Shown: in pieces, positions 1 to 64,000 of the stretch
Layout of the letters: each line of letters begins with the position of its first letter
Position numbering within the stretch: the stretch's first letter is position 1
Assembly: GCA_958295645.1 (NCBI GenBank)
Contig: OY282361.1
Coordinates: forward strand, 2,446,501 to 2,510,500
Source: Longimicrobiales bacterium
GTDB taxonomy: Bacteria > Gemmatimonadota > Gemmatimonadetes > Longimicrobiales > Gaopeijiaceae
Length of the DNA: 64,000 bases
Direction: 5' to 3'
The notes under the pieces: model-generated
Told to the model about the DNA's origin: nothing
Databases searched by the model: none
What the model saw: the letters and a program-made list of their open reading frames with translations, nothing else
Position numbers and translations under genes: made by a program

Positions 1-626
1 GAGGTGCGCGTCTGGGACAGCGAAGTGGCCGCCCGCTCGGCCGGCCGCCCCGCCGACGCTTGGCTCTCCGACTGGCTCGGGAGCCCACACCGCCTGGCGT
101 TCATGGCGGACGACGACGTGCGCCTCGCCGACCCGGCCTTCGCCGAGGGAAGCCGCGTGTCGTTCGCGGACGGGTATCCGGCCTTGGCCATCACCGAAGC
201 CTCTCTCCACGAGTTGGCGCGCCGATGCGGGCGAGTCGTTCCCGCCGAGCGCTTCCGTCCCAACATCGTCGTCAGCGGACCGCCGGCCCACGACGAAGAC
301 CAGTGGCGCCGGTTCCGCGCGGGCGGCCTGACGTTCGCGGGGGTCAAGCTCTGCCCGCGCTGCAAGGTGACCACAATCGACCAGGACGCCGGGGAGGCCG
401 ACCCGGCCTCCGAGCCCCTTCGCACGCTGGCCCGCTACCGCAAGATCGAAGACAACGTCTACTTCGGACTCAACGCGGTGCACGCCGCGCCCGGACTGTT
501 GCGCGTCGGCGACCCTGTCGAGGTCCTGGAGCGCGCGCTGGTCCCGGTGTCGCCCGCCGCGCAGGGTATATTTGGCCCCGCCGCCGACTCCGGCGCCGGT
601 TCACTCCCCCTCGTCAGGGAGCGCGA

Positions 627-630
<4 letters not shown>
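1..630 (+). CDS. MOSC domain protein, 5' end outside the window
   Basis: This is the C-terminal part of a MOSC (molybdenum cofactor sulfurase C-terminal) protein of the YcbX/MOSC-N type. The reading frame is open from base 1, so the start lies outside the window; a GTG at 4 is probably internal. The visible protein has the family block [13 protein letters not shown] with its conserved cysteine, preceded by FRPNIVV, and ends the domain at GDPVEVLE. Such proteins act in molybdenum-cofactor-dependent reduction of N-hydroxylated compounds; the partner is not visible here. About 30 residues follow the usual domain end, and that stretch overlaps an AT-rich TATATT (567-572) that could be the gyrA -10 box. 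The stop overlaps the gyrA start as ATGA. Confidence 0.8.
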
Positions 631-3190
<2,560 letters not shown>

Positions 3191-3194
<4 letters not shown>

Positions 3195-4399
3195 AGTTCC
3201 TGATCTTGGGTGGAGGGACGCAGGGGTCGGCGGCGGCCTACGATCTGCTACGCGACGACGCCGTCGAGGAAGTCGTGATGGCCGACGCGCGCTCGGGACA
3301 AGTCCACCGGGCGCTGCGGCCTCACCTCGGAGGCCGCCTGCGGACCCGCGTCCTGGACGCCGAGTCGGAAGGCGACGTCCGCGAGGCCATGGCGGGCACG
3401 ACCGGCGTGCTCTGCGCTCTCCCCTACTACTTCAACTACGCGATGGCGCGCTTGGCCGTCGAGTCCGGCCTCCACTACACCGACCTGGGCGGCAACACGG
3501 AGATCGTGCTGCAACAGCGCTCCCTGGACAGCGCGGCCCGGGCCAAGGGCGTGTCGCTCGTGCCGGACACGGGACTCGCGCCGGGGATCGTCAACGTGCT
3601 GGCCCAGGCCGGCATCGACGAGCTGGACGAGACGGACTCCGTGCGCATGTGGGTGGGCGGGCTGCCGCGCAGTCCCAAGCCGCCCCTCCACTACCAGATC
3701 GTGTATTCGCTGGAGGGCGTGCTGGACTACTACGTGACGCCGGCCGTCGTCTTGGCGGAGGGCTGGCGCACCCAGGTGGAGGCCCTTTCGGGGATGGAAG
3801 AGGTCGCGTTCCCGGAGCCGGTCGGCCGCCTGGAGGCGTTCTACACCGCGGGCGGCATCTCGACCATGCCCCGCAGGTACGAGGGTCGCATCCCGGTCAT
3901 GGAGTACAAGACGCTGCGCTACCCCGGACACGCCGCGATCATGCGCGCAGTGCGCGACCTGGGTCTGCTGGACGAGGAGGCCGTGGACTTCGGCGGCGCA
4001 AGGATCAGTCCGCGGAAGTTCTTCATCGACCGAGTCACGCCCCGCCTGACGAACGACCGGGGCGACGACATGGTCGTGGCGCGCGTGGAGGTCGCAGGCC
4101 GGCGCCGGGGAAGGGACGTGCGCATTCGCTACGACGTCGTCGATTACTACGACGACGCCACCGGGCTCACCGCCATGGCCCGCACCACCGGGTTCTCCCT
4201 GTCGATTACGGCGCTGCTCCAAGCCATGGGAGAGACCGCCGGAACGGGCACGGGAACCCCCGACGAAGCGATACCGCCCGCCCGCTTCCTGGAAGAGCTG
4301 GCCAACCGGGGCATTCGCGTGATCCGGTCGGAACGCGGCCCACCCGTCGCGCAACCGCCAAGCTTCGCATCGCATCGCTACGTAGAGACGACTACATAG
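3191..4399 (+). CDS. saccharopine dehydrogenase-like protein (Lys9 family)
   Basis: 402-residue NAD(P)-binding oxidoreductase. The N-terminus has a Rossmann motif, [18 protein letters not shown], followed by the family pattern [23 protein letters not shown] and [11 protein letters not shown]. In this family the enzyme acts on saccharopine in lysine metabolism, but many bacterial members work on other amino-acid adducts such as carboxyspermidine, so the substrate is open. The GTG start at 3191 overlaps the gyrA stop. The stop TAG at 4397 lies inside a 14-bp tandem repeat. Confidence 0.8.
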
Positions 4400-4419
4400 A
4401 GACGACTACATAGAGACGA
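4383..4419 (+). repeat. 14-bp tandem repeat, 2.6 copies
   Basis: The unit TAGAGACGACTACA occurs at 4383-4396 and 4397-4410, with a partial third copy at 4411-4419. It covers the last codons and the stop of the saccharopine-dehydrogenase-like gene and runs to three bases before the ATG of the next gene. Copy number could change the spacing between the two genes. Confidence 0.9.
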
Positions 4420-4421
4420 AA

Positions 4422-5630
4422 ATGATTCTTGCTCTTGGTACGCCGAACCGCCCGCCTGTTGCGCGGCGTCTCCGCCGACAACCGCCGAACCAGCCGGCCA
4501 AGCCTGCTGGGAGGCCCGTCCTGCCCAGGCGCCCTGTTCCTGGCGCGCTGGCCGCCGCTCTCCTCCTGCTTGCAGTCTGTTCGGCCCCCTTGGCGGCCGC
4601 ACAGAACTTGACCAGCGAACGCGAAGTCCGGCTCCACAACCTCCGGCAGCTCACGTTCGAAGGCGAGAACGCCGAGGCCTACTGGTCCTTCGAGGGCGAC
4701 CGGCTGATCTTCCAGTCCAGGCCGCCCGGCCGCGACGAGTGCGACCAGATCTACGTCCTGGACCCCGCCACCGGCGAGCGCGAGCTGGCCAGCACCGGTC
4801 TGGGCCGCACCACCTGCGCATACTTCTATCCCGGCGACGACCGCATCCTCTATTCCTCCACCCACCACTACGCCCGCGCCTGCCCAGCGCCCCCCGACTT
4901 CTCGCGCGGATACGTCTGGCCTCTCTATCCCAGCTTCGACATCTTCGCCGCCAACGCGGACGGATCGCATCTCCAGCAACTGACGACCTCCTTCGGATAC
5001 GACGCCGAAGCGACCTTCTCGCCCACCGGCCACCGCATCGTCTTCACCTCGATTCGCGACGGCGACCTGGACCTCTACTCGATGGCCCCCGACGGATCGG
5101 ACGTACGGCGGATCACCGACCGCCTAGGCTACGACGGCGGAGCCTTCTTCAGCCCGGACGGCACGCAGATCGTCTGGCGCGCCCACTATCCCGAGACGGA
5201 GGAAGAACGAGAGGACTACCTGGCGCTGCTGGCGGACGGCCTCATCCGTCCCTCCGTGCTGGACATCTACGTCGCCGACGCGGACGGCTCCAATCCCCGG
5301 CGCCTCACCGCCAACGGCGCCGCCAACTTCGCACCGTACTGGCATCCCTCCGGCCAGCAGATCGCCTTCTCCTCCAACATGGACGATCCCGGCGGAAGGA
5401 ACTTCGAACTCTACGTCGTCAACGTGGACGGCTCGGGGCTGGAGCGCGTCACCTGGTCCGAGGGCTTCGACGGCTTCCCCGTCTTCCATCCCGACGGCGC
5501 CCGGCTCGTCTTCGCCTCCAACCGCAACCAGTCCCACGAAGGCAACACCAACCTGTTCCTCGCGGACTGGCGCGGCGAAGCGGCCGCGGGGCTTCAGGAA
5601 GCGCACGGTCCGCCGGGAGCGATCAGGTAG
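4422..5630 (+). CDS. secreted TolB-like beta-propeller protein
   Basis: 402 residues with a signal peptide: a long basic, proline-rich n-region (about 38 residues), the hydrophobic core ALAAALLLLAVCSAPLAAA, and likely cleavage near residue 60. The mature part consists of WD40-like PD40 repeats recognisable by motifs such as FSPTGHRIVF, FSPDGTQIVW, HPSGQQIAFSS and HPDGARLVFASNR, each after an xADGS turn, as in TolB. This implies a six-bladed propeller in the periplasm. No Pal or TolA gene lies nearby and no catalytic domain is attached, so the role is unknown; a binding or scaffolding job is likely. The n-region is long, so the true start could be internal, but no other ATG precedes the core. 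Confidence 0.8.
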   Translation: MILALGTPNRPPVARRLRRQPPNQPAKPAGRPVLPRRPVPGALAAALLLLAVCSAPLAAAQNLTSEREVRLHNLRQLTFEGENAEAYWSFEGDRLIFQSRPPGRDECDQIYVLDPATGERELASTGLGRTTCAYFYPGDDRILYSSTHHYARACPAPPDFSRGYVWPLYPSFDIFAANADGSHLQQLTTSFGYDAEATFSPTGHRIVFTSIRDGDLDLYSMAPDGSDVRRITDRLGYDGGAFFSPDGTQIVWRAHYPETEEEREDYLALLADGLIRPSVLDIYVADADGSNPRRLTANGAANFAPYWHPSGQQIAFSSNMDDPGGRNFELYVVNVDGSGLERVTWSEGFDGFPVFHPDGARLVFASNRNQSHEGNTNLFLADWRGEAAAGLQEAHGPPGAIR

Positions 5631-5652
5631 CACGCCGAGCGTCGGATCGTCG

Positions 5653-6309
5653 TCAGCGGCGATCGCCCTCCCGCTGCCCCCTGCGCCGTCGCCGCGAGTC
5701 CTCCGCCACGGCCAGAAACTGCGTCAGGATTCGGTACGTCAGGCCCCAGACGACTCGGCCGCCGACGCGGATGCAGGGGAGATCGCGGGCGTCGCCGGCC
5801 GTGTGGTGACGGTACGTGCCCCGGCGGGCGGGGTCGGCGAGCGCTCGGACGGGGAACCAGTGGACCGACGCCACCTCGGGACTGGCGGGCCGGGCGGAGG
5901 CGTTCGGAGGAGCGCGGAAGACGAACGGCCAGATCGTGACGGGCGGAAGGCGGAGGACGGACGGCTGAACCGGGGGAAGGGAACCGGCCAAGTTTCGCTT
6001 CGGTTCGAGGACTAGGGCCGTCTCCTCTCGGGTCTCGCGGACGGCGGTCGCCGCGAGCGTGGGGTCGTCCGTGTCGAAACGCCCTCCCGGCAGGGCCATC
6101 TGTCCGGACCAGGGGTCCCGCTCGGACTCGCCCCGGCGGATCAGAAGGATGTCCGCGTCTTCCACCCGCGGCTCGCGCAGGCCGGGCGAGGGCCGCAAGA
6201 CGAGCGCGACCGCGGCGTCCCTGCCGGGCGCGCCACCGAAGGCAGGCGAGGGCGAGCCGCGCAGGCCGGACAACGCCTCGGAAAGCTGGGACAGGGGAAC
6301 GCTGGTCAC
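5653..6309 (-). CDS. Nudix hydrolase, CoA pyrophosphatase type
   Basis: 218 residues, GTG start at 6309. The Nudix box runs over about residues 74-98: ALPGGRFD, then TAVRETREETAL, with the metal-binding REtrEE core. The spacing and the upstream ILLIRRGESE...PWSGQMALPGG match NudL/CoAse enzymes, which split CoA into 3',5'-ADP and phosphopantetheine. The C-terminal 20 residues are Arg-rich. It lies 18 bp downstream of queE on the same strand and is probably the last gene of that unit. Another Nudix substrate cannot be excluded. Confidence 0.8.
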   Translation of the reverse strand: MTSVPLSQLSEALSGLRGSPSPAFGGAPGRDAAVALVLRPSPGLREPRVEDADILLIRRGESERDPWSGQMALPGGRFDTDDPTLAATAVRETREETALVLEPKRNLAGSLPPVQPSVLRLPPVTIWPFVFRAPPNASARPASPEVASVHWFPVRALADPARRGTYRHHTAGDARDLPCIRVGGRVVWGLTYRILTQFLAVAEDSRRRRRGQREGDRR

Positions 6310-6327
6310 GCCGGGTTGACGGAGTCC

Positions 6328-7014
6328 CTACACCCCGGCCCGGTCGGGTCCCCAGATGTGCTTGTGCAACTGGGTCTGGAAACGAACCGGCAGTCCGCTG
6401 GCCAGGACGGCCTGCGCCAGCTCTTCCATCTCCCGCAGGCCCCAGACGGGCGACACCAGCAAGGCGCCGAGCGCACCCGCCTCGACTCGCGCGTCCAGGC
6501 CATGTCGGCGAATCGCGGAGGCCGCCCATTCGAAGTCCTCCAGGCCGGCCACGACGAACTTCACCTCGTCGCGTTCCGTCAGCAGGTCCAGGTTCGACCA
6601 CAGGTTGCGCCGTTCCTCGCCCGAACCGGGGCACTTCAGGTCCATGATCCGGTGCACGCGGGGGTCCAGGCCGCCCACGTCCACGGCGCCGGAGGTCTCC
6701 ACCAAGACCGTGCAGCCCGCCTCCAGCAGCTGCGCCGCCAGCTCCGCGGCTCCCGGCTGGGCCAGCGGTTCGCCGCCCGTGATCTCCACCAGCGAGCCGC
6801 CGAACCTGCGCACGGCCTCCACGACTTCCTCCACGGTCATCTTCGTGCCGCCCCGAAACGCGTAGGCCGTGTCGCACCAGACGCACCTCAACGGGCACCC
6901 GGTCAGCCGCACGAAGGTGCAGGGCAAGCCCGTCCAAGTCGACTCCCCTTGGATCGACCGGAATATCTCGGTGACCCTGACCGCCGGCGCGGCCCCGTTC
7001 CCCGCCTCGCGCAT
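6328..7014 (-). CDS. queE: 7-carboxy-7-deazaguanine synthase
   Basis: 228-residue radical SAM enzyme of queuosine/7-deazapurine synthesis that converts 6-carboxytetrahydropterin to 7-carboxy-7-deazaguanine. The cluster motif is C40-x3-C44-x2-C47 (CPLRCVWC). Substrate-binding features are FRSIQGEST near the N-terminus and EITGGEPLAQP. The C-terminal QLHKHIWGP is typical of the family. I chose the ATG at 7014 because GGAGGAAGGG precedes it directly; an ATG at 7026 has no such site. queC, queD and queF are not in the window. The gene follows the small unknown gene by 17 bp. Confidence 0.9.
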   Translation of the reverse strand: MREAGNGAAPAVRVTEIFRSIQGESTWTGLPCTFVRLTGCPLRCVWCDTAYAFRGGTKMTVEEVVEAVRRFGGSLVEITGGEPLAQPGAAELAAQLLEAGCTVLVETSGAVDVGGLDPRVHRIMDLKCPGSGEERRNLWSNLDLLTERDEVKFVVAGLEDFEWAASAIRRHGLDARVEAGALGALLVSPVWGLREMEELAQAVLASGLPVRFQTQLHKHIWGPDRAGV

Positions 7015-7031
7015 CCCTTCCTCCATCCGCG

Positions 7032-7376
7032 CTACCCGCCGCCGCCCGCGCTCGCCACGATGGCCTCGTTCAGCCAACCCTGCACTTCCCGCAACGTCGC
7101 CTTTCCGGCTTCGGCCACGACGGCCTCCGGGGTCTGGCCGCGCCAAAGCAGCGGACTCTCCACGTGCCCCACGATGCCGAGTCCGGAGGACGCCCACTTG
7201 GGGAAGACCAGGTATCCGGCGACGGGCGCCCTCAGATCCGGCGAACGCTCGGTCTCGATCGACACCGTGTAGGGCTGTCCGTCGCATCCTTCGAAGGCGG
7301 GCGGACGGCTGTGCACGGTCACGTAGCCTCCCAGGGTGGCGTCGGCCGCGCTCTCGCCGGGCTTCGTTTCGGCCAT
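7032..7376 (-). CDS. conserved-looking protein of unknown function
   Basis: 114 residues, ATG at 7376. I do not recognise a family. The sequence has no signal peptide or membrane segment; it reads as a small soluble domain with alternating strands (GYVTVHSRPPAFEG, YTVSIETERS, GYLVFPKWASSG), then a helix near the C-terminus (EVQGWLNEAIV) and a Gly tail. It is the first gene of a leftward unit with queE and the Nudix gene, so a role close to deazapurine or nucleotide metabolism is possible but unsupported. Confidence 0.6.
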   Translation of the reverse strand: MAETKPGESAADATLGGYVTVHSRPPAFEGCDGQPYTVSIETERSPDLRAPVAGYLVFPKWASSGLGIVGHVESPLLWRGQTPEAVVAEAGKATLREVQGWLNEAIVASAGGGG

Positions 7377-7622
7377 TTGCTCCTCGGAAGAGGCCTGTGG
7401 GAACTCTCCAATGTGCAGGATTCCTTCTCCCTCGGGCTAGGCCTCCGGCATCGCCCGGCAACTCCGACGCGACGACGAGCCCGTGCGCTCCTCCAGCAGC
7501 CCCGCCGCCGCGCCAAGCCGGTGCGCTCTTCCAGCTCCCTCGCCCACGGTCGTCCCGCCGAACCGCCTTGCGCCCTATCTTGAAGTTCCCCGCAAACTTC
7601 CCTCCTGCCTAGGGCCCGAGCC

Positions 7623-8642
7623 TTGCGAGCAGCCGTCTTTCACCAGCACGGCGACCCCGGCGTCGTCGTGGTCGAACAAATGGACGACCCGAGTCCCGGG
7701 CCGGGCGAGGTTCGGATTCGGGTCGAGGCCGCCTCGCTCAACCATCTGGACTTGTGGTTGCGGCGCGGCATTCCCGTGGACATCCCCATGCCCCACATCG
7801 GCGGCTCGGACGTCGCGGGCGTCGTGGAGGCGGTGGGGGAGGGCGCGGACCCCGGCTGGGTCGGCAGGCGCGTCGTGGCCGATCCTTCGGTGGGCTACGA
7901 CTGGTACGAGCTGGCGCGCTTCCCCGGCCCGCCGCCGACGCCGTACACGGTCGTCGGGGAGCACACGCAGGGGGGCTTCGCCGAGTTCGCGACCGCTCCC
8001 GCGGCCAACTTGGTGGAGGCGCCGAGCCACGTGTCCTGCGAGACGGCGGCCGCCGCGGCCCTGGCGGGGGTCACCGCTTGGCGCGGCCTCATGTCGCGAG
8101 GGGCGCTTCGGGCGGGCGAGCGGGTGCTCGTGACCGGGGCCAGCGGCGGCGTCTCGACGATGGCCATCCAGTTCGCCAAGGCCGCGGGGGCCGAGGTCTT
8201 CGCGCTCACGTCGCCGGACTGGGCGGAGCAGGTGCAGGCGCTGGGGGCCGACCGCGTCTTCGACCGCACCGACGCCGCCTGGGGCAAGGAGGTCTACTTG
8301 GCCTCGGGCAAGCGCGGCGTCGATCTGTGCCTCGATTCCGTGGGCCAAGCGATCTGGGAGAGGCTGGTCCGCGCGCTGGCGGTCGGCGGGCGGCTGGTCT
8401 CCTTCGGGGCGACCACCGGGCCCGTCGGCGACGTCGACATCCGTCTGCTGTTCTGGCGGCAGCTCTCGATCCTGGGCTCCACGATGGGCACGCCCGCCGA
8501 GTTCCGGGAGGCCATGGGACAGGTGTTCGCCGGGGTTGCGACGCCTCCAGTCCACCGCGTGTTCCCGTTGGAGGAGACGCGCGCCGCCCACGAGCTGCTC
8601 GAAGCCGGCGGGGTCTTCGGCAAAGTCGTCGTCAAGCCGTGA
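7623..8642 (+). CDS. MDR-family (quinone/alcohol) oxidoreductase without zinc ligands
   Basis: 339-residue medium-chain dehydrogenase/reductase, TTG start at 7623. The N-terminal GroES-like fold includes SLNHLDLWLRRG and HIGGSDVAGVV; the NADP-binding Rossmann region has LVTGASGGVSTMAIQFAKAAGA. The lobe that holds four structural-zinc cysteines in the related zinc-type enzymes has none here (WYELARFPGPPPTPYTVVG), and the catalytic Cys/His positions are also absent. It is therefore probably a zinc-independent NADPH quinone or enone reductase. A TATCTT at 7576-7581 is a possible -10 box. Confidence 0.75.
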   Translation: MRAAVFHQHGDPGVVVVEQMDDPSPGPGEVRIRVEAASLNHLDLWLRRGIPVDIPMPHIGGSDVAGVVEAVGEGADPGWVGRRVVADPSVGYDWYELARFPGPPPTPYTVVGEHTQGGFAEFATAPAANLVEAPSHVSCETAAAAALAGVTAWRGLMSRGALRAGERVLVTGASGGVSTMAIQFAKAAGAEVFALTSPDWAEQVQALGADRVFDRTDAAWGKEVYLASGKRGVDLCLDSVGQAIWERLVRALAVGGRLVSFGATTGPVGDVDIRLLFWRQLSILGSTMGTPAEFREAMGQVFAGVATPPVHRVFPLEETRAAHELLEAGGVFGKVVVKP

Positions 8643-8656
8643 GCACGGAGCGAGGC

Positions 8657-8998
8657 ATGGACTTCAAGGAGGCCCAAGACAGGGTCGATCGCTGGATCAC
8701 CAGCTTCGAGGAAGGCTACTGGCCGCCGCTGGCCATTCTGGCGCGCCTGATCGAGGAAGTGGGCGAACTCTCGCGGGAGATCAATCATCAGTACGGGTCC
8801 AAGCCGAAGAAGGACGGCGAGCGTCCGGCCGAGCTGGAGCTGGAGATCGGCGACGTGCTGTTCGTCCTGGTCTCCCTGGCCAACCAGCAGGGAATCGACT
8901 TGGGACGCGCCTTCCAGCGGGTTCTCGACAAGTACGAGAGACGCGACCGCGACCGTTGGACTCCGAAGCAAGGAGCGGGGCCGTCGCGTTCGGCTTGA
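8657..8998 (+). CDS. MazG-like nucleotide pyrophosphohydrolase
   Basis: 113-residue all-alpha NTP pyrophosphohydrolase. The metal-binding motif is RLIEEVGELSREI (E-E-x-x-E) followed by ELELEIGDVLFVLVSLAN (E-x2-E/D). A single MazG domain of this size resembles the YpjD/MazG-like group that hydrolyses non-canonical or surplus NTPs to NMP and pyrophosphate, a house-cleaning role. The ATG at 8657 lies 14 bp after the MDR gene on the same strand. Its stop codon lies inside the first copy of the repeated motif upstream of the ECF sigma gene. Confidence 0.8.
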   Translation: MDFKEAQDRVDRWITSFEEGYWPPLAILARLIEEVGELSREINHQYGSKPKKDGERPAELELEIGDVLFVLVSLANQQGIDLGRAFQRVLDKYERRDRDRWTPKQGAGPSRSA

Positions 8999-9172
8999 CG
9001 ATGGACGCCGGCTTGACCGTGGAGGAGGCGCGCCGGGAAGTCTGTGTCCCGCGGGCTTGCGCCGAGCGAGCGCAGGGTTCCGCTTGACAGTGGACGGGGG
9101 GTGCGTCGGCGGGCTCCTGCACGGCGGGCTTGCGCCGAGCGGACGCAGAGTCCCGCTTAACGGTGGACGGGG
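8993..9172 (+). repeat. four copies of a 15-bp motif, two within a 49-bp near-direct repeat
   Basis: The motif GCTTGACNGTGGACG (with variations) occurs at 8993-9007, 9011-9025, 9082-9096 and 9155-9169. The last two copies belong to a longer direct repeat, 9051-9099 and 9124-9172, that matches at 43 of 49 positions. Spacing between copies 2, 3 and 4 is about 71-73 bp. It fills the gap before the ECF sigma gene. It could be an operator array, or a dispersed intergenic repeat; the TTGAC core resembles a -35 box. Confidence 0.75.
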
Positions 9173-9275
9173 CGCGGCTGTCTTGCTTCCGTCGGTGCTC
9201 GGCGCCGCCATTCGTGGGCAACCGGGAGGGAGCGATGCGTCGCCGCAAGGAGAACGAGTCGCCGCCAAGGCCGAA

Positions 9276-9839
9276 ATGGACAAAGGAGAAACCGACGCCG
9301 CACTGGTCGAGGCCGTTCGGAGGGGCAGCAAGAGGGCGTTCGACCAGCTGGTTCGGCGCCACCTGCGCACCGCGCACGCCGTGGCCACGGCCAAGCTGGA
9401 CAACCCTGCCGACGCCGACGACGTGTGCCAAGAGGCGTTCATCCGCGCGCTCGAACGCATCGACGACTGCCGCAACCCCGACGCGTTCCGGGCTTGGCTG
9501 ATGGCCATCGTGCGCAACACGGCCCACAACTGGCGCGACAAAGGCCGGGTCAGGGCGGCGTTGCCGCTGGAGGCGGCGGCGGACGTTGCGGCCCCGGAGG
9601 ACCCCTCGGCGGAGGCGGAGCGGGCGGACCTTCGGGAACGCCTGCGGGAGGCGATGAAGCACCTGACCGAACTGCAAAGGAGAGTTCTGGTGTTGCACGA
9701 CATGGAGGGATGGAAGCACGCCGAGATCGCGGACAAGTTGGGGATTTCGGCGGGTTCTTCGCGCGTCCACCTGCACGTGGCGCGCAGGACCATGAGGAAG
9801 CGGCTGGCCGCGTTCGTCGCCGCCGAGGGCCTCCCGTGA
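9276..9839 (+). CDS. ECF-type RNA polymerase sigma factor
   Basis: 187 residues. Region 2 is clear: FDQLVRRHLRTAHAVA, then DADDVCQEAFIRAL and FRAWLMAIVRNTAHNWRD. Region 4 has LTELQRRVLVLHDMEGW followed by the helix-turn-helix HAEIADKLGISAGSSRVHL. Such factors direct RNA polymerase to a small stress or envelope regulon and are usually held by a membrane anti-sigma factor. The ATG at 9276 starts just before the conserved region with AAGG upstream; the open frame extends further up but its sequence is repeat-derived. The stop overlaps the next gene as GTGA. Confidence 0.9.
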   Translation: MDKGETDAALVEAVRRGSKRAFDQLVRRHLRTAHAVATAKLDNPADADDVCQEAFIRALERIDDCRNPDAFRAWLMAIVRNTAHNWRDKGRVRAALPLEAAADVAAPEDPSAEAERADLRERLREAMKHLTELQRRVLVLHDMEGWKHAEIADKLGISAGSSRVHLHVARRTMRKRLAAFVAAEGLP

Positions 9840-10180
9840 GAGCGCCCGGCGCAGGCCTCGATCCGGGGGGGGACCCCACCCGCTGGACGACGCTGGTCGC
9901 GAGGATCGTCGCCCAGGCCTCGCCGATCCTGGAGCGCCGGCAACGCCAAGCGACCTTGGCGGCCACGCTCGCCGGTTGGCGGCGGCCGGTCTTCGCATGC
10001 AGCGCCGGTTTGGCGGCGGCGGCCGCGCTCGTCGTCGCGCTCGTGCCCGTCGGCGACTCCCGTGCCGCGCAGACGCTGGAGGAGACGGTGATGCCCGCCA
10101 CGGTCGCGCAATGGGTGGCCGGCGACAGCAGTCCCGCCGTGGAAGAACTGATCGCCGGCCTAGGGGAGGAGATCCGATGA
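9836..10180 (+). CDS. single-pass membrane protein, probable anti-sigma component
   Basis: 114 residues, GTG start overlapping the sigma factor stop. Residues 1-45 are cytoplasmic-like and helical (WTTLVARIVAQASPILERR), a hydrophobic segment at about 52-72 (VFACSAGLAAAAALVVALVP) spans the membrane, and about 40 residues lie outside. No zinc-binding HxxxCxxC is present. Position and topology suggest an anti-sigma factor or part of one; this is inferred from context only. It ends with an ATGA overlap to the next gene. Confidence 0.6.
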   Translation: MRAPGAGLDPGGDPTRWTTLVARIVAQASPILERRQRQATLAATLAGWRRPVFACSAGLAAAAALVVALVPVGDSRAAQTLEETVMPATVAQWVAGDSSPAVEELIAGLGEEIR

Positions 10181-10617
10181 CGGGCCGAGGCCGCCGGGTT
10201 TCGGCGTTTGCAGCGCTGGCCGCCGCTTGCCTGGCCGGCGTCGTGTTGACGCTGGCGGTCATTCGCCTGGCGGATCATCAGCGCGGCGGCCGCCGAGGAC
10301 CCAGCTCGCCGGACGGCCGCCCTCAGTCCGCAGAGATCCGCAGGTCCCTGCGCGGCGCCGACCCGCGTTTCCTGGCCCGTGGCGAACTTCGCTCCCTGGA
10401 CCTCACCCCCGACCAATGGGCGCATATCGAAGAGGCCCTGGCCCACTCGCGCACCTCCGCACGCGAAGTCATGGGCGGCGCCCGCCGCCGGCTCCAGGCC
10501 AACATGGACTCGCTGAGGGTCGAGATCGCGTCGGTCCTCACCCCCGAACAGCTGCGCGACTACGACGAGATGCGAAGACGGCAGGAACAGCGGCGCAACC
10601 CACCTAGCCAGCACTGA
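10177..10617 (+). CDS. membrane-anchored Spy/CpxP-like periplasmic protein
   Basis: 146 residues with an N-terminal signal anchor (AFAALAAACLAGVVLTLAVI). The periplasmic part carries two LTPxQ-type motifs, LDLTPDQWAHIEEAL and VLTPEQLRDYDEM, on a mostly helical Arg-rich chain. This is the pattern of Spy/CpxP/heavy-metal-resistor proteins, which act as small periplasmic chaperones or sensors. Coupled to an ECF sigma factor and a single-pass protein, it may serve as the periplasmic sensor of that system, as in CnrYXH-type modules. Confidence 0.65.
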   Translation: MTGRGRRVSAFAALAAACLAGVVLTLAVIRLADHQRGGRRGPSSPDGRPQSAEIRRSLRGADPRFLARGELRSLDLTPDQWAHIEEALAHSRTSAREVMGGARRRLQANMDSLRVEIASVLTPEQLRDYDEMRRRQEQRRNPPSQH

Positions 10618-10752
10618 AGGGCGCCGTCAACGGCGACTCGCGCGCGCAGGGTCGCCGCCCTCACGCCGCTCTCCGCCGCCAGCCCGCGATTCTCCGCCGC
10701 CAGCCTTTCCGGCTTTGCCCAGGCCCCGTTTCTCCCCATCTTTCGTGCCGCC

Positions 10753-11715
10753 ATGAATCGCGTACTCGTCACCGGAGCGGCTGGTCAGATCGGCACCGAA
10801 CTGACCGCCGCTCTCGTTCGCCGGCACGGCCGCGACGCCGTGCTGGCCACCGACCTCAAGGACCCCGAGGACTGGTCGCGCGGCGACGGGCCAGCGGTGC
10901 AACTCGACTGTTTGGACGCCGAGGCCCTGCGCGAGGCGGTGCGCACGTTTCGCGCCACTGCCGTCTACCACCTAGCGGCCATTCTCTCGGCCACGGGCGA
11001 GGGCAATCCGCTGAGCGCGTACAAGACCAACGTCGGCAGCCTGCTCAACGTCCTCGATGCGGCCGCGCACGAACGGTGCCGCGTCTTCGCGCCCAGCTCC
11101 ATCGCCGCCTTCGGGCCCGACGCGCCCAGGGACCCCACGCCGCAGTCAACGACGCAGCGGCCCACCACCATGTACGGCGTCACCAAGGTCGCCGGCGAAC
11201 TCTTGGGCGACTACTACCACCAGCGCTACGGCGTGGACGCCCGGAGCCTCCGGTTTCCCGGTCTCGTCTCGCACACCGCTCCGCCCGGCGGCGGCGTCAC
11301 GGACTACGCGGTGGACATGTTCCGCGTTGCCTTGGCGCAGGGCCGCTACACGTGTTTCCTGTCGCCGGACACGCGGATGGACATGATGTACATGCCGGAC
11401 GCCATTCGCGCCGTCGTCGAGCTCATGGACGCGCCCGCGTCCGCCCTGGCCTACCGCAACGCCTACAACGTCACCGCCATGCAGTTCACGCCGACGGAGC
11501 TGGCGGAGGTCGTCGGAGCCCACGTGCCCGGCTTCCGAATCGACTACGAGCCGGATCCGCTTCGCCAAGCCATCGCCGACTCCTGGCCCAACCGCCTGGA
11601 CGACTCGGAAGCGCGCGCCCAGTGGGGTTGGCGGCATCGCTACGACTTGCCCGCGATGGCGGCCGACATGTTCCGCGCGCTCCGTTCGCAGGCGCCCTCC
11701 GCCCAAGACGACTGA
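10753..11715 (+). CDS. tdh: L-threonine 3-dehydrogenase, SDR/epimerase type
   Basis: 320-residue extended short-chain dehydrogenase. The NAD-binding motif is VLVTGAAGQIGTEL and the catalytic pair is YGVTKVAGE (Tyr and Lys), with SSIAAFGPDAPRDPTPQ as in the UDP-glucose-epimerase-like threonine dehydrogenases. It would oxidise L-threonine to 2-amino-3-ketobutyrate. The call is strengthened by the following gene, a 2-amino-3-ketobutyrate CoA ligase homologue, 33 bp downstream. A CATCTT lies 10 bp before the ATG. Confidence 0.85.
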   Translation: MNRVLVTGAAGQIGTELTAALVRRHGRDAVLATDLKDPEDWSRGDGPAVQLDCLDAEALREAVRTFRATAVYHLAAILSATGEGNPLSAYKTNVGSLLNVLDAAAHERCRVFAPSSIAAFGPDAPRDPTPQSTTQRPTTMYGVTKVAGELLGDYYHQRYGVDARSLRFPGLVSHTAPPGGGVTDYAVDMFRVALAQGRYTCFLSPDTRMDMMYMPDAIRAVVELMDAPASALAYRNAYNVTAMQFTPTELAEVVGAHVPGFRIDYEPDPLRQAIADSWPNRLDDSEARAQWGWRHRYDLPAMAADMFRALRSQAPSAQDD

Positions 11716-11748
11716 AGAGCCGGCACCGCTCACGCCCCTGGACCGCCC

Positions 11749-12978
11749 ATGCCCCTGGATCGCCTCAAGGAAGCCCTCGACAAGCACGTCGCCGGTCTCG
11801 AAGACCTAGGCACCGCCAAGGGCGCCGAAGCCGTGATCCGCGAGGTGCTTCCCGCCGAAGGAACCCGCGGCCCGCGCTTCCTGCTCGAAGGCCGGGGCGA
11901 GCAGCGGTTCCTCCGCATGAACGCCAACTCCTACTTGAGCCTGGGGTTGCACCCGGAGGTGATCGAGGCGGGGGAGGCCGCGGCCAAGGCGATGGGGGCG
12001 GGACCGGGCGCCGTTCGCTTCATCGCGGGGACGTACTCGGTCCACACCGAACTGGAGCGCGCGCTCGCCTCGTTTCACGGACGGGAAGCCGGCATGATCT
12101 TCTCGTCGGCCTACGCGGCCGCCGTGAGCACGCTCTCCTCGCTGACGGACGAACGCACCTTCCTTCTGTCCGACGAACTCAACCACAACTGCATCATCAA
12201 CGCGATGCGCATGTCCCGCCCGGCGGGCAAGGTGGTGTACCCTCATCTGGACATGGCCGCGCTGGACCGACTGCTGGAGCAGGCCAAGGGACAGGCCCGC
12301 CGAGCCATTGTCGTGACCGACGGCGTCTTCTCCATGAGGGGGGACTTCGCGCCGGTGGACGAGATCATGGACATCGCGATGCGCCACGACGCCGGCTTCC
12401 CCGAGAACGTCGTCGTCGTGGTGGACGATTCCCACGGGGTCGGCGCCTTCGGGGCGACGGGGCGGGGCGCCGAGGAGGAGACGGCCAGTCCTCCCTGCGA
12501 CATGTTGATCGGCACCTTGGGCAAGGCCATAGGCGTGAACGGCGGCTACGTGGTCTCCTCCACGTCCGTCGCGCGTTTCCTTCGGGAGTCCGCGCCGCTG
12601 TACATCTACTCCAACCCGATCACGGCGGGCGAGGCCGCTTCGGCGCTCGAGGCGCTGGCGATCCTGGAGGGCGACGAGGGGCGGCGGCGGCTCCGGCGGC
12701 TCGCCTCGCTGACGGGCCGCTTCGAGGAGGGACTCGTCGCCGGGGGATTCGAGGTCATCCCCGGTCCGCACCCCATCGTGCCGCTCATGGTGAGGAGCAC
12801 GCCGGAGACGCGCAGGCTCGTGGACGCGCTCTTCCGGGCCGGGGTCCTCGCGACCGGACTGGCCTACCCCGTCGTCCCGCGCGGCGACGAAGCGATCCGC
12901 TTCCAGATCAACGCCGATCACACCGAGTCGGACGTCGACTACGTGCTCGCGGTCCTGGCCGACTCGAAGGAGGCGTAG
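11749..12978 (+). CDS. kbl: 2-amino-3-ketobutyrate coenzyme A ligase (glycine C-acetyltransferase)
   Basis: 409-residue PLP enzyme of the alpha-oxoamine synthase family. The PLP lysine is about residue 259 in GTLGKA; VDDSHGVGAFGATGRG (about 225-240) holds the pyridine-N aspartate, and LNHNCIINAMRMS contributes the cofactor-stacking region. Together with tdh it would convert threonine to glycine and acetyl-CoA. Related enzymes (BioF, serine palmitoyltransferase) share all these residues; the pairing with tdh is the main reason for the specific name. Confidence 0.85.
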   Translation: MPLDRLKEALDKHVAGLEDLGTAKGAEAVIREVLPAEGTRGPRFLLEGRGEQRFLRMNANSYLSLGLHPEVIEAGEAAAKAMGAGPGAVRFIAGTYSVHTELERALASFHGREAGMIFSSAYAAAVSTLSSLTDERTFLLSDELNHNCIINAMRMSRPAGKVVYPHLDMAALDRLLEQAKGQARRAIVVTDGVFSMRGDFAPVDEIMDIAMRHDAGFPENVVVVVDDSHGVGAFGATGRGAEEETASPPCDMLIGTLGKAIGVNGGYVVSSTSVARFLRESAPLYIYSNPITAGEAASALEALAILEGDEGRRRLRRLASLTGRFEEGLVAGGFEVIPGPHPIVPLMVRSTPETRRLVDALFRAGVLATGLAYPVVPRGDEAIRFQINADHTESDVDYVLAVLADSKEA

Positions 12979-13033
12979 CCGGCGAACGGGCCCAGCGCCG
13001 CGGCACGACTAGGCCGGGCCGACCCGATCCGGC

Positions 13034-14224
13034 TTACAGCGGCGGGCGGAAGTTCAGCGAGAACGACGCCCCCAGGCGACGGAAGTAGGCGCCGCCGATG
13101 CTCGTCTCTGCCCGCGTCCAGCGCACCCTGACCGACCCGTTCAGCGCGGGCCCTAGCGCTCGGGTCAACCGGGCGGCCACGTAGGAGGAGTTGTCCGCCT
13201 CCTCCCCCGGCACCAGCGCGTGCATGAAGGGAACGAGATAGCGCTTGGCGGCGATCTGCCCGTCCAGGAACAACGTGTTCGCGCCCAAGGCCGTCGAGGC
13301 CCACAGGTAGACCCGCAGCAGGTTGTACTCGACGCGGCGCGAGTTGGAGCGGTTCACGATGCCGTCGGCCGTGAGCGCGCCCCGCCAGCCGCGGCCTTCG
13401 GGGTCCAGCCGCCGCCGCCAGGTCGCGCCGGCCCGGTACCTGTGGTCGGTGCGAAACGGATCGGTGGCCGTGCCCGAGCCGCCCTGTCGGTTGTAGCTGA
13501 AGTAGCCGTACTCGCTGAAGAGATCGACGGAGGAACGGCTCCACGCCCAGGGGGTCGCGGTCGCCCATGCGCGGAACACCGAATGATCCAGCAGGTCCAG
13601 CTGGGGCAGCACCGCCGCGTAGTCCGCGCGCTCCAAGCTGGCCCCCGCGGAGGCGCTTACGCCCGCCACTGCTCGGCTGTACGTCGCGGAGCCGGCGTAC
13701 TTCTCGTAGCCGGGCGGCAAGTAGAGCGGAAGCGGCGGCCGGTCGTCGACCCCCGTCGTGGCCGCGGTGGCGGACAGAGCCAGCGTGCCCTGGCCCACCT
13801 GCTCCCTGTAGTGGGCGGTCAGGTCGCCGGTGTGCAGGCGCGGAGCGTAGTTGCGGAACTCGAAGCCTCCCGTCGCGTACTGCTGCAGGCTGCCGTCGAA
13901 GGTCAGGAACACTCCCCTGCGCTCGCCGTTCAGCAACATGAGGGCACCCTGAAGCTGCGCGAGTCCCGCTCCCGAGGCCACGCTCTCGGTCGAATCGATG
14001 CGCGGCACGGTGACGGCCGAGAAGTTCCCCTGATGCCAGTCCGCCGACAGGCCCACGGTGACCACCAGCTCCCGCAGCCGCACTTGGCCCTCCACCGGCC
14101 GGCCGCCGCCGGCCGCAACCGCCAGCGCGGCGGTCAACACGACCAGCCCGATCCTCCGGCCGCGCCCAACGCACCGCGCCGCCGCCGGCCTCCCCGCCGC
14201 GCCAACCAGCCGCATCCGCCTCAT
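13034..14224 (-). CDS. probable outer-membrane beta-barrel protein
   Basis: 396 residues. After a basic n-region a hydrophobic signal core (IGLVVLTAALAVAAGG) precedes a mature chain rich in alternating amphipathic strands with many Tyr/Trp/Arg residues, e.g. FRNYAPRLHTGDLTAHY and GYFSYNRQGGSG. It ends in an alternating strand, GASFSLNFRPPL, like the closing strand of a barrel, though the final residue is not aromatic. No family is recognised. The ATG at 14224 overlaps the stop of the coiled-coil gene. As the last gene of the kinase/regulator operon it may be the surface component. Confidence 0.65.
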   Translation of the reverse strand: MRRMRLVGAAGRPAAARCVGRGRRIGLVVLTAALAVAAGGGRPVEGQVRLRELVVTVGLSADWHQGNFSAVTVPRIDSTESVASGAGLAQLQGALMLLNGERRGVFLTFDGSLQQYATGGFEFRNYAPRLHTGDLTAHYREQVGQGTLALSATAATTGVDDRPPLPLYLPPGYEKYAGSATYSRAVAGVSASAGASLERADYAAVLPQLDLLDHSVFRAWATATPWAWSRSSVDLFSEYGYFSYNRQGGSGTATDPFRTDHRYRAGATWRRRLDPEGRGWRGALTADGIVNRSNSRRVEYNLLRVYLWASTALGANTLFLDGQIAAKRYLVPFMHALVPGEEADNSSYVAARLTRALGPALNGSVRVRWTRAETSIGGAYFRRLGASFSLNFRPPL

Positions 14225-15146
14225 GGCGCCGTGCCTCCCCCCGCCAGAGCGCGAAACTGCTCCGCCTTCTGCAACAGCTGGTCCCGGCGCTCCTCCACTT
14301 TGCCCCGGAACTCCACCAGCAAGTCGATCTTCTCCTGCAGGCTCTCTCCGCTCCAAGGCGTCGCGCCCCCGACCGCGTCGGCCCCCGAAGTCCCGGAGGT
14401 CACCGGCAACCTGGTGTCGCCCACGCGGTTGGGGTCGGTGAAGAAGTCGCTCGTGACGCGGTCCCGCTGCAACCGGTTGGCGAGCCTCTCGATCTCCGCG
14501 TCCAAGTCCGCGATCACGCGCTCCTGCTGCTCCGCCTTGTCGTCCAAGAAGCGAGCCTTCGACCTGATCTGGCGAGGCGTGTCTCGGGGACCCACGACGA
14601 TGTCGGGCAACGGATCGAGGACCAGCTCGATGCGTTCGCCCACTTCCGTCTCCACCTCGCCCACGCGGCTGGAGCGATCCCGGTACAGGTCCCCCAACTC
14701 GCGCGAGCGAGCCGTGTCGGGCGCGGCGGCGATCAACGAGGCCAGCATCTCCAGATGGCTCTCCAGCGCGCTCACCAGCGCCGTGCCCGCCTCCACGAAG
14801 ATGTCCTTGGTGCTCTCCGCCCGCCCGTCGGCGCGCTCCACCTGCACCGACAACTCCTGCAGCCGTGCCAGCATCTCCGACTTCTCGGTGTCGCTTTGCG
14901 ATTCCCGCGCGATGTCGAAATCGTTGTTCAGCTGGCTCCACTCGCGTTCCAGTTGGCTGCGTCGGCTGTAGGCCGCCCTGTAGTCGTCCTTCGCGACTTG
15001 GTAGTCGATTTCGCGCTGTTCCACCTCGGCGCGAATCGAGTCCATCTGCGCACGCGCGCCGCCGGGCGCGCCCGTTCCGATCCCGATCGCGGCCAACACG
15101 GCCACCCACGCCGCTCCGGGTGCCTTCCCGGAGCGCGAAACCGGCG

Positions 15147-15150
<4 letters not shown>
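14221..15150 (-). CDS. periplasmic coiled-coil protein of unknown function
   Basis: 309 residues with a signal peptide (core AAWVAVLAAIGIGTG, probable cleavage after ARA near residue 34). The mature part has long charged heptad-like helices: about 36-95 (VEQREIDYQVAKDDYRA and after), about 200-235 (DDKAEQQERVIADLDAEI) and a C-terminal helix (LVEFRGKVEERRDQLLQKA). I recognise no catalytic motif. Stop and start overlap both neighbours as ATGA, so it is translated between the response regulator and the barrel. A partner or periplasmic linker of the barrel is the simplest guess. Confidence 0.6.
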
Positions 15151-16570
<1,420 letters not shown>

Positions 16571-16574
<4 letters not shown>

Positions 16575-18025
16575 CCAGCCCCCCCCGGAAAGTCCTCCGA
16601 CCCTCTCAAGTATACCCGGAACTCCGCCCCCGCTTGAGCGTCCCCGCCGCCGTCCACGCGATCCGCCACTTCCACGCGGCCCCCGTTCGACTCCACCATG
16701 CCCTTCACGATAGCCAGACCGAGGCCGGCCCCCTGCGCCTTGTCCGTGACGAAGGGCTCGAAGATGCGCTCCTTGAGATCGTCGGGCACGCCTGGCCCGT
16801 CGTCCTTGATCGCCAACCAGACTTCGCCCTTGGACTGGCCCGCCTCCAACCGGATCGCCGCGCCCGCCTGCAGAGCGTTGCGCAGGAGGTTCAGGACGAC
16901 GCGCTTCACCTGTCCTTGGTCCGCCATCGCCAGCAGCGGCCGCTCCGGCAGCGCCACGTCCATCTTCCCTCCCTTGCTCTCCACCTCGGCTCCAGCCAGG
17001 TCCGCCGCCTCCCTCACGGGCTCCCGCAGGTCGTGCAGACGGGGACGCGCCCGCTGGGGACGCGCGAAGCCGAGGAAGTCGTCGATGATCCGGTTGAGCC
17101 CCGTGATCTCCTTCCTGATCCGGGTCAGCATGCCCCTGCGCTCCTCCGGGTCGGCGGCGTCCTGGGCCGCGGCGGCGAAGAGCTCGAGCCCGCCCAGGGG
17201 ATTGCGAATCTCGTGCGCCACCTGCGACAGCATCAGCCGCAGCTGCTCGTCGCGCCGCCGGATCCCCAGGCGCATTCGTTCCATCGCTCGCGCCAGCTGC
17301 GTCAGCTCGTCGGCACCCCCCGTGCGAACCTCCCTGTCCATGGTCCCGCGCTGGATCCGCAAGGCGGCGACGCTGAGCCCTTCGAGCCGCGCCACGATGC
17401 CGCTCGCCACCATCCAAGCCAGGACGCCGCCGATCACCGCCCCCGCGAGCGAGACCAGAACGATTTGATCCCGCAACCGGCCCAGCGGCGTGAGATAGTC
17501 CGCCGGAATCTGCACGCCCAAGAAGACCTGCGAGCTGTCCACGCGCACGAACCCGTACTTGTGGTACCGGCCGTCGGTTCCCCTGATGAGGCCCGTCGTG
17601 GCCGAGCCGTCTTCGTAGGCTCGCCGGAGATCGGTGCCGGTGTAGGGACGCGGCCAGCGCAGCGGTTGCCGGATGTTGAACGAATCCGGATCCTCGGTGG
17701 ACACCAGCATCACGACCGAGTCGGCCAAGTTCCAGTGGAAGATGTCGGCCCGGTCCACCGACTCGCCCTGCAATCGCAGCAACCGCCCCCGGTAGTCCTG
17801 CCAGCTTGCCGTCTCTTCGTCGCCTTCGTCGAAGTGCAGGAGGATGTCGTCGGCGCCGGGAGGAACCCCCTCGAGGCTCCAAGCCCGGGCAACGGCGATC
17901 AGCTTGGCGTCGAGTTCGTCTTCGAGGGCCGGCGCCGCGGTTCGCCAAGCCGTCCAGCCCAGGATGGCGCTGACCGGCACGAAGAAGCTGACGGAGTAGA
18001 GCGCGAAACGCGTGCGCAGCCTCAT
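16571..18025 (-). CDS. membrane sensor histidine kinase
   Basis: 484 residues. Membrane segments at about 7-25 and 188-210 flank a periplasmic sensor of roughly 160 residues with no recognised fold. A HAMP region follows (about 210-262), then the H-box with His271 in SQVAHEIRNPL, the N-box LLRNALQAG, DDGPGVPD and GAGLGLAIVKG. It would phosphorylate the NtrC-type regulator whose start codon overlaps its stop. The architecture resembles AtoS/ZraS-like kinases. It lies 9 bp after the lipoprotein gene, which may supply or modulate the signal. Confidence 0.92.
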
Positions 18026-18034
18026 CGGCGGCGC

Positions 18035-19045
18035 CTAGCGCGTTCCACAGGGCACCCTCTCCGTCGCGATCTCGGCGAAGAACACCGGCGGCTGCGCCTT
18101 CGGGGCGACGACGAGGTGGTAGGGCCGGATCAGGCGGTGCAGGGGTGCGCAGAAGTCCCCGGGTATCTGTTCCACGGCGACGATTCGCGTCCCCTGGTCG
18201 ATGGTGAGCACGCGACGAATCTCCACCGAGTCCCCAACCTCCTCCCGCGGGCCGACCGCCGCGAAGAGCACCATCTCGCTGCCCCAGTCCACCTCGGGCG
18301 CGGCCCGGCCGTCTTCGGCGTGCGCCGCCCAGAAGTCCTCCCAGCCGTCGGGGGTCCGGCTCCCGGGCGCGCCAAGCGGGGTCTTGAACACCAGCGGACG
18401 TACCAGCGTGTTGCCGGTTCGCTCGCCTCTCTCCAGGGTTCCGAACGGCAGGCTGCCGGCGTACACCGACACGGAGTCGCTTCCCAGCGTGCGACGCCAC
18501 GTTCGGATCGCGGCCTCGACGATGCGGCTGGCGTGTTCGTCGGGGCCGGCGTTCTGCGTTCGCAACGTGGTCAGCATCCCGAAGCCGCAACGAGTCCAGG
18601 TCTTTTCCTCGCCGCGGCCGTCGTCTCGGATGGAGAGCGTGATCCGGCTGGCGACCAGGCCGCAGGAGGGGTCCAGGTTCTCGTCCACCACGAAGACCTG
18701 CGACTGCGACTCGTTGAGCTCCGAAATCAGCGTTGCGTAGGCGTCCGCGTACTGCAGGGGAACCCCGGGGTTGGGCTTCACGGTCTCGTCGCCCATCCGC
18801 TCGCCGTAGCTGATGGCCTCCCGCAACAGCCAGGCTCCGTCGGAAGTCCACGACAGCACCTGCTGCACCCCTCCGATCCCGTGCTGCAACGGAACCTCGA
18901 CCCGCACGCGGACCTCCCCGACCTGCCCGAACCGAAGAGCGCCCGGCTCGACCCCGTTGTCGCAGGCCGCCAAGCCGAGCAACGCCGCCGCCGAAGCCCG
19001 AAGCCTTCCGGCCCGGCCGCGAAAGCCGTAACTTCGCATTTCCAT
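18035..19045 (-). CDS. lipoprotein of unknown function, first gene of the two-component operon
   Basis: 336 residues with a lipoprotein signal: basic n-region, then AAALLGLAAC with lipidated Cys28. The mature chain reads as a mixed alpha/beta domain with scattered cysteines; one part (GWEDFWAAHAEDGRAAPEVDW, then SEMVLFAAVGPR) resembles protease-inhibitor-like or PrcB-type domains of other lipoproteins, a weak resemblance. Two starts are possible, ATG at 19045 or 19039. The first overlaps the divergent pyrE ATG by two bases, so 19039 may be the real one. It probably works in the envelope with the kinase downstream. Confidence 0.65.
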   Translation of the reverse strand: MEMRSYGFRGRAGRLRASAAALLGLAACDNGVEPGALRFGQVGEVRVRVEVPLQHGIGGVQQVLSWTSDGAWLLREAISYGERMGDETVKPNPGVPLQYADAYATLISELNESQSQVFVVDENLDPSCGLVASRITLSIRDDGRGEEKTWTRCGFGMLTTLRTQNAGPDEHASRIVEAAIRTWRRTLGSDSVSVYAGSLPFGTLERGERTGNTLVRPLVFKTPLGAPGSRTPDGWEDFWAAHAEDGRAAPEVDWGSEMVLFAAVGPREEVGDSVEIRRVLTIDQGTRIVAVEQIPGDFCAPLHRLIRPYHLVVAPKAQPPVFFAEIATERVPCGTR

Positions 19046-19658
19046 GAACCCTCGCTCCCGTCTTCGCCGCCTTCTGGCCGAACGTAGCGTCCGTCTCGGC
19101 GACGTCGTCCTCTCCAGCGGCCTCCGCTCAGACTACTACATAGACGCTCGCACCACTACGATGTGCGGCGAAGGCCTGCTTCTCACGGGCGAAGTCTGCT
19201 ACGACGCCGTCCGGGCCGCGAACTGGGCGCCCTCGCACGTCGGCGGCCTGACCCTCGGAGCCGACCCCATCGCCTATGCCGTTGCCCTGCACGCCACGCG
19301 CCTGGGCTCGCGCCTGGACGCCTTCGCCGTGCGCAAGGCGAGGAAGACCCACGGCGTGCGCAAGCAGATCGAAGGAGGTCTTCCCCCGGCGGCGCAGGTC
19401 GTGATCGTCGAAGACTCGGTGACCTCCGGCGGCAGCGCGCTTCAGGCCGCAAGCGCCGTCGTCGCGCACGGTTGCCGCATCCTCGGCGTGCTTGCGCTCG
19501 TGGACCGCGGCGAGGGCGGCCGCGAACGCATCGCCCAGGCGGGATACGAACTCCAGGCGGTCTTCGAGGCCTCCGAACTCCTCGAAGAAGCCCGTTCGCT
19601 GGCCCGCGCCGAGCCGGTTCAGTCGACCAACCGAAGCGGCATGACCAAGCACAGGTAG
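19044..19658 (+). CDS. pyrE: orotate phosphoribosyltransferase
   Basis: 204 residues. Catalyses orotate + PRPP to OMP in pyrimidine synthesis. The PRPP motif VVIVEDSVTSGG sits at about 119-130; the N-terminal substrate region LSSGLRSDYYIDAR and the loop KARKTHGVRKQIEG are both present. The ATG at 19044 leaves no leader clear of the divergent lipoprotein gene. The 3' end overlaps the convergent dnaN by 40 bp. Confidence 0.92.
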   Translation: MNPRSRLRRLLAERSVRLGDVVLSSGLRSDYYIDARTTTMCGEGLLLTGEVCYDAVRAANWAPSHVGGLTLGADPIAYAVALHATRLGSRLDAFAVRKARKTHGVRKQIEGGLPPAAQVVIVEDSVTSGGSALQAASAVVAHGCRILGVLALVDRGEGGRERIAQAGYELQAVFEASELLEEARSLARAEPVQSTNRSGMTKHR

Positions 19659-20722
19659 TCCGAGTCGCCGTCGCCCGGCTCGATCGTCGCCGCGCGTTCC
19701 GGCGTCTTGAAGGCCATCTTGACCTCTTCGCTGCCCATCACCTTCAGCACTTCCTGCAGGTAGACGGCGTTGAAGGCGATCTCCAGCGGCTCCCCGGCGT
19801 ACTCCACGTCCAGCTCGTCGTGGGCCTCCCCCAGATCGGGCGTGGTCACGTTCATGCGCACCTGCTCCGCGGCGAAGGAGAGCTTGATCTTGTGCGTCTG
19901 GTCGCTCGTCATCACCCCCATTCGCCGCACGGCGCGCGCCAAATCCTCCCGCGTCGTCCGCGCTACCCGGTCGTTGTCCTTCGGGATCACCTGCTCGTAG
20001 TTGGGGTAGGTGCCTTCGATCAGCCGGGTGTAGACCTCCGTGGCACCCAGCCGGAAGCCCAAGTGGTTGCCGCCCGCGGCCGCCTCGACCTCGTCCTCCG
20101 GATCGGAGAGCCGCTGCACATGGGACAACGCGAGCGGAGGCACGATGAAGTCCTTCCCCTCCGCGCCCCCCGACCCGGCCTTGACGGCCATGCGAGCCAA
20201 CCGGTGCCCGTTCGTCGCCACCATCCGCATCTCGTCCTCCCGCAGCTCCCAGAGCACTCCCATCAGCACAGGCCGACTCTCCTCGTCCGAGACCGCGAAG
20301 GCCGTCTTCTGGATCAACTCGTGAAGCTCCTTGGCGACGACGCTCCATCCCTGGCCAAAGTCGATCTCGGGCAACGCCGGGAATTCCTCGGCGGGAAGGC
20401 CGTTGACCTTGAACTGGCTTCGCCCGCAGTGGATGTTCAGCTGGTCTCCCTGCAGCTGCATGCTCACCGGCGCCTCTCTCATCTCGCGCGCCAGCTCCTC
20501 CAGCTTCTTTCCCGGGACGGTGACCGATCCGGGCGTCTTCACGTCGGCGGGAACCGTGGTGCGCAACCAAAGGTCGAGATCGGTTCCGCTGATCCGCACG
20601 CCCCCGTCCACGCACTCGACGAGGATGTTCGAGAGCACGGGCAGGGAGGTCTTGGCCGGGAGACAGGCGGTCACGGCGGAGAGTGCGCGGTGCAGGTTCT
20701 GGCGGGTGATGGTCAGGTCCAT
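19619..20722 (-). CDS. dnaN: DNA polymerase III beta sliding clamp
   Basis: 367 residues, three clamp domains of about 120 residues each. It forms a ring around DNA that tethers the replicative polymerase. Hallmarks: LHRALSAVTACLPAKTSLPVLSNI at the N-terminus (shown in part), ALPEIDF, RPVLMGVLW, TNGHRLA and the C-terminal LCLVMPLRL. It lies directly beyond the origin from dnaA, the dnaA-oriC-dnaN order known from many bacteria. recF, often next, is absent; pyrE is convergent and overlaps the 3' end. Confidence 0.96.
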   Translation of the reverse strand: MDLTITRQNLHRALSAVTACLPAKTSLPVLSNILVECVDGGVRISGTDLDLWLRTTVPADVKTPGSVTVPGKKLEELAREMREAPVSMQLQGDQLNIHCGRSQFKVNGLPAEEFPALPEIDFGQGWSVVAKELHELIQKTAFAVSDEESRPVLMGVLWELREDEMRMVATNGHRLARMAVKAGSGGAEGKDFIVPPLALSHVQRLSDPEDEVEAAAGGNHLGFRLGATEVYTRLIEGTYPNYEQVIPKDNDRVARTTREDLARAVRRMGVMTSDQTHKIKLSFAAEQVRMNVTTPDLGEAHDELDVEYAGEPLEIAFNAVYLQEVLKVMGSEEVKMAFKTPERAATIEPGDGDSDYLCLVMPLRLVD

Positions 20723-21039
20723 GAGACGGTGGGGAAGAGGGGGCGTGTGGAGAGCGATTCTTGCGATGTGGCGCCGATCAATAAGTAATAGGTAAGAAAA
20801 GAATCGTCATCATAGGGGATGTGGAAAACCGGGAAAACCGTTGCCGGATCCCCAAGACGGCCAAGCCGGGCCAAGGAATCCGGCGGCCCGCGCCGTTGTG
20901 GAAAACATGGGGAAGAATTGTGGAAAACCGAAGTGCCGCCGCCCGGCTTGTGGAAAACCCGGGCTTTTTCCACGGTTTCCACAGGTTTTCCACAATCGGC
21001 TGTCGAAAACTCCGGGTTCGCGCTCCGGGGACCGACCGT
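20723..21039. other. oriC: chromosomal origin of replication (oriC)
   Basis: The 317-bp gap between dnaA and dnaN holds no gene but seven DnaA-box-like sites built on TTGTGGAAAAC: forward at 20819-20829, 20896-20906, 20918-20928 and 20948-20958, reverse at 20965-20973, 20976-20983 and 20985-20995. Next to the first box, on the dnaN side, lies an AT-rich stretch at about 20780-20818 (ATAAGTAATAGGTAAGAAAA), unusual in this GC-rich DNA and a good candidate for the unwinding element. Box cluster then AT-rich element then dnaN is the same order as in Bacillus oriC. Confidence 0.92.
20780..20818. promoter_or_regulatory. AT-rich putative DNA unwinding element
   Basis: This is the most AT-rich patch of the origin region, beside the DnaA box at 20819. 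It contains TAA/TAG triplets separated by single G bases, loosely similar to DnaA-trio repeats, though the phasing is imperfect. Strand opening here is inferred from position and composition. Confidence 0.6.
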
Positions 21040-22473
21040 TCACGCGCTCTTCCGCTCCGCCGCCTGCAACCGCGCCCGCACCTGGGCGATCTGCGCGCTG
21101 AACTTGGGATCGGCATTGATCTGGCGTTCGACCTTGCGGATGGAATGAATGACCGTCGAGTGGTCGCGGTCGCCGAAGAGGGCCCCGATCTGCTGAAGCG
21201 GCAGATCGAGGATCTCCTTGATCAAGAACATCGCGACCTGCCGGGGAACCGCCAGATTGCGGCGGCGGCTGCGAGAGGCCAAGGCGTGGCCAGCCACACC
21301 CCAGGCCTCCGCCACCAAGTCGCGCACCGCCTCGGGACTGCTCGGCGAACCCGCCGCGTCGTCCACGATGCCCGAGAGCGCGGCGCGGGCCAAGTCCAGC
21401 GTGAGCGCCCGCCGGGTGAGCGAGGAGAACGCCAGCAACTTGATGATCGCGCCCTCTAGTTCGCGCACCGACGAACGGCAGCTCTCGGCGACCAAGTCCA
21501 CCACGTCGGCGTCCAGCTCCATGTCGTCCTCTTCGGCCTTCTTGCGGAGAATGGCCACGCGCGTCTCGTAGTCGGGCGGGTCGACGTCCGCGACCAGGCC
21601 CCACTCGAAGCGCGAGACCAGCCGGGCCTCGAGGCCGTCCAGCTCCTTGGGATGGCGATCGCTGCTGATGACGATCTGGCGCTCGGCGTTGTAGAGCGAG
21701 TTGAACGTGTGGAAGAACTCCTCCTGCGTGTGCTCCTTCCTGCGCAGGAACTGCACGTCGTCGACCAGCAGGAGATCGAAGGACCGGTAGCGGGCGCGAA
21801 ACGCGTCGGTCGTTTGCGTGGCGATGCCCGTGACCATCTCGTTGAAGAACTGCTCCGCGGGGACGTAGCAGATGCGGGCGCCGGGCGCCGAGCCCAGCAG
21901 GTGATTGGCGATGGCCTGCATGAGATGCGTCTTGCCGAGGCCCGTGGCGCCGTACAGAAAGAGCGGATTGTAGGCGCGCGCGGGCCGCTCGGCCACGGCT
22001 AGGCTCGCCGCTTGGGCTAGGCGGTTGTTCTCGCCCACGACGAAGCGGTCGAAGGTGTAGCGGGCGTTGATGCGCTTGTCGCCTGCCCGCGAGGCCTCGC
22101 CCGAGCGAGCGTCCGGCGCGCTCCCCGATCCGCCGCTGGCCCTCGAGGCGGAAGCCGCCGGAAACGAATCCGGGCCCTCCACGTCCGTCGCCTTGATCTC
22201 CGGCGTCGCAGGAGCGGGGGCCTCTCCGGCCTGCCCGAACGAGAAGCGGATTTCCGGGGCCTCCCCGCCGTCGTCGCGGGCGGCATCGAGAAGCAAGGCC
22301 CCGAACTTGTCCTCCAGCCATTCGGCGTGAAACCGGCTCGGCGCCTCGATCCGGAGCACTCCGTCGGAATAGGAAACCGCCTCCGCGCTGGAGAGCCACG
22401 TCTGGTAGCTCTGCTCGGGAACGCGACGCTTGGCCCGTTCCAGAATCCGGTTCCAAAGTTCGGTCGCGCCCAG
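21040..22473 (-). CDS. dnaA: chromosomal replication initiator protein DnaA (CTG start proposed)
   Basis: About 477 residues in the usual four domains. Domain I (ATELWNRILERAKRR, then PEQSYQTWLSSAEAV) is followed by an Ala/Pro-rich linker, the AAA+ core (YTFDRFVVGENN, Walker A GATGLGKTH, LLVDDVQFL, Walker B) and the DNA-binding domain IV with the signature GDRDHSTVIHSIRKVE. The first ATG/GTG/TTG in frame is GTG at 22359, which would delete 38 residues of domain I that are plainly conserved. No canonical start lies upstream, so I propose CTG at 22473, which gives M-GATELWN and has GGAG eight bases before it. ATT at 22506 is a weaker option. The ORF body is certain; the start is not. Confidence 0.9.
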   Translation of the reverse strand: MGATELWNRILERAKRRVPEQSYQTWLSSAEAVSYSDGVLRIEAPSRFHAEWLEDKFGALLLDAARDDGGEAPEIRFSFGQAGEAPAPATPEIKATDVEGPDSFPAASASRASGGSGSAPDARSGEASRAGDKRINARYTFDRFVVGENNRLAQAASLAVAERPARAYNPLFLYGATGLGKTHLMQAIANHLLGSAPGARICYVPAEQFFNEMVTGIATQTTDAFRARYRSFDLLLVDDVQFLRRKEHTQEEFFHTFNSLYNAERQIVISSDRHPKELDGLEARLVSRFEWGLVADVDPPDYETRVAILRKKAEEDDMELDADVVDLVAESCRSSVRELEGAIIKLLAFSSLTRRALTLDLARAALSGIVDDAAGSPSSPEAVRDLVAEAWGVAGHALASRSRRRNLAVPRQVAMFLIKEILDLPLQQIGALFGDRDHSTVIHSIRKVERQINADPKFSAQIAQVRARLQAAERKSA

Positions 22474-22551
22474 TTGGCTGCTCCGTCGTTCAGCGCCCCA
22501 AGGAATCCCCCCGCCGCCTCCCCCCGAGAAGACGAAGGGGCGGCAACCTAC

Positions 22552-23428
22552 ATGATTCGCGCGGGGGAAGTCAATTCGGGCGCGCCTCGGCTCCTGATCC
22601 GGCCGTCATCCGGCGGACGCGCGAAACCGGTCGAGCCGGTGGAACTCGTCCTGCGCGAGGTCGTGCGCATCGGCGATGCCGAAGGGGACGGGATGATCGA
22701 ACGAGAGCGCATTGGTCTCTTGTGGAGCGAGGAAATCGGCTACTTCGTCCTGGACAGCGACGCGCAGTTCAAAGTGTTCGACCACGACGGGCGATTTGTT
22801 CGAGCGGTCGGCCGCCGTGGCGAGGGCCCCGGCGAATTCAACGTCGTTACGAGCGTCGCCGTCGTTGGAGACCAGATTGTCGCGCTGGACGCCGGCAGGC
22901 GGATTTGGCAGTTCTTCGACCACGACGGCGAATTCGTGGTCCAGCGCAACTTCGGTTTCCCAGGGGCCAGTTTCGTGCCGGTGGGCGGCGCCCGAGTCGT
23001 CGTGGCCGGCATGGACCGCCGTCCGGACTTCGTGGGTACCCCATTGCACCTCGCGGACCTCGACGAGGGGATGCCGTCGCTCCACTTCGGAGCTGTGGAA
23101 CCAGCGAAGTGGAAGGCGACCGACCCCTGGGCGCGTGCCGTGGTCGTTGGGAGGGCGAGCCGTCCGGATGTGGTGTGGGGCGGGAAAGCGGGGATTCCGA
23201 CCGTGCGCTCCGGGGGGCCGGGAGCCCGGCAACATCGACGTAGACAAGATCCAAGACGTGCGCCTGGACGGCTTCGACCTCGGCCGGCAGTGCCACTTGG
23301 GCCGTCTCGAATGGGATGCTTCCGGGCCCAGGTTGTTTGACCGCGGCGGCGAAGCGATGGTTCAGCTTGTTGCCTACGACGCCGACGCCGTCCACGAAGT
23401 GATCGTCTACGAAATCGTCTGGCCGTAG
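22552..23428 (+). pseudogene. 6-bladed beta-propeller protein, frameshifted
   Basis: The frame from ATG 22552 encodes propeller repeats (VFDHDGRFVRAVGRRGEGPG, and FDHDGEFVVQRNFGFPG) of the NHL/6-bladed type up to about 23210, then continues meaningfully only in the next frame (REPGNIDVDKIQDVRLDGFD) to a stop at 23428. Removing one G from the six-G run at 23212-23217 joins the two into one 291-residue product. The reading also lacks a signal peptide, unlike its relatives. It may be a decaying gene or a single-base assembly error. It sits between dnaA and rpmH, where no gene is usually found. Confidence 0.65.
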
Positions 23429-23469
23429 CGAGCGGTTCGGCCAGCCCGAACAGGCCGCCCGCCCTTTCG

Positions 23470-23499
23470 TTGACCCGCCCGCCCCGGCTCCACTATCTT
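23470..23499 (+). promoter_or_regulatory. candidate promoter for the rpmH operon
   Basis: TTGACC at 23470-23475 and TATCTT at 23494-23499 are separated by 18 bp, close to the housekeeping sigma consensus. The rpmH ATG lies about 70 bp downstream, leaving room for a short leader. Confidence 0.55.
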
Positions 23500-23567
23500 T
23501 CCCGGGCTGTACCCTTGTCGTTCTTCCCCGACAGCCTCCCAGGCGCTTCGAAAACGCGGACACGCAA

Positions 23568-23726
23568 ATGAAACCGACGTACAGGCCACGGAACCGGAAG
23601 CGGCTCAACAAGCACGGTTTCCGTGCCCGAATGAGCACCAAGGCGGGCCGCAAGGTCTTGAACCGGCGGCGCCGGAGGGGCCGGCGAGCGATCGTCGTGT
23701 CCACCGGATCCAAGTACGCGCGCTGA
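23568..23726 (+). CDS. rpmH: 50S ribosomal protein L34
   Basis: 52 residues, highly basic: [20 protein letters not shown], then [15 protein letters not shown] and RGRR. Universal L34 pattern. The family is usually 44-50 residues, so it has a slightly longer C-terminus ([11 protein letters not shown]). It heads the rnpA-yidD-yidC operon. Its TGA stop lies inside CTGA, where the proposed rnpA start overlaps. Confidence 0.95.
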
Positions 23727-24130
23727 CGACCGATGCCCCGGACGGCCGGGAGCCCAGCGCGGATCCGCGCTCGCAGCGCTTCCCCAGAGCGGCGCGCATC
23801 CGGAGCGGCGCCGAAATCCGCGCGATCTTCCGGCGAGGGCGGCACGTGCGTACGCGGAGCCTCGACGTCTACGTGCTTCGGGACGCCTCTCCCCGGTCGC
23901 GGATCGGTTGCGTGGTGCCCAAGCTCGGCCACCGGACGACCGCACGGAACCTCGTGAAGCGCCGCTTGAAGGAAATCGGCCGCACACGGTTGCTCGGTCG
24001 GCTCGAAGCCCTGCACCCGCCCGCCGACGTCCTGGTTCGCGCTCGAAGGAACGCGTACGGAGCGACATACCTGCAGTTGGAGGCGGAATTCGTGAAGGCG
24101 GTGGAGGAAATGTGCTTGCCAAGGCGATGA
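23723..24130 (+). CDS. rnpA: ribonuclease P protein component (CTG start proposed)
   Basis: 135 residues from the proposed start. Protein subunit that binds the RNase P RNA and helps position precursor tRNA. The signature is [14 protein letters not shown]; the N-terminal helix region [19 protein letters not shown] and the strands LDVYVLR and RIGCVVPK are conserved. The only GTG in frame (23846) would delete the first helix. No ATG, GTG or TTG lies upstream, but CTG at 23723 overlaps the rpmH stop as CTGA, giving a protein of the usual length. An ATG at 23733 is in another frame. Confidence 0.85.
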
Positions 24131-24342
24131 TCGGGCTGATTCGACTCTACCAGGGCGGGATTTCGCCCCTGGTGGCCCCCTCGTGCCGCTACTGGCCCAC
24201 ATGTTCGGAGTACGCGCGCCAGGCGATCGAGGCCCACGGACCGGCCGGCGGCGCCTGGCTGGGACTGAAGCGCATCGGCCGTTGCCATCCGTGGGGCGGT
24301 TGCGGGCCAGACCCGGTTCCGGGAGCCCCGGCAGACCAGTGA
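24112..24342 (+). CDS. yidD: membrane protein insertion efficiency factor YidD
   Basis: 76 residues. Conserved features: [32 protein letters not shown] and [16 protein letters not shown] with the family cysteines. It is a small amphipathic protein at the inner membrane that aids the YidC insertion route. The GTG at 24112 is preceded by GGAGGAAA at a good distance and gives the usual N-terminus ([13 protein letters not shown]), so it overlaps the end of rnpA by 19 bp; an internal ATG at 24127 is less likely. Its stop overlaps yidC as GTGA. Confidence 0.92.
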
Positions 24343-26003
24343 ACCTCCAGCGCCTGTTGCTCGCGGTGACGCTGATGATGGGCGTCATCCTGCTCACCAA
24401 CGTCTTGTTTCCTCCTCCTCCGCCCCCGCCGGTTCCCGAGGCCGTTCCGGAGAGGCCCGCCGGCACGCCCGCGGAGGCGAACCCGGCAGAGGCCGCGCCT
24501 TCGGCCACCGCCGAGAGGCTCTTCGGGGAGCCGGAGGAGGACGAGGACGCGGAACTCTTGGTCGAGGTCGAGACGCCTCTCTTCCGATTGCGGTTCTCCA
24601 ACTACGGCGGCGCGTTGCGCTCGGCGGAGCTTTCGGAGTATCCGTCGCTGGCGCGCGAAGGCCCAGTGGAGCTGGTCCCGCCGGAGACGGGCGGCCTGCT
24701 GCGCGGCACCTGGCGCTTCGGGACGGACTCGGTGGCCTTGGGACGGTTCGCGCACCGAGTCGAGCCGCCAGACGGCATCCGGCTTGGTCCGGGCGACGGC
24801 CCGGCGACGCTCTCGTTTCGCTACGAGCATCCCGAAGGCGCCTTCTTCAGCGAGATCCGCTACACGTTCACGGCGGATTCCTACGTCTTCAGCGTGGAGG
24901 GCGAACTGCCCCCCGTCGAACGCACGTCGATCAGGCTCGACATGGGCCGCGGCCTTGCCTTCAACGAGGCGAAGGAGAACGACGAACGCCAAGCGGCGGC
25001 GCTAGTGGGCAACAACCCCGGCCAGGGCGTAACGTCGCAACGCCTGAACAACGTGGACGAGATCGAGATCATAAACGGACCGCTACAGTGGGCCGCCGTG
25101 AAAAGCAAGTTCTTCGTAACGGTGATTCTGCCGGCCGCGGAGACGTCCTTGCCGATGGCCTGGGCCGGTCCCGGCCCCGACGGCGAGAGCGCGGACGTGC
25201 GCGTCGAGGCTCCGGTGCAGAGTTCGGGCGCCTACGCCTACAGAGCCTACGCCGGACCCATCGAGCGGGAACGGCTGGCGGCGACCGCCGATCAACTGGA
25301 AGAACTCAATCCCTACGGCTGGCGCTTCTTCCGTCCCGTGGTCCGGCCGTTCGTGGGCATCGTGTTGTGGACGATCACCGCGTTGCACGAACGGCTTGCC
25401 CTGGGCTACGGGCTGGTCTTGATCGTGATGGGCTTGCTGATGCGCATCGTGCTGTGGCCGCTCAACCAGAAGGCGATGCGGTCGAACATCAGAATGCAGA
25501 GCATGCAACCGATGGTTCAGGAACTCAAGGACAAGTACAAGGACGATCCCCAGAAGCAGAAGCAGGAATTGATGAAGTTGTACAAGGAACAAGGATTCAA
25601 CCCGCTCGCGGGATGTCTTCCGATATTGTTGCCCTGGCCTATGCTGATCGCCTTGTTCTTGGTCTTTCAGAACACGATTCAGTTGCGCGCCGTGCCGTTC
25701 CTTTGGTTGCCCGATCTCTCTGCGCCGGATCCCTTCTGGATAATGCCCGTGCTGGTCGGCGCCAGCATGTTGTTGTTGCAATTCCTCACCATGAAGCTCA
25801 CGACCGGCTGGGCCGCCGCGAATCCCCAGATGAAGATGATGTTGTTCTTCATGCCGGCGTTCATGACGTTCATATTCTTCAACTTTGCGTCGGGGCTGAA
25901 CCTCTACTACGCCACCGCCAACTTGGCAACCATTCCGCAGACGCTGCTGGTCGCCAAGGAACGCCGGAAAGCGGGAGTCGCGGGGCGTCCCAAGCCTTCC
26001 TGA
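24339..26003 (+). CDS. yidC: membrane protein insertase YidC
   Basis: 554 residues. An N-terminal membrane anchor ([19 protein letters not shown]), a Pro/Ala/Glu-rich linker, a large periplasmic beta domain (about 60-345) and the conserved insertase core with five predicted C-terminal helices. The hydrophilic-groove arginine is likely in [17 protein letters not shown]. The cytoplasmic loop ([20 protein letters not shown]) and [20 protein letters not shown] are typical. The C-terminal tail KERRKAG is basic, useful for ribosome contact. GTG start overlapping yidD. Confidence 0.95.
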
Positions 26004-26019
26004 CCCGCCGGGCGGCCTC

Positions 26020-27447
26020 GTGCACGAGCCGGACGGGCGACCGGACACCATCGTAGCCGTGGCGACGCCTCCGGGGATCGGCGCAACCGCCTTGGTTCGT
26101 CTCTCCGGCCCCGGCGCGGCGGCCGTCTTGCACGGCCTGCTCCAGGGGCCGAAGAACAACGGTCCGGAGCCGTCGGCGCACCCGGCGGGCGACGTGGCGG
26201 CCCGGAACGCACAGGCCGCCGACCTGCCGGGGCGGGCAAGCCGGTTGCGCACGCTCGTCGACCCCGTTTCGGGCGAAGTGCTGGACCAGGCCCTGGTCGC
26301 TTTCCTTGAAGGCCCGGCCAGCTACACCGGCGAGGACATGGCCGAGATCAGCACGCACGGAGGGCGCCTGATCCCCGCGAGCGTCCTGGAAGCCTGCACC
26401 ATCCTGGGCGCCCGGATCGCCCGGCCGGGGGAGTTCACGCAAAGGGCCTATCTCAACGGCAAGCTCGACCTCGCCCAGGCCGAGGCCGTGGCCGGCGTCG
26501 TCTCGGCCAAGTCCGAGAAGGGGCGGCTCGTGGCGCTGCACCAGCTGGAACGAGGCTTGAGCGCGCGGATCGCTTCGCTTCGCGGACGCCTGACCGGCTT
26601 GGCCGCCATGCTGGTGCACCACATCGACTTTCCCGAAGAAAGCGACGCGCCGGCGTCCTTGGAGCGCATCGCCGAAGAGGCGCGCGCGGTGGCGGGCGAG
26701 ATTGGCCGGCTGCTGGCGACGGCGCCTGCGGGCGAGCTGCTGCGAGCGGGCGCCGTGATCGTCCTGGCGGGCCGTCCCAATTCCGGCAAGTCCAGTCTCT
26801 TCAACGCTTTGCTGGGTTCCGAGCGGGCGCTCGTGTCCACCGAGGCGGGGACAACTCGCGACGCGATCGAGGCGGTGGTGTCCATCGAGGGACTGCCTTT
26901 CCGGCTGATCGACACGGCGGGCCTTCGAGAGGCCGAAGGCCACGTCGAGCGAATGGGCGTCGAGGTGGCGCGGCGGCGGCTGGCCGCGGCGGACGCGGTG
27001 CTGCACTGCAGGGAAGCGGGGAGCGCCATGGGGTGCGAGGAGGAGGCGTTTCTGGGGGACTTGGCCGCGCCGGTCGTCGCCGTGCGCACCAAGTGGGACT
27101 TGGCGAGCGGCTCGGAGCCTCCCGGGCCGGGCGAGATCCCGGTGTCGGCGGTGCGTGGGGACGGGCTCGCGGATCTGAAGCAGGCCTTGGCCCGCTTGGT
27201 GTTCGGAGGCGTCGTGGAGAACCGCAACGAGGTGCCCGTCGTCACGACGCGCCGCCAAGCCGGCTGCTTGGCGCAGGCGCAAGAGGAGATCGAGGCCTTC
27301 GCCCGGGGCCTGGACGAGGGGTTGCCGCCCGAGGTGGGCTCGGCGCACGTGAAGTCGGCCGAGACGGCGCTCGAGGAGATTCTGGGCGTGATCTCGCCGG
27401 AGGACGTGCTGGACCGGGTGTTCAGCGACTTCTGCGTCGGCAAGTGA
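26020..27447 (+). CDS. mnmE: tRNA uridine-5-carboxymethylaminomethyl(34) synthesis GTPase MnmE
   Basis: 475 residues, GTG start. With MnmG it modifies the wobble uridine of several tRNAs. The N-terminal tetrahydrofolate-binding domain ([20 protein letters not shown]), a helical domain split by the G domain, P-loop [11 protein letters not shown], switch region [17 protein letters not shown] and the C-terminal catalytic FCVGK (FCIGK in most relatives) are all present. The usual NKxD is replaced by RTKWD. One base of overlap with mnmG (TGATG). Confidence 0.95.
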
Positions 27448-29336
27448 TGAGGCTTCGCTACGGTGTCGTGGTGGTGGGCGGCGGCCATGCGGGGGCGGAA
27501 GCGGCGGCCGCCTCCGCGAGGCTGGGCGCCAAGACCGTGCTGGTGACGCCCGACCTGAGTCGAATAGGCCAGATGAGCTGCAATCCGGCCATCGGCGGCG
27601 TGGCGAAAGGGACCGTTGCGCGCGAAGTGGGGGCCTTGGGCGGCGTCATGGCGCCTGCGACGGACGCTTCCCGCATACACTTCCGCATGTTGAACCGCTC
27701 GAAGGGACCGGCCGTCTGGGGTCCGCGGGCGCAGTGCGACCGCGCCTTATACCCGCTGGCGGTACGGCGCATCCTCGACGGCCTGGACAATCTGGACCTC
27801 TTCCAGGAGATGGCGACCGAGCTGCGCTTGGACGGCGAGTCCTGCTTGGTGGCGACGCGCGGCGGGGTCTCGTTCGAAGGCAAGGCGGCGGTGGTGACCG
27901 CCGGCACCTTCCTGCGCGGCCGGATTCACGTGGGCGGGTCCGCAGCGCACGGAGCGGGCCGGGCCGGCGAAGCGCCCTCCGTCGGCTTGGCCGAGGCGCT
28001 GGAGGCAAGGGGCCTGGAAGTCGCTCGGTTCAAGACCGGCACGCCTCCGCGGATCGACGGCCGGACCGTGGACTTCGGCCGTTGCGAACGCCAGGAGGGG
28101 GATCGCGAGGCCCAGGCGTTCTCCTGCTACAGTCGCGAGGACACGCCCGAGCAGCGCGCCTGCTGGATCACGTGGACGGGCGCCGCGCTGGCCGAGATCG
28201 TCGGCCGCAATCTGCAACGGAGCGCCCTCTACGGCGGGGAGATCGGCGGCCGGGGACCGCGCTATTGCCCGTCCATCGAAGACAAGATCGTGCGCTTTCC
28301 GAAGACGCCGAGGCACCAGGTGTTTCTGGAGCCGGAAGGACTCGGCACCCACGAACTCTACGTCAACGGCCTGTCCACGTCGTTGCCGCCGGAGGTGCAG
28401 CTCGAATGCTTGCGCACCGTGCCGGGGCTGGAGGACGCGAAGATGACCAGGGCCGGCTACGCGATCGAATACGACTACTTTCCGCCCCGCCAGCTGCGCC
28501 ACACGCTGGAGGTCAGGTCGTTGCCGGGACTCTATTTCGCCGGGCAGATCAACGGAACCACCGGGTACGAGGAGGCTGCGGGCCAGGGCCTCGTGGCGGG
28601 AGCCAACGCCGCGTTGGCGGTGCAGGGCCGACCGCCCTTCGTGCTGGAGCGCGACCAAGCCTACATCGGAGTGCTCGTGGACGACTTGGTGACCAAGGGG
28701 GTGGACGAGCCGTACCGCCTGTTCACCTCCCGCGCGGAGTTTCGCCTGTTGCTCCGGCAGGACAACGCGCCCGGACGACTGGGGCCGCTGGCCCGCGATC
28801 TGGGCCTGCTGACGCCGAATCAAGTGCAGGCCCTCGGCGAACGGCTGGCCGAGGAATCGCGTGCCAGGGCTTGGTTCCGGGACACGCGGCTGTCCCCGGA
28901 CAGCGCCAATCGCGCGTTGCGGGCGGCCAAGTCCTCGCCGGTCACGGAGCGGGTACGAGCGCGGGAGCTTCTCCGGCGTCCGGGGGTGACGGCGCGAGCG
29001 CTCGTGGAGTCGGCGCCCGAAGGCAGTCCGAGGTTCGACACGGACGTTCTGGCCACCGTCGAGGTGGACGAGAAGTACGAAGGCTACGTGCGGAGGGAGA
29101 CGGAGCGGGCCGAAAGGCTACGTGCGATGGCCGAATTCGCCATCCCCGAAGACGTGCCCTACGCCGGCCTGGTCACGTTGTCCCACGAGGCTAGAGAGAG
29201 CTTGGCGCGTGTGCGGCCAGCGACGTTGGCCCAAGCGGGCCGCGTTCCCGGCGTGTCGCCGGCCGACCTGCAGAACCTCGTGATGGAGATACGCCGCCTC
29301 AAGGCCAGACAGGCTCCGGAGTCGCTTCCGGCTTGA
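27447..29336 (+). CDS. mnmG: tRNA uridine-5-carboxymethylaminomethyl(34) synthesis enzyme MnmG
   Basis: 629-residue FAD enzyme, partner of MnmE. The FAD motif is [14 protein letters not shown]; then [13 protein letters not shown], the family signature [15 protein letters not shown] and [12 protein letters not shown]. The C-terminal helical domain binds MnmE and tRNA. The ATG at 27447 overlaps the mnmE stop. In many genomes rsmG (gidB) follows; here a 470-bp non-coding stretch with parS sites follows instead. Confidence 0.96.
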
Positions 29337-29408
29337 CCCGCGGGCGACGCCAAGGGCGATGGCGGATCAGGCGGCGCGGCCGTTGGCGGATCGGGCCAAG
29401 AGGCCGGT

Positions 29409-29424
29409 TGTTTCACGTGGAACA
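29409..29424. promoter_or_regulatory. parS centromere site 1
   Basis: TGTTTCACGTGGAACA differs at one base from the bacterial parS palindrome. ParB would bind here and spread; ParA then segregates the origin. Confidence 0.92.
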
Positions 29425-29550
29425 CGAAGCGAAGGCGCGGCCTGCCAGCCGAAGAACCGGCGGATCCTAGCCCGGCATCGCCTCGTCGTCGGCCACGCGG
29501 ACGTCGGCCGCGTCGCGAACGGCCGACCCCCGGACGGTCTCATTCCGGCG

Positions 29551-29566
29551 TGTTTCACGTGAAACA
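29551..29566. promoter_or_regulatory. parS centromere site 2
   Basis: TGTTTCACGTGAAACA is the perfect consensus parS palindrome, 142 bp from site 1 and about 240 bp before parA. Confidence 0.96.
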
Positions 29567-29806
29567 CAACCTCCGACCGACGAGCCCATGGCATGTCCCC
29601 GGCGCATGTCGTAGACGAGATCGCCCGGCAGACCGCGGAAGCACCGCAGACCGCCTTCCAGCCCCCGCGCGTCGTCTGGTTCGCGCGCCCGGCATCCTAG
29701 GCGGCGCCGAACGGACCCTATACCTTGTGGAGCGGTCCACGTCGCCCGGAGCGTCCCCCGGGCGAAGGCCGCATCCCATCTCTCTCCTTCAAGCAAGGCT
29801 TCTCCG

Positions 29807-30589
29807 GTGCGGATCATCGCAATCGCGAACCAAAAAGGCGGCGTGGGCAAGACCACGACGGCCGTGAACTTGAGTTCGGCCTTGGCGCGGGAGGGCGCCC
29901 GCGTGCTGTTGGTGGACATTGATCCGCAGGGCAACGCCTCCAGCGGCCTGGGGATCGTCGAGCGGGACAACTTGGCCACGATCTACGACGTGCTGGTTCG
30001 GGGCCTTCCCGTCTACCGGGCGATCCACCGCCAGGTCGTCCCCGCCGATCTCGAGGTGGTTCCCGCCAATCGCGACTTGGTGGGCGCGGAACTCGAGCTG
30101 GTGGGGGTGCGCGACCGCGAGACGATTCTCCGAGAAGCGCTCGCGCCGGTCGTGGAGGACTACGCCTTCGTCATCATCGACTGTCCGCCCTCTCTCGGCC
30201 TGCTCACGCTGAACGCCCTTTCGGCGGCCGACTCGCTCATCGTTCCCATCCAGTGCGAGTATTACGCGCTGGAAGGCCTGGCCCAGCTCATGAGCACGAT
30301 CGGCTTGGTTCGGCGGGGCCTCAATCCCGGCTTGGACGTCGAAGGAGTCCTGCTGACGATGTACGACCGACGCCTCAACCTCTCGCGAGAGATCGCGTCC
30401 GAAGCGAAGAAGTACTTCGACGTGTTCCAGACGGTCATCCCCCGCAACGTGAGCGTGGCGGAGGCGCCGTCGTTCGGACAGGCCGTGCTCGACTACGATC
30501 CCTCCTCGGCCGGGTCGCAACAGTACGCCGCCTTGGCCCGCGAACTGACGGCCCGCACGTCGGCGCCGGCCCCGGGAGAGCGAGCATGA
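29807..30589 (+). CDS. parA: chromosome partitioning ATPase ParA (Soj)
   Basis: 260 residues, GTG start. Deviant Walker A KGGVGKT (residues 10-16), LLVDIDPQGNAS, IIDCPPSLG and the C-terminal NVSVAEAPSFGQAVLDYDP. It lacks the N-terminal DNA-binding extension of plasmid ParA, so it is the short chromosomal type. It drives origin segregation with ParB-parS complexes. parB overlaps its stop as ATGA. Confidence 0.95.
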   Translation: MRIIAIANQKGGVGKTTTAVNLSSALAREGARVLLVDIDPQGNASSGLGIVERDNLATIYDVLVRGLPVYRAIHRQVVPADLEVVPANRDLVGAELELVGVRDRETILREALAPVVEDYAFVIIDCPPSLGLLTLNALSAADSLIVPIQCEYYALEGLAQLMSTIGLVRRGLNPGLDVEGVLLTMYDRRLNLSREIASEAKKYFDVFQTVIPRNVSVAEAPSFGQAVLDYDPSSAGSQQYAALARELTARTSAPAPGERA

Positions 30590-31491
30590 GCCGGCCCGAC
30601 CGCCTCGGCCGGGGCATCGGCGCGCTGATCGGCGAGTACATGGACGACGCGAGCCCCGCGGGAGGAGGAGCCGACGCGCGCAGCCTTCCGGTCGAGGCCA
30701 TCGCTCCGAATCCGTATCAGCCCCGGGTGGACTTCAAGGCGGAAGAGCTGTCGGAGCTGGCGGCGTCGATCAAGGAAAACGGCCTGATTCAGCCGATCGT
30801 CGTCAGGGGTTCGGCGGCCGCGCGGCAGTACGAACTGGTCGCGGGCGAGCGCAGGCTACGGGCCGTCAAGCAGTTGGGCTGGACGGAGGTGACGGCCATC
30901 GTCCGCCGCGTCGACGACCGCACGTTGCTGGTGCTGGCCTTGGTCGAAAACATCCAGCGGCAGGATCTGGGGCCGATCGACGAAGCCAAGGGATACGAAG
31001 CCTTGCGCGACCAGTTCGGCCTGACCCAAGCCGAAATCGCCGAGACCGTGGGCAAGAGCCGATCGGCCGTGGCCAACACGCTGCGCCTGCTGGGGTTGCC
31101 TCCGCCCGTGAGGCGAATGGTCGAGGAAGGGGCGCTCTCGAAGGGACATGCGCGTGCGCTTCTCGCGGTCGCCGACGCGGGGCAGGCCGAAGCTCTGGCG
31201 CGCCGGGCCGTGAACGAGGATTGGACGGTTCGGGAAACGGAAGAACGGGTGCGCCAGGCCGCCGGCAAGGGCGAGAGGCCGGAGGGGAAGGGGCCACGCG
31301 CGAAGCCGCGTAGGGATCCGGCGGTCTCCATGCTCGAGGAAGCCTTGGCCGAGCACGTCGGAACCCGCGTGGCGATTCGCTGGAAGGGCCGTGGCCGCGG
31401 CGACGTTCGCATCCGGTTCCACGATGCCGAAGACTTGGAACGCGTCTTCGAGGCGCTCACGGGGAAAACGGCTCGCGATGTGCTGGACTGA
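30586..31491 (+). CDS. parB: chromosome partitioning protein ParB (Spo0J)
   Basis: 301 residues. The N-terminal CTPase region has NPYQPR and the CTP/spreading motif GERRLRA (about 87-93), then ALVENIQRQDLGPIDEAKGY. The helix-turn-helix LTQAEIAETVGKSRSAVANT reads parS. A charged linker of about 40 residues separates the C-terminal dimerisation domain. The N-terminal GRGIGALIGEYM matches the ParA-stimulating peptide region. Two parS sites lie just upstream. Confidence 0.95.
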   Translation: MSRPDRLGRGIGALIGEYMDDASPAGGGADARSLPVEAIAPNPYQPRVDFKAEELSELAASIKENGLIQPIVVRGSAAARQYELVAGERRLRAVKQLGWTEVTAIVRRVDDRTLLVLALVENIQRQDLGPIDEAKGYEALRDQFGLTQAEIAETVGKSRSAVANTLRLLGLPPPVRRMVEEGALSKGHARALLAVADAGQAEALARRAVNEDWTVRETEERVRQAAGKGERPEGKGPRAKPRRDPAVSMLEEALAEHVGTRVAIRWKGRGRGDVRIRFHDAEDLERVFEALTGKTARDVLD

Positions 31492-31530
31492 CCCGGCGAG
31501 GGCGTCGGCCGGGGGAGAGGCGCGCAGACG

Positions 31531-32301
31531 GTGAGCGGGCCCGGGCGGCGACGGCGAATGTCGGTCGTCTTCGTGCCGGCCGGCGACGGGCGGACTCGCA
31601 CCGTGGAGATGTCGTACCGCCGGTTGCGCCTGCTGGCTGTGGCGGTTGCGCTGGCGGCCGCGGCTCTGGTGGCTCTGGTGGCGAGCTGGTGGCCGCTGTA
31701 CCGGCGGGCCTCGCACGCGGAGGCGTTGGCAAGGCAACTGGACTCGCTCGTCGCCCTCCAGCCCGAGCTGAGCGCGCTGGCGGAGCATCTCGTCGAACTT
31801 GAACGGCGACAAGAGCAGTTTCGCCTTTTGTTCGGCCAAGTGGAGCCGCCGGAAGTTCGCCTCTGGCAGTTGTCCTCGGCCCCGGCGCAAGGCGAACCCG
31901 TACCGGCCGACGAGGCCGAGACCACCCCGTCGGCTTGGCCGCTGGCGACCGCCGGATTCGTGACGCAGTCCCTTCTCGAAGGATCCGAAGGCGATCATCC
32001 GGGCATCGACATCGCGGTGCCGACCGACTCGTACATTCGGGCCGCCGGCGCCGGCGAAGTGCTCGAAGCCGCCGAAGACTCCGTGTATGGACTATTCGTC
32101 CGGATCGATCACGGAGACGGCTTTCAGAGCCTGTACGGACATGCCTCCGAGCTGGTGATCGAGAGCGGGATGCAGGTGCGGCGGGGCGAAGTGATCGCGA
32201 TGTCGGGCTCGACCGGGCGGTCCACGGCGGCCCATCTTCACTTCGAGATACTGAAGGACGGACGCCCCGTCGATCCGTTGACCCTGGTTGTGCCGCCCTG
32301 A
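31531..32301 (+). CDS. membrane-anchored M23 family metallopeptidase
   Basis: 256 residues, GTG start. A short cytoplasmic part, one membrane segment at about 34-55, a coiled-coil stalk (about 60-100) and a LytM domain. Zinc ligands are present: His156 and Asp160 in HPGIDIA and His237 in HLHFE, with catalytic His235; LYGHAS is also intact, so it should be an active peptidoglycan endopeptidase. It is followed 32 bp later by a bactofilin gene. M23-bactofilin pairs are known to shape cells in several phyla, the bactofilin localising the hydrolase. Confidence 0.88.
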   Translation: MSGPGRRRRMSVVFVPAGDGRTRTVEMSYRRLRLLAVAVALAAAALVALVASWWPLYRRASHAEALARQLDSLVALQPELSALAEHLVELERRQEQFRLLFGQVEPPEVRLWQLSSAPAQGEPVPADEAETTPSAWPLATAGFVTQSLLEGSEGDHPGIDIAVPTDSYIRAAGAGEVLEAAEDSVYGLFVRIDHGDGFQSLYGHASELVIESGMQVRRGEVIAMSGSTGRSTAAHLHFEILKDGRPVDPLTLVVPP

Positions 32302-32333
32302 CCGGCGGACGGAAAGAACGAAAGAACGAGACC

Positions 32334-32816
32334 ATGCCTAGAAGTCGTTTCAACAAGGAACCCGTGGAGGATCGAGTCATTTCCATCGTCGGGCCGGGGA
32401 TGACCGTGGTGGGGGACTGCAAGTCGTCGGGATCGATTCGCGTCGAAGGCTCGGTCGACGGCACGCTCCAATCCGACAAGTCGGTCGTGATCGGCAAGGA
32501 CGCCCGAGTCGACGGAGAGGTGACGAGCAAGGAGGGCGTGATAGCGGGCTCGGTCAGCGGCGTGGTGCGCGTCGATGGACGGCTGGAGGTGCACGCCACG
32601 GGCGCGATCGACGGCGAAGTGCACGCGGGCCGCCTCCAGCTGGAGGAAGGCGGCAAGATGAACGGAATCGTCAAAGTCGGACGCATGGAGCTGTTGCCGG
32701 CGCCGCGCACGGAGCGGGAGGGGCAAAAGCGGCTCGCGGGCGCCAAGGCCGACAGGATCGGCGAGCTGCCGTCGCCCGTCGGGATGCAGCAGGCGCAGGC
32801 GCCGAGTCGAGGCTGA
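32334..32816 (+). CDS. bactofilin (polymer-forming cytoskeletal protein)
   Basis: 160 residues. The central domain of about 100 residues shows the right-handed beta-helix repeats of bactofilins: SGSIRVEGSVDGTLQSDKSV, IGKDARVDGEVTSKEGVIAG (parts), and DGEVHAGRLQLEEGGKMNG. The N-terminal tail before it is short and the C-terminal tail is basic and disordered. It would self-assemble without nucleotide into membrane-bound filaments. Upstream gene is an M23 peptidase, and parAB lie just before that. Confidence 0.93.
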   Translation: MPRSRFNKEPVEDRVISIVGPGMTVVGDCKSSGSIRVEGSVDGTLQSDKSVVIGKDARVDGEVTSKEGVIAGSVSGVVRVDGRLEVHATGAIDGEVHAGRLQLEEGGKMNGIVKVGRMELLPAPRTEREGQKRLAGAKADRIGELPSPVGMQQAQAPSRG

Positions 32817-33637
32817 CCATCCCACCGACAGCTGGTTCCGAAGCGGCGGCGGTCCCCCTGGCCCAAGTCGTCGCATTCTTGGACGACTACTTGGACGTGG
32901 ACGCGATCCCCGACTACCCGGGCGCGCTGAACGGCCTGCAGGTGGAGGCGCCGGGACCGGTGCGGCGGGTGGCGGTTGCGGTGGACGCGAGCACCGCGGT
33001 GATCCGCGAGGCCGCGGGACGGGCCGATTTGATCGTCGTGCACCACGGCCTGTTCTGGGGAGGCCCCGAGCGCCTCGTCGGCTATCGGTTCGAGCGAATT
33101 CGCGCGCTGGTCGAGAACCGCACCGCCCTCTACAGCAGTCACCTGCCCCTGGACGCGCACCCGGAAGTGGGCAACGCAGCCGTCCTGGCGCGGCGCCTGG
33201 GCCTGGAGGAGCTTGCTCCCTTCGGCAGCTACGAGGGGACTCCGGTCGGCTGGAAGGGGCGCCTCGGCGTCTCCCCCGGCGGTTCCCGGTCCTCGTCGGC
33301 GGGCCTGGCTGCGGCGGAGTTGGCCGAACGGCTCTCCCGTCTGACGGGCGCCGCCGTGCAGACGCTTCCGGGCGGCGCCGAGAGGATTCGGCGCGCTGCC
33401 GTCGTGACGGGCGCGGGAGCGTCGACCCTTCGGGAGGCCGCCGCCCTGGGCCTGGACGCCCTCGTGACCGGCGAGGCCCAGCATCATCACGCGATCGAAG
33501 CGGCGGAACTCGGCCTCTCGATCCTTCTCGGGGGGCACTACGCCACCGAGACCTGGGGCGTCAAGGCCGTGGCCGAGTTGCTCCGAGACCGCTTCGGGAC
33601 CGAGACTTGGTTCATCGACGCGCCGACCGGCCTGTAG
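32813..33637 (+). CDS. Nif3-like dinuclear metal centre protein (CTG start proposed)
   Basis: Nif3/YbgI/DUF34 family; about 274 residues from the proposed start, a ring-forming metal protein of unsettled function, suggested as a GTP cyclohydrolase I type 2-like enzyme. Metal-binding motifs: VVHHGLFWGG, YSSHLPLDAHPEVGN and, near the C-terminus, VTGEAQHHHAIEA and LLGGHYATET. The helix PLAQVVAFLDDYLDV that opens this family lies before the first canonical start (TTG 32879). CTG at 32813 overlaps the bactofilin stop as CTGA; CTG at 32858 is another option. Confidence 0.8.
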   Translation: MTIPPTAGSEAAAVPLAQVVAFLDDYLDVDAIPDYPGALNGLQVEAPGPVRRVAVAVDASTAVIREAAGRADLIVVHHGLFWGGPERLVGYRFERIRALVENRTALYSSHLPLDAHPEVGNAAVLARRLGLEELAPFGSYEGTPVGWKGRLGVSPGGSRSSSAGLAAAELAERLSRLTGAAVQTLPGGAERIRRAAVVTGAGASTLREAAALGLDALVTGEAQHHHAIEAAELGLSILLGGHYATETWGVKAVAELLRDRFGTETWFIDAPTGL

Positions 33638-33665
33638 CCTACGCATCCACCTCAAGGAGACCCCC

Positions 33666-35966
33666 ATGCGAATCACGCCGCCCGCCACGCTGCTGGCGCT
33701 TTGCCTCGCCCTGCCGTTGCCGGCGCTCGCGCAGACGCCTTCGCCCGACGACCACTTCGGCTTCGCGCCCGGGACGCCCGGGCGGCTGGCCAACTGGGAC
33801 GCCCTGTCCTCCTACTACGACGCCCTGGCCGGCGCCAGCGCCCGCGTCGCGGTCGACACGCTGGGACCGACCACCAAGGGACGGCCCTTCGTCATGCTGA
33901 CCATCACCAGTCCCGCCAACCACGCGCGCCTGGCCGAGCTGCACGAGGTGCAACGCCGCCTCGGCGACCCCCGCCTGGTCGCCGGCCCCGACGAGCTCGA
34001 GGCCCTCCTGGACGCGGGCCGCACCGTCGTGATGATCACGCACGCCATCCACTCCACGGAAGTGGGTAGCGCGCAGGCCGCCGCCAAGCTCGCGCATCAC
34101 TTGGCCTCTTCGGACGACGAGAACGTGCTGCAGATCCTGGACGAAGCCATCGTCCTTCAGATTCCCTCGCTCAACCCGGACGGCACGCAGTGGGTCAACG
34201 ACTTCTACAACCAGCACCACGGCACGGAGTTCGAAGGCCGCGCGCCCCCCTGGCTCTATCACTTCTACACGGGACACGACAACAACCGCGACTGGTACAC
34301 GTTCTACCAGAAGGAGACGCAGCACACGGTCGCCGCGCAGAACGACTGGCGCCCGCAGATCGTGCACGACATTCACCAGATGGGCGGGAGCGGCGCAAGG
34401 ATCTTCTTCCCCCCCTACATCGACCCGATCGAGCCCAACGTGGACCCGGGCCTCGTCGCCGCCGGCAACCAGCTGGGCGCCTACATGGCCGCGGAGCTCA
34501 CCTCCCAGGGCAAGCGGGGCGTGGTGATCAACGCCATCTACGACGGCTTCCATCCGGGCCGCGCGTACATGCACTATCACGGGGGCGTGCGCATCCTCAG
34601 CGAGACCGCCTCCGCGCGCCTGGCTTCGACGGTCGACGTGCCGCGCGAGGCGGTTCGGGGCGGCCGCGAGTACGACGCGTCGCAGAGGACCTGGAACTTC
34701 CCCTGGCCTTGGGAGGGCGGCGAGTGGGGACTGGCGGACATCGTCGAGTACCAGTTCTCGGGAGCGATGGCGCTGCTGGCCAACGCCGCTCGCAACCGGC
34801 GGTTCTGGCTGGAGAACTACTGGCGCGTCAACGAGAGGGCGGTCGAGGGATGGGACAGTTGGCCCGCGGCCTGGGCGTTGCCCGCCGGGCAGGCGAACGA
34901 GGAAGGGTTGCAGAGCGTGCTCCGCATCCTGACCATGGGCGACGTGGAGGTGCGGCCTGCCGAGGAAGGCTTCGAGGCGGGCGGCGCGTCCTTTCCGGCG
35001 GGGTCGCACGTGATTGCGATGAGGCAGCCCAGCGCCGCGTTCGCGCAGGCGCTTCTCGCCGAACAGGAGTACCCCGACCTGCGGGAGTTTCCCGGCGGAC
35101 CGCCCAAGCGGCCCTACGACGTGACGGCTCACCGGCTGCCCTTGCTGATGGGCGTGGAGGCGGTCGCGCTGGACGCGGAGCCCTCCGTGCCGTTGGGCGA
35201 GCCCATGGACGTGGTGGAAGTGCAGTACGGGACTGCGGTCGCGGAGGCCGCGGCCAACACGCGAATCGGCGTGTACAAGGGCCACCAGGAGCCCATGGTG
35301 GCGGGCTGGACGCGCTGGCTCCTCGACCAGCACGGAGTCCGCTACGACACGCTCCACGACGCCCGCATGAGGGCCGGGGGACTGCAGGACGACTACGACG
35401 TGCTGGTCTTCCAGAGCCAGTCGGACGCGTCGATAAGCGAAGGCCACCGGCCGGGGTCGCTTCCGGAGGACTACGTGGGAGGGCTTGGCGACGCGGGCCG
35501 GCAGGCGGTGCGCGAGTTCGTCGAGGCGGGCGGGCGGCTGGTTGCGATCGAACAGGCGTCGGAGTTCGCGGCCGGGCTCTTCGGCCTGGGGGTGGAGAAC
35601 GCGGTGGCGGGCCTGCCCAACACGGAGTTCTACGTGCCTGGCTCGATCCTGCGGGTGGACTTGGAGGCGGATCCGCTCGCCGCCGGGTACCGGGACGGGA
35701 CTCCGGCGTGGTATTGGCGGAGCAGCCGCGCGTTCTCGGTGGACGACGAGCGCGTGGAGGTGGTCGGGCGCTACGGCGAGGAGCCGGTCGTGGCGGGCTG
35801 GGTGCTGGGTCCGGACAGGTTGGCCGGCCGTCCCGCGTTGTTGCGAGCCCGGGTGGGCCGGGGCGAGGTGATTCTGTTCGGATTCCAGCCCAACTACCGG
35901 GGCCAGAGCATGGTGACGTGGCCGCTCTTCTTCAACGCGATCGGGGCGGGGAGGCCGGTGGGGTGA
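33666..35966 (+). CDS. secreted M14 family zinc carboxypeptidase-like protein
   Basis: 766 residues. A clear signal peptide (LLALCLALPLPALA, cleavage near residue 23), then an M14 peptidase domain: Zn ligands His129 and Glu132 in HSTE, DNNRDW for substrate binding, and His237 in DIHQMG. A long C-terminal part (about 400-766) resembles the DUF/class-I-glutamine-amidotransferase-like fold attached to many such proteins of this group (RIGVYKGHQEPMVAGWTRWL, DYDVLVFQSQ). It would degrade peptides in the periplasm or outside. SD AAGGAG lies before the ATG. The stop overlaps the next gene as GTGA. Confidence 0.88.
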   Translation: MRITPPATLLALCLALPLPALAQTPSPDDHFGFAPGTPGRLANWDALSSYYDALAGASARVAVDTLGPTTKGRPFVMLTITSPANHARLAELHEVQRRLGDPRLVAGPDELEALLDAGRTVVMITHAIHSTEVGSAQAAAKLAHHLASSDDENVLQILDEAIVLQIPSLNPDGTQWVNDFYNQHHGTEFEGRAPPWLYHFYTGHDNNRDWYTFYQKETQHTVAAQNDWRPQIVHDIHQMGGSGARIFFPPYIDPIEPNVDPGLVAAGNQLGAYMAAELTSQGKRGVVINAIYDGFHPGRAYMHYHGGVRILSETASARLASTVDVPREAVRGGREYDASQRTWNFPWPWEGGEWGLADIVEYQFSGAMALLANAARNRRFWLENYWRVNERAVEGWDSWPAAWALPAGQANEEGLQSVLRILTMGDVEVRPAEEGFEAGGASFPAGSHVIAMRQPSAAFAQALLAEQEYPDLREFPGGPPKRPYDVTAHRLPLLMGVEAVALDAEPSVPLGEPMDVVEVQYGTAVAEAAANTRIGVYKGHQEPMVAGWTRWLLDQHGVRYDTLHDARMRAGGLQDDYDVLVFQSQSDASISEGHRPGSLPEDYVGGLGDAGRQAVREFVEAGGRLVAIEQASEFAAGLFGLGVENAVAGLPNTEFYVPGSILRVDLEADPLAAGYRDGTPAWYWRSSRAFSVDDERVEVVGRYGEEPVVAGWVLGPDRLAGRPALLRARVGRGEVILFGFQPNYRGQSMVTWPLFFNAIGAGRPVG

Positions 35967-36883
35967 CGGCCGCAGACGGGCCGGTGGCCTCGGCGTCCGG
36001 GCCGGCGCTGGAGGGCGCCGCCGCGACCTGTCCGCACTGCGGCTCGGCGACGGCGCCCCCCGGCGCCAAGTTCTGTCCGGCCTGCGGGGGCGCCCTGCAG
36101 GGCCCGGCCTGCGGCGACTGCGGCGCCGAGTCGGGCGGGGCCGACCGCTTCTGCGTGCAGTGCGGGGCTGCGCTGCCGGTGGCGAAGAGCGGGGGTGGCG
36201 GAGCTGGTTCGCGGGCCGGGCCGGGCGGTCGCGGCGGTGGCTTCGCCTCCGGGACGGCCGCGTGGACGGTCGGGGGCGTGCTCTTCGGCGGCATGATCGT
36301 GGCGGTCGCGGCGCTTGTGGTCGTGCGAGCCGGCGGCGGCGGGGATGCTCCATCGTCTTCGGCGGCGGAAGCGGGGCGGGCGGGCGGGCCGGGGGCCGGA
36401 GCGGGCGGCCTGGGGCCGACGGCGGCAGTGGATTTGTCGTCCATGACGCCTAGAGAGGCGGCCACGCGCCTGTTCAACCGGGTGATGAGCGCCGTGGAGG
36501 CGGACGACCAAGCGCAGGCCGACCTGTTCCTCCCCATGGCCGTCGCCTCCTACGACCGCATCGGCGCGCTCACCTTGGACGACCGCTTCCACCTCTCGCT
36601 CCTGCACGCCGCGGCGGGCGACGGCCCTGCCGCGCTGGCGGTGGCCGAGGCAGGGTTGGCCGTGCGGCCGTCGCACCTCCTTTGCTTGGCGGCGGCCGCG
36701 GGCGGCGCCCTGCTCATGGGCGACTCGGCGAAGGCGACGGCCTACTACCGCGCCTTCTTGGACGGCTACGACAGCGAAATCGGAGCCGGCCTCCCGGAGT
36801 ACGGCCCGCCTCCCGACGGCCATGCCCCCCTGCTCCCCAGCCTCCGGGCCGATGCCGAGGCGCACCTGGCCGGTTCGCCCTGA
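35963..36883 (+). CDS. zinc-ribbon membrane protein with periplasmic helical repeat domain
   Basis: 306 residues, GTG start overlapping the peptidase stop. Two cytoplasmic zinc ribbons lead: CPHCG with CPACGG, then CGDCG with CVQCG (residues about 24-73). A Gly-rich linker, one membrane helix (about 97-116, GGVLFGGMIVAVAALVVVRA) and a second Gly/Ala-rich linker follow. The C-terminal 120 residues are helical and TPR-like (DRFHLSLLHAAAGDGPAALA, VAEAGLAVRPSHLLCL). No catalytic motif is seen. A sensor or adaptor role is guessed. Confidence 0.7.
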   Translation: MTAADGPVASASGPALEGAAATCPHCGSATAPPGAKFCPACGGALQGPACGDCGAESGGADRFCVQCGAALPVAKSGGGGAGSRAGPGGRGGGFASGTAAWTVGGVLFGGMIVAVAALVVVRAGGGGDAPSSSAAEAGRAGGPGAGAGGLGPTAAVDLSSMTPREAATRLFNRVMSAVEADDQAQADLFLPMAVASYDRIGALTLDDRFHLSLLHAAAGDGPAALAVAEAGLAVRPSHLLCLAAAAGGALLMGDSAKATAYYRAFLDGYDSEIGAGLPEYGPPPDGHAPLLPSLRADAEAHLAGSP

Positions 36884-36928
36884 AGCCGCCGCGATGACGC
36901 CGCGACTCCGGCCGCGGGATTCCCGACG

Positions 36929-38059
36929 TTGATCCAGTCGCCGCTGGCCCTGGCGGCGGTCGTCGCGGCCGCCGCGGCCGCCGCCTTCTGGCTGGATCAC
37001 CGCTTTCCATCCCTGGGCAAGGTGGGCGCCTCGCTCATGGCCATCGTCTTCGGCGCGGTCCTGTCCAACACGGGCCTGGTGCCGGCGTCCTCCGAAGTCT
37101 ACGAAGGCATCCTGGGCGTGGTGACCTCTCTGGCCATTGCCTGGCTCCTCTTGTCCGTGGACTTGCGCGACCTGAAGAAGGCAGGCGCCAAGACGGTCGG
37201 GGCTTTTGCCGTCGCGGTCGCCGGGACGGTCCTGGGCGCGTTCGTCGCGGCCGTCGTCTACCAAAGCAGCTTCGGCGAGGACACGTGGCGCCTGGCCGCA
37301 GCCTTGACCGGCACCTACTCCGGCGGCTCCCTCAACTTCACGTCCGTGGGGCGTGCGGTGGAGCTGTCCGGCCCGCTGTTCGCCGGGGCCGTGGCCGCGG
37401 ACAACTTGGCCACCGGACTGTGGCTCGCCGCGACGCTGACGGCGCCCGTCTGGCTTCGCCGCTTCTACCCGCCCGCGGAGGCGTCGGCGCCGAGAGATGC
37501 AGAGGCGCGCAACGCCCGGGCGGACCATCCCTACTTCGTGCGCGAACGAATGTCGGCGGTGGGCACGGCCAACATCTTCGCCGCGGGCCTCGCCTTGGTT
37601 TGGGCGTCGGAATGGCTGGGCGGCCTCGCGGGCGTGCCGGCGATCCTTTGGCTGACCACGCTGGCCCTGCTCCTGGGCCACTCGCCCTGGTACCGGAGCG
37701 CGCCGGGCGCGATGCAGCTGGGCTCGGTGAGCCTGCACTTCTTCTTCGTCCTCATTGGGATACTGTCTCGTTTCTCGGAGATCGCCGCCGTGGGGCCCGC
37801 CGTCCTCTTCTTCACGCTCTTGGTCGTGGGCGTCCACGGCGTCTTCGTGTTCGGCGTGGGCAAGTTGCTGCGCTTGGACATCGGGACCATAGCGGTGGCC
37901 TCGCAGGCCGCGGTGGGCGGCCCGTCCAGCGCCCTGGCCGTTGCGGTTTCCCGGGAGTGGCGCCACTTGGTGCTTCCGGGCGTCGCCGTGGGCCTGCTGG
38001 GATACGCCGTGGGAACCTATCTGGGGCTCGGCGTGGGATACTTGGTGAGGGGGTGGTAG
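36929..38059 (+). CDS. DUF819 family integral membrane protein
   Basis: 376 residues with about ten hydrophobic segments. The pattern fits DUF819: VGASLMAIVFGAVLSNTGL, LTGTYSGGSLNFTSVGRAV, AGAVAADNLATGLWL and a C-terminal repeat VASQAAVGGPSSALAVAVSR. Two internal halves each carry a Gly-Ser-rich GG(S/P)xN/S re-entrant-like motif, as in anion/amino-acid transporters. The substrate is unknown. The start is a TTG at 36929; upstream sequence is not gene-like. Confidence 0.82.
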   Translation: MIQSPLALAAVVAAAAAAAFWLDHRFPSLGKVGASLMAIVFGAVLSNTGLVPASSEVYEGILGVVTSLAIAWLLLSVDLRDLKKAGAKTVGAFAVAVAGTVLGAFVAAVVYQSSFGEDTWRLAAALTGTYSGGSLNFTSVGRAVELSGPLFAGAVAADNLATGLWLAATLTAPVWLRRFYPPAEASAPRDAEARNARADHPYFVRERMSAVGTANIFAAGLALVWASEWLGGLAGVPAILWLTTLALLLGHSPWYRSAPGAMQLGSVSLHFFFVLIGILSRFSEIAAVGPAVLFFTLLVVGVHGVFVFGVGKLLRLDIGTIAVASQAAVGGPSSALAVAVSREWRHLVLPGVAVGLLGYAVGTYLGLGVGYLVRGW

Positions 38060-38215
38060 CGAGGTTGATTGGTCTGGCGCAGTCTGTTACGCTCTATTCT
38101 ACCCCCAGGTGCCCGGGATTTGCCATTCCGGACTTGTAGTCTATGGTTTCCGTTGCGGGGCGCAGGAAGTGGAAATCGTTCGACGGCAGGACACCCATCA
38201 CCAAGGAGACCCCCG

Positions 38216-38269
38216 ATGCTCCGGTGCGTTTGGCTTAACAAGCCTTTCGGCGGGAACCTGTTCCGCTGA
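38216..38269 (+). CDS. 17-codon ORF with a strong ribosome site (leader peptide or broken gene start)
   Basis: ATG at 38216 with AAGGAG eight bases upstream opens a peptide MLRCVWLNKPFGGNLFR before a stop. The same ribosome-site sequence, AAGGAGACCCCC, precedes the M14 peptidase gene. An AT-richer patch (about 38086-38103) upstream may be a promoter. It may be a leader peptide for the propeller genes, or the cut-off start of the fragment that follows. Confidence 0.4.
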   Translation: MLRCVWLNKPFGGNLFR

Positions 38270-38289
38270 AGGGCGCCGAGCGCGATAGT

Positions 38290-38610
38290 TTGGCGGAAGC
38301 GTCGGGGTTTGGCGTTGGCGAGTTCCCGGCTCATCGGCCCCTGATGGATCACTTCGACATAGCGAGAGACGGACTTGCGTGGGTGCGTAATCGGTTGCCC
38401 GGCGGAACCTTCACGTGGGACATCTTCGACGCATGCGGCCGATACTTGGGCGCCGTCGTTCCTGAGACGCGGCTCGATTGGGGTCCCATCGCGGTCGGCG
38501 AAGGAGGCACGCTGTTCGGGGTCGCGAAGGACGCCCTGGACACCGAGTACGTGGTGCGAATGTCGTTGCGGACCGCAGCGGGAGAGAGAGTCGAGGCATT
38601 ACCATGCTGA
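38290..38610 (+). pseudogene. C-terminal fragment of a 6-bladed propeller protein
   Basis: 106 codons from a TTG. The text GGTFTWDIFDACGRYLG, then LFGVAKDALDTEYVVRMSL, matches the closing blade of 6-bladed propeller proteins of this lineage (W-D-V-F-D, G-V-x-K-D-x-x-D-x-x-Y-V-V). The N-terminal blades and signal peptide are missing. It overlaps the start of the following propeller gene, so it probably marks a deletion or a duplicated copy. Confidence 0.6.
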
Positions 38611-39614
38611 CCCCGGGTTGGCGGTTTGTACTAAGGACGGTGGTCGCGACGGGCATGGCTTTCGCTCCCGTCGGTTTCGGCGTTGCGGCCGCTCAAGAGC
38701 GCGAGGTGCTGGAAGTCGTCGTGACGGAGGTGTGGAGCACGCCGGGCGACCCGGGTTTCGGGTATCCGCGGGGAATGGCGCAGTGGCCGGACGGGGCGGT
38801 GTGGGTCGGGGACCACCTGGTGTCGGAAGTTTCCGAGATATCGCCCGACGGCAGCCGCACGAGCGTCGCGCTGCGCGACGGCGACGGCCCTCGCGAGGTG
38901 AGGTTCGCGACCCGTATCGTACCGCGCCCGTCGGGAGGGATGTTCGTTTGGGACCGCAAGCGCGTGGGATTGTTCGGACCCGGCAAGAAGTTGGAGAGGT
39001 ACAGGCCACCACCCCTCAAGAGCCCGCCACCTGGCAACCTTGCGGCAACTCCGGACGGCGGCTTGATCGTGAGTTCCAGCTACGACTACGACCCGAACCA
39101 CAAGCTGTCCCGGTTCGCGGTTCATCGCTTCGACAGGCAGATGCGGCACAAGAAGAGCTGGCATCCGGTCGCCCGCCACAAGGAATGGGACACCGTGCGA
39201 TACACCTCGGGTGGCCCGGTGGCGGTGACGCGGGACGGCGGTCTGCTCGTGTCGGACCGTGCGCCGTTTCGCATCACGCGCTACGCCGACCTCGACGGCA
39301 ACGACCCGCGCCTCGTCGTGGAGGACGAGCGCATCGTCTCCTCGGCCGAGCTGGACGACGGGAACATCCTCAACGTCGTCTCGTTCGTCCCCGGGAAGGG
39401 GTCGGGAGAGAGGTACCAGACCATCTGGCTCGTCCTGTCGCCAGACGGCGCCATCCTGGGGCGCACGTCGGTGGTCAGGCAGATGGAAGTGTGGTGCGCA
39501 ACTCCCGACGGCGCCTTTCTCGCGACGTACTGGGACGGGCCGACGCAACAGCACTTCGCGGCCAAGTTCGAGGTCGAGATCGTCCCCAAGGAGGGATCGC
39601 CCGCCGCGAACTGA
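38604..39614 (+). CDS. secreted 6-bladed beta-propeller protein
   Basis: 336 residues with a signal peptide (core TVVATGMAFAPVGFGVAAA, cleavage near residue 30). The mature chain shows propeller blades: GYPRGMAQWPDGAVWVGD, GPREVRFATRIVPRPSGGMF (parts), TPDGGLIVSSSYDYD, VTRDGGLLVSDRAPF and TPDGAFLATYWDG. The fold is of the NHL/TolB kind; function unknown. Its ATG at 38604 overlaps the upstream fragment by seven bases. It is convergent with the ABC exporter genes, only 20 bp apart. Confidence 0.72.
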   Translation: MLTPGWRFVLRTVVATGMAFAPVGFGVAAAQEREVLEVVVTEVWSTPGDPGFGYPRGMAQWPDGAVWVGDHLVSEVSEISPDGSRTSVALRDGDGPREVRFATRIVPRPSGGMFVWDRKRVGLFGPGKKLERYRPPPLKSPPPGNLAATPDGGLIVSSSYDYDPNHKLSRFAVHRFDRQMRHKKSWHPVARHKEWDTVRYTSGGPVAVTRDGGLLVSDRAPFRITRYADLDGNDPRLVVEDERIVSSAELDDGNILNVVSFVPGKGSGERYQTIWLVLSPDGAILGRTSVVRQMEVWCATPDGAFLATYWDGPTQQHFAAKFEVEIVPKEGSPAAN

Positions 39615-39634
39615 CCGATGTCCTCCTGCGCGGC

Positions 39635-40372
39635 TCACGAAACTCGGGCGACTCTTCCAGTGGCCACGGACCATCGAATGCCCAGCGCCCCGACCACGAT
39701 CCAGCCGATCGCATACGCTAGGCAGGCCAGCAAGGGTTGGATGCGCCATGGCAGGTCCCCGGTAAGGCTCAGGACGACCCGCAGCAGGTCGGGTGTCGGG
39801 AGCAGCACGAGTCGAGCAGCCCCTGCGAGTCCGCCTCGTACGAGTTCGGGATCGGCCACCTCCGGCCGATAGACGTACAGGGAGAGGGAGATCAGCGCCA
39901 AGACCGTGGCCTTGCTTCCCCGGGACAGCCACGCAGCCGTTCCGAACGCCACGGAGGCTGTGATGACGGAAACCAAGGCGCCGACGGGCAGGACGAAGTC
40001 CAAGGGCATCGGCGGCGCCCATTCGAGCGTGTTGCCGTATGCCATCGCGGCCGAGACGAGTAGCACGACCAAGGCGACCGTCGCGGCCATCGACTCGGCG
40101 AGACGTGCGAAGACGAAGCGCAGCTCGCGAACAGGCTTCTGCAACCACAGGGCGGCCCCCGGTCCGATCATTTCCTGGTGGCTGGGGGCGAGGATCAGCG
40201 GAACCGCGAAGAACAGCACTAGGATCACGATGATCCATTCGGCACCGCGAACCGGGGCGTGAGGCGGGGCCAGCGCAAAGAGTGCCATGACGGCCAGGAG
40301 CCATGCCATTCCCCGCGTTCGGGACGCCACTAGCAAGGCGATTCGCTTCTCAACGGGTGTCAGCGGGCGCAT
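39635..40372 (-). CDS. ABC transporter permease-like membrane protein
   Basis: 245 residues with about six hydrophobic segments (AWLLAVMALFALAPP, WIIVILVLFFAVPLILAP, ATVALVVLLVSAAMAYG, LDFVLPVGALVSVITASVAF, and LLACLAYAIGWIVVGALG). It lies directly after an ABC ATPase gene whose stop touches its start, which supports an ABC-2 type permease. The substrate is unknown. Confidence 0.72.
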   Translation of the reverse strand: MRPLTPVEKRIALLVASRTRGMAWLLAVMALFALAPPHAPVRGAEWIIVILVLFFAVPLILAPSHQEMIGPGAALWLQKPVRELRFVFARLAESMAATVALVVLLVSAAMAYGNTLEWAPPMPLDFVLPVGALVSVITASVAFGTAAWLSRGSKATVLALISLSLYVYRPEVADPELVRGGLAGAARLVLLPTPDLLRVVLSLTGDLPWRIQPLLACLAYAIGWIVVGALGIRWSVATGRVARVS

Positions 40373-41151
40373 CAGGCGTGCCCCTGGAACATGGCAGCCT
40401 CCATTGCCTCAACCGAGATGTCGTCGGCTTGATCGACCGCTTGCACCGTTGCAGTGACTCCTTCCTTCAACAGGACGACCCTGTCGGCGATGCGCACAAC
40501 TTCAGCGAGTTCGTGGCTGGCCACGAGCACGGCCGCGCCCCTCGCTCGCGCTGAACGAACGTTCGAGCGAAGTTGTCGGCGCGCCGGGAGGTCCAGCCCC
40601 GCAAACGGCTCGTCCAACAGCACGACCTTGGGGTCGCCGGCCAGGGCGCACGCCAGCCATATCCGCCGCTGCATGCCGTTCGAGCACTTCGTCGCCTTTC
40701 GCGACAGAGTGGAGGCGTCCGACTCGAACCCTGCTCGGGCCACGGCCTGGGCGTACGCTTCCTCCCGCTCTTCGAGGGGCGCCGACAGGTCCACGGCGCG
40801 GCAAAGGAGGTCCCGAGCCTTCCACACGCGCGGAAGCACGACGGCTTCGGGCATGTAGCCCACGCCGTGACGACGACGGTACCGGCCGGGCTCCTCGCCC
40901 CCGACGAGGCATCGACCGGACTGGGCGAGCATGAAGCCCAGCAACGTCTTGAACAATGTGGTCTTGCCGGCGCCGTTGGGTCCTACCAGCGCCACGACCT
41001 CGCCTGCCTGCACATCAATCGAAGCCCCGCGGAGAGCAGGTCGCTGCCTCCCTCGAAGGATGCGGCCAACGCCGCCGTAGGACACGAACAGCGCCTCGGC
41101 GAGCACCAAAGGCTGGTCGCCGCTTGCTCCCTCCCCCTCCCCGTCCATCAC
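40372..41151 (-). CDS. ABC transporter ATP-binding protein
   Basis: 259 residues. Walker A GPNGAGKTT, Q-loop region near GYMPEAVVLP, an atypical signature CSNGMQRRIWLACAL in place of LSGGQ, Walker B VVLLDEPFAGLD and the switch His in ASHELAE. The domain resembles multidrug/exporter ATPases that pair with ABC-2 permeases. Start is GTG 41151 or ATG 41148, both overlapping the upstream stop (TGATG). It forms a three-gene unit with the propeller gene before it and the permease after it. Confidence 0.88.
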   Translation of the reverse strand: MMDGEGEGASGDQPLVLAEALFVSYGGVGRILRGRQRPALRGASIDVQAGEVVALVGPNGAGKTTLFKTLLGFMLAQSGRCLVGGEEPGRYRRRHGVGYMPEAVVLPRVWKARDLLCRAVDLSAPLEEREEAYAQAVARAGFESDASTLSRKATKCSNGMQRRIWLACALAGDPKVVLLDEPFAGLDLPARRQLRSNVRSARARGAAVLVASHELAEVVRIADRVVLLKEGVTATVQAVDQADDISVEAMEAAMFQGHA

Positions 41152-41954
41152 ACTTCGCCGCCGTCCAGCGAGTAGAAGGCGATCAACGTGCCGTGCACGT
41201 CGTCCCAGGCCGCCAAGACGGCCCGATCCGATACGAACAAGGTGGTAGCCGAGGGAATCGGCGTCGTCGTCCAGTCGCTTCCGTCGTACTTGGCCAGGCG
41301 ATAGGCCATCTCGACCTCAGCCGACCCCGGGGGAACTGTCGACACCGGCGTCCGGTAGAACAACGCGCCGTCGGACCGGACGAACACGCGATCGAACGGA
41401 GGATATCGTTCGGGGACTCTGATCCTTATGCTCGAGCCCGAGACATCGCTCAGCCTGGCTGCTAGGTCGCCAAGCCGGGTGTCACGACAGATGCTGGGAG
41501 GCTCGACATCTCGTCCGCCGATGTAGGTTCCGTCCGGCCAGTAGAATTGGAGGCGACGCGGCGCGGCCACGACGATCGTGTCGCCGTGAACCGCCAGCGC
41601 AGCGGGTCGTCGAAGCTCGCCGGGACCGTCTCCGGGACGCGCGAATGCGCTCCACTGATTGTTGCCGTCGGAGATGCGATGCACTCGCGAGAGGCGTTTG
41701 TCCAGCAGAAACCAGACGCCCTCGTGCATGTCGGCGTCGGCGACCGAAGCCACGGAGTCGAAGAGCGTTGCGTTCGCAGGCGGACCAGCCGGCGCTGAAT
41801 CGGCTTCGGCCGACACGTCGGGCAACCCGTCCAGATGAGACCGCGCGAGGGCGAACAAGTTCCAGCCAAGAACGGCCAATGCGACCGCACCGCCGCCGAA
41901 CACGGCGATCGCGCTGAAGGGGTAGCGGGGGCGCTGCCGTGGGGAAGCGGTCAC
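41148..41954 (-). CDS. membrane-anchored propeller-like protein linked to an ABC exporter
   Basis: 268 residues. One N-terminal membrane segment (AIAVFGGGAVALAVLGWNLF) and then an external domain with propeller-like repeats (ADADMHEGVWFLLDKRLSRV, RPAALAVHGDTIVVAAP, LQFYWPDGTYIGG, and FVRSDGALFYRTP). It is shorter than the full 6-bladed relatives nearby, so perhaps a reduced copy. The overlap with the ABC ATPase start suggests co-translation. Function unknown. Confidence 0.6.
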   Translation of the reverse strand: MTASPRQRPRYPFSAIAVFGGGAVALAVLGWNLFALARSHLDGLPDVSAEADSAPAGPPANATLFDSVASVADADMHEGVWFLLDKRLSRVHRISDGNNQWSAFARPGDGPGELRRPAALAVHGDTIVVAAPRRLQFYWPDGTYIGGRDVEPPSICRDTRLGDLAARLSDVSGSSIRIRVPERYPPFDRVFVRSDGALFYRTPVSTVPPGSAEVEMAYRLAKYDGSDWTTTPIPSATTLFVSDRAVLAAWDDVHGTLIAFYSLDGGEV

Positions 41955-42185
41955 CTGCTAGGCTTGCTCCTCGCGCGAGGGGGCATTTGCTAAAGAAGAC
42001 GCTCGCTTTTCCGGCCAAGCAGAGAGTAACGGCGCTGGCGCCTGTCCGCGAGCAGAGACTGAGGGCCATCCGGCGGTCAGGAATGCCGAACAAGGCCGTT
42101 TCGGTTATCATTACGCCCGGTTGTCCCACAGACCCGTTACGACATCTTTCCGGCGACGCCGGGCCTTTCGGAGGCGCAGAGCGGC

Positions 42186-43292
42186 TTGAGCAGTTCATTG
42201 GCACCGACCCCGGGCGGCTACGCGCCGCCGCGCAAGGACACGGGGGACGTGAAGCCCAAGGGCACGTCCCGCATCCGGGCCCACGAGGGACTCAAGACGA
42301 TCCCCATCACGGCCCGCAAGCCCTCGTGGCTGAAGGTGCGCTCGCCTGGCGGCCCCAACTATCTCCGCCTCAAGCAGAGGATGCGGAGCCAGTCCTTGCA
42401 CACCGTCTGCGAGGAGGCCGGTTGCCCCAACATCGGCGAGTGCTGGGAAGCGGGCACGGCCACCTTCATGATCCTGGGCGACGTCTGCACGCGCGCTTGC
42501 AAGTACTGCGCCGTGGCCCACGGAATGCCGACCGAGCTGGACTGGGACGAACCCCGGCGGGTGGCCGACACCGTCGCCGCCATGGAACTCGACCACGTGG
42601 TCGTCACGTCCGTGAACCGGGACGAGCTCGCGGACGGCGGAGCGAGCATCTACGCCGTCACGATTCGCGAGATCCGCGAGCGGCTGCCGGACTGTTCCGT
42701 CGAAGTGCTCATCCCCGACTTCAAGGGCGACGAGGCGGCTCTGCGAACGGTGCTGGAGGCCCGGCCCGCGATCCTCGGCCACAACTTGGAGACCGTTGAG
42801 CGGCTGCATCCCGACGTAAGGCCCGGCGGGCGCTACTGGCGTTCGATCTCGTACTTGGGCGCGGCGAAGCGGATGGAGCCTTCGATGCTCACCAAGACCG
42901 GCATCATCCTGGGCATGGGCGAGCGGGAGGAAGAAATCCGCCAGGCGATGGCCGACCTGCGCAAGGCCGCCGTGGACATCCTCACGCTGGGCCAGTACCT
43001 GCGGCCCTCGATGCAGCACATTCCCGTGGCGCGTTGGGTGACGCCCGAGGAGTTCCGCGCCTGGAAGCAGGCCGGCGAGGACGAATTCGGCTTTCGCCAC
43101 GTCGAGTCTGGGCCGCTGGTCCGGTCCAGCTATCACGCCAAGGAGCAGGCGCGCGAAGTCGAGGCAGGAGCGCCCGGCGCGATCGGAGAGGTGCTGGAGG
43201 CCGACGTTCCGGCTCCGGCGGAAATGCTTGGCCGAACACCTCTGCCGGAGCCTGTCGACCTGGGGCTGCCCGTGCGGCGGCGTTGCGGCTAG
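42186..43292 (+). CDS. lipA: lipoyl synthase
   Basis: 368-residue radical SAM enzyme that inserts two sulfurs into octanoyl-lysine of lipoyl domains. Radical SAM cluster: C101-x3-C105-x2-C108 (CTRACKYC). Auxiliary cluster: C75, C80, C86 (CEEAGCPNIGEC). Also GGRYWRSISYLGAAKRME and the C-terminal serine region VRSSYHA. The C-terminus is about 35 residues longer than usual. TTG start at 42186 with GGAGG about 11 bases before. It leads the PDH operon, whose E2 it modifies. lipB is not in the window. Confidence 0.92.
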   Translation: MSSSLAPTPGGYAPPRKDTGDVKPKGTSRIRAHEGLKTIPITARKPSWLKVRSPGGPNYLRLKQRMRSQSLHTVCEEAGCPNIGECWEAGTATFMILGDVCTRACKYCAVAHGMPTELDWDEPRRVADTVAAMELDHVVVTSVNRDELADGGASIYAVTIREIRERLPDCSVEVLIPDFKGDEAALRTVLEARPAILGHNLETVERLHPDVRPGGRYWRSISYLGAAKRMEPSMLTKTGIILGMGEREEEIRQAMADLRKAAVDILTLGQYLRPSMQHIPVARWVTPEEFRAWKQAGEDEFGFRHVESGPLVRSSYHAKEQAREVEAGAPGAIGEVLEADVPAPAEMLGRTPLPEPVDLGLPVRRRCG

Positions 43293-43297
43293 GGACG

Positions 43298-44320
43298 ATG
43301 GCGGAAGTCCGCGGCATGTCGCGGGACGTTGCGCTCTCGCTCCTCGGGGACATGCTGCTGTACCGGCGTTTCGAGGAGGAGGTCGAGACAGCGTACAAGA
43401 TCGGGAAGATCGGCGGCTTCTGCCACGTTCACATCGGCCAGGAAGGCATTGCCGCCGGGGCCATCAAGCCGTTGCGCGGCCGTGATCTGGTCATATCGGC
43501 GTACCGGGAGCATACCCAGGCGCTCGCCAAGGGCATGGCGCCCCGGGCGGTGATGGCCGAACTCTTCGGGCGCGTGGACGGTTGCTGCGGCGGACGGGGC
43601 GGATCCATGCACCTCTTCGACGTGGACAAGGGCTTCATGGGCGGCCACGGAATCGTGGGCGGACAGATCCCCCTGGGAGCGGGCCTCGCGTGGGCGATCA
43701 AGTACCGTGGCGGCGACCAGATCTGCCTGTGCTTTCTGGGGGACGCGGCGGTGAACCAGGGCGCGTTCCTGGAAGCTCTGAACATGTCGGCGGTCTGGCG
43801 GCTGCCGGTGATCTACGTCGTGGAGAACAACGGCTACGGGATGGGAACGGCGTTCTCGCGCGTGTCGGTGACGGAGATGGAGGAGCGATCGGGCGCCTGC
43901 GGAGTGCCCGCCCACACGGTGAACGGCCAGGACGTGCAGGCGACCTACGAGTTCTTCGCAGGCTTGGCGGAAGATGTGCGCGACGGCGCCGGCCCGCAGT
44001 TCGTGAACGCCGTGACGTACCGCTTTCGCGGCCACTCCATGTCCGACCCCGTGTCGGGCACCTACCGCGCGAAGGAAGAAGTGGACCGGCAGGTGGTCGA
44101 ACAGGATCCCATCGCCATCCTGAGGGATCGCCTCTTCGAGGCCGGGCTCATGGGACAGGACGACCTGGAGGAGCTCGACGCCCAGGTGCGAGCGGTCGTG
44201 CAGGACGCACTCGACTTTGCGGAGGAGTCGCCCCGGCCGGACGCCGGCACGCTCTACGATCACGCCTACGCGGAGGTCAACGAGCACGGACGCCTCTTCT
44301 TGGACGGACGAGGCTCGTGA
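43298..44320 (+). CDS. pdhA: pyruvate dehydrogenase E1 component, alpha subunit
   Basis: 340 residues. Thiamine diphosphate enzyme that decarboxylates pyruvate and passes the acetyl group to E2. Features: YREHTQALAKGM, GRGGSMHLFD, IVGGQIPLGAGLAWA, and the ThDP motif GDAAVNQG (148-155), where Ala replaces the usual third Gly. The phosphorylation-loop region YRFRGHSMSDP is present. ATG at 43298, five bases after lipA. The stop overlaps pdhB as GTGA. Confidence 0.93.
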   Translation: MAEVRGMSRDVALSLLGDMLLYRRFEEEVETAYKIGKIGGFCHVHIGQEGIAAGAIKPLRGRDLVISAYREHTQALAKGMAPRAVMAELFGRVDGCCGGRGGSMHLFDVDKGFMGGHGIVGGQIPLGAGLAWAIKYRGGDQICLCFLGDAAVNQGAFLEALNMSAVWRLPVIYVVENNGYGMGTAFSRVSVTEMEERSGACGVPAHTVNGQDVQATYEFFAGLAEDVRDGAGPQFVNAVTYRFRGHSMSDPVSGTYRAKEEVDRQVVEQDPIAILRDRLFEAGLMGQDDLEELDAQVRAVVQDALDFAEESPRPDAGTLYDHAYAEVNEHGRLFLDGRGS

Positions 44321-45327
44321 GCGCGAGCGAGCGCAAGTCCACCGAGATGACGTACCGGGAGGCGCTCAACGCCGCCATGGTGCAGGAGATGGAACGAGAC
44401 GACGCGGTCTTCTTGATGGGCGAGGAAGTGGCCGAATACGACGGCGCGTACAAAGTCTCCCGCGGGATGCTGGCGCGCTTCGGCGACCGACGGGTCGTGG
44501 ACTCGCCCATCAGCGAACTGGGCTTCGCGGGACTCTGCGTGGGCGCGGCCATGACGGGACTGCGGCCCATCTGCGAGTTCATGACCTTCAACTTCTCAAT
44601 CCTGGCGCTCGACCAAGTGATCAACAGCGCCGCGAAGATGGCCTACATGACGAACGGCCAGATCAACGTGCCGATCGTGTTTCGAGGCCCCACGGGCGCG
44701 GCGCTCCAGCTGGCGGCGCAGCACTCCCAGGCCTGCGAGACCTACTATGTGCACGCGCCCGGAGTGAAGCTGGTCACGCCCGCGACCCCGGCCGACGCCA
44801 AGGGCCTCCTGGCCGCAGCCGTCCGCGACGACGATCCGGTGGCCGTAATGGAGGGCGAACTGTTGTACAACGTGAAGGGCGAAGTGCCCGACGACGAATA
44901 CGTGATTCCGCTGGGGGTCGCCGACCTGAAGCGCTCGGGCGGCGACGTGAGCATCGTGACGCACGGCAAGATGGTGCACGTCGCTTTGCAGGCGGCGGGG
45001 AAGCTGGCCCGGGAGGGGATCGAGGCGGACGTGCTGGACCTGCGCTCGGTGCGCCCGTTGGACGTGCAGGCGATACTCGAGACGGCGGCCCGCACCAACC
45101 GCGTAGTGTATGTGGAAGAGGGATGGCCGTTCGCCGGAGTGGGCGCGCAGATCGTCGCGCTGGTGCAGGAGGAGGCGTTCGACGACCTCGACGCTCCGGT
45201 TCTTCGCGTGACGCAGGCGGACGTGCCCATGCCCTACGCCAAGAACCTCGAGGCGCTTGCCAAGCCGGGCGCGGATCGGGTCGTGGCCGCCTGCAAGCGG
45301 GCGCTCTACGCGGGCGAGGAGGCGTAG
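44317..45327 (+). CDS. pdhB: pyruvate dehydrogenase E1 component, beta subunit
   Basis: 336 residues, GTG start overlapping pdhA. Transketolase-like beta subunit: FLMGEEVAEYDGAYKVSRG, DSPISELGFAG, FMTFNFSILALDQVINSAAK and the C-terminal domain VVYVEEGWPFAGVGAQIV. The MTF motif and the ThDP-binding Glu fit PDH rather than branched-chain E1. It forms the alpha2-beta2 E1 with PdhA. E2 begins three bases after its stop. Confidence 0.94.
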   Translation: MSASERKSTEMTYREALNAAMVQEMERDDAVFLMGEEVAEYDGAYKVSRGMLARFGDRRVVDSPISELGFAGLCVGAAMTGLRPICEFMTFNFSILALDQVINSAAKMAYMTNGQINVPIVFRGPTGAALQLAAQHSQACETYYVHAPGVKLVTPATPADAKGLLAAAVRDDDPVAVMEGELLYNVKGEVPDDEYVIPLGVADLKRSGGDVSIVTHGKMVHVALQAAGKLAREGIEADVLDLRSVRPLDVQAILETAARTNRVVYVEEGWPFAGVGAQIVALVQEEAFDDLDAPVLRVTQADVPMPYAKNLEALAKPGADRVVAACKRALYAGEEA

Positions 45328-45330
45328 CGG

Positions 45331-46728
45331 ATGGCGGCCAAGGTCTACATGGAGGCGTTGTCGCCGACGATGGAGGAGGGCCAGGTCGTCAAGTGGCACA
45401 AGGCCCAGGGCGACGCGGTGGCCGAGGGCGACGTGCTGGCCGACATCGAGACGGACAAGGCGACGATGGAGCTGGTGGCGCGCGGTGGCGGGGTCCTGCG
45501 GGCCGTGCTGGCCGGCGAGGGGGCGGTGGTTCCGGTGGGCGAGGTGATCGGGGTGATCGCTGGGGCGGACGAAGACGTCGAGGCGCTGTTGGCGGGGTTG
45601 GGCGGGGGTGGGGGTGGTGGGGGTGGCGATGGGGACGGCGGTGGGGCCGCGGCCGAAGCGGTTCCGCCGGGGGCGGGCACGGGCGAGGCTTCGTCGGCCG
45701 AAGAAGCGGCGAGGCCGGGTGCGTCGGAAGCGTCTGGGCAGCCGGTCGGGGTTGTGGGAGAGGCGTCGGCGCCAGGGGCTTCAGGGGCGCCCGTGCAGTC
45801 GGCTGGCGCAACCGTGGTGTCGGCGCCGGGTCGCGTGAAGGCTTCGCCGGTCGCGCGCCGCTTGGCCAGCGAAGCGGGACTGGACTTGCGCAGCGTCGCG
45901 GGCTCCGGCCCGTCCGGCCGCATCGTCAAGCGGGACGTGGAGGCCGCGGCGGATCAAGCGCGGCAGCAGGCCGAGGTCGCGGCCTCTGTGCCCGCGGCCG
46001 TCCCCGGGGTTCTCCCGCCCGTCCCCGGCCTTCCGGAGCCCGGCTTCACGGACATTCCGCTGTCGCAGATGCGCAAGACCGTCGCGCGTCGCCTGACGGA
46101 ATCGCTTGGCCCCATCCCCCACTTCTTCTTGACCGTGGACGTGGACATGGCGCGCGCGCTGGAGGCCCGGAGGCGCATCAACCAACTCCTGGAGGCGCAA
46201 GGCGCCAAAGCCTCCCTGAACGACCTCGTCATCAAGGCGGCGGCGGCGGCGTTGGTCCGTCATCCCGACTGCAACGCCTGGTGGCGAGGCGATTCGATTC
46301 GCCGCTTCGAGCGCGTGCACATGGGCGTCGCGGTCGCCGTGCCGGACGGGTTGACGACGCCCGTCGTCAGGGACGCGCACGTCAAGGGGCTGGCTCGGAT
46401 CGCCGCCGAAGTGCGAGAGATGGCGGGCCGGGCGCGCGAGAAGAAGCTGAAGCCCGAAGAATACACCGGCTCCACTTTCTCCATCTCCAACCTGGGCATG
46501 TTCGGCATCGAGGAATTCACGGCCGTCATCAACCCCCCCGAGGCGGGGATCCTGGCCGTGGGCGCCGTCGAAGAGCGTCCCATCGCCCAAGGCGGCGATG
46601 TCGTCGTCCGGCCGCGGATGCGCGTCACCATGAGCTGCGACCACCGCGTGATCGACGGCGCGCAGGGCGCCCGCTTCCTCGCCACGCTGAAGACGTTCCT
46701 GGAAGAGCCCGCGGCGATTCTGGTGTAA
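45331..46728 (+). CDS. pdhC: dihydrolipoamide acetyltransferase, PDH E2 component
   Basis: 465 residues. One lipoyl domain (1-80, lipoyl-lysine in IETDKATME), a long Gly/Ala/Pro-rich linker (about 85-165), a peripheral-subunit-binding domain (ASPVARRLASEAGLDL with GRIVKRDV, about 170-205), a second linker and the acetyltransferase core ending with the catalytic SCDHRVIDGAQGARFL. E2 forms the core of the complex, and LipA upstream would lipoylate it. One lipoyl domain is the low end for this family. Confidence 0.94.
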   Translation: MAAKVYMEALSPTMEEGQVVKWHKAQGDAVAEGDVLADIETDKATMELVARGGGVLRAVLAGEGAVVPVGEVIGVIAGADEDVEALLAGLGGGGGGGGGDGDGGGAAAEAVPPGAGTGEASSAEEAARPGASEASGQPVGVVGEASAPGASGAPVQSAGATVVSAPGRVKASPVARRLASEAGLDLRSVAGSGPSGRIVKRDVEAAADQARQQAEVAASVPAAVPGVLPPVPGLPEPGFTDIPLSQMRKTVARRLTESLGPIPHFFLTVDVDMARALEARRRINQLLEAQGAKASLNDLVIKAAAAALVRHPDCNAWWRGDSIRRFERVHMGVAVAVPDGLTTPVVRDAHVKGLARIAAEVREMAGRAREKKLKPEEYTGSTFSISNLGMFGIEEFTAVINPPEAGILAVGAVEERPIAQGGDVVVRPRMRVTMSCDHRVIDGAQGARFLATLKTFLEEPAAILV

Positions 46729-46818
46729 GGCTCGGCGAGACGAGATGAAACCGGATTCCGCAGAACCACGCAGTCGAGCAACGGAGGGTGCGACGACCTC
46801 ACCGCGCGCACGCCAATC

Positions 46819-48141
46819 ATGACAGCGTGGATCGTTGCCGTCCTGGCGGTGTCGTCCGCGCCCCAAGCGTCGCCCGGGTTGCGAGCGGAGGCCCTCTCCG
46901 GACCGCCGACTGCCGTCCCGCAGAGTTCCGTGCTCGTCCGCGCAGACCGGATGATCGACGGACGGGGCGCGCTCCTGGAACCCGGAGCGGTGCTCGTGGA
47001 CGGGGAGCGCATCGTCGCTGTGGGGCCGGAAGCCGAGGCTGCCGAAGCCGGCCGCGTGCTGTACCTGGGCGACGCGACCCTGTTGCCCGGCCTGATCGAC
47101 CTGCACACGCATCTGACCGATGCCGTCGGCGTGCATTGGGAGGACGTGCTGGTGACCACGACGCCCGGCCAAGCGGCGCTCCACGGGGCCGCCAACGCGC
47201 TGACCACCCTCCGGGCCGGCTTCACCACCGTGCGCGACATGGGAGCGACCTGGCCGTACACCGACGTCGACCTGCGCGACGTGATCGACGCCGGCGTCCT
47301 GCCGGGGCCGAGAATGCAGGTGGCGGGCAACTACGTCTCGGCGACCGGCGGGGCGGGGGACGCCCGCCAGTTCTCAGTCTACGTGGATGTGCCCGTAGTG
47401 CGGAACTTGGCCGACGGAGTGGATCAGGTTCGGGCCGCGGTGCGCACGAATCACAAGCACGGGGCCGACTTCACCAAGATCCTGGCCACCGGCGCGGTGC
47501 TCTCGAGGGGCCTGCCTCCGGGCGCCCAGCAGTACTCCGCGGAAGAGCTGGCCGTGGCCGTGGAGGAGACCAGCCGCTGGGGACGCTTCGTCGCGGCGCA
47601 CGCGCACGGCACGGAGGGCATCAAGGCCGCGATCCGCGCCGGAGTCCGCACAGTGGACCACGGCTCCATGCTGGACGACGAGGCGCTCCGGATGCTGGCC
47701 GAGAGCGACTTCACCTACTACGTGCCCACTCTGTACGTAGGCGTCATCGTGCCTCGAGACGGCGTTGCGCTGGGCGTCCCCGAGGCGCAGATACGCCGCT
47801 CCACCGAGATGATGCGTTACCGCAACGCTTCGTTTCGCCGGGCGCTGGCGGCGGGCCTCGTGATCGGCTTCGGCACGGACGCGGGCGTCTTCGAGCACGG
47901 CCACAACGCGCGCGAGTTCCAGGTTCGCGTCGAGAACGGGCAGAGCGAGATGGACGCGATCACCTCCGCCACCAGCGTCTCGGCCATGATCATGGGATGG
48001 GAGGACGAGGTGGGCGCCCTGGAGGCGGGCAAGTTCGCCGACGTGATCGCGGTCCCCGGCAATCCGCTGGACGAGATCGCGGCCTTGGAGCGAGTCTTTT
48101 GGGTGATGAAGGGCGGCAAGGTCTACCGGGACGACCGTTGA
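46819..48141 (+). CDS. secreted metal-dependent amidohydrolase
   Basis: 440 residues. The N-terminus looks like a signal peptide (WIVAVLAVSSAPQASP). A TIM-barrel amidohydrolase follows: HTHL in LIDLHTHLTDA, metal-bridging Lys likely in FTKILA, VAAHAHG, TVDHGSM and GFGTDAG. Sequence style fits the imidazolonepropionase-like / Xaa-Pro dipeptidase group common as exported enzymes in this lineage. Substrate unknown. It sits within the PDH gene run, 90 bp after E2 and 194 bp before E3, on the same strand, with no metabolic link I can name. Confidence 0.8.
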   Translation: MTAWIVAVLAVSSAPQASPGLRAEALSGPPTAVPQSSVLVRADRMIDGRGALLEPGAVLVDGERIVAVGPEAEAAEAGRVLYLGDATLLPGLIDLHTHLTDAVGVHWEDVLVTTTPGQAALHGAANALTTLRAGFTTVRDMGATWPYTDVDLRDVIDAGVLPGPRMQVAGNYVSATGGAGDARQFSVYVDVPVVRNLADGVDQVRAAVRTNHKHGADFTKILATGAVLSRGLPPGAQQYSAEELAVAVEETSRWGRFVAAHAHGTEGIKAAIRAGVRTVDHGSMLDDEALRMLAESDFTYYVPTLYVGVIVPRDGVALGVPEAQIRRSTEMMRYRNASFRRALAAGLVIGFGTDAGVFEHGHNAREFQVRVENGQSEMDAITSATSVSAMIMGWEDEVGALEAGKFADVIAVPGNPLDEIAALERVFWVMKGGKVYRDDR

Positions 48142-48335
48142 CGCGGCGGCGAGTCGCCGACCGGCCCTTGTGCCTGCGTGGCCCGAAGCCGTCGCCGAAC
48201 GTGGCGGCGGGACGCCCCCGTGGCGCCGCAGGACTTGCGCCTCCGCCTCGGCGCGGTGCGGGTCCCCGGCGAGCCACGGCCAAGCGCGCGTTGTAGCTTT
48301 GGAGCCTCCCCGTTACTTCCGACAAGGCATTCCCC

Positions 48336-49757
48336 GTGACTAGCAACCCCAAGCAGGAACAGAACTTCGACGTCGTGGTCGTGGGCGGCGGCCCGGGCGG
48401 GTACGTGGCGGCGATTCGAGCGGCCCAACTCGGCCTTCGCACGGCCTGCGTCGAGGCCGACAAGCTGGGCGGAGTCTGCCTGAACGTGGGATGCATCCCG
48501 ACCAAGGCCCTGCTCAGCAGCGCCCTGCTGGTCAACGAGTTGGCGCACGCCCAAGGGCACGGCATCGTGCTGGAGGGTTTCACCACCGACTTGGGTCCGG
48601 CCCAGGTGCGCAGCCGCAAAGTGGCCGCCCGACTCTCGAAGGGGGTCGCGTTCCTCTTCAAGAAGAACGGCGTGACCCACGTGAACGGCTACGGGCGATT
48701 GCTGGGCGGCGGCGCCGTGGAAGTGGAGAAGGACGGGGCCAAGACCGTGCTGGCGGCGCGCGACATCGTCCTGGCCACGGGATCGCGGCCCCGGAGCCTG
48801 CCGTTCCTGCAGATCGACGAGAAGCGCATCTGGTCGTCCACCGGCGCGCTCTTCCAGAAGGAGGCCCCGGCCTCGTTGGTGGTTGTGGGCGCGGGCGCCG
48901 TGGGCATGGAGTTCGCCGACATCTACAACGCCTACGGCGCCAAGGTCACCGTCGTCGAAGCATTGGACCGGGTGTTGCCCGTGGAGGACGCGGATTCGTC
49001 GAAGGTGGTGGCGGCCAGCTTCAAGAGGCGGGGCATCGACGTCTTCGCCGGCGCTCGCGTGGAGGAGACGACGGCCAGGGACGACGGCGTGTCGATTTCG
49101 TTCACCGACGCGAAGGGCAAGGCACGGAAGCTCGACGTGGACTACGTGCTGTCGGCGGTCGGGCGGATTCCCAACACTGAAGACGTGGGGCTCGAAGCCG
49201 CCGGCGTGAAGGCGACGGAATCGGGCGGCTTCGTGGCCGTGGACGAGGCCATGCGAACCAGCGCGCCCGGCGTCTGGGCCGTGGGCGACTGCGCGGGGCC
49301 GCCCCTTCTGGCCCACAAGGGAATGCACGAGGGCGTCGTGGCGGCCGAGCACATCGCCGGCGCCGGACATCACACGGTGGACTACGGCAACGTCCCCAAC
49401 TGCACCTACTGCAACCCGGAAGTGGCGTCGGTCGGACTGACGGAACAGCAGGCCCGCGACCAAGGCCTCGACATCGAAGTCGGCCAGTTCCCCTGGGTCG
49501 GCAACGGCCGCGCCCTAGCCGCGGGCGGAACCCCGGAAGGCTTCGTCAAGGTGATTCGCGACAAGCGCTACTCGGAAGTCGTGGGCGCCCACGTGGTCGG
49601 ACCGCACGCCACCGAGCTCATCGGCGAGTTCGTCGTCGCCCGCCACTTGGAGTCCACGGTGGAAGAGATCGACCGGGCCATGCATCCCCATCCGACCCTG
49701 TCGGAAGCGGTCGCGGAAGGCGCGCTGGCGGCGCTGGGGAGGGCGTTGCACGCGTAG
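48336..49757 (+). CDS. lpdA: dihydrolipoyl dehydrogenase (E3)
   Basis: 473-residue flavoprotein, GTG start. FAD motif VVVVGGGPGGYVAAIRAAQL, redox disulfide C48-x4-C53 in GGVCLNVGCIPTK, NAD motif VVVGAGAVGMEFADIY, and the C-terminal catalytic dyad region HPHPTLSEA. It reoxidises the dihydrolipoyl groups of PDH E2. A TAGCTT at 48294-48299 may be its own -10 box, so it need not depend on the upstream promoter. Confidence 0.95.
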   Translation: MTSNPKQEQNFDVVVVGGGPGGYVAAIRAAQLGLRTACVEADKLGGVCLNVGCIPTKALLSSALLVNELAHAQGHGIVLEGFTTDLGPAQVRSRKVAARLSKGVAFLFKKNGVTHVNGYGRLLGGGAVEVEKDGAKTVLAARDIVLATGSRPRSLPFLQIDEKRIWSSTGALFQKEAPASLVVVGAGAVGMEFADIYNAYGAKVTVVEALDRVLPVEDADSSKVVAASFKRRGIDVFAGARVEETTARDDGVSISFTDAKGKARKLDVDYVLSAVGRIPNTEDVGLEAAGVKATESGGFVAVDEAMRTSAPGVWAVGDCAGPPLLAHKGMHEGVVAAEHIAGAGHHTVDYGNVPNCTYCNPEVASVGLTEQQARDQGLDIEVGQFPWVGNGRALAAGGTPEGFVKVIRDKRYSEVVGAHVVGPHATELIGEFVVARHLESTVEEIDRAMHPHPTLSEAVAEGALAALGRALHA

Positions 49758-49826
49758 GGGGGCAGACAACCCGACGACGAACGGACATGGCGAAGTCGTG
49801 TTGGTCGCTTAGCTTAGCGGCTCGTG

Positions 49827-52800
49827 TCAGGTGTGGGACATGACCAGCACGGCCGATATCCGTCGCGCAACGTCGCTGAAGTAACTGACTTCGTTCTCAG
49901 TGAGCGGCCTGTTGAGGACCTTGCCTTCCCGATAGGACAGCCATTTCTTGAGGACTTGGTAGCCGCCTAGCCTATAGGACCAAGCGGCTCTCGGGACGTT
50001 GCACCAGAAGGCGCGATCGTTCAAGTAGACGTCGAAGGTCGTGGGTCCGAGAATGTCGACGGCGTTGCCAAGCGCGTTTCGCTCCTCGGCAGTGAAGGAG
50101 CGCTCCTCGACTCGCCCTTGTCCCGGCATGACGGCTTCGGTTGCGCCGTAGTGGCCCCAACCAGCCGTCACCTCAAAATCGCTTCCCGCCATGTTGCGGT
50201 CGGCCGTGGTTGCGGGAACAGCAATGGTTGCAGAGATGTGCGGATAGCTGGGTCCAGGAGCCCCCGCTGAAGTATTCTGGCCGGCGTCGAAGAGATGTGT
50301 CAACCGAAGACCGCGATCTGCAACACCTCGAAAGACGGTAGCATCCCGAGCGGTTCCCTTTGGCCATCCAGGTAGCGGAACGCGGGGCCACCCCATGCGC
50401 AAAGCATCGGCGTTGGCCTCGCGGTAGGCCGGATCGTGGAGTGTAGCGATAACGTAATGATATAGATCGCGAGTGTCCGCTCCAAGTCCGTCGAGATAGC
50501 GTCGTGCCTTGGCCGACAAGTTGGGGATACCGGGGCCCGTGCCAACACGACCAATGGGGAGACCGTCGTCTCGGAGCCAAGCGGGAAACATTGATGCACC
50601 CCGCTCGATCAGGTGCAATGATGCCATTTGCTGGGTTACACACGCCTGCGGTTCAAGCCCTCCTCTTCGGAGATGTCGTGCAGCGGAGATCCACAGGTTC
50701 CCGACGAATGCGTGAGTTCGGTAGTCCGCACGCTTCTCGTCAAGCAGCTTGGTGTCTGCTTCCCAGTAGAGCCAGCGCGTGTCGAACGGACGATATGCGT
50801 AGCGAATGAAACCATCCTCGTTTGGTCCGCCCCGAGCGAGAAGGGCGTCGCGCACGGCGGTTGCGTCAAAGCGTGCTGTGCTCTTCATCACGGCGGGGTA
50901 GCGTCGTGCGATCTCTTCATGGGTCAAGGAACGATTGAAGTAATCGCCGACGCGGGCCGTCAGCCGGTCCCGATCGACATCTACGAGAAAGGTGTCGCGG
51001 CTAGTCTTGACTCCGGGAAACGACTTTGGAAACAACTCCGGCAACGACGGCCATTCGAACCAAGCTTCGCTTACAGTCGTCTTCGCAAACGTCAGTCCAA
51101 GTCCTGGGTTCGGCGTAATGCGCTCGTACAACGTCTCCGGTTCGGTATCCGCTGTATCCGACAACTCTTCCCGCTTTCGCTCGCCCCACAACTCTCGAAT
51201 CTCGACTTCGCTACAAGGCTTGTGGTCGGTCTGGCGCACCAGCGTCGCGATGGCTGTGCCTACTTGGATGCCAACGGGGTCGCCGCGCGTCGAGAAGATG
51301 CTGGGGTCCGGCGAGCCGTCGGGAGCGAGCTTGCCGGTCTTGCGCTTGTCGCCGTTTAAGTTGTCGATTCGAATCGTGTCGAATACCTCCATGTATCGTT
51401 CCCGCATTCCCGGGAATGACAAGTCCGTCAGCCACGAGTAATTGGAAATGAAGCACACCACGCCTTGGCCGGTCTTGCCCACGATCCGCCTCTCGGCCAT
51501 GCGAAAGAAGCGAACGTACAGGTCGTTCAGGCCCTGGCCTTGGGGCTTGGGCACACGCTTAGTGGTGCGGTAGGCCTTGGACAGCTCCCTCTCCTCGTCG
51601 ACTGCCATACCGGCGAAGCCGTTGTAGGGCGGGTTTCCGATGATTACGAGAATTGGTGCTTCCTGTTTTACCTTTCCGGCACGATCGCGTTCCTCCTCCA
51701 ACTCCTGGATAAGGAGCGGCTCTTGTTCGACGGGTTCCCAGCCGGTCAGGGCGTTGGTGAGGAAGATGCTGGGACGCTCGCCTGCCTCGCCTGATAGCGA
51801 TGCGTCCAGGTCCTGCATGGTCAGGTCGACCTGCAGATGTGATACCACGAAAGGAGCGGGCATGATCTCGAACCCGAACACTCGTTCCGTGGCGGCTCGC
51901 TTTAGTTCTGCGCCGGCCAGTGCGCCGAGGCCCTTGCTTTCGAGGTTGGTCGCGATCCGGCGGAGCACCTCTGCCAAGAACGCGCCTGTACCGCAACACG
52001 GGTCGAGCACAATGACGTTCGACGACGCGAGCCCGTCGGGCAGGCCCAAGTCATCCTTGAGAGACCGATCGACCCGCGCCACCATGTAACGCACCACCTC
52101 TGCTGGCGTGTACCAGACGCCCAGCGCCTTTCGCAAATCCAGATCGAAGGCCTCCAGAAAAGGTTCGTAGAAGTAGGGTACCGCTTCTTTCTCGTTGAAG
52201 CGTTGGAAGAATGCCGCCCGATCCACGCGGTCGAGGGCGTTGGCGGTCCAGTCCAACAACTCCACTAGGCCGAGCGACTTCAGCCGCCCAGGCTCGCTGA
52301 GCTGCGAGAACAATGCCCGCAACACCGGCACCCGCAGATGCCAGTTGGCCTCGCGCCATCTAAAGCTGCCCAGGGAGGGACCTTTTTGGCGCGACCACAG
52401 AACCCAGGCGGAAAACACCCCATAGAACAGTGTCTGCACCAAGGTCGAATGGAAGAAGCGCGTCCCGCGAGGCCCCTTGAAATGAACGCCCAAGGCCTCT
52501 TCCAGTGCTGAACGCAGGTGGCGAAGAGCGGGCGAGTCGGCCGACGCTTCCACCCTCGCAAGTCCGTCTCGAGCGTACGACGCCAAGAGCCACGCCAGAT
52601 CCTTGGTGTTGGTGATGACCGCTTGGTTGGACAGCACCCGCACCAAGTACTCGCCGAAGGCGATGGCCACATTGCTCGGAATGCCACTGGCGCGGTCGAG
52701 GATATGGTTGAATACCGCTTCGCTGTCGGCTAGCTGGAAGGACTCGAGCGTTGCATCGTCGCCTGTAGCGTCGCGGCCGAGTAGCGTGAATTCCCGCAGG

Positions 52801-53168
52801 TTGGTCGCCAGAACCAAACCGTAGCGGCTCCGGTAGCGCTGCGCCTGCTCCCGCACTGCGGGTGCCATGACACCTTCGGCGGCCGACTTGACTTCGACTA
52901 CGCCGTGCGCCGGAAGCTGTTCCTTCTTGGGTCCGCTGCCGCGAAGCTGGCCGGCTGCGTAGAGGCCAAAGTCCGGATGGCCAGCACCGGAGTCCGCCAG
53001 TTCGGCGATGCAGACGACCTTCGGCTTCAGCATCGCCCCGACGGTGTTCAGCAAGTTCGCGAGCGGCGGGTAGTTGGACCGCTCGCCGGTGGCCGCGCCG
53101 GAGGCCCGAATCTCCCCCAGATCGGCGAGATAAGTCGCTACTGCTGCTGCAAGCTTCTTCCGATCCAT
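49827..53168 (-). CDS. single-chain restriction-modification enzyme (Type IIG / ISP-like)
   Basis: 1113 residues from ATG 53168 (29 more in frame if begun at 53255). An N-terminal nuclease-like fold has Pro65-Asp66 in HPDFGLY and Glu92-x-Lys94 in VVEVKS, fitting PD-(D/E)xK. The N6-adenine methylase core follows: motif I DPCCGTGAF (about 389-397) and catalytic NPPY (512-515). The C-terminal 500 residues should hold target recognition. There is no helicase domain, unlike the large type ISP enzymes. Cutting and modifying would reside in one chain. DNA around 50.2-51.5 kb is visibly less GC-rich than the flanks, suggesting transfer. Confidence 0.85.
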   Translation of the reverse strand: MDRKKLAAAVATYLADLGEIRASGAATGERSNYPPLANLLNTVGAMLKPKVVCIAELADSGAGHPDFGLYAAGQLRGSGPKKEQLPAHGVVEVKSAAEGVMAPAVREQAQRYRSRYGLVLATNLREFTLLGRDATGDDATLESFQLADSEAVFNHILDRASGIPSNVAIAFGEYLVRVLSNQAVITNTKDLAWLLASYARDGLARVEASADSPALRHLRSALEEALGVHFKGPRGTRFFHSTLVQTLFYGVFSAWVLWSRQKGPSLGSFRWREANWHLRVPVLRALFSQLSEPGRLKSLGLVELLDWTANALDRVDRAAFFQRFNEKEAVPYFYEPFLEAFDLDLRKALGVWYTPAEVVRYMVARVDRSLKDDLGLPDGLASSNVIVLDPCCGTGAFLAEVLRRIATNLESKGLGALAGAELKRAATERVFGFEIMPAPFVVSHLQVDLTMQDLDASLSGEAGERPSIFLTNALTGWEPVEQEPLLIQELEEERDRAGKVKQEAPILVIIGNPPYNGFAGMAVDEERELSKAYRTTKRVPKPQGQGLNDLYVRFFRMAERRIVGKTGQGVVCFISNYSWLTDLSFPGMRERYMEVFDTIRIDNLNGDKRKTGKLAPDGSPDPSIFSTRGDPVGIQVGTAIATLVRQTDHKPCSEVEIRELWGERKREELSDTADTEPETLYERITPNPGLGLTFAKTTVSEAWFEWPSLPELFPKSFPGVKTSRDTFLVDVDRDRLTARVGDYFNRSLTHEEIARRYPAVMKSTARFDATAVRDALLARGGPNEDGFIRYAYRPFDTRWLYWEADTKLLDEKRADYRTHAFVGNLWISAARHLRRGGLEPQACVTQQMASLHLIERGASMFPAWLRDDGLPIGRVGTGPGIPNLSAKARRYLDGLGADTRDLYHYVIATLHDPAYREANADALRMGWPRVPLPGWPKGTARDATVFRGVADRGLRLTHLFDAGQNTSAGAPGPSYPHISATIAVPATTADRNMAGSDFEVTAGWGHYGATEAVMPGQGRVEERSFTAEERNALGNAVDILGPTTFDVYLNDRAFWCNVPRAAWSYRLGGYQVLKKWLSYREGKVLNRPLTENEVSYFSDVARRISAVLVMSHT

Positions 53169-53261
53169 CAGTCTGTTCGCGTCTCGATCTGGCTCATGGG
53201 GATCATGCGACCCTGCGATGCTGCCGATTAGCCGCCGGGTCCTGCCGGAGAACATGCACCG

Positions 53262-54434
53262 CTACGCGGCCATTGCCAACAAGCGGCCCATCAGCGTCTC
53301 CAGCGAGACGGCCAGAGTCTTCTCCGACACCGGGTAGGACTCGGTTCCCGGGTAGACCACAAAGCGTTCTGAGACATTCAGATCGTTGGCGGCCAGCTCG
53401 AGGCCCTTGCTGGCCTTGGGCGCCCCGGCGCGCTTGACTTCCACAGCCCACAGACGCTGGTCCGGTAACAAGAGAAGCAGGTCGATCTCGGCGCCCGCCT
53501 GGGTGCGGTAAAACCAAGCATCGGTCCCGAAGGGCGCCACGGCCAGGACGTTTTCGATCACGAAGCCCTCCCAACTGAAGCCGGCCACTGGATGAGAGAG
53601 CACTTCGTCGAACGTGCGAAGGCCCAACAGAGAATGGACGATGCCCGCGTCGCGGATGTAGACCTTCGGCGACCGCACCAGCCGCTTGCCGACGTTGGCG
53701 AAGTACGGCTGAAGTCGGCGAACCAGCATCAGATCCACAAGGAGATCCAAGTAGCGCGACACCGCGCGGCCCGAGACGCCCAAGCTCTGGCCGAGGGCCG
53801 AGGCGTTCAGGAGCCCGCCCTGCCGGTGGGCCAGCATGGTCCAGAACCGCCGCAGCGTTTCGGCGGGAATGCGTACGCCGAACTGGGGGATGTCGCGCTC
53901 CAGGTAGGTGCGGACGAATGCCAAGCGCCAGCGAGCGGAGCTCTGGTCGTCGCTTGCGGTGAAGGCCTCGGGGAAGCCGCCTCGAATCCAAAGGGCGTCG
54001 CGCAGTCCGGGAACTTCCAACGCGTCCAGGCCGGGCAGTTCGTAGTAGGCCGCCCGTCCCGCGAGAGACTCCGCCGATTGGCTGAGCAACGTCCGGGAGG
54101 CCGATCCAAGCAGAAGAAACTGGCAGGTTCGAAAGCCCTGCCGCCGCCGCTGGTCGATCTGGCCTCGGAGCGTCTGGAAGAGACCCGGCATCCGCTGGAC
54201 TTCGTCCAAGACGACCAAGGAGCCGGAGTGGCGCCGAAGGTACCGGCTTGGATCCACGAGGCGCGCCGCGTCGCCTGGTGCTTCCAGGTCGAGGTAGACG
54301 GTGCCTGGAAGTTCGTCTGCGATCTCTCGCGCCAATGTGGTCTTGCCGACTTGGCGTGGCCCCAGCAGGACGACGGCGGGACCCTCGTTCAGGCGTTGGA
54401 GGACGCCTCGTTCGTGGTGTCGAGCAATCATCAT
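53262..54434 (-). CDS. AAA ATPase with DUF4143 domain
   Basis: 390 residues. The N-terminal P-loop is LGPRQVGKTTLAREIA, Walker B is LVVLDEVQRMP, sensor region LLLGSAS; the C-terminal DUF4143 part has the nuclease-like GAEIDLLLLL and AVEVKRAG. The function of this abundant bacterial/archaeal family is unsettled; it is usually a stand-alone accessory gene and moves readily. It lies 93 bp before the RM gene on the same strand. An inverted repeat abuts its start codon. Confidence 0.85.
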   Translation of the reverse strand: MMIARHHERGVLQRLNEGPAVVLLGPRQVGKTTLAREIADELPGTVYLDLEAPGDAARLVDPSRYLRRHSGSLVVLDEVQRMPGLFQTLRGQIDQRRRQGFRTCQFLLLGSASRTLLSQSAESLAGRAAYYELPGLDALEVPGLRDALWIRGGFPEAFTASDDQSSARWRLAFVRTYLERDIPQFGVRIPAETLRRFWTMLAHRQGGLLNASALGQSLGVSGRAVSRYLDLLVDLMLVRRLQPYFANVGKRLVRSPKVYIRDAGIVHSLLGLRTFDEVLSHPVAGFSWEGFVIENVLAVAPFGTDAWFYRTQAGAEIDLLLLLPDQRLWAVEVKRAGAPKASKGLELAANDLNVSERFVVYPGTESYPVSEKTLAVSLETLMGRLLAMAA

Positions 54435-54465
54435 TGCAAATTGGACGTTTGTCGTCCGATATGCA
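54435..54465. promoter_or_regulatory. inverted repeat abutting the AAA/DUF4143 start (possible operator)
   Basis: Arms TGCAAATTGGACG (54435-54447) and CGTCCGATATGCA (54453-54465) pair at 11 of 13 positions around a five-base TTTGT loop. It is AT-rich against its surroundings and abuts the ATG of the leftward gene. It could be an operator, or a promoter for a leaderless transcript. Confidence 0.5.
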
Positions 54466-54500
54466 AGGATGACCCGCGACTTCCCCAGGGGCCTTCCTCC

Positions 54501-55814
54501 CTACAGCTCCACCTCCACCTGGCGAATCTCCAGCACACGCAGCAGCGCCTCGCCGATCTTGTTGTTGGGCGACGAGGCGCCGGCGGTCAGGCCCAGCTCG
54601 AACGGGCCAGCGGGCAACCAGTCTTCCTCCACGACTTCGGGCGCCTCCGCGTCTAGGACCGGCTTGTGGCGGATGCGGCCGGTCTCGGTGTCGATGCAGG
54701 CGGCGTCCTCGATGTGGAACGTCCGGACGTACTGGCGGCAGAGGTGGGCCAGGTGGTTGGTGTTGGACGAGTTGTAGCCGCCCAGCACGATCATGACCTC
54801 GGGGGGATCCTGCATCATCTCCAGGACCGCGTCCTGGCGCTCCTGGGTGGCGGAGCAGATGGTGCCGAAGGAGCGGAAGTGCGCCGCCGCGTGTTCCTCG
54901 CCCAGAGTCTCCGCCATCATTTCGCGCAGGCGGGCCCCGATGGCCAGCGATTCGGTGGCCAGCATGGTCGTTTGGTTGGCCACGCCGATCTTCTTCAGGT
55001 CCTCGTCCGGGTCGAAGCCCGGGGAGAAGCGGTCGAGGAAGCGTTCCAGGAACTCGCCTCGGCTCATGCGCCCAGCTTGTTCCGTCATGTACTCGCCCAC
55101 CAGTTCGGCCTCGTTCATGTCCCGAACGACGAGATACTTGCCGCCGGAATGGCGGTTCACTTGGCTGGCCGTGGCCCGGGATTCCTCGTGCTGGTGCTTG
55201 CCGTGGATGACGGCGGTGAATCCGTCCCGCGCGTACGTCTCCACGCGCTTCCACACGAGCAGCACGGAGCCGCACGTCGTGTCCACCAAGACGCACCCGA
55301 TGGCCTTCAGCGCGCTCATGTCCTGAATCGTGACCCCGAACGCGGGAATGATGACCACGTCGTCGGCTGTCACGTGGCTGAAGTCGAAGCCCTTGCCGGC
55401 CTCCGGGTAGATGAACTCGATGCCCATCTCCTGGAGCCGGTGGTTCACGTGCGGATTGTGGATGATCTCGCCGGCCAGATAGACCCTCTTGCCGGGGAAC
55501 TTGTGCTTGGTCTCGTAGGCGTAGTCCACCGCTCGGTCCACCCCGTAGCAGAATCCGAAGTCCTTGGCGAGTCGCACCGATACGTTGCCGAAGGCATCCC
55601 GGTAGCCCCGCGACCGAATGCGCTCCACCAGCGCAGACTGGTACTCGGCGTCGATGACGGGCTTGACGGCCGCCTTGAGTCCGAAGCCTTTGCGGAAATA
55701 GGTCTGCTTCGCCGCCGCGGCCTGCTTTGCCCTGTCGACTTTCGCCGGGGCCGCCGTCGTCGCCGCCCCGGCCTGCTTCGCCGTCTTGACCTGGGCGAGC
55801 GTCTTCATCTTCAT
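54501..55814 (-). CDS. ispH: 4-hydroxy-3-methylbut-2-enyl diphosphate reductase
   Basis: 437 residues. Last enzyme of the MEP pathway, giving IPP and DMAPP through a 4Fe-4S cluster. Cluster cysteines are Cys89 (GFCYGV), Cys181 (VDTTCGSV) and Cys320 (GTICSATQ); proton-relay HNPHVN and KHQHEES are present. The first about 45 residues are an Ala/Lys-rich extension not needed for the fold (AKQAGAATTAAPAK). The length suits the long IspH subfamily (about 400). It follows the DUF393 gene by four bases. Confidence 0.93.
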   Translation of the reverse strand: MKMKTLAQVKTAKQAGAATTAAPAKVDRAKQAAAAKQTYFRKGFGLKAAVKPVIDAEYQSALVERIRSRGYRDAFGNVSVRLAKDFGFCYGVDRAVDYAYETKHKFPGKRVYLAGEIIHNPHVNHRLQEMGIEFIYPEAGKGFDFSHVTADDVVIIPAFGVTIQDMSALKAIGCVLVDTTCGSVLLVWKRVETYARDGFTAVIHGKHQHEESRATASQVNRHSGGKYLVVRDMNEAELVGEYMTEQAGRMSRGEFLERFLDRFSPGFDPDEDLKKIGVANQTTMLATESLAIGARLREMMAETLGEEHAAAHFRSFGTICSATQERQDAVLEMMQDPPEVMIVLGGYNSSNTNHLAHLCRQYVRTFHIEDAACIDTETGRIRHKPVLDAEAPEVVEEDWLPAGPFELGLTAGASSPNNKIGEALLRVLEIRQVEVEL

Positions 55815-55818
55815 CTCT

Positions 55819-56217
55819 CTACCTCCCTGCCGGACGAATGGGCCCGCTCCCCTTCATTCCCAGGAGCAGGCGCCTGCCCAGCTTCAGCAAGGGATACCCC
55901 GCCCGGGCAGCCGCCGGGAACCGGAACAGGAGCCGGTTGAGGCCGCCGAAGACCCCCCGCCCCATGGAAAGAACCGCCAGCATCCGAAGAGCGTCCCTGC
56001 CGAAGTAGCAGCGTCCGTCCATCTTGAGAACCATGCCCTTGTCCAGGTCGTAGGATTTCGTGAGTTCGTCCACGAGCGGTCCGCCCCGGCGGGCGTCCAC
56101 CAGCACCAGCTCGCCGACCGACCGCTCGACGTCCGCGTACTGCGCGTAGCGGCTGCACAACGGGCAGTCGCCGTCGTAGACGAGCCACGCCCTTCCGGAC
56201 CCGCGTGTGGAAGACAT
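55819..56217 (-). CDS. DUF393 (DCC) thiol-disulfide oxidoreductase-like protein
   Basis: 132 residues. The DCC family motif YDGDCPLCSRY at about 14-24 gives a thioredoxin-like CxxC redox site. The middle has YDLDKGMVLKMDGRCYFG and RDALRMLAVL, typical of the family; the C-terminal helix is basic. It probably catalyses dithiol exchange in the cytoplasm. First gene of a two-gene unit with ispH, so it might serve iron-sulfur or redox upkeep of IspH, which is only a context guess. Confidence 0.82.
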   Translation of the reverse strand: MSSTRGSGRAWLVYDGDCPLCSRYAQYADVERSVGELVLVDARRGGPLVDELTKSYDLDKGMVLKMDGRCYFGRDALRMLAVLSMGRGVFGGLNRLLFRFPAAARAGYPLLKLGRRLLLGMKGSGPIRPAGR

Positions 56218-56297
56218 TCGGCCCTTAAGGTATCCATGCCCGGCCTGCGGCGGTATCTTTCCGGGTCGCGCCCAAAAACGTCCTTGGAGGAAAGCCC

Positions 56298-56762
56298 TTG
56301 CTGAGTCGGCTGATCTTGGTCTTCGTGCTGGTTCCCCTGCTGGAGCTTGCGATTCTCCTGCGGGTCGGCCAGTTCATCGGCTTGACCGCCACCATCGGCC
56401 TGGTCGTGGCGACGGGAATCGGGGGCGCCTTTCTGGCGCGTCAGCAGGGCGTGCGCGCGCTCCAGGCGGTGCAGCAGGAACTCGCGGCGGGCCAGTTGCC
56501 GGGCCGATCGCTCCTCGACGGTCTTGCGGTTCTCGTGGGCGGCGCCCTGCTGTTGACTCCCGGAATCTTGACGGACGTTCTGGGCTTCAGCCTCGTCTTG
56601 CCGTTCTCGCGCGGATGGCTCCGGTCCCTGGTTCAGCGCTCGCTGGAGCGACGGGTGCGGGCGGGCGAAGTTCAGTTCAGCGTCTTCGGGCCGGGCGAGG
56701 CGCCCAGAACCGGCAGGGGAGACTTGGGGACGCGTCCGGCCGGCCGGGGAGAGGAGCCGTGA
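56298..56762 (+). CDS. fxsA: FxsA family membrane protein
   Basis: 154 residues, TTG start at 56298 with GGAGG seven bases upstream. Four hydrophobic stretches: ILVFVLVPLLELAILLRVG, TIGLVVATGIGGAF, LAVLVGGALLLTPGILTD and DVLGFSLVLPF. LTPGILTD is the family signature; E. coli FxsA counters F-plasmid exclusion of phage T7, but most members have no known role. A TATCTT at 56254-56259 is a possible -10. The stop overlaps the M42 gene as GTGA. Confidence 0.88.
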   Translation: MLSRLILVFVLVPLLELAILLRVGQFIGLTATIGLVVATGIGGAFLARQQGVRALQAVQQELAAGQLPGRSLLDGLAVLVGGALLLTPGILTDVLGFSLVLPFSRGWLRSLVQRSLERRVRAGEVQFSVFGPGEAPRTGRGDLGTRPAGRGEEP

Positions 56763-57844
56763 GCGGAGACAAGGGCCTGAAGCGCGACATCGACTTCTTG
56801 GAACGCTTGTTGGCTGCGCCGGGGCCCTCCGGCTTCGAGACGCGGGCCGCGGGCGTGTGGCGCGAGGAGGCGGAAGAGTTCGCCGACGACGTGTGGTCCG
56901 ACGTGACGGGCAACAGTTGCGCGGCGGTGCGGCGCGGGGCACGGCCTCTCGCGCTGCTGGCGGGCCACATCGACGAAATCGGGCTTCAGGTCACGCACGC
57001 GGACAAGTCGGGGATGCTGTACTTCGGGACGATCGGCGGCTGGGACCCGCAAGTGCTGGTCGGGCAACGCGTGCGCGTGCTGGCCGCCGGGGGCGACGTG
57101 CTGGGGGTCGTCGGACGCAAGGCGATCCACCTGATGGACGCGGAGGAGCGCAAGAGGGCGGCGAAGGTCGACAAGCTCTGGATCGACGTGGGGGCGTCTT
57201 CGAGGGAGGAGCTGGGGGAGACGGGGATTCGCGTGGGCGATCCGGCGGTGCTGGACGCAGGCGTGGTGCGGCTGGCCGGCGATCGCTTGGCGAGCCGGGC
57301 GGTCGACAATCGCGCCGGAGCCTTCGTGACGCTGGAGGCGTTGCGGATTCTGTCGGAGGAGCCGGGCGTGGCCGGGGCCGTGGCGGTGGCCACATCGCAG
57401 GAGGAGATCGGCTATTCGGGCGGGGGCGCCCGGCCGAGCGCCTTCGACATCGTGCCCGACGTGGCGCTGGTGGTGGACGTGACCCACGCGACCGACATGC
57501 CGGACGCCGAGAAGAACAAGGTCGGCCATCATCCGCTGGGCAGCGGGCCGGTGCTGGCGCGAGGGTCGGCGGCGCATCCCGCCGTCTTCGAGATGTTGGC
57601 CGAGACCGCCGAGAGCCACGGCATCCCCTACACCATCCAGGCGGCGCCCCTGCGGACCAGCACGGACGCCGACGCCATCCATTCGGCGCGGGGCGGCATC
57701 CCCACGGGCTTGGTCTCGGTGCCCAACCGCTACATGCACTCGCCCAGCGAAATGGTGGCGCTGTCGGACCTGTTCCACGCCGCGCGCCTGCTGGCGGCCT
57801 TCGTGGGCCGGCTGGACGAGACGACGGATTTCGTGCGACGCTGA
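56759..57844 (+). CDS. M42 family metallo-aminopeptidase
   Basis: 361 residues, GTG start. Co-catalytic metallopeptidase of the TET/glutamyl-aminopeptidase group. Metal ligands and catalytic residues: GHIDEIGLQV, the SRAVDNRAGAF aspartate, catalytic Glu in QEEIGYSGGG, VVDVTHATDMP and the final His in NRYMHSP. An N-terminal dodecamer-forming fold is expected. It would trim peptides in the cytoplasm. It shares an operon with fxsA by a GTGA overlap. Confidence 0.9.
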   Translation: MSGDKGLKRDIDFLERLLAAPGPSGFETRAAGVWREEAEEFADDVWSDVTGNSCAAVRRGARPLALLAGHIDEIGLQVTHADKSGMLYFGTIGGWDPQVLVGQRVRVLAAGGDVLGVVGRKAIHLMDAEERKRAAKVDKLWIDVGASSREELGETGIRVGDPAVLDAGVVRLAGDRLASRAVDNRAGAFVTLEALRILSEEPGVAGAVAVATSQEEIGYSGGGARPSAFDIVPDVALVVDVTHATDMPDAEKNKVGHHPLGSGPVLARGSAAHPAVFEMLAETAESHGIPYTIQAAPLRTSTDADAIHSARGGIPTGLVSVPNRYMHSPSEMVALSDLFHAARLLAAFVGRLDETTDFVRR

Positions 57845-57973
57845 GCTCGCGCGGCCCGCAACCCGCCCGCGACTCGACGGCCTGTACGGCGACGGAGTCC
57901 AGCGCCGGGTGCCGCGGTGGCTCGGGTTCGGCCCCATCCCCTTTTCGCGCCGGCTTTGCCTATATTGTCCTCC

Positions 57974-58444
57974 ATGATCGACGCGCGAGTGGTAATCGGA
58001 GAACTCCAGGCGATGAGGGACGAGGGGCATCTGTCGGACGCCCTCATCCGTCGTGCGGTGCGTTCGCTTCACAGCGGCGACGAGCGCTTCGACTGGGTTG
58101 GCGCCTACTTGCTCGACGTGGAAGCGTCGGAGCTTTGGCTTCACAACTACGTCGGCCAACGCACGGACCACGTCAAGATTCCGGTGGGACAGGGGGTATG
58201 CGGGACGGCGGTCGCGCAGGGCGCCAACTTGAACGTCCCCGACGTCGGCGAGTTCGACGGCTACTTGGCCTGCAGCTCCGAGGTGAAGTCCGAGCTGGTG
58301 GTGCTCGTTCGCGCCGGGACCGACATCTTCGGGCAGATCGACATCGATTCGCACCAGCCGGCCGCCTTCGACAGCCAAGACGAGGTGGCCATCCAGATGA
58401 TCGCGGACAAGCTGGCGGAACAAATCGCGCACGAACGCCGCTGA
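57974..58444 (+). CDS. GAF protein like free methionine-(R)-sulfoxide reductase
   Basis: 156 residues. A GAF domain close to the YebR/fRMsr family, which reduces free Met-R-sulfoxide. Two cysteines match the family: Cys76 in VGQGVCGTA and Cys100 in GYLACSSEVKSELVV; a third, resolving Cys between them is absent. FGQIDIDSHQPAAFDSQDE is also typical. The ATG at 57974 sits only seven bases after TATATT (57961-57966), so the mRNA could be leaderless. The MBL gene overlaps its stop. Confidence 0.8.
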   Translation: MIDARVVIGELQAMRDEGHLSDALIRRAVRSLHSGDERFDWVGAYLLDVEASELWLHNYVGQRTDHVKIPVGQGVCGTAVAQGANLNVPDVGEFDGYLACSSEVKSELVVLVRAGTDIFGQIDIDSHQPAAFDSQDEVAIQMIADKLAEQIAHERR

Positions 58445-59214
58445 GGCGCGCGTACTCTGCGGAGGGGGCGCAAGGCGTCCCCGGAGTCCGCTCTTTCCTC
58501 GCCCCCAACCCGGGGCCGTTCACCTTCGACGGCACGAGGAGCTACGTCGTGGGCAGCACCGGCCGCGAGGGCGCGGCGATCGTCGATCCCGGACCGGCGG
58601 TGGACGCGCACCTTTCCGTGCTGGCCGAGGCCGTCGAGGGTTCGGACCAGGTGGTGGTCCTGCTCACCCACGCTCATGCGGATCATGCGGAGGGGGCCTT
58701 CGCGCTCGCCGGCTTGCTGGGGGCCGAGGTGGTCGGCCCGGGCGGGCGCCGGGAGCTGCGCGACGGCGAGGAAATCGAGACCGACGCCGGACGGCTGGCG
58801 GCGCTCTCCACGCCCGGCCACGCTCGGCGGCACCTCTGCTTTCACCTGCGGGAGGCGGAGGCCGTCTTCACGGGCGACCTCGTCCTGGGCCGCGGCGACA
58901 CGACCTGGGTCGGCGAGCATCCTGGCGCCGTGGCGGACTATCTGAGGTCCTTGGACCGCCTTGAAGCGCTTCGGCCCCGGACGCTGCTTCCCGGACACGG
59001 CGAGCCGCTGCTCGAACCCCCGGCGGCCATCGCCCGCTTCCGCCGCCACCGCCTGAGGCGCATCGCTCAAGTCCGGCAGGCGTTGGCCTCGGGCGTCGAG
59101 CCCGTCCCGGCGGCATTGGCCGCGCACGTGTACGGCGAGCTGCCGGACGAGTTGTTCGGGATGGCGGTCAAGAGCGTCCAAGGCGTTCTGGACTACCTTG
59201 CCCGCGCCGAATAG
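58441..59214 (+). CDS. MBL-fold metallohydrolase, LACTB2/Gloxal-like (CTG start proposed)
   Basis: 257 residues. HxHxDH in LLTHAHADHAEG, HARRH and FTGDLVLG, GHGEPLLEP; a C-terminal helical domain (RIAQVRQALASG, AHVYGELPDELFGMA) matches LACTB2-like enzymes, which are nucleases or hydrolases. The conserved N-terminal strand APNPGPFTFDGTRSYVVG lies before the first canonical start (GTG 58548). CTG at 58441 overlaps the GAF stop as CTGA, the same arrangement as rnpA. Substrate unknown. Confidence 0.82.
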   Translation: MRRAYSAEGAQGVPGVRSFLAPNPGPFTFDGTRSYVVGSTGREGAAIVDPGPAVDAHLSVLAEAVEGSDQVVVLLTHAHADHAEGAFALAGLLGAEVVGPGGRRELRDGEEIETDAGRLAALSTPGHARRHLCFHLREAEAVFTGDLVLGRGDTTWVGEHPGAVADYLRSLDRLEALRPRTLLPGHGEPLLEPPAAIARFRRHRLRRIAQVRQALASGVEPVPAALAAHVYGELPDELFGMAVKSVQGVLDYLARAE

Positions 59215-59252
59215 GTTGCGTGGGATGATTCCAGGTTGCGTGGAATGATTCC
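59213..59252 (+). repeat. 20-bp tandem duplication at the glcDE start
   Basis: AGGTTGCGTGGGATGATTCC (59213-59232) is followed directly by a copy with one mismatch (59233-59252). The duplication doubles the start region: the first ATG (59225) leads to a stop after seven codons, the second (59245) opens the oxidase. Confidence 0.9.
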
Positions 59253-62100
59253 AGCCGCTCTCGTTGCCGAGCTCGCCGGCATCTGCGGACGGGAGGGCGT
59301 GATTGCCGAACGCGACCGCCTCCTCGCCTACGAGTCGGACGGCCTCACCGCCTACCGCCACCGTCCCGGCGCGGTCGTTCTGCCGCGAACCACGGACGAG
59401 CTGCGGGCCGCGGTCAGGAGGCTGTCGGCCCGTGGGCTGGCCATCGTTCCGCGCGGCGCGGGCACGGGCTTGTCGGGAGGCGCCGTGGCCTTGGGCGGAG
59501 CCGTGGTGATCGGGACCGCCCGGATGAACCGCATCCTGCACATGGACCCGGAGAACCGGCGGGTGCGCCTGCAGCCGGGCGTGATCAACGCCGAGCTGTC
59601 GGTGGCCGCCGCGCCCCACGGACTCCACTACGCGCCGGATCCTTCCTCGCAGTCCGCCTGTACGGTCGGCGGCAACGTGGCGGAGAACTCGGGCGGCCCG
59701 CACTGCCTCAAGCACGGCGTGACCTCCCGCTACGTGACGGGCCTGTCGGTCGTGCTCGCGGACGGCTCGCTCGTGGAGTTCGGCGGCTTGGGCAAGGAGG
59801 CGGGCGGATACGATCTGGCGGGGCTCTTCGTGGGCTCCGAGGGATGCTTCGGCATCGCGGCGGAGATCGAAGTCGGCCTGGTGCCGTTGCCGGAGGGGGT
59901 CCGCACGCTGTTGGCCGTCTTCGACCGCCTGGAGGACGCCGGGCGGGCCGTGTCCGAGATCGTGAGATGCGGCCTTTTGCCCGCCGCAATGGAGATCATC
60001 GACGGAGCCACGATTCGGGCGATCGAGAACAGCGTCTTCGCGGCGGGCTATCCCACCGACGCGGAGGCGGCGCTAGTGGTGGAGTTCGACGGCGTCGAGG
60101 CCGGGCTGGACGCGGAAACGGCTCGGGCTCGGAAGTGTTGCGAGGAAGCGGGCGCGAGGGAAGTCGAGCAGGCGCGGACCGAAGCCGGCCGGGCAGCGCT
60201 CTGGCGGGGACGCAAGAAGGCGTTCGGCGCGATGGGCCGCATAGCGCCCGACTTGCTCGTCCAGGACGCCACGGTCCCCCGAAGCGTGCTGCCCGAGGTG
60301 CTGCGCCGAATATCCGCAGTGGCGGAGCAGTACAAGTTGATCGTCGCGAACGTCTTCCACGCCGGTGACGGGAACCTGCATCCCAACATTCTGTTCGACC
60401 GTTCCGACGCGGAGGAGTTGGCCCGCGTCGAAGAGGCGTCGGCGGAGATCATGCGCCTGTGCGTGGCCGAGGGCGGAACGATTACCGGGGAACACGGAGT
60501 CGGACTCGACAAGAAGGCGTACATGCCGCTCGTCTACGGTCCCGAGGAGATTCGGCTGATGTGGGGCTTGCGGCGCGTCTTCGACCCCGGCGGCATCCTG
60601 AACCCGGGCAAGGTCCTGCCGGACGGCACGGAACCGGTCGAAGACTTTCCCTGCGGCGAATCGTCTGTTCAGGAGCGCCCTGAGGCCGAACGGGGCGACG
60701 GGAAGCGGGCGCCGGAGCGAGCGGGCTTGCGGCTTGCGGCGGGACTGGAACGCGCCGGGCTGGCTGCGGAGACCCTGCGGCTCGCCGGAGTCGCGGCGGA
60801 GTCGCGGATGCTTGGGTGGGGGGACGGAGCGGCGCCGAGCTGGCCGCCGGGCGTCGAGGCCGAAGCCGTCGTCTTTCCCCGTTCGGTGGAGGAAGTGCAG
60901 GCCGTAATGGAGTCGGCCAATCAGACGGGGGCTGCGGTGTTGCCGGCGGGTGGAGGAACTTGGTTGGCGCCGGGAAGCCGGGCCGGGCGGGTGGACATCG
61001 TTCTCTCGACGGCGCGGATGAATCAGGTGGAGCGCTACGAGCCGGCCGACCTGACGATCACGGTGGCGGCCGGGCGCGCCATGCAGCGGGGCTTCCCGGG
61101 TCTGGGCGGGGTTTCTGGGTCCGCGAAGGAGAACTTGAACGCGGACTTGGCGGCGCACGGACAGTGGCTGCCGCTGGATTCGCCGGGCGCCTGCGCCGGT
61201 ACGATCGGGGCTTTGGTGGCGACCGGGACGCCTGGGCCGCTGCGCAACAGGTACGGCGGGGTGCGGGACGCCGTGCTGGGCTTGGAGATGGTCACGGGCG
61301 ACGGGCGGCGGATCAAGTTCGGGGGACGGGTCGTCAAGAACGTCGCCGGGTACGACCTCGTGCGGTTGCTGACGGGGAGCCGGGGCAGCTTGGCCGTGAT
61401 CACCAGCGTTTCGGTTCGAGTCTTCCCGCGGCCCGAGGCCGACGTCACGCTGATTCAAGAGTTGCCTGCCGACGAGGTCGCGGAGAGGGCCCGCGCGCTT
61501 GCGAACAGCCCGTTGCCGGTGGCCGCCCTGGAAATCGGGCCATCGAGCGGGCGGAGCGACAGGTTCCCGTTGAAGGCGAGGTTCGTCGGCAGCGAGGCCG
61601 AAGTGGAGGACGTCGTCGAGAGAGCGCTTCCTTTTCTTGGGGGAGCGCCTCCGCCGGAACGCCTCGAGGGCGCCCGGTCCCGGTCGGATCACGGCGACTT
61701 GGAGGAATGGGAGGCGGATGCGCGGCTCGTTGTGCGCCTTGCCGCCCGTCCTTCGCTTCTGGAAGGCACGTTGCGCACGGCGCGCGCCTTGGCGGTGGAG
61801 TTGGGTGGGCAGCTCGTCGTGGACGCGCTCCAGGGAACGGCGAGAGTCAAGGTCGGCTCCCCGGCTGGCGACCCCTTGGCGCCTGTCGGCGGCGTCCCGG
61901 AGGACGGTTGGGTGGAGCGGCTGGCCGAGGCCAGAAGCGCTGTCGAAGAAACGGGAGGATCGCTCGCCGTCAGCCAAGCGCCGTTGGAGTTGGGCGAGAG
62001 CATTCGATGGACGAGCGAGTCGAGGGGCCAAGCGTTGCTTTCCAACCGCCTCGAGGCCCTCTTCGACCCGCGCGGCGTGCTGGCGGCGAAACGAGCGTGA
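59245..62100 (+). CDS. glycolate oxidase, fused GlcD-GlcE subunits
   Basis: 951 residues combining two FAD_binding_4-type halves. Residues 1-470 read as GlcD: VPRGAGTGLSGGAVALGGAV, CTVGGNVAENSGGPHCLKHG, FHAGDGNLHPNILFD and GEHGVGLDKKAYMPLV, then GGILNPGKVLP. A linker of about 70 residues follows. Residues 540-951 read as GlcE: VLPAGGGTWLAPGS, LDSPGACAGTIGALVATGTP and VKNVAGYDLVRLLTGSRGSL. With GlcF it would oxidise glycolate to glyoxylate and pass electrons to the quinone pool. Start ATG 59245 (TTG 59236 also possible). The stop overlaps glcF as GTGA. Confidence 0.88.
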   Translation: MIPAALVAELAGICGREGVIAERDRLLAYESDGLTAYRHRPGAVVLPRTTDELRAAVRRLSARGLAIVPRGAGTGLSGGAVALGGAVVIGTARMNRILHMDPENRRVRLQPGVINAELSVAAAPHGLHYAPDPSSQSACTVGGNVAENSGGPHCLKHGVTSRYVTGLSVVLADGSLVEFGGLGKEAGGYDLAGLFVGSEGCFGIAAEIEVGLVPLPEGVRTLLAVFDRLEDAGRAVSEIVRCGLLPAAMEIIDGATIRAIENSVFAAGYPTDAEAALVVEFDGVEAGLDAETARARKCCEEAGAREVEQARTEAGRAALWRGRKKAFGAMGRIAPDLLVQDATVPRSVLPEVLRRISAVAEQYKLIVANVFHAGDGNLHPNILFDRSDAEELARVEEASAEIMRLCVAEGGTITGEHGVGLDKKAYMPLVYGPEEIRLMWGLRRVFDPGGILNPGKVLPDGTEPVEDFPCGESSVQERPEAERGDGKRAPERAGLRLAAGLERAGLAAETLRLAGVAAESRMLGWGDGAAPSWPPGVEAEAVVFPRSVEEVQAVMESANQTGAAVLPAGGGTWLAPGSRAGRVDIVLSTARMNQVERYEPADLTITVAAGRAMQRGFPGLGGVSGSAKENLNADLAAHGQWLPLDSPGACAGTIGALVATGTPGPLRNRYGGVRDAVLGLEMVTGDGRRIKFGGRVVKNVAGYDLVRLLTGSRGSLAVITSVSVRVFPRPEADVTLIQELPADEVAERARALANSPLPVAALEIGPSSGRSDRFPLKARFVGSEAEVEDVVERALPFLGGAPPPERLEGARSRSDHGDLEEWEADARLVVRLAARPSLLEGTLRTARALAVELGGQLVVDALQGTARVKVGSPAGDPLAPVGGVPEDGWVERLAEARSAVEETGGSLAVSQAPLELGESIRWTSESRGQALLSNRLEALFDPRGVLAAKRA

Positions 62101-63626
62101 ACGTGCCTGCCCGGGCTCGGATGCGGCGGCCCTCCGGCCCAGGTGGCTCGCTGCGCGCCGCGGCCCCCCCCGCCGCCACCGTTGCCGTCCCGGCCGCCGC
62201 GAGCGCCGCCGACACCCTCGCTCTGGCGCTCGCCGACCAGCAGGAGGGCCTCCTCAACTGCGTGCACTGCGGCTTCTGCCTTCCCGCCTGCCCGACCTAC
62301 CGGCGCCTCGGCGACGAGGCGGACTCGCCCAGAGGACGCCTCTACCTGATGCAAGCGGTCGTCGAAGGGCGGCTCGACGCCGCCTCCGCCGCCTTTCAGG
62401 AGCACATCGGCCGTTGCCTCGGGTGCAGGGCCTGCGAACCCGCCTGTCCGTCCGGCGTCGAGTACGGCCGACTTCTGGAACTGGCCCGGCACGTAGGCGG
62501 CGAAGCAAGGCGTCCCGGCCTCGCGACACGCCTTCTGTTGCGCGTGGTCGGAACCCGCTGGCTGGCGCGGCCCGCCATGGCCGCGGCCCGTCTGCTCCGA
62601 GCCACCGGCGCCCCCGCGCTCGTCGCCTCCGCAAAGTTCGTGCCGGGCCGCCGAGGACGACTCGCGGCCGCCATGCTGGCGTCCTCGGCGCGCGGCAGGC
62701 TGCCCGTCGGCGAGACGGCGGCGGCCGAAGCGACGACTGGTCCGCGTGTCCGTCCCGCCGCCGCCGGGAGTGCGGTTGGCGCCGGGCTCCGTGCCGACCG
62801 CCCATCCTCCGACCGCCCCCCGACCGCCCCCTCCGGCCGCCCGCCCACCGTGGCGGTGCTCGACGGGTGCGTCCAAGCCGGCTTGTTCGCCCGCGTGAAC
62901 AAGGCCACGGTTCGAGTTCTCGAGACCAACGGCTACCGGGTCGCGCCCGCCCCCGGGCAAGGATGCTGCGGCGCCCTGCACGCTCATGCCGGCGATCTGC
63001 GAGCGGCGCGAGCCCTGGCGCGGCGCAACGTGGAGGCGTTTCGCAAGGCGGGGACCGACTACGTCGCCATGAACGCCTCCGGATGCGGTGCCGCAATGGC
63101 TTCGTACGGCGAGCTCCTGGCCCGCGACCCCGAGTTGGCCGGTCCCGCCGCGGAAGTCGCCGCCAAGGTCAGGGACGTCTCGCAACTGACGGCCGAGAGA
63201 GGGCCCGTCGCGGGCGCCCCCGTCGCGGCCAAGGTCGCCTGCGACGAGCCCTGCCATCTCCTCCACGCCCAGGGCCTGCCGCGCAGCGCGGAGAGGATCC
63301 TGCGAGCGGTTCCCGATCTGGACGTGGTGCCGCTCGCGAACGCGGCGGAATGCTGCGGTGGCGCAGGCATCTATGGACTTGCCCAGCCCGAACTGGGCGG
63401 GCGGATCGGCGGAGACAAAGTGGACGCCGTGCTCGAGTCGGGCGCTCAAGCGCTGGCGACCGGCAATCCCGGTTGCATGATGCAGATCGGCGCCGAACTC
63501 CGTCTGCGCGGGTGCCGCTTGCCCGTTCTCCACCCTGTCGAGATCCTCGACGAGAGCTACCGCCGGGCGGGAATGTACAAGCACGTCCGCCCCGAGCCTG
63601 TCAACGCGGCCGGAGCCAAGGCGTGA
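62097..63626 (+). CDS. glcF: glycolate oxidase iron-sulfur subunit
   Basis: 509 residues, GTG start. Two 4Fe-4S ferredoxin motifs: CVHCGFCLPACP and CLGCRACEPACP (about residues 56-120), then two CCG domains with GQGCCGALHAHAG and ECCGGAGIYG. The N-terminus is a 40-residue Ala/Pro-rich extension. A low-complexity Pro/Arg/Ser stretch (about 218-250) divides the halves. Third gene of the glycolate oxidase, coupled to the fused glcDE and to the M20 gene by GTGA overlaps. Confidence 0.92.
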   Translation: MNVPARARMRRPSGPGGSLRAAAPPAATVAVPAAASAADTLALALADQQEGLLNCVHCGFCLPACPTYRRLGDEADSPRGRLYLMQAVVEGRLDAASAAFQEHIGRCLGCRACEPACPSGVEYGRLLELARHVGGEARRPGLATRLLLRVVGTRWLARPAMAAARLLRATGAPALVASAKFVPGRRGRLAAAMLASSARGRLPVGETAAAEATTGPRVRPAAAGSAVGAGLRADRPSSDRPPTAPSGRPPTVAVLDGCVQAGLFARVNKATVRVLETNGYRVAPAPGQGCCGALHAHAGDLRAARALARRNVEAFRKAGTDYVAMNASGCGAAMASYGELLARDPELAGPAAEVAAKVRDVSQLTAERGPVAGAPVAAKVACDEPCHLLHAQGLPRSAERILRAVPDLDVVPLANAAECCGGAGIYGLAQPELGGRIGGDKVDAVLESGAQALATGNPGCMMQIGAELRLRGCRLPVLHPVEILDESYRRAGMYKHVRPEPVNAAGAKA

Positions 63627-64000
63627 ACTCGGCGCCAAACGTGGTGAACCTGGCGCCGCGGGTCGCGGAAGCGGACGCTCGCACAGGCCTCGACGATTTC
63701 TTGCAACTCCTGCAGGCGCTCGTGGAGACCGAGTCTCCCTCCCGCGACGAAGTTGCGATGGGCCGGGTGGCGCGAGTCGTCGAAGAGGCGATCGTGCAAG
63801 CAGGCGGACAGGCCGAGTCCATCCCCGCTTCAGGACTGGGCTCGCACCTTCTGGGCCGGTTTCGCGGCAGTCGGCCAGCGAACGAGAGGCCGCTTCTCGT
63901 GCTTGCGCACATGGACACCGTCCATCCCGTCGGCACGCTGGAGCGCTTGCCGTTCAAGGTTGTCGGCGGCCGCATACAGGGCCCCGGCGTGTACGACATG
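63623..64000 (+). CDS. M20 family metallopeptidase, 3' end outside the window
   Basis: The first 126 codons of an M20 peptidase, GTG start. The M20 signature LLVLAHMDTVHPVG and GPGVYDM are at the window edge; upstream is a helical N-terminal part (LQALVETESPSRDEVAMGRV). It resembles the CPG2 glutamate-carboxypeptidase group, but the catalytic Glu and dimerisation domain are not yet visible. It overlaps glcF as GTGA. Confidence 0.85.
   Translation, partial: MNSAPNVVNLAPRVAEADARTGLDDFLQLLQALVETESPSRDEVAMGRVARVVEEAIVQAGGQAESIPASGLGSHLLGRFRGSRPANERPLLVLAHMDTVHPVGTLERLPFKVVGGRIQGPGVYDM

Follow-up and report, generated by a model that had tools for sequence, protein, structure and literature searches.

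A putative bactofilin–LmdC cell-shape module in the chromosomal parABS gene run of a Longimicrobiales bacterium

Gene content and domain architecture of the locus

The window, the 64,000-nucleotide stretch of a Longimicrobiales contig analysed here, carries parA, parB, an M23 peptidase gene, a bactofilin gene (bac) and nif3 in one direction, preceded by two parS sites (Table 1). That the two parS sites and the first four of these genes are co-directional, as a preliminary description of this DNA had it, is borne out by the motif and profile matches and by the strands. parA and parB overlap by ATGA, the gaps between parB and the M23 gene, the M23 gene and bac, and bac and nif3 are 39, 32 and 62 nt respectively, and the cluster lies 8.4 kb from the probable oriC.

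Table 1. Features of the locus and its surroundings, with positions in the window
Feature	Position	Strand	Basis or remark
mnmG, upstream of parS (context)	27447..29336	+	profile match
probable oriC, five DnaA-box-like sites clustered, each with one mismatch	20820..20994	.	between dnaA and dnaN
parS site 1, one mismatch	29409..29424	.	motif match
parS site 2, perfect palindrome	29551..29566	.	motif match
parA, Walker-type ATPase, GTG start	29807..30589	+	AAA_31/CbiA match
parB, ParB_N + HTH_ParB + ParB_C (C-terminal dimerisation domain)	30586..31491	+	profile matches
LmdC-type bitopic M23 peptidase gene	31531..32301	+	PF01551 match; alternative ATG at 31558
bactofilin gene (bac)	32334..32816	+	PF04519 match, E 7.7e-23
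nif3/DUF34, unrelated neighbour, linkage control	32879..33637	+	profile match

All features of a chromosomal ParABS system are present, namely a ParA ATPase, a three-domain ParB and parS near oriC. The two parS sites are the only ones with at most two mismatches in the whole genome (2,885,659 bases scanned); with up to three mismatches, 0.03 matches would be expected in the window by chance. As ParB itself is the single match to ParB_N (PF02195) in a profile search of the genome, no second ParB_N protein or PadC-like adapter is visible to this profile, which a too distant PadC would escape. The bactofilin is the only PF04519 match of the genome at E 0.001, and since there is only one, it could serve both jobs, segregation and wall shaping.

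The genome holds six M23 genes, as read from seven matches, one of which adjoins the bactofilin gene. Its product has an LmdC-like layout, with a predicted cytoplasmic β-hairpin (residues ~10–27), a transmembrane helix called from hydropathy whose orientation we infer, a coiled coil to residue ~101 and an M23 domain at residues 155–249; the alternative start leaves the predicted hairpin in place. Structure prediction from a two-sequence alignment (the window's M23 protein and one relative) gave an overall poor model with a mean pLDDT of 45, of which only the N-terminal part is usable (~58–79, falling below 50 from residue 101, with the M23 part unmodelled), and which places strands at 10–14 and 23–27 and helices at 29–75 and 77–101. 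The zinc ligands H156 and D160 (HPGID), H204 and H235-L-H237, and thereby the motifs HxxxD and HxH, are intact; together with the profile match this agrees with the earlier description of the peptidase as apparently active. The ligand residues are invariant in 27 aligned sequences, the window's included, picked by hand out of the 73 M23 genes that follow parB.

Occurrence of the gene pair in Gemmatimonadota

In a tool-drawn sample of 121 Gemmatimonadota genomes, parB was found at E 1e-25 in 118 (none in G041, G048 and G090); two cut loci (G081, G119) were set aside and the G040 locus, taken from two contigs (L079, L171), was counted once. Conservation of the cluster across the phylum, which had been proposed as a check, is found: bac and the gene coding for the tail with or without a peptidase domain (hereafter tail gene) both follow parB in 83 of the 116 informative loci, both are absent from 27, and 3 and 3 are discordant, a concordance of 110/116, for which the Fisher p leaves relatedness among the genomes out of account. 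Free separation of the two gene pairs in relatives had been named as speaking against a common scaffold; separation does occur, in that the 27 loci with parAB only are spread over several branches of the ParA+ParB tree, but it is not free. parA is kept in all 27, and 20 of them hold a parS-like site (at most two mismatches) within the fetched stretch. On the same tree, which comprises 114 genomes and has several weak nodes, Fitch counting gives six changes for the tail gene, nine for bac at par and three for the intact M23 gene.

In seven genomes a bactofilin gene away from par is neighboured by an M23 gene that encodes this tail (tail scores of 8.5–15.5; 1050 shuffled sequences reached no more than 5.0). 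Because 27 loci hold parAB without either gene and these seven genomes hold the pair elsewhere, the relatives suggest that tail gene and bactofilin behave as a unit of their own, and architecture of the LmdC type along with co-retention supports the reading of the two products as partners. Among the 40 stretches with further bactofilins outside par that were taken in (G118:C100 was left out), most show no M23 gene, so that bactofilins also manage without such a partner. Fourteen genomes were classed as having no bactofilin, meaning that none of their matches reached 60 bits; among the matches listed, at least 5 of them have weaker ones, none near parB (G078 with 50.7 and 42.8, G018 with 32.2, G067 with 29.1, G079 with 27.9 and G120 with 23.6 bits).

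Linkage as such proves little, since nif3, which is unrelated, stays downstream of parB in 101/118 loci; mnmG persists in 68/118. An overlap between the parB stop and the start of the tail gene is seen in up to 46 of 72 M23 loci. This is an upper bound, because each gene was assigned the first start found from a point 30 nt ahead of that stop, a rule that favours overlaps; the window itself has a gap. The M23 ligands are complete in 70 of the 73 M23 genes after parB, the three exceptions being a real loss (G032), a broken or frame-split reading frame (G083) and a gene cut by the contig end (G119). No report of the cluster was found in the literature listings surveyed; the 226-species list in the source-data file of PMC10945521 may include it.

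A family without the peptidase domain

One family has a gene without the peptidase domain between parB and bac. Its 13 complete members keep the tail and the membrane helix, have their start at −4 or −1 relative to the stop of parB and are followed by bac in all cases, with ~800 nt of unassigned sequence separating the two genes in G106. One locus (G026) was reassigned to this class by hand from a doubtful tail call upon reading the open reading frame, and a 14th candidate (G081) runs off its contig, its domain loss being unproven. No M23 match was obtained in the 14 loci at E 1 with filters off. The N-terminal profiles of full-length and domain-less proteins match at 99.2 % (E 8e-20, 110 columns), and third codon positions are the most diverged in 5/5 pairs. 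The pseudo-enzyme of G032 is an intermediate, as a single case. The peptidase as the conserved core at par was accordingly rejected, the tail–helix part being kept without it in the domain-less copies.

As the peptidase is gone and the tail protein is still coupled to parB, hydrolysis would not be the whole function in that family, where, judged from sequence, the putative membrane-client portion has been kept and the hydrolase has not. Outside it, HxxxD and HxH are kept in 69/71 M23 genes, the other two (G083, G119) being unreadable, and hydrolysis is thus probably under selection there. A membrane-peptide-like bactofilin start, a crude pattern given uncertain gene starts, was seen in 10/13 domain-less as against 10/68 M23 genomes; with such a start of their own, the bactofilins of domain-less genomes may need no anchor.

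Interpretation and comparison with known systems

We regard it as rather probable that the gene run of this chromosomal parABS locus includes a bactofilin–LmdC cell-shape module, with ParABS working separately, a reading built on the observed sequence features, gene order, co-retention and domain loss. The bactofilin would form a polymer at the membrane's inner face, on which the M23 protein would dock by its cytoplasmic hairpin; membrane helix and coiled coil would hold the M23 domain in the periplasm for the local cutting of peptidoglycan cross-links, with a presumed function in cell shape. ParA, ParB and parS would segregate the origin separately from this module. The shared and possibly co-transcribed run would descend from an old parA-parB-bactofilin order, in which the Gemmatimonadota would have an lmdC-like gene between parB and bac; as this gene often overlaps the parB stop, the module may be expressed together with ParB. 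Several observations run against this reading: the phylum-wide persistence exceeds what a merely tolerated neighbourhood needs, starts overlap the parB stop, one bactofilin would be available for two jobs, one family has no peptidase, the likeness to alphaproteobacterial tails is not significant by profile and most further bactofilins outside par have no M23 gene in the stretches taken in.

The preliminary description had suggested one scaffold for origin segregation and local wall remodelling. Its pairing of bactofilin and M23 protein is supported; the sharing of their scaffold with ParABS is not, and the Myxococcus analogy behind it had mixed two sets of bactofilins. BacNOP scaffold ParABS via PadC and are encoded in a separate putative operon of their own (PMC5703909), and bacM lies immediately downstream of parAB, with a reported role of BacM in cell shape and not in ParABS positioning or segregation and no significant effect of its deletion on ParA or ParB localisation (PMC3899335, PMC5703909). 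The BacNOP analogy was therefore rejected as evidence, the par-adjacent bactofilin being BacM. A bactofilin polymer that serves as a common anchor for ParABS and the M23 enzyme, coupling origin position to wall growth, seems unlikely to us: the cluster in 83/116 loci, the start overlaps, the single bactofilin and BacNOP as precedent favour it, but BacM is reported as uninvolved, the PF02195 search saw no PadC-like protein, parAB persist without bac and tail gene in 27/116 loci and nif3 is linked at least as tightly. It is likewise improbable that the LmdC-type protein, translated with ParB and docked on bactofilin, ties the origin complex to sites of wall growth as a tether that outlived the peptidase in one family. 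That the block is merely conserved near the origin, with parAB, lmdC, bac and nif3 functionally untied, is also unlikely; the persistence of the unrelated nif3 and mnmG fits it, but the joint presence or absence of tail gene and bac in 110/116 loci and the seven genomes in which a tail-bearing M23 gene adjoins a bactofilin outside par argue against it.

Compatible with the separate bactofilin–LmdC module is a tentative further possibility, namely that the intervening gene has as its conserved job the membrane anchoring of the bactofilin polymer via tail, helix and coiled coil, and that the peptidase is an add-on that one family discarded. The 13 complete domain-less homologues with their fixed starts and bac next, the lack of M23 matches, the N-terminal profile match, the codon-position pattern and the G032 intermediate speak for it, as does the finding that in Caulobacter an overproduced client protein can stand in for the bactofilin's own membrane peptide (PMC12448750), but the ligands kept outside the family and the membrane-peptide-like bactofilin starts within it speak against it. 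The placement of a bactofilin–LmdC module in a chromosome-segregation gene run across much of the phylum offers a natural experiment, in which genomes that all have parAB carry a peptidase that looks active, a pseudo-enzyme, a remnant without the domain, the module elsewhere or none at par. Comparison of these relatives could show on which part of LmdC a bactofilin depends, and also whether there is any link between segregation and wall growth. A bactofilin adjoining parB is no ground for inferring ParABS scaffolding.

Csd2 keeps an M23-like domain, whereas in the domain-less family the domain is absent, and we know of no parAB link for Csd1/Csd2/CcmA. That Helicobacter pylori system is reported likewise to join a bactofilin with an M23 peptidase and its non-enzymatic homologue (PMC9507126). 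In the BacA–LmdC pairs of Hyphomonas neptunium and Rhodospirillum rubrum, as here, a bactofilin gene adjoins one that encodes a bitopic M23 protein, in which a cytoplasmic hairpin (predicted in our case), a transmembrane helix and a coiled coil are combined with intact zinc ligands; the N-terminal peptide of Hyphomonas LmdC binds BacA with a KD of ~15 µM and the hairpin of Rhodospirillum LmdC is required for normal recruitment (PMC10945521). The tails are alike in layout, not significantly by profile: the tail HMM gives at most 3.9 bits for seven alphaproteobacterial LmdC proteins, under the best shuffle, and hhalign gives 19.6 % as against 8.2 % for the best of 30 shuffles, and the same HMM matches an M23 protein of Acidobacteria (L455) at 14.9 bits. 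Unlike those pairs, the genes lie here within a parAB run and one family has no peptidase domain.

For four other phyla, represented by 40, 37, 39 and 41 genomes, the 30 best parB loci of each were taken with flanks of 1.5 kb; parB is directly followed by bac in 17/30, 11/30, 7/30 and 0/30 of them, the phylum assignment being our own, taken from the titles of central MAGs. BacNOP–PadC of Myxococcus xanthus also brings bactofilin and ParABS together in one cell, with bacNOP and padC clustered apart from parAB, whereas the genome of the window shows one bactofilin, beside parAB, and no second ParB_N protein in the profile search. parA-parB-bacM of M. xanthus likewise has a bactofilin gene that follows parB in the same direction; the difference is the LmdC-type gene that separates the two in the window.

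The parAB cluster in the window and across the phylum

The two parS sites, parA, parB, M23 peptidase gene and bactofilin gene (bac) of the preliminary description were all found where it had placed them. The parS sites are the only ones at no more than two mismatches in the 2.89-Mb genome, ParB is its sole ParB_N match and the bactofilin at the parAB locus (par) the sole one found. The cumulative GC skew minimum coincides with the DnaA-box-like sites tabulated below, which are the probable oriC, and parS therefore lies about 8.4 kb from it.

Features around the probable origin of replication in the window
Feature	Position	Strand	Remark
dnaN	19622-20722	-	flanks DnaA-box-like sites
five DnaA-box-like TTTTCCACA sites	20820-20994		between dnaA and dnaN
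dnaA	21043-22359	-	flanks DnaA-box-like sites

An 18-base parS scan of named contigs, covering at least 119 stretches, identifies the phylum as Gemmatimonadota: the sole locus labelled Gemmatimonadales among those listed (L308) displays the same order as the window, bac-M23-parB-parA-mnmG, and the top ParA, ParB and MnmG scores among the matches listed for profiles from Gemmatimonadota loci; its genome holds the best ParB match among ten named genomes.

Of 121 sampled Gemmatimonadota genomes, 118 encode ParB (E 1e-25) and 109 show a bactofilin match (E 0.001, matches of at least 60 bits being used); sequence was fetched for all 118 parB loci and for the surroundings of additional bactofilins (40 stretches). 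Conservation of the cluster, proposed earlier as a check, is real and wide, with parB-M23-bac present in all nine families. The gene after parB, called tail gene for the N-terminal, putatively cytoplasmic part of its product, bears an M23 domain in 73 loci (G040 included), is a pseudo-enzyme in one and lacks the domain in 14 (including the reassigned G026, and G081, where the gene runs off the contig); 30 loci have none. A bactofilin gene resides at par in 83 of 86 informative loci with a tail gene (G081 and G119, both cut, are excluded) and in 3 of 30 without; 27 loci have neither. Such are all seven sampled genomes of genus g27 (L057, L077, L091, L104, L109, L114, L146), which show no bactofilin match of 60 bits, the weak ones reaching 32 bits (G018) and 29 bits (G067). 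In G108 and G120 of the window's own family (L144, L156; about 2.0 Mb) parB is directly followed by nif3, with no M23 or bactofilin gene at par; elsewhere G120 has only a sub-threshold bactofilin match.

The M23 protein and its domain-less relatives

With few exceptions, the proteins encoded by the M23 genes read after parB begin with a short, basic tail containing two hydrophobic strands, followed by one membrane helix and a coiled-coil-like stretch. For the window's protein, a low-depth prediction (pLDDT about 58-79) places strands at 10-14 and 23-27 and helices at 29-75 and 77-101, and the presence of HPGID, H204 and HLH makes it a probably active peptidase. By architecture it is an LmdC-type protein and putative bactofilin client. 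LmdC is reported to share this plan: a peptide from its N-terminus bound BacA with a KD of about 15 uM, and altering the hairpin abolished its accumulation at the inner curve; the same study reports 226 species in which bactofilin and M23 genes adjoin (PMC10945521). Seven LmdC-like proteins of Alphaproteobacteria whose genes neighbour a bactofilin gene gave no significant profile match to the Gemmatimonadota tail. An Acidobacteria M23 protein matches this tail (14.9 bits; N-terminal profile E 7.8e-12), with no bactofilin inside the 1.5-kb flanks of its gene. A second M23 gene of the window's genome (G000:C1:1660390-1660674, L002) matches the N-terminal profile weakly (E 2.2e-6), its partial tail scoring 4.1 bits, below the best shuffle; it cannot adjoin a bactofilin gene, as the genome's only one sits at par.

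The new element is a series from active-looking enzyme to domain-less putative client within the parAB gene run. In family f5, parB-M23-bac is limited to G047, the one genome with an intact M23 domain, and G032, whose domain lacks HxxxD and, by reading, the YxH histidine. Thirteen complete f5 genes consist of tail, helix and coiled coil only (138-275 residues) and start at -4 or -1 relative to the parB stop; none of the 14 domain-less loci, G081 being the fourteenth, gave an M23 match at E 1 with filters off. Full and domain-less N-terminal profiles align with 99.2 % probability over 110 columns, and third codon positions differ most in five pairs (e.g. 43/21/75 in 149 codons), a pattern as for real genes. 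Repeated erosion is suggested because the ParA+ParB tree splits the domain-less genomes into two groups with genomes lacking the gene between them, but support of the separating nodes ranges from 0.43 to 0.95. The series itself points to the membrane part, with its putative bactofilin binding, as the lasting function in f5. PMC12448750 reports membrane anchoring of a bactofilin by an overproduced client, and such anchoring is a plausible role for the remnant.

Gene association at and away from par

All 27 loci without the pair at par keep parA, and for 20 of them the stretch fetched includes a parS-like site. Fourteen genomes combine a bactofilin elsewhere with a par locus lacking the tail gene; in seven of them a bactofilin neighbours an M23 gene bearing this tail, and the fetched stretch around the bactofilin holds no M23 in the other seven. 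Three genomes have M23 at par without bac (G051, G098, G099) and three the reverse, bac without tail gene (G028, G039, G088). Two observations count against reading the pair as a separate unit: an overlap between the tail gene start and the parB stop, present in at most 46 of 72 loci, and the many bactofilins outside par without an M23 neighbour. Since nif3 (downstream, 101/118) and mnmG (upstream, 68/118) also persist near parB, such persistence alone is no evidence of shared function.

At L174, L183, L184 and L192 a bac-M23-bac-bac cluster lies away from par, its single tail-bearing M23 gene accompanied by two or three bactofilin genes. In families f4 and f5, loci such as L047, L043 and L066 have a gene of about 1 kb between bac and nif3, which we take to encode a BMP-like lipoprotein, and an ABC ATPase-like gene after nif3.

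Other phyla and Myxococcus

For four other phyla, each identified by one of its MAGs, 30 parB loci apiece were compared: bac comes after parB in 17 for the phylum of the Acidobacteria MAG, 11 for that of the Myxococcales MAG, 7 for that of the Desulfohalobiaceae MAG and 0 for that of the Kapaibacterium MAG, and in none of these four phyla did the stretch downstream of parB yield an M23 or tail match. The parB-bactofilin order is probably old, as it is also found in other phyla; the LmdC-type gene between the two is, in this sample, exclusive to Gemmatimonadota.

The preliminary description had envisaged one bactofilin scaffold common to ParABS origin segregation and M23 wall remodelling. That bactofilin and M23 enzyme belong together holds, whereas the ParABS link is hypothetical and its best precedent speaks against it: BacM, the bactofilin that follows parB in Myxococcus xanthus. 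BacM is reported to be co-transcribed with parAB and dispensable for segregation (PMC3899335). Its deletion had no significant effect on ParA/ParB localisation, and the authors of that work describe its role as apparently confined to maintaining cell shape (PMC5703909).
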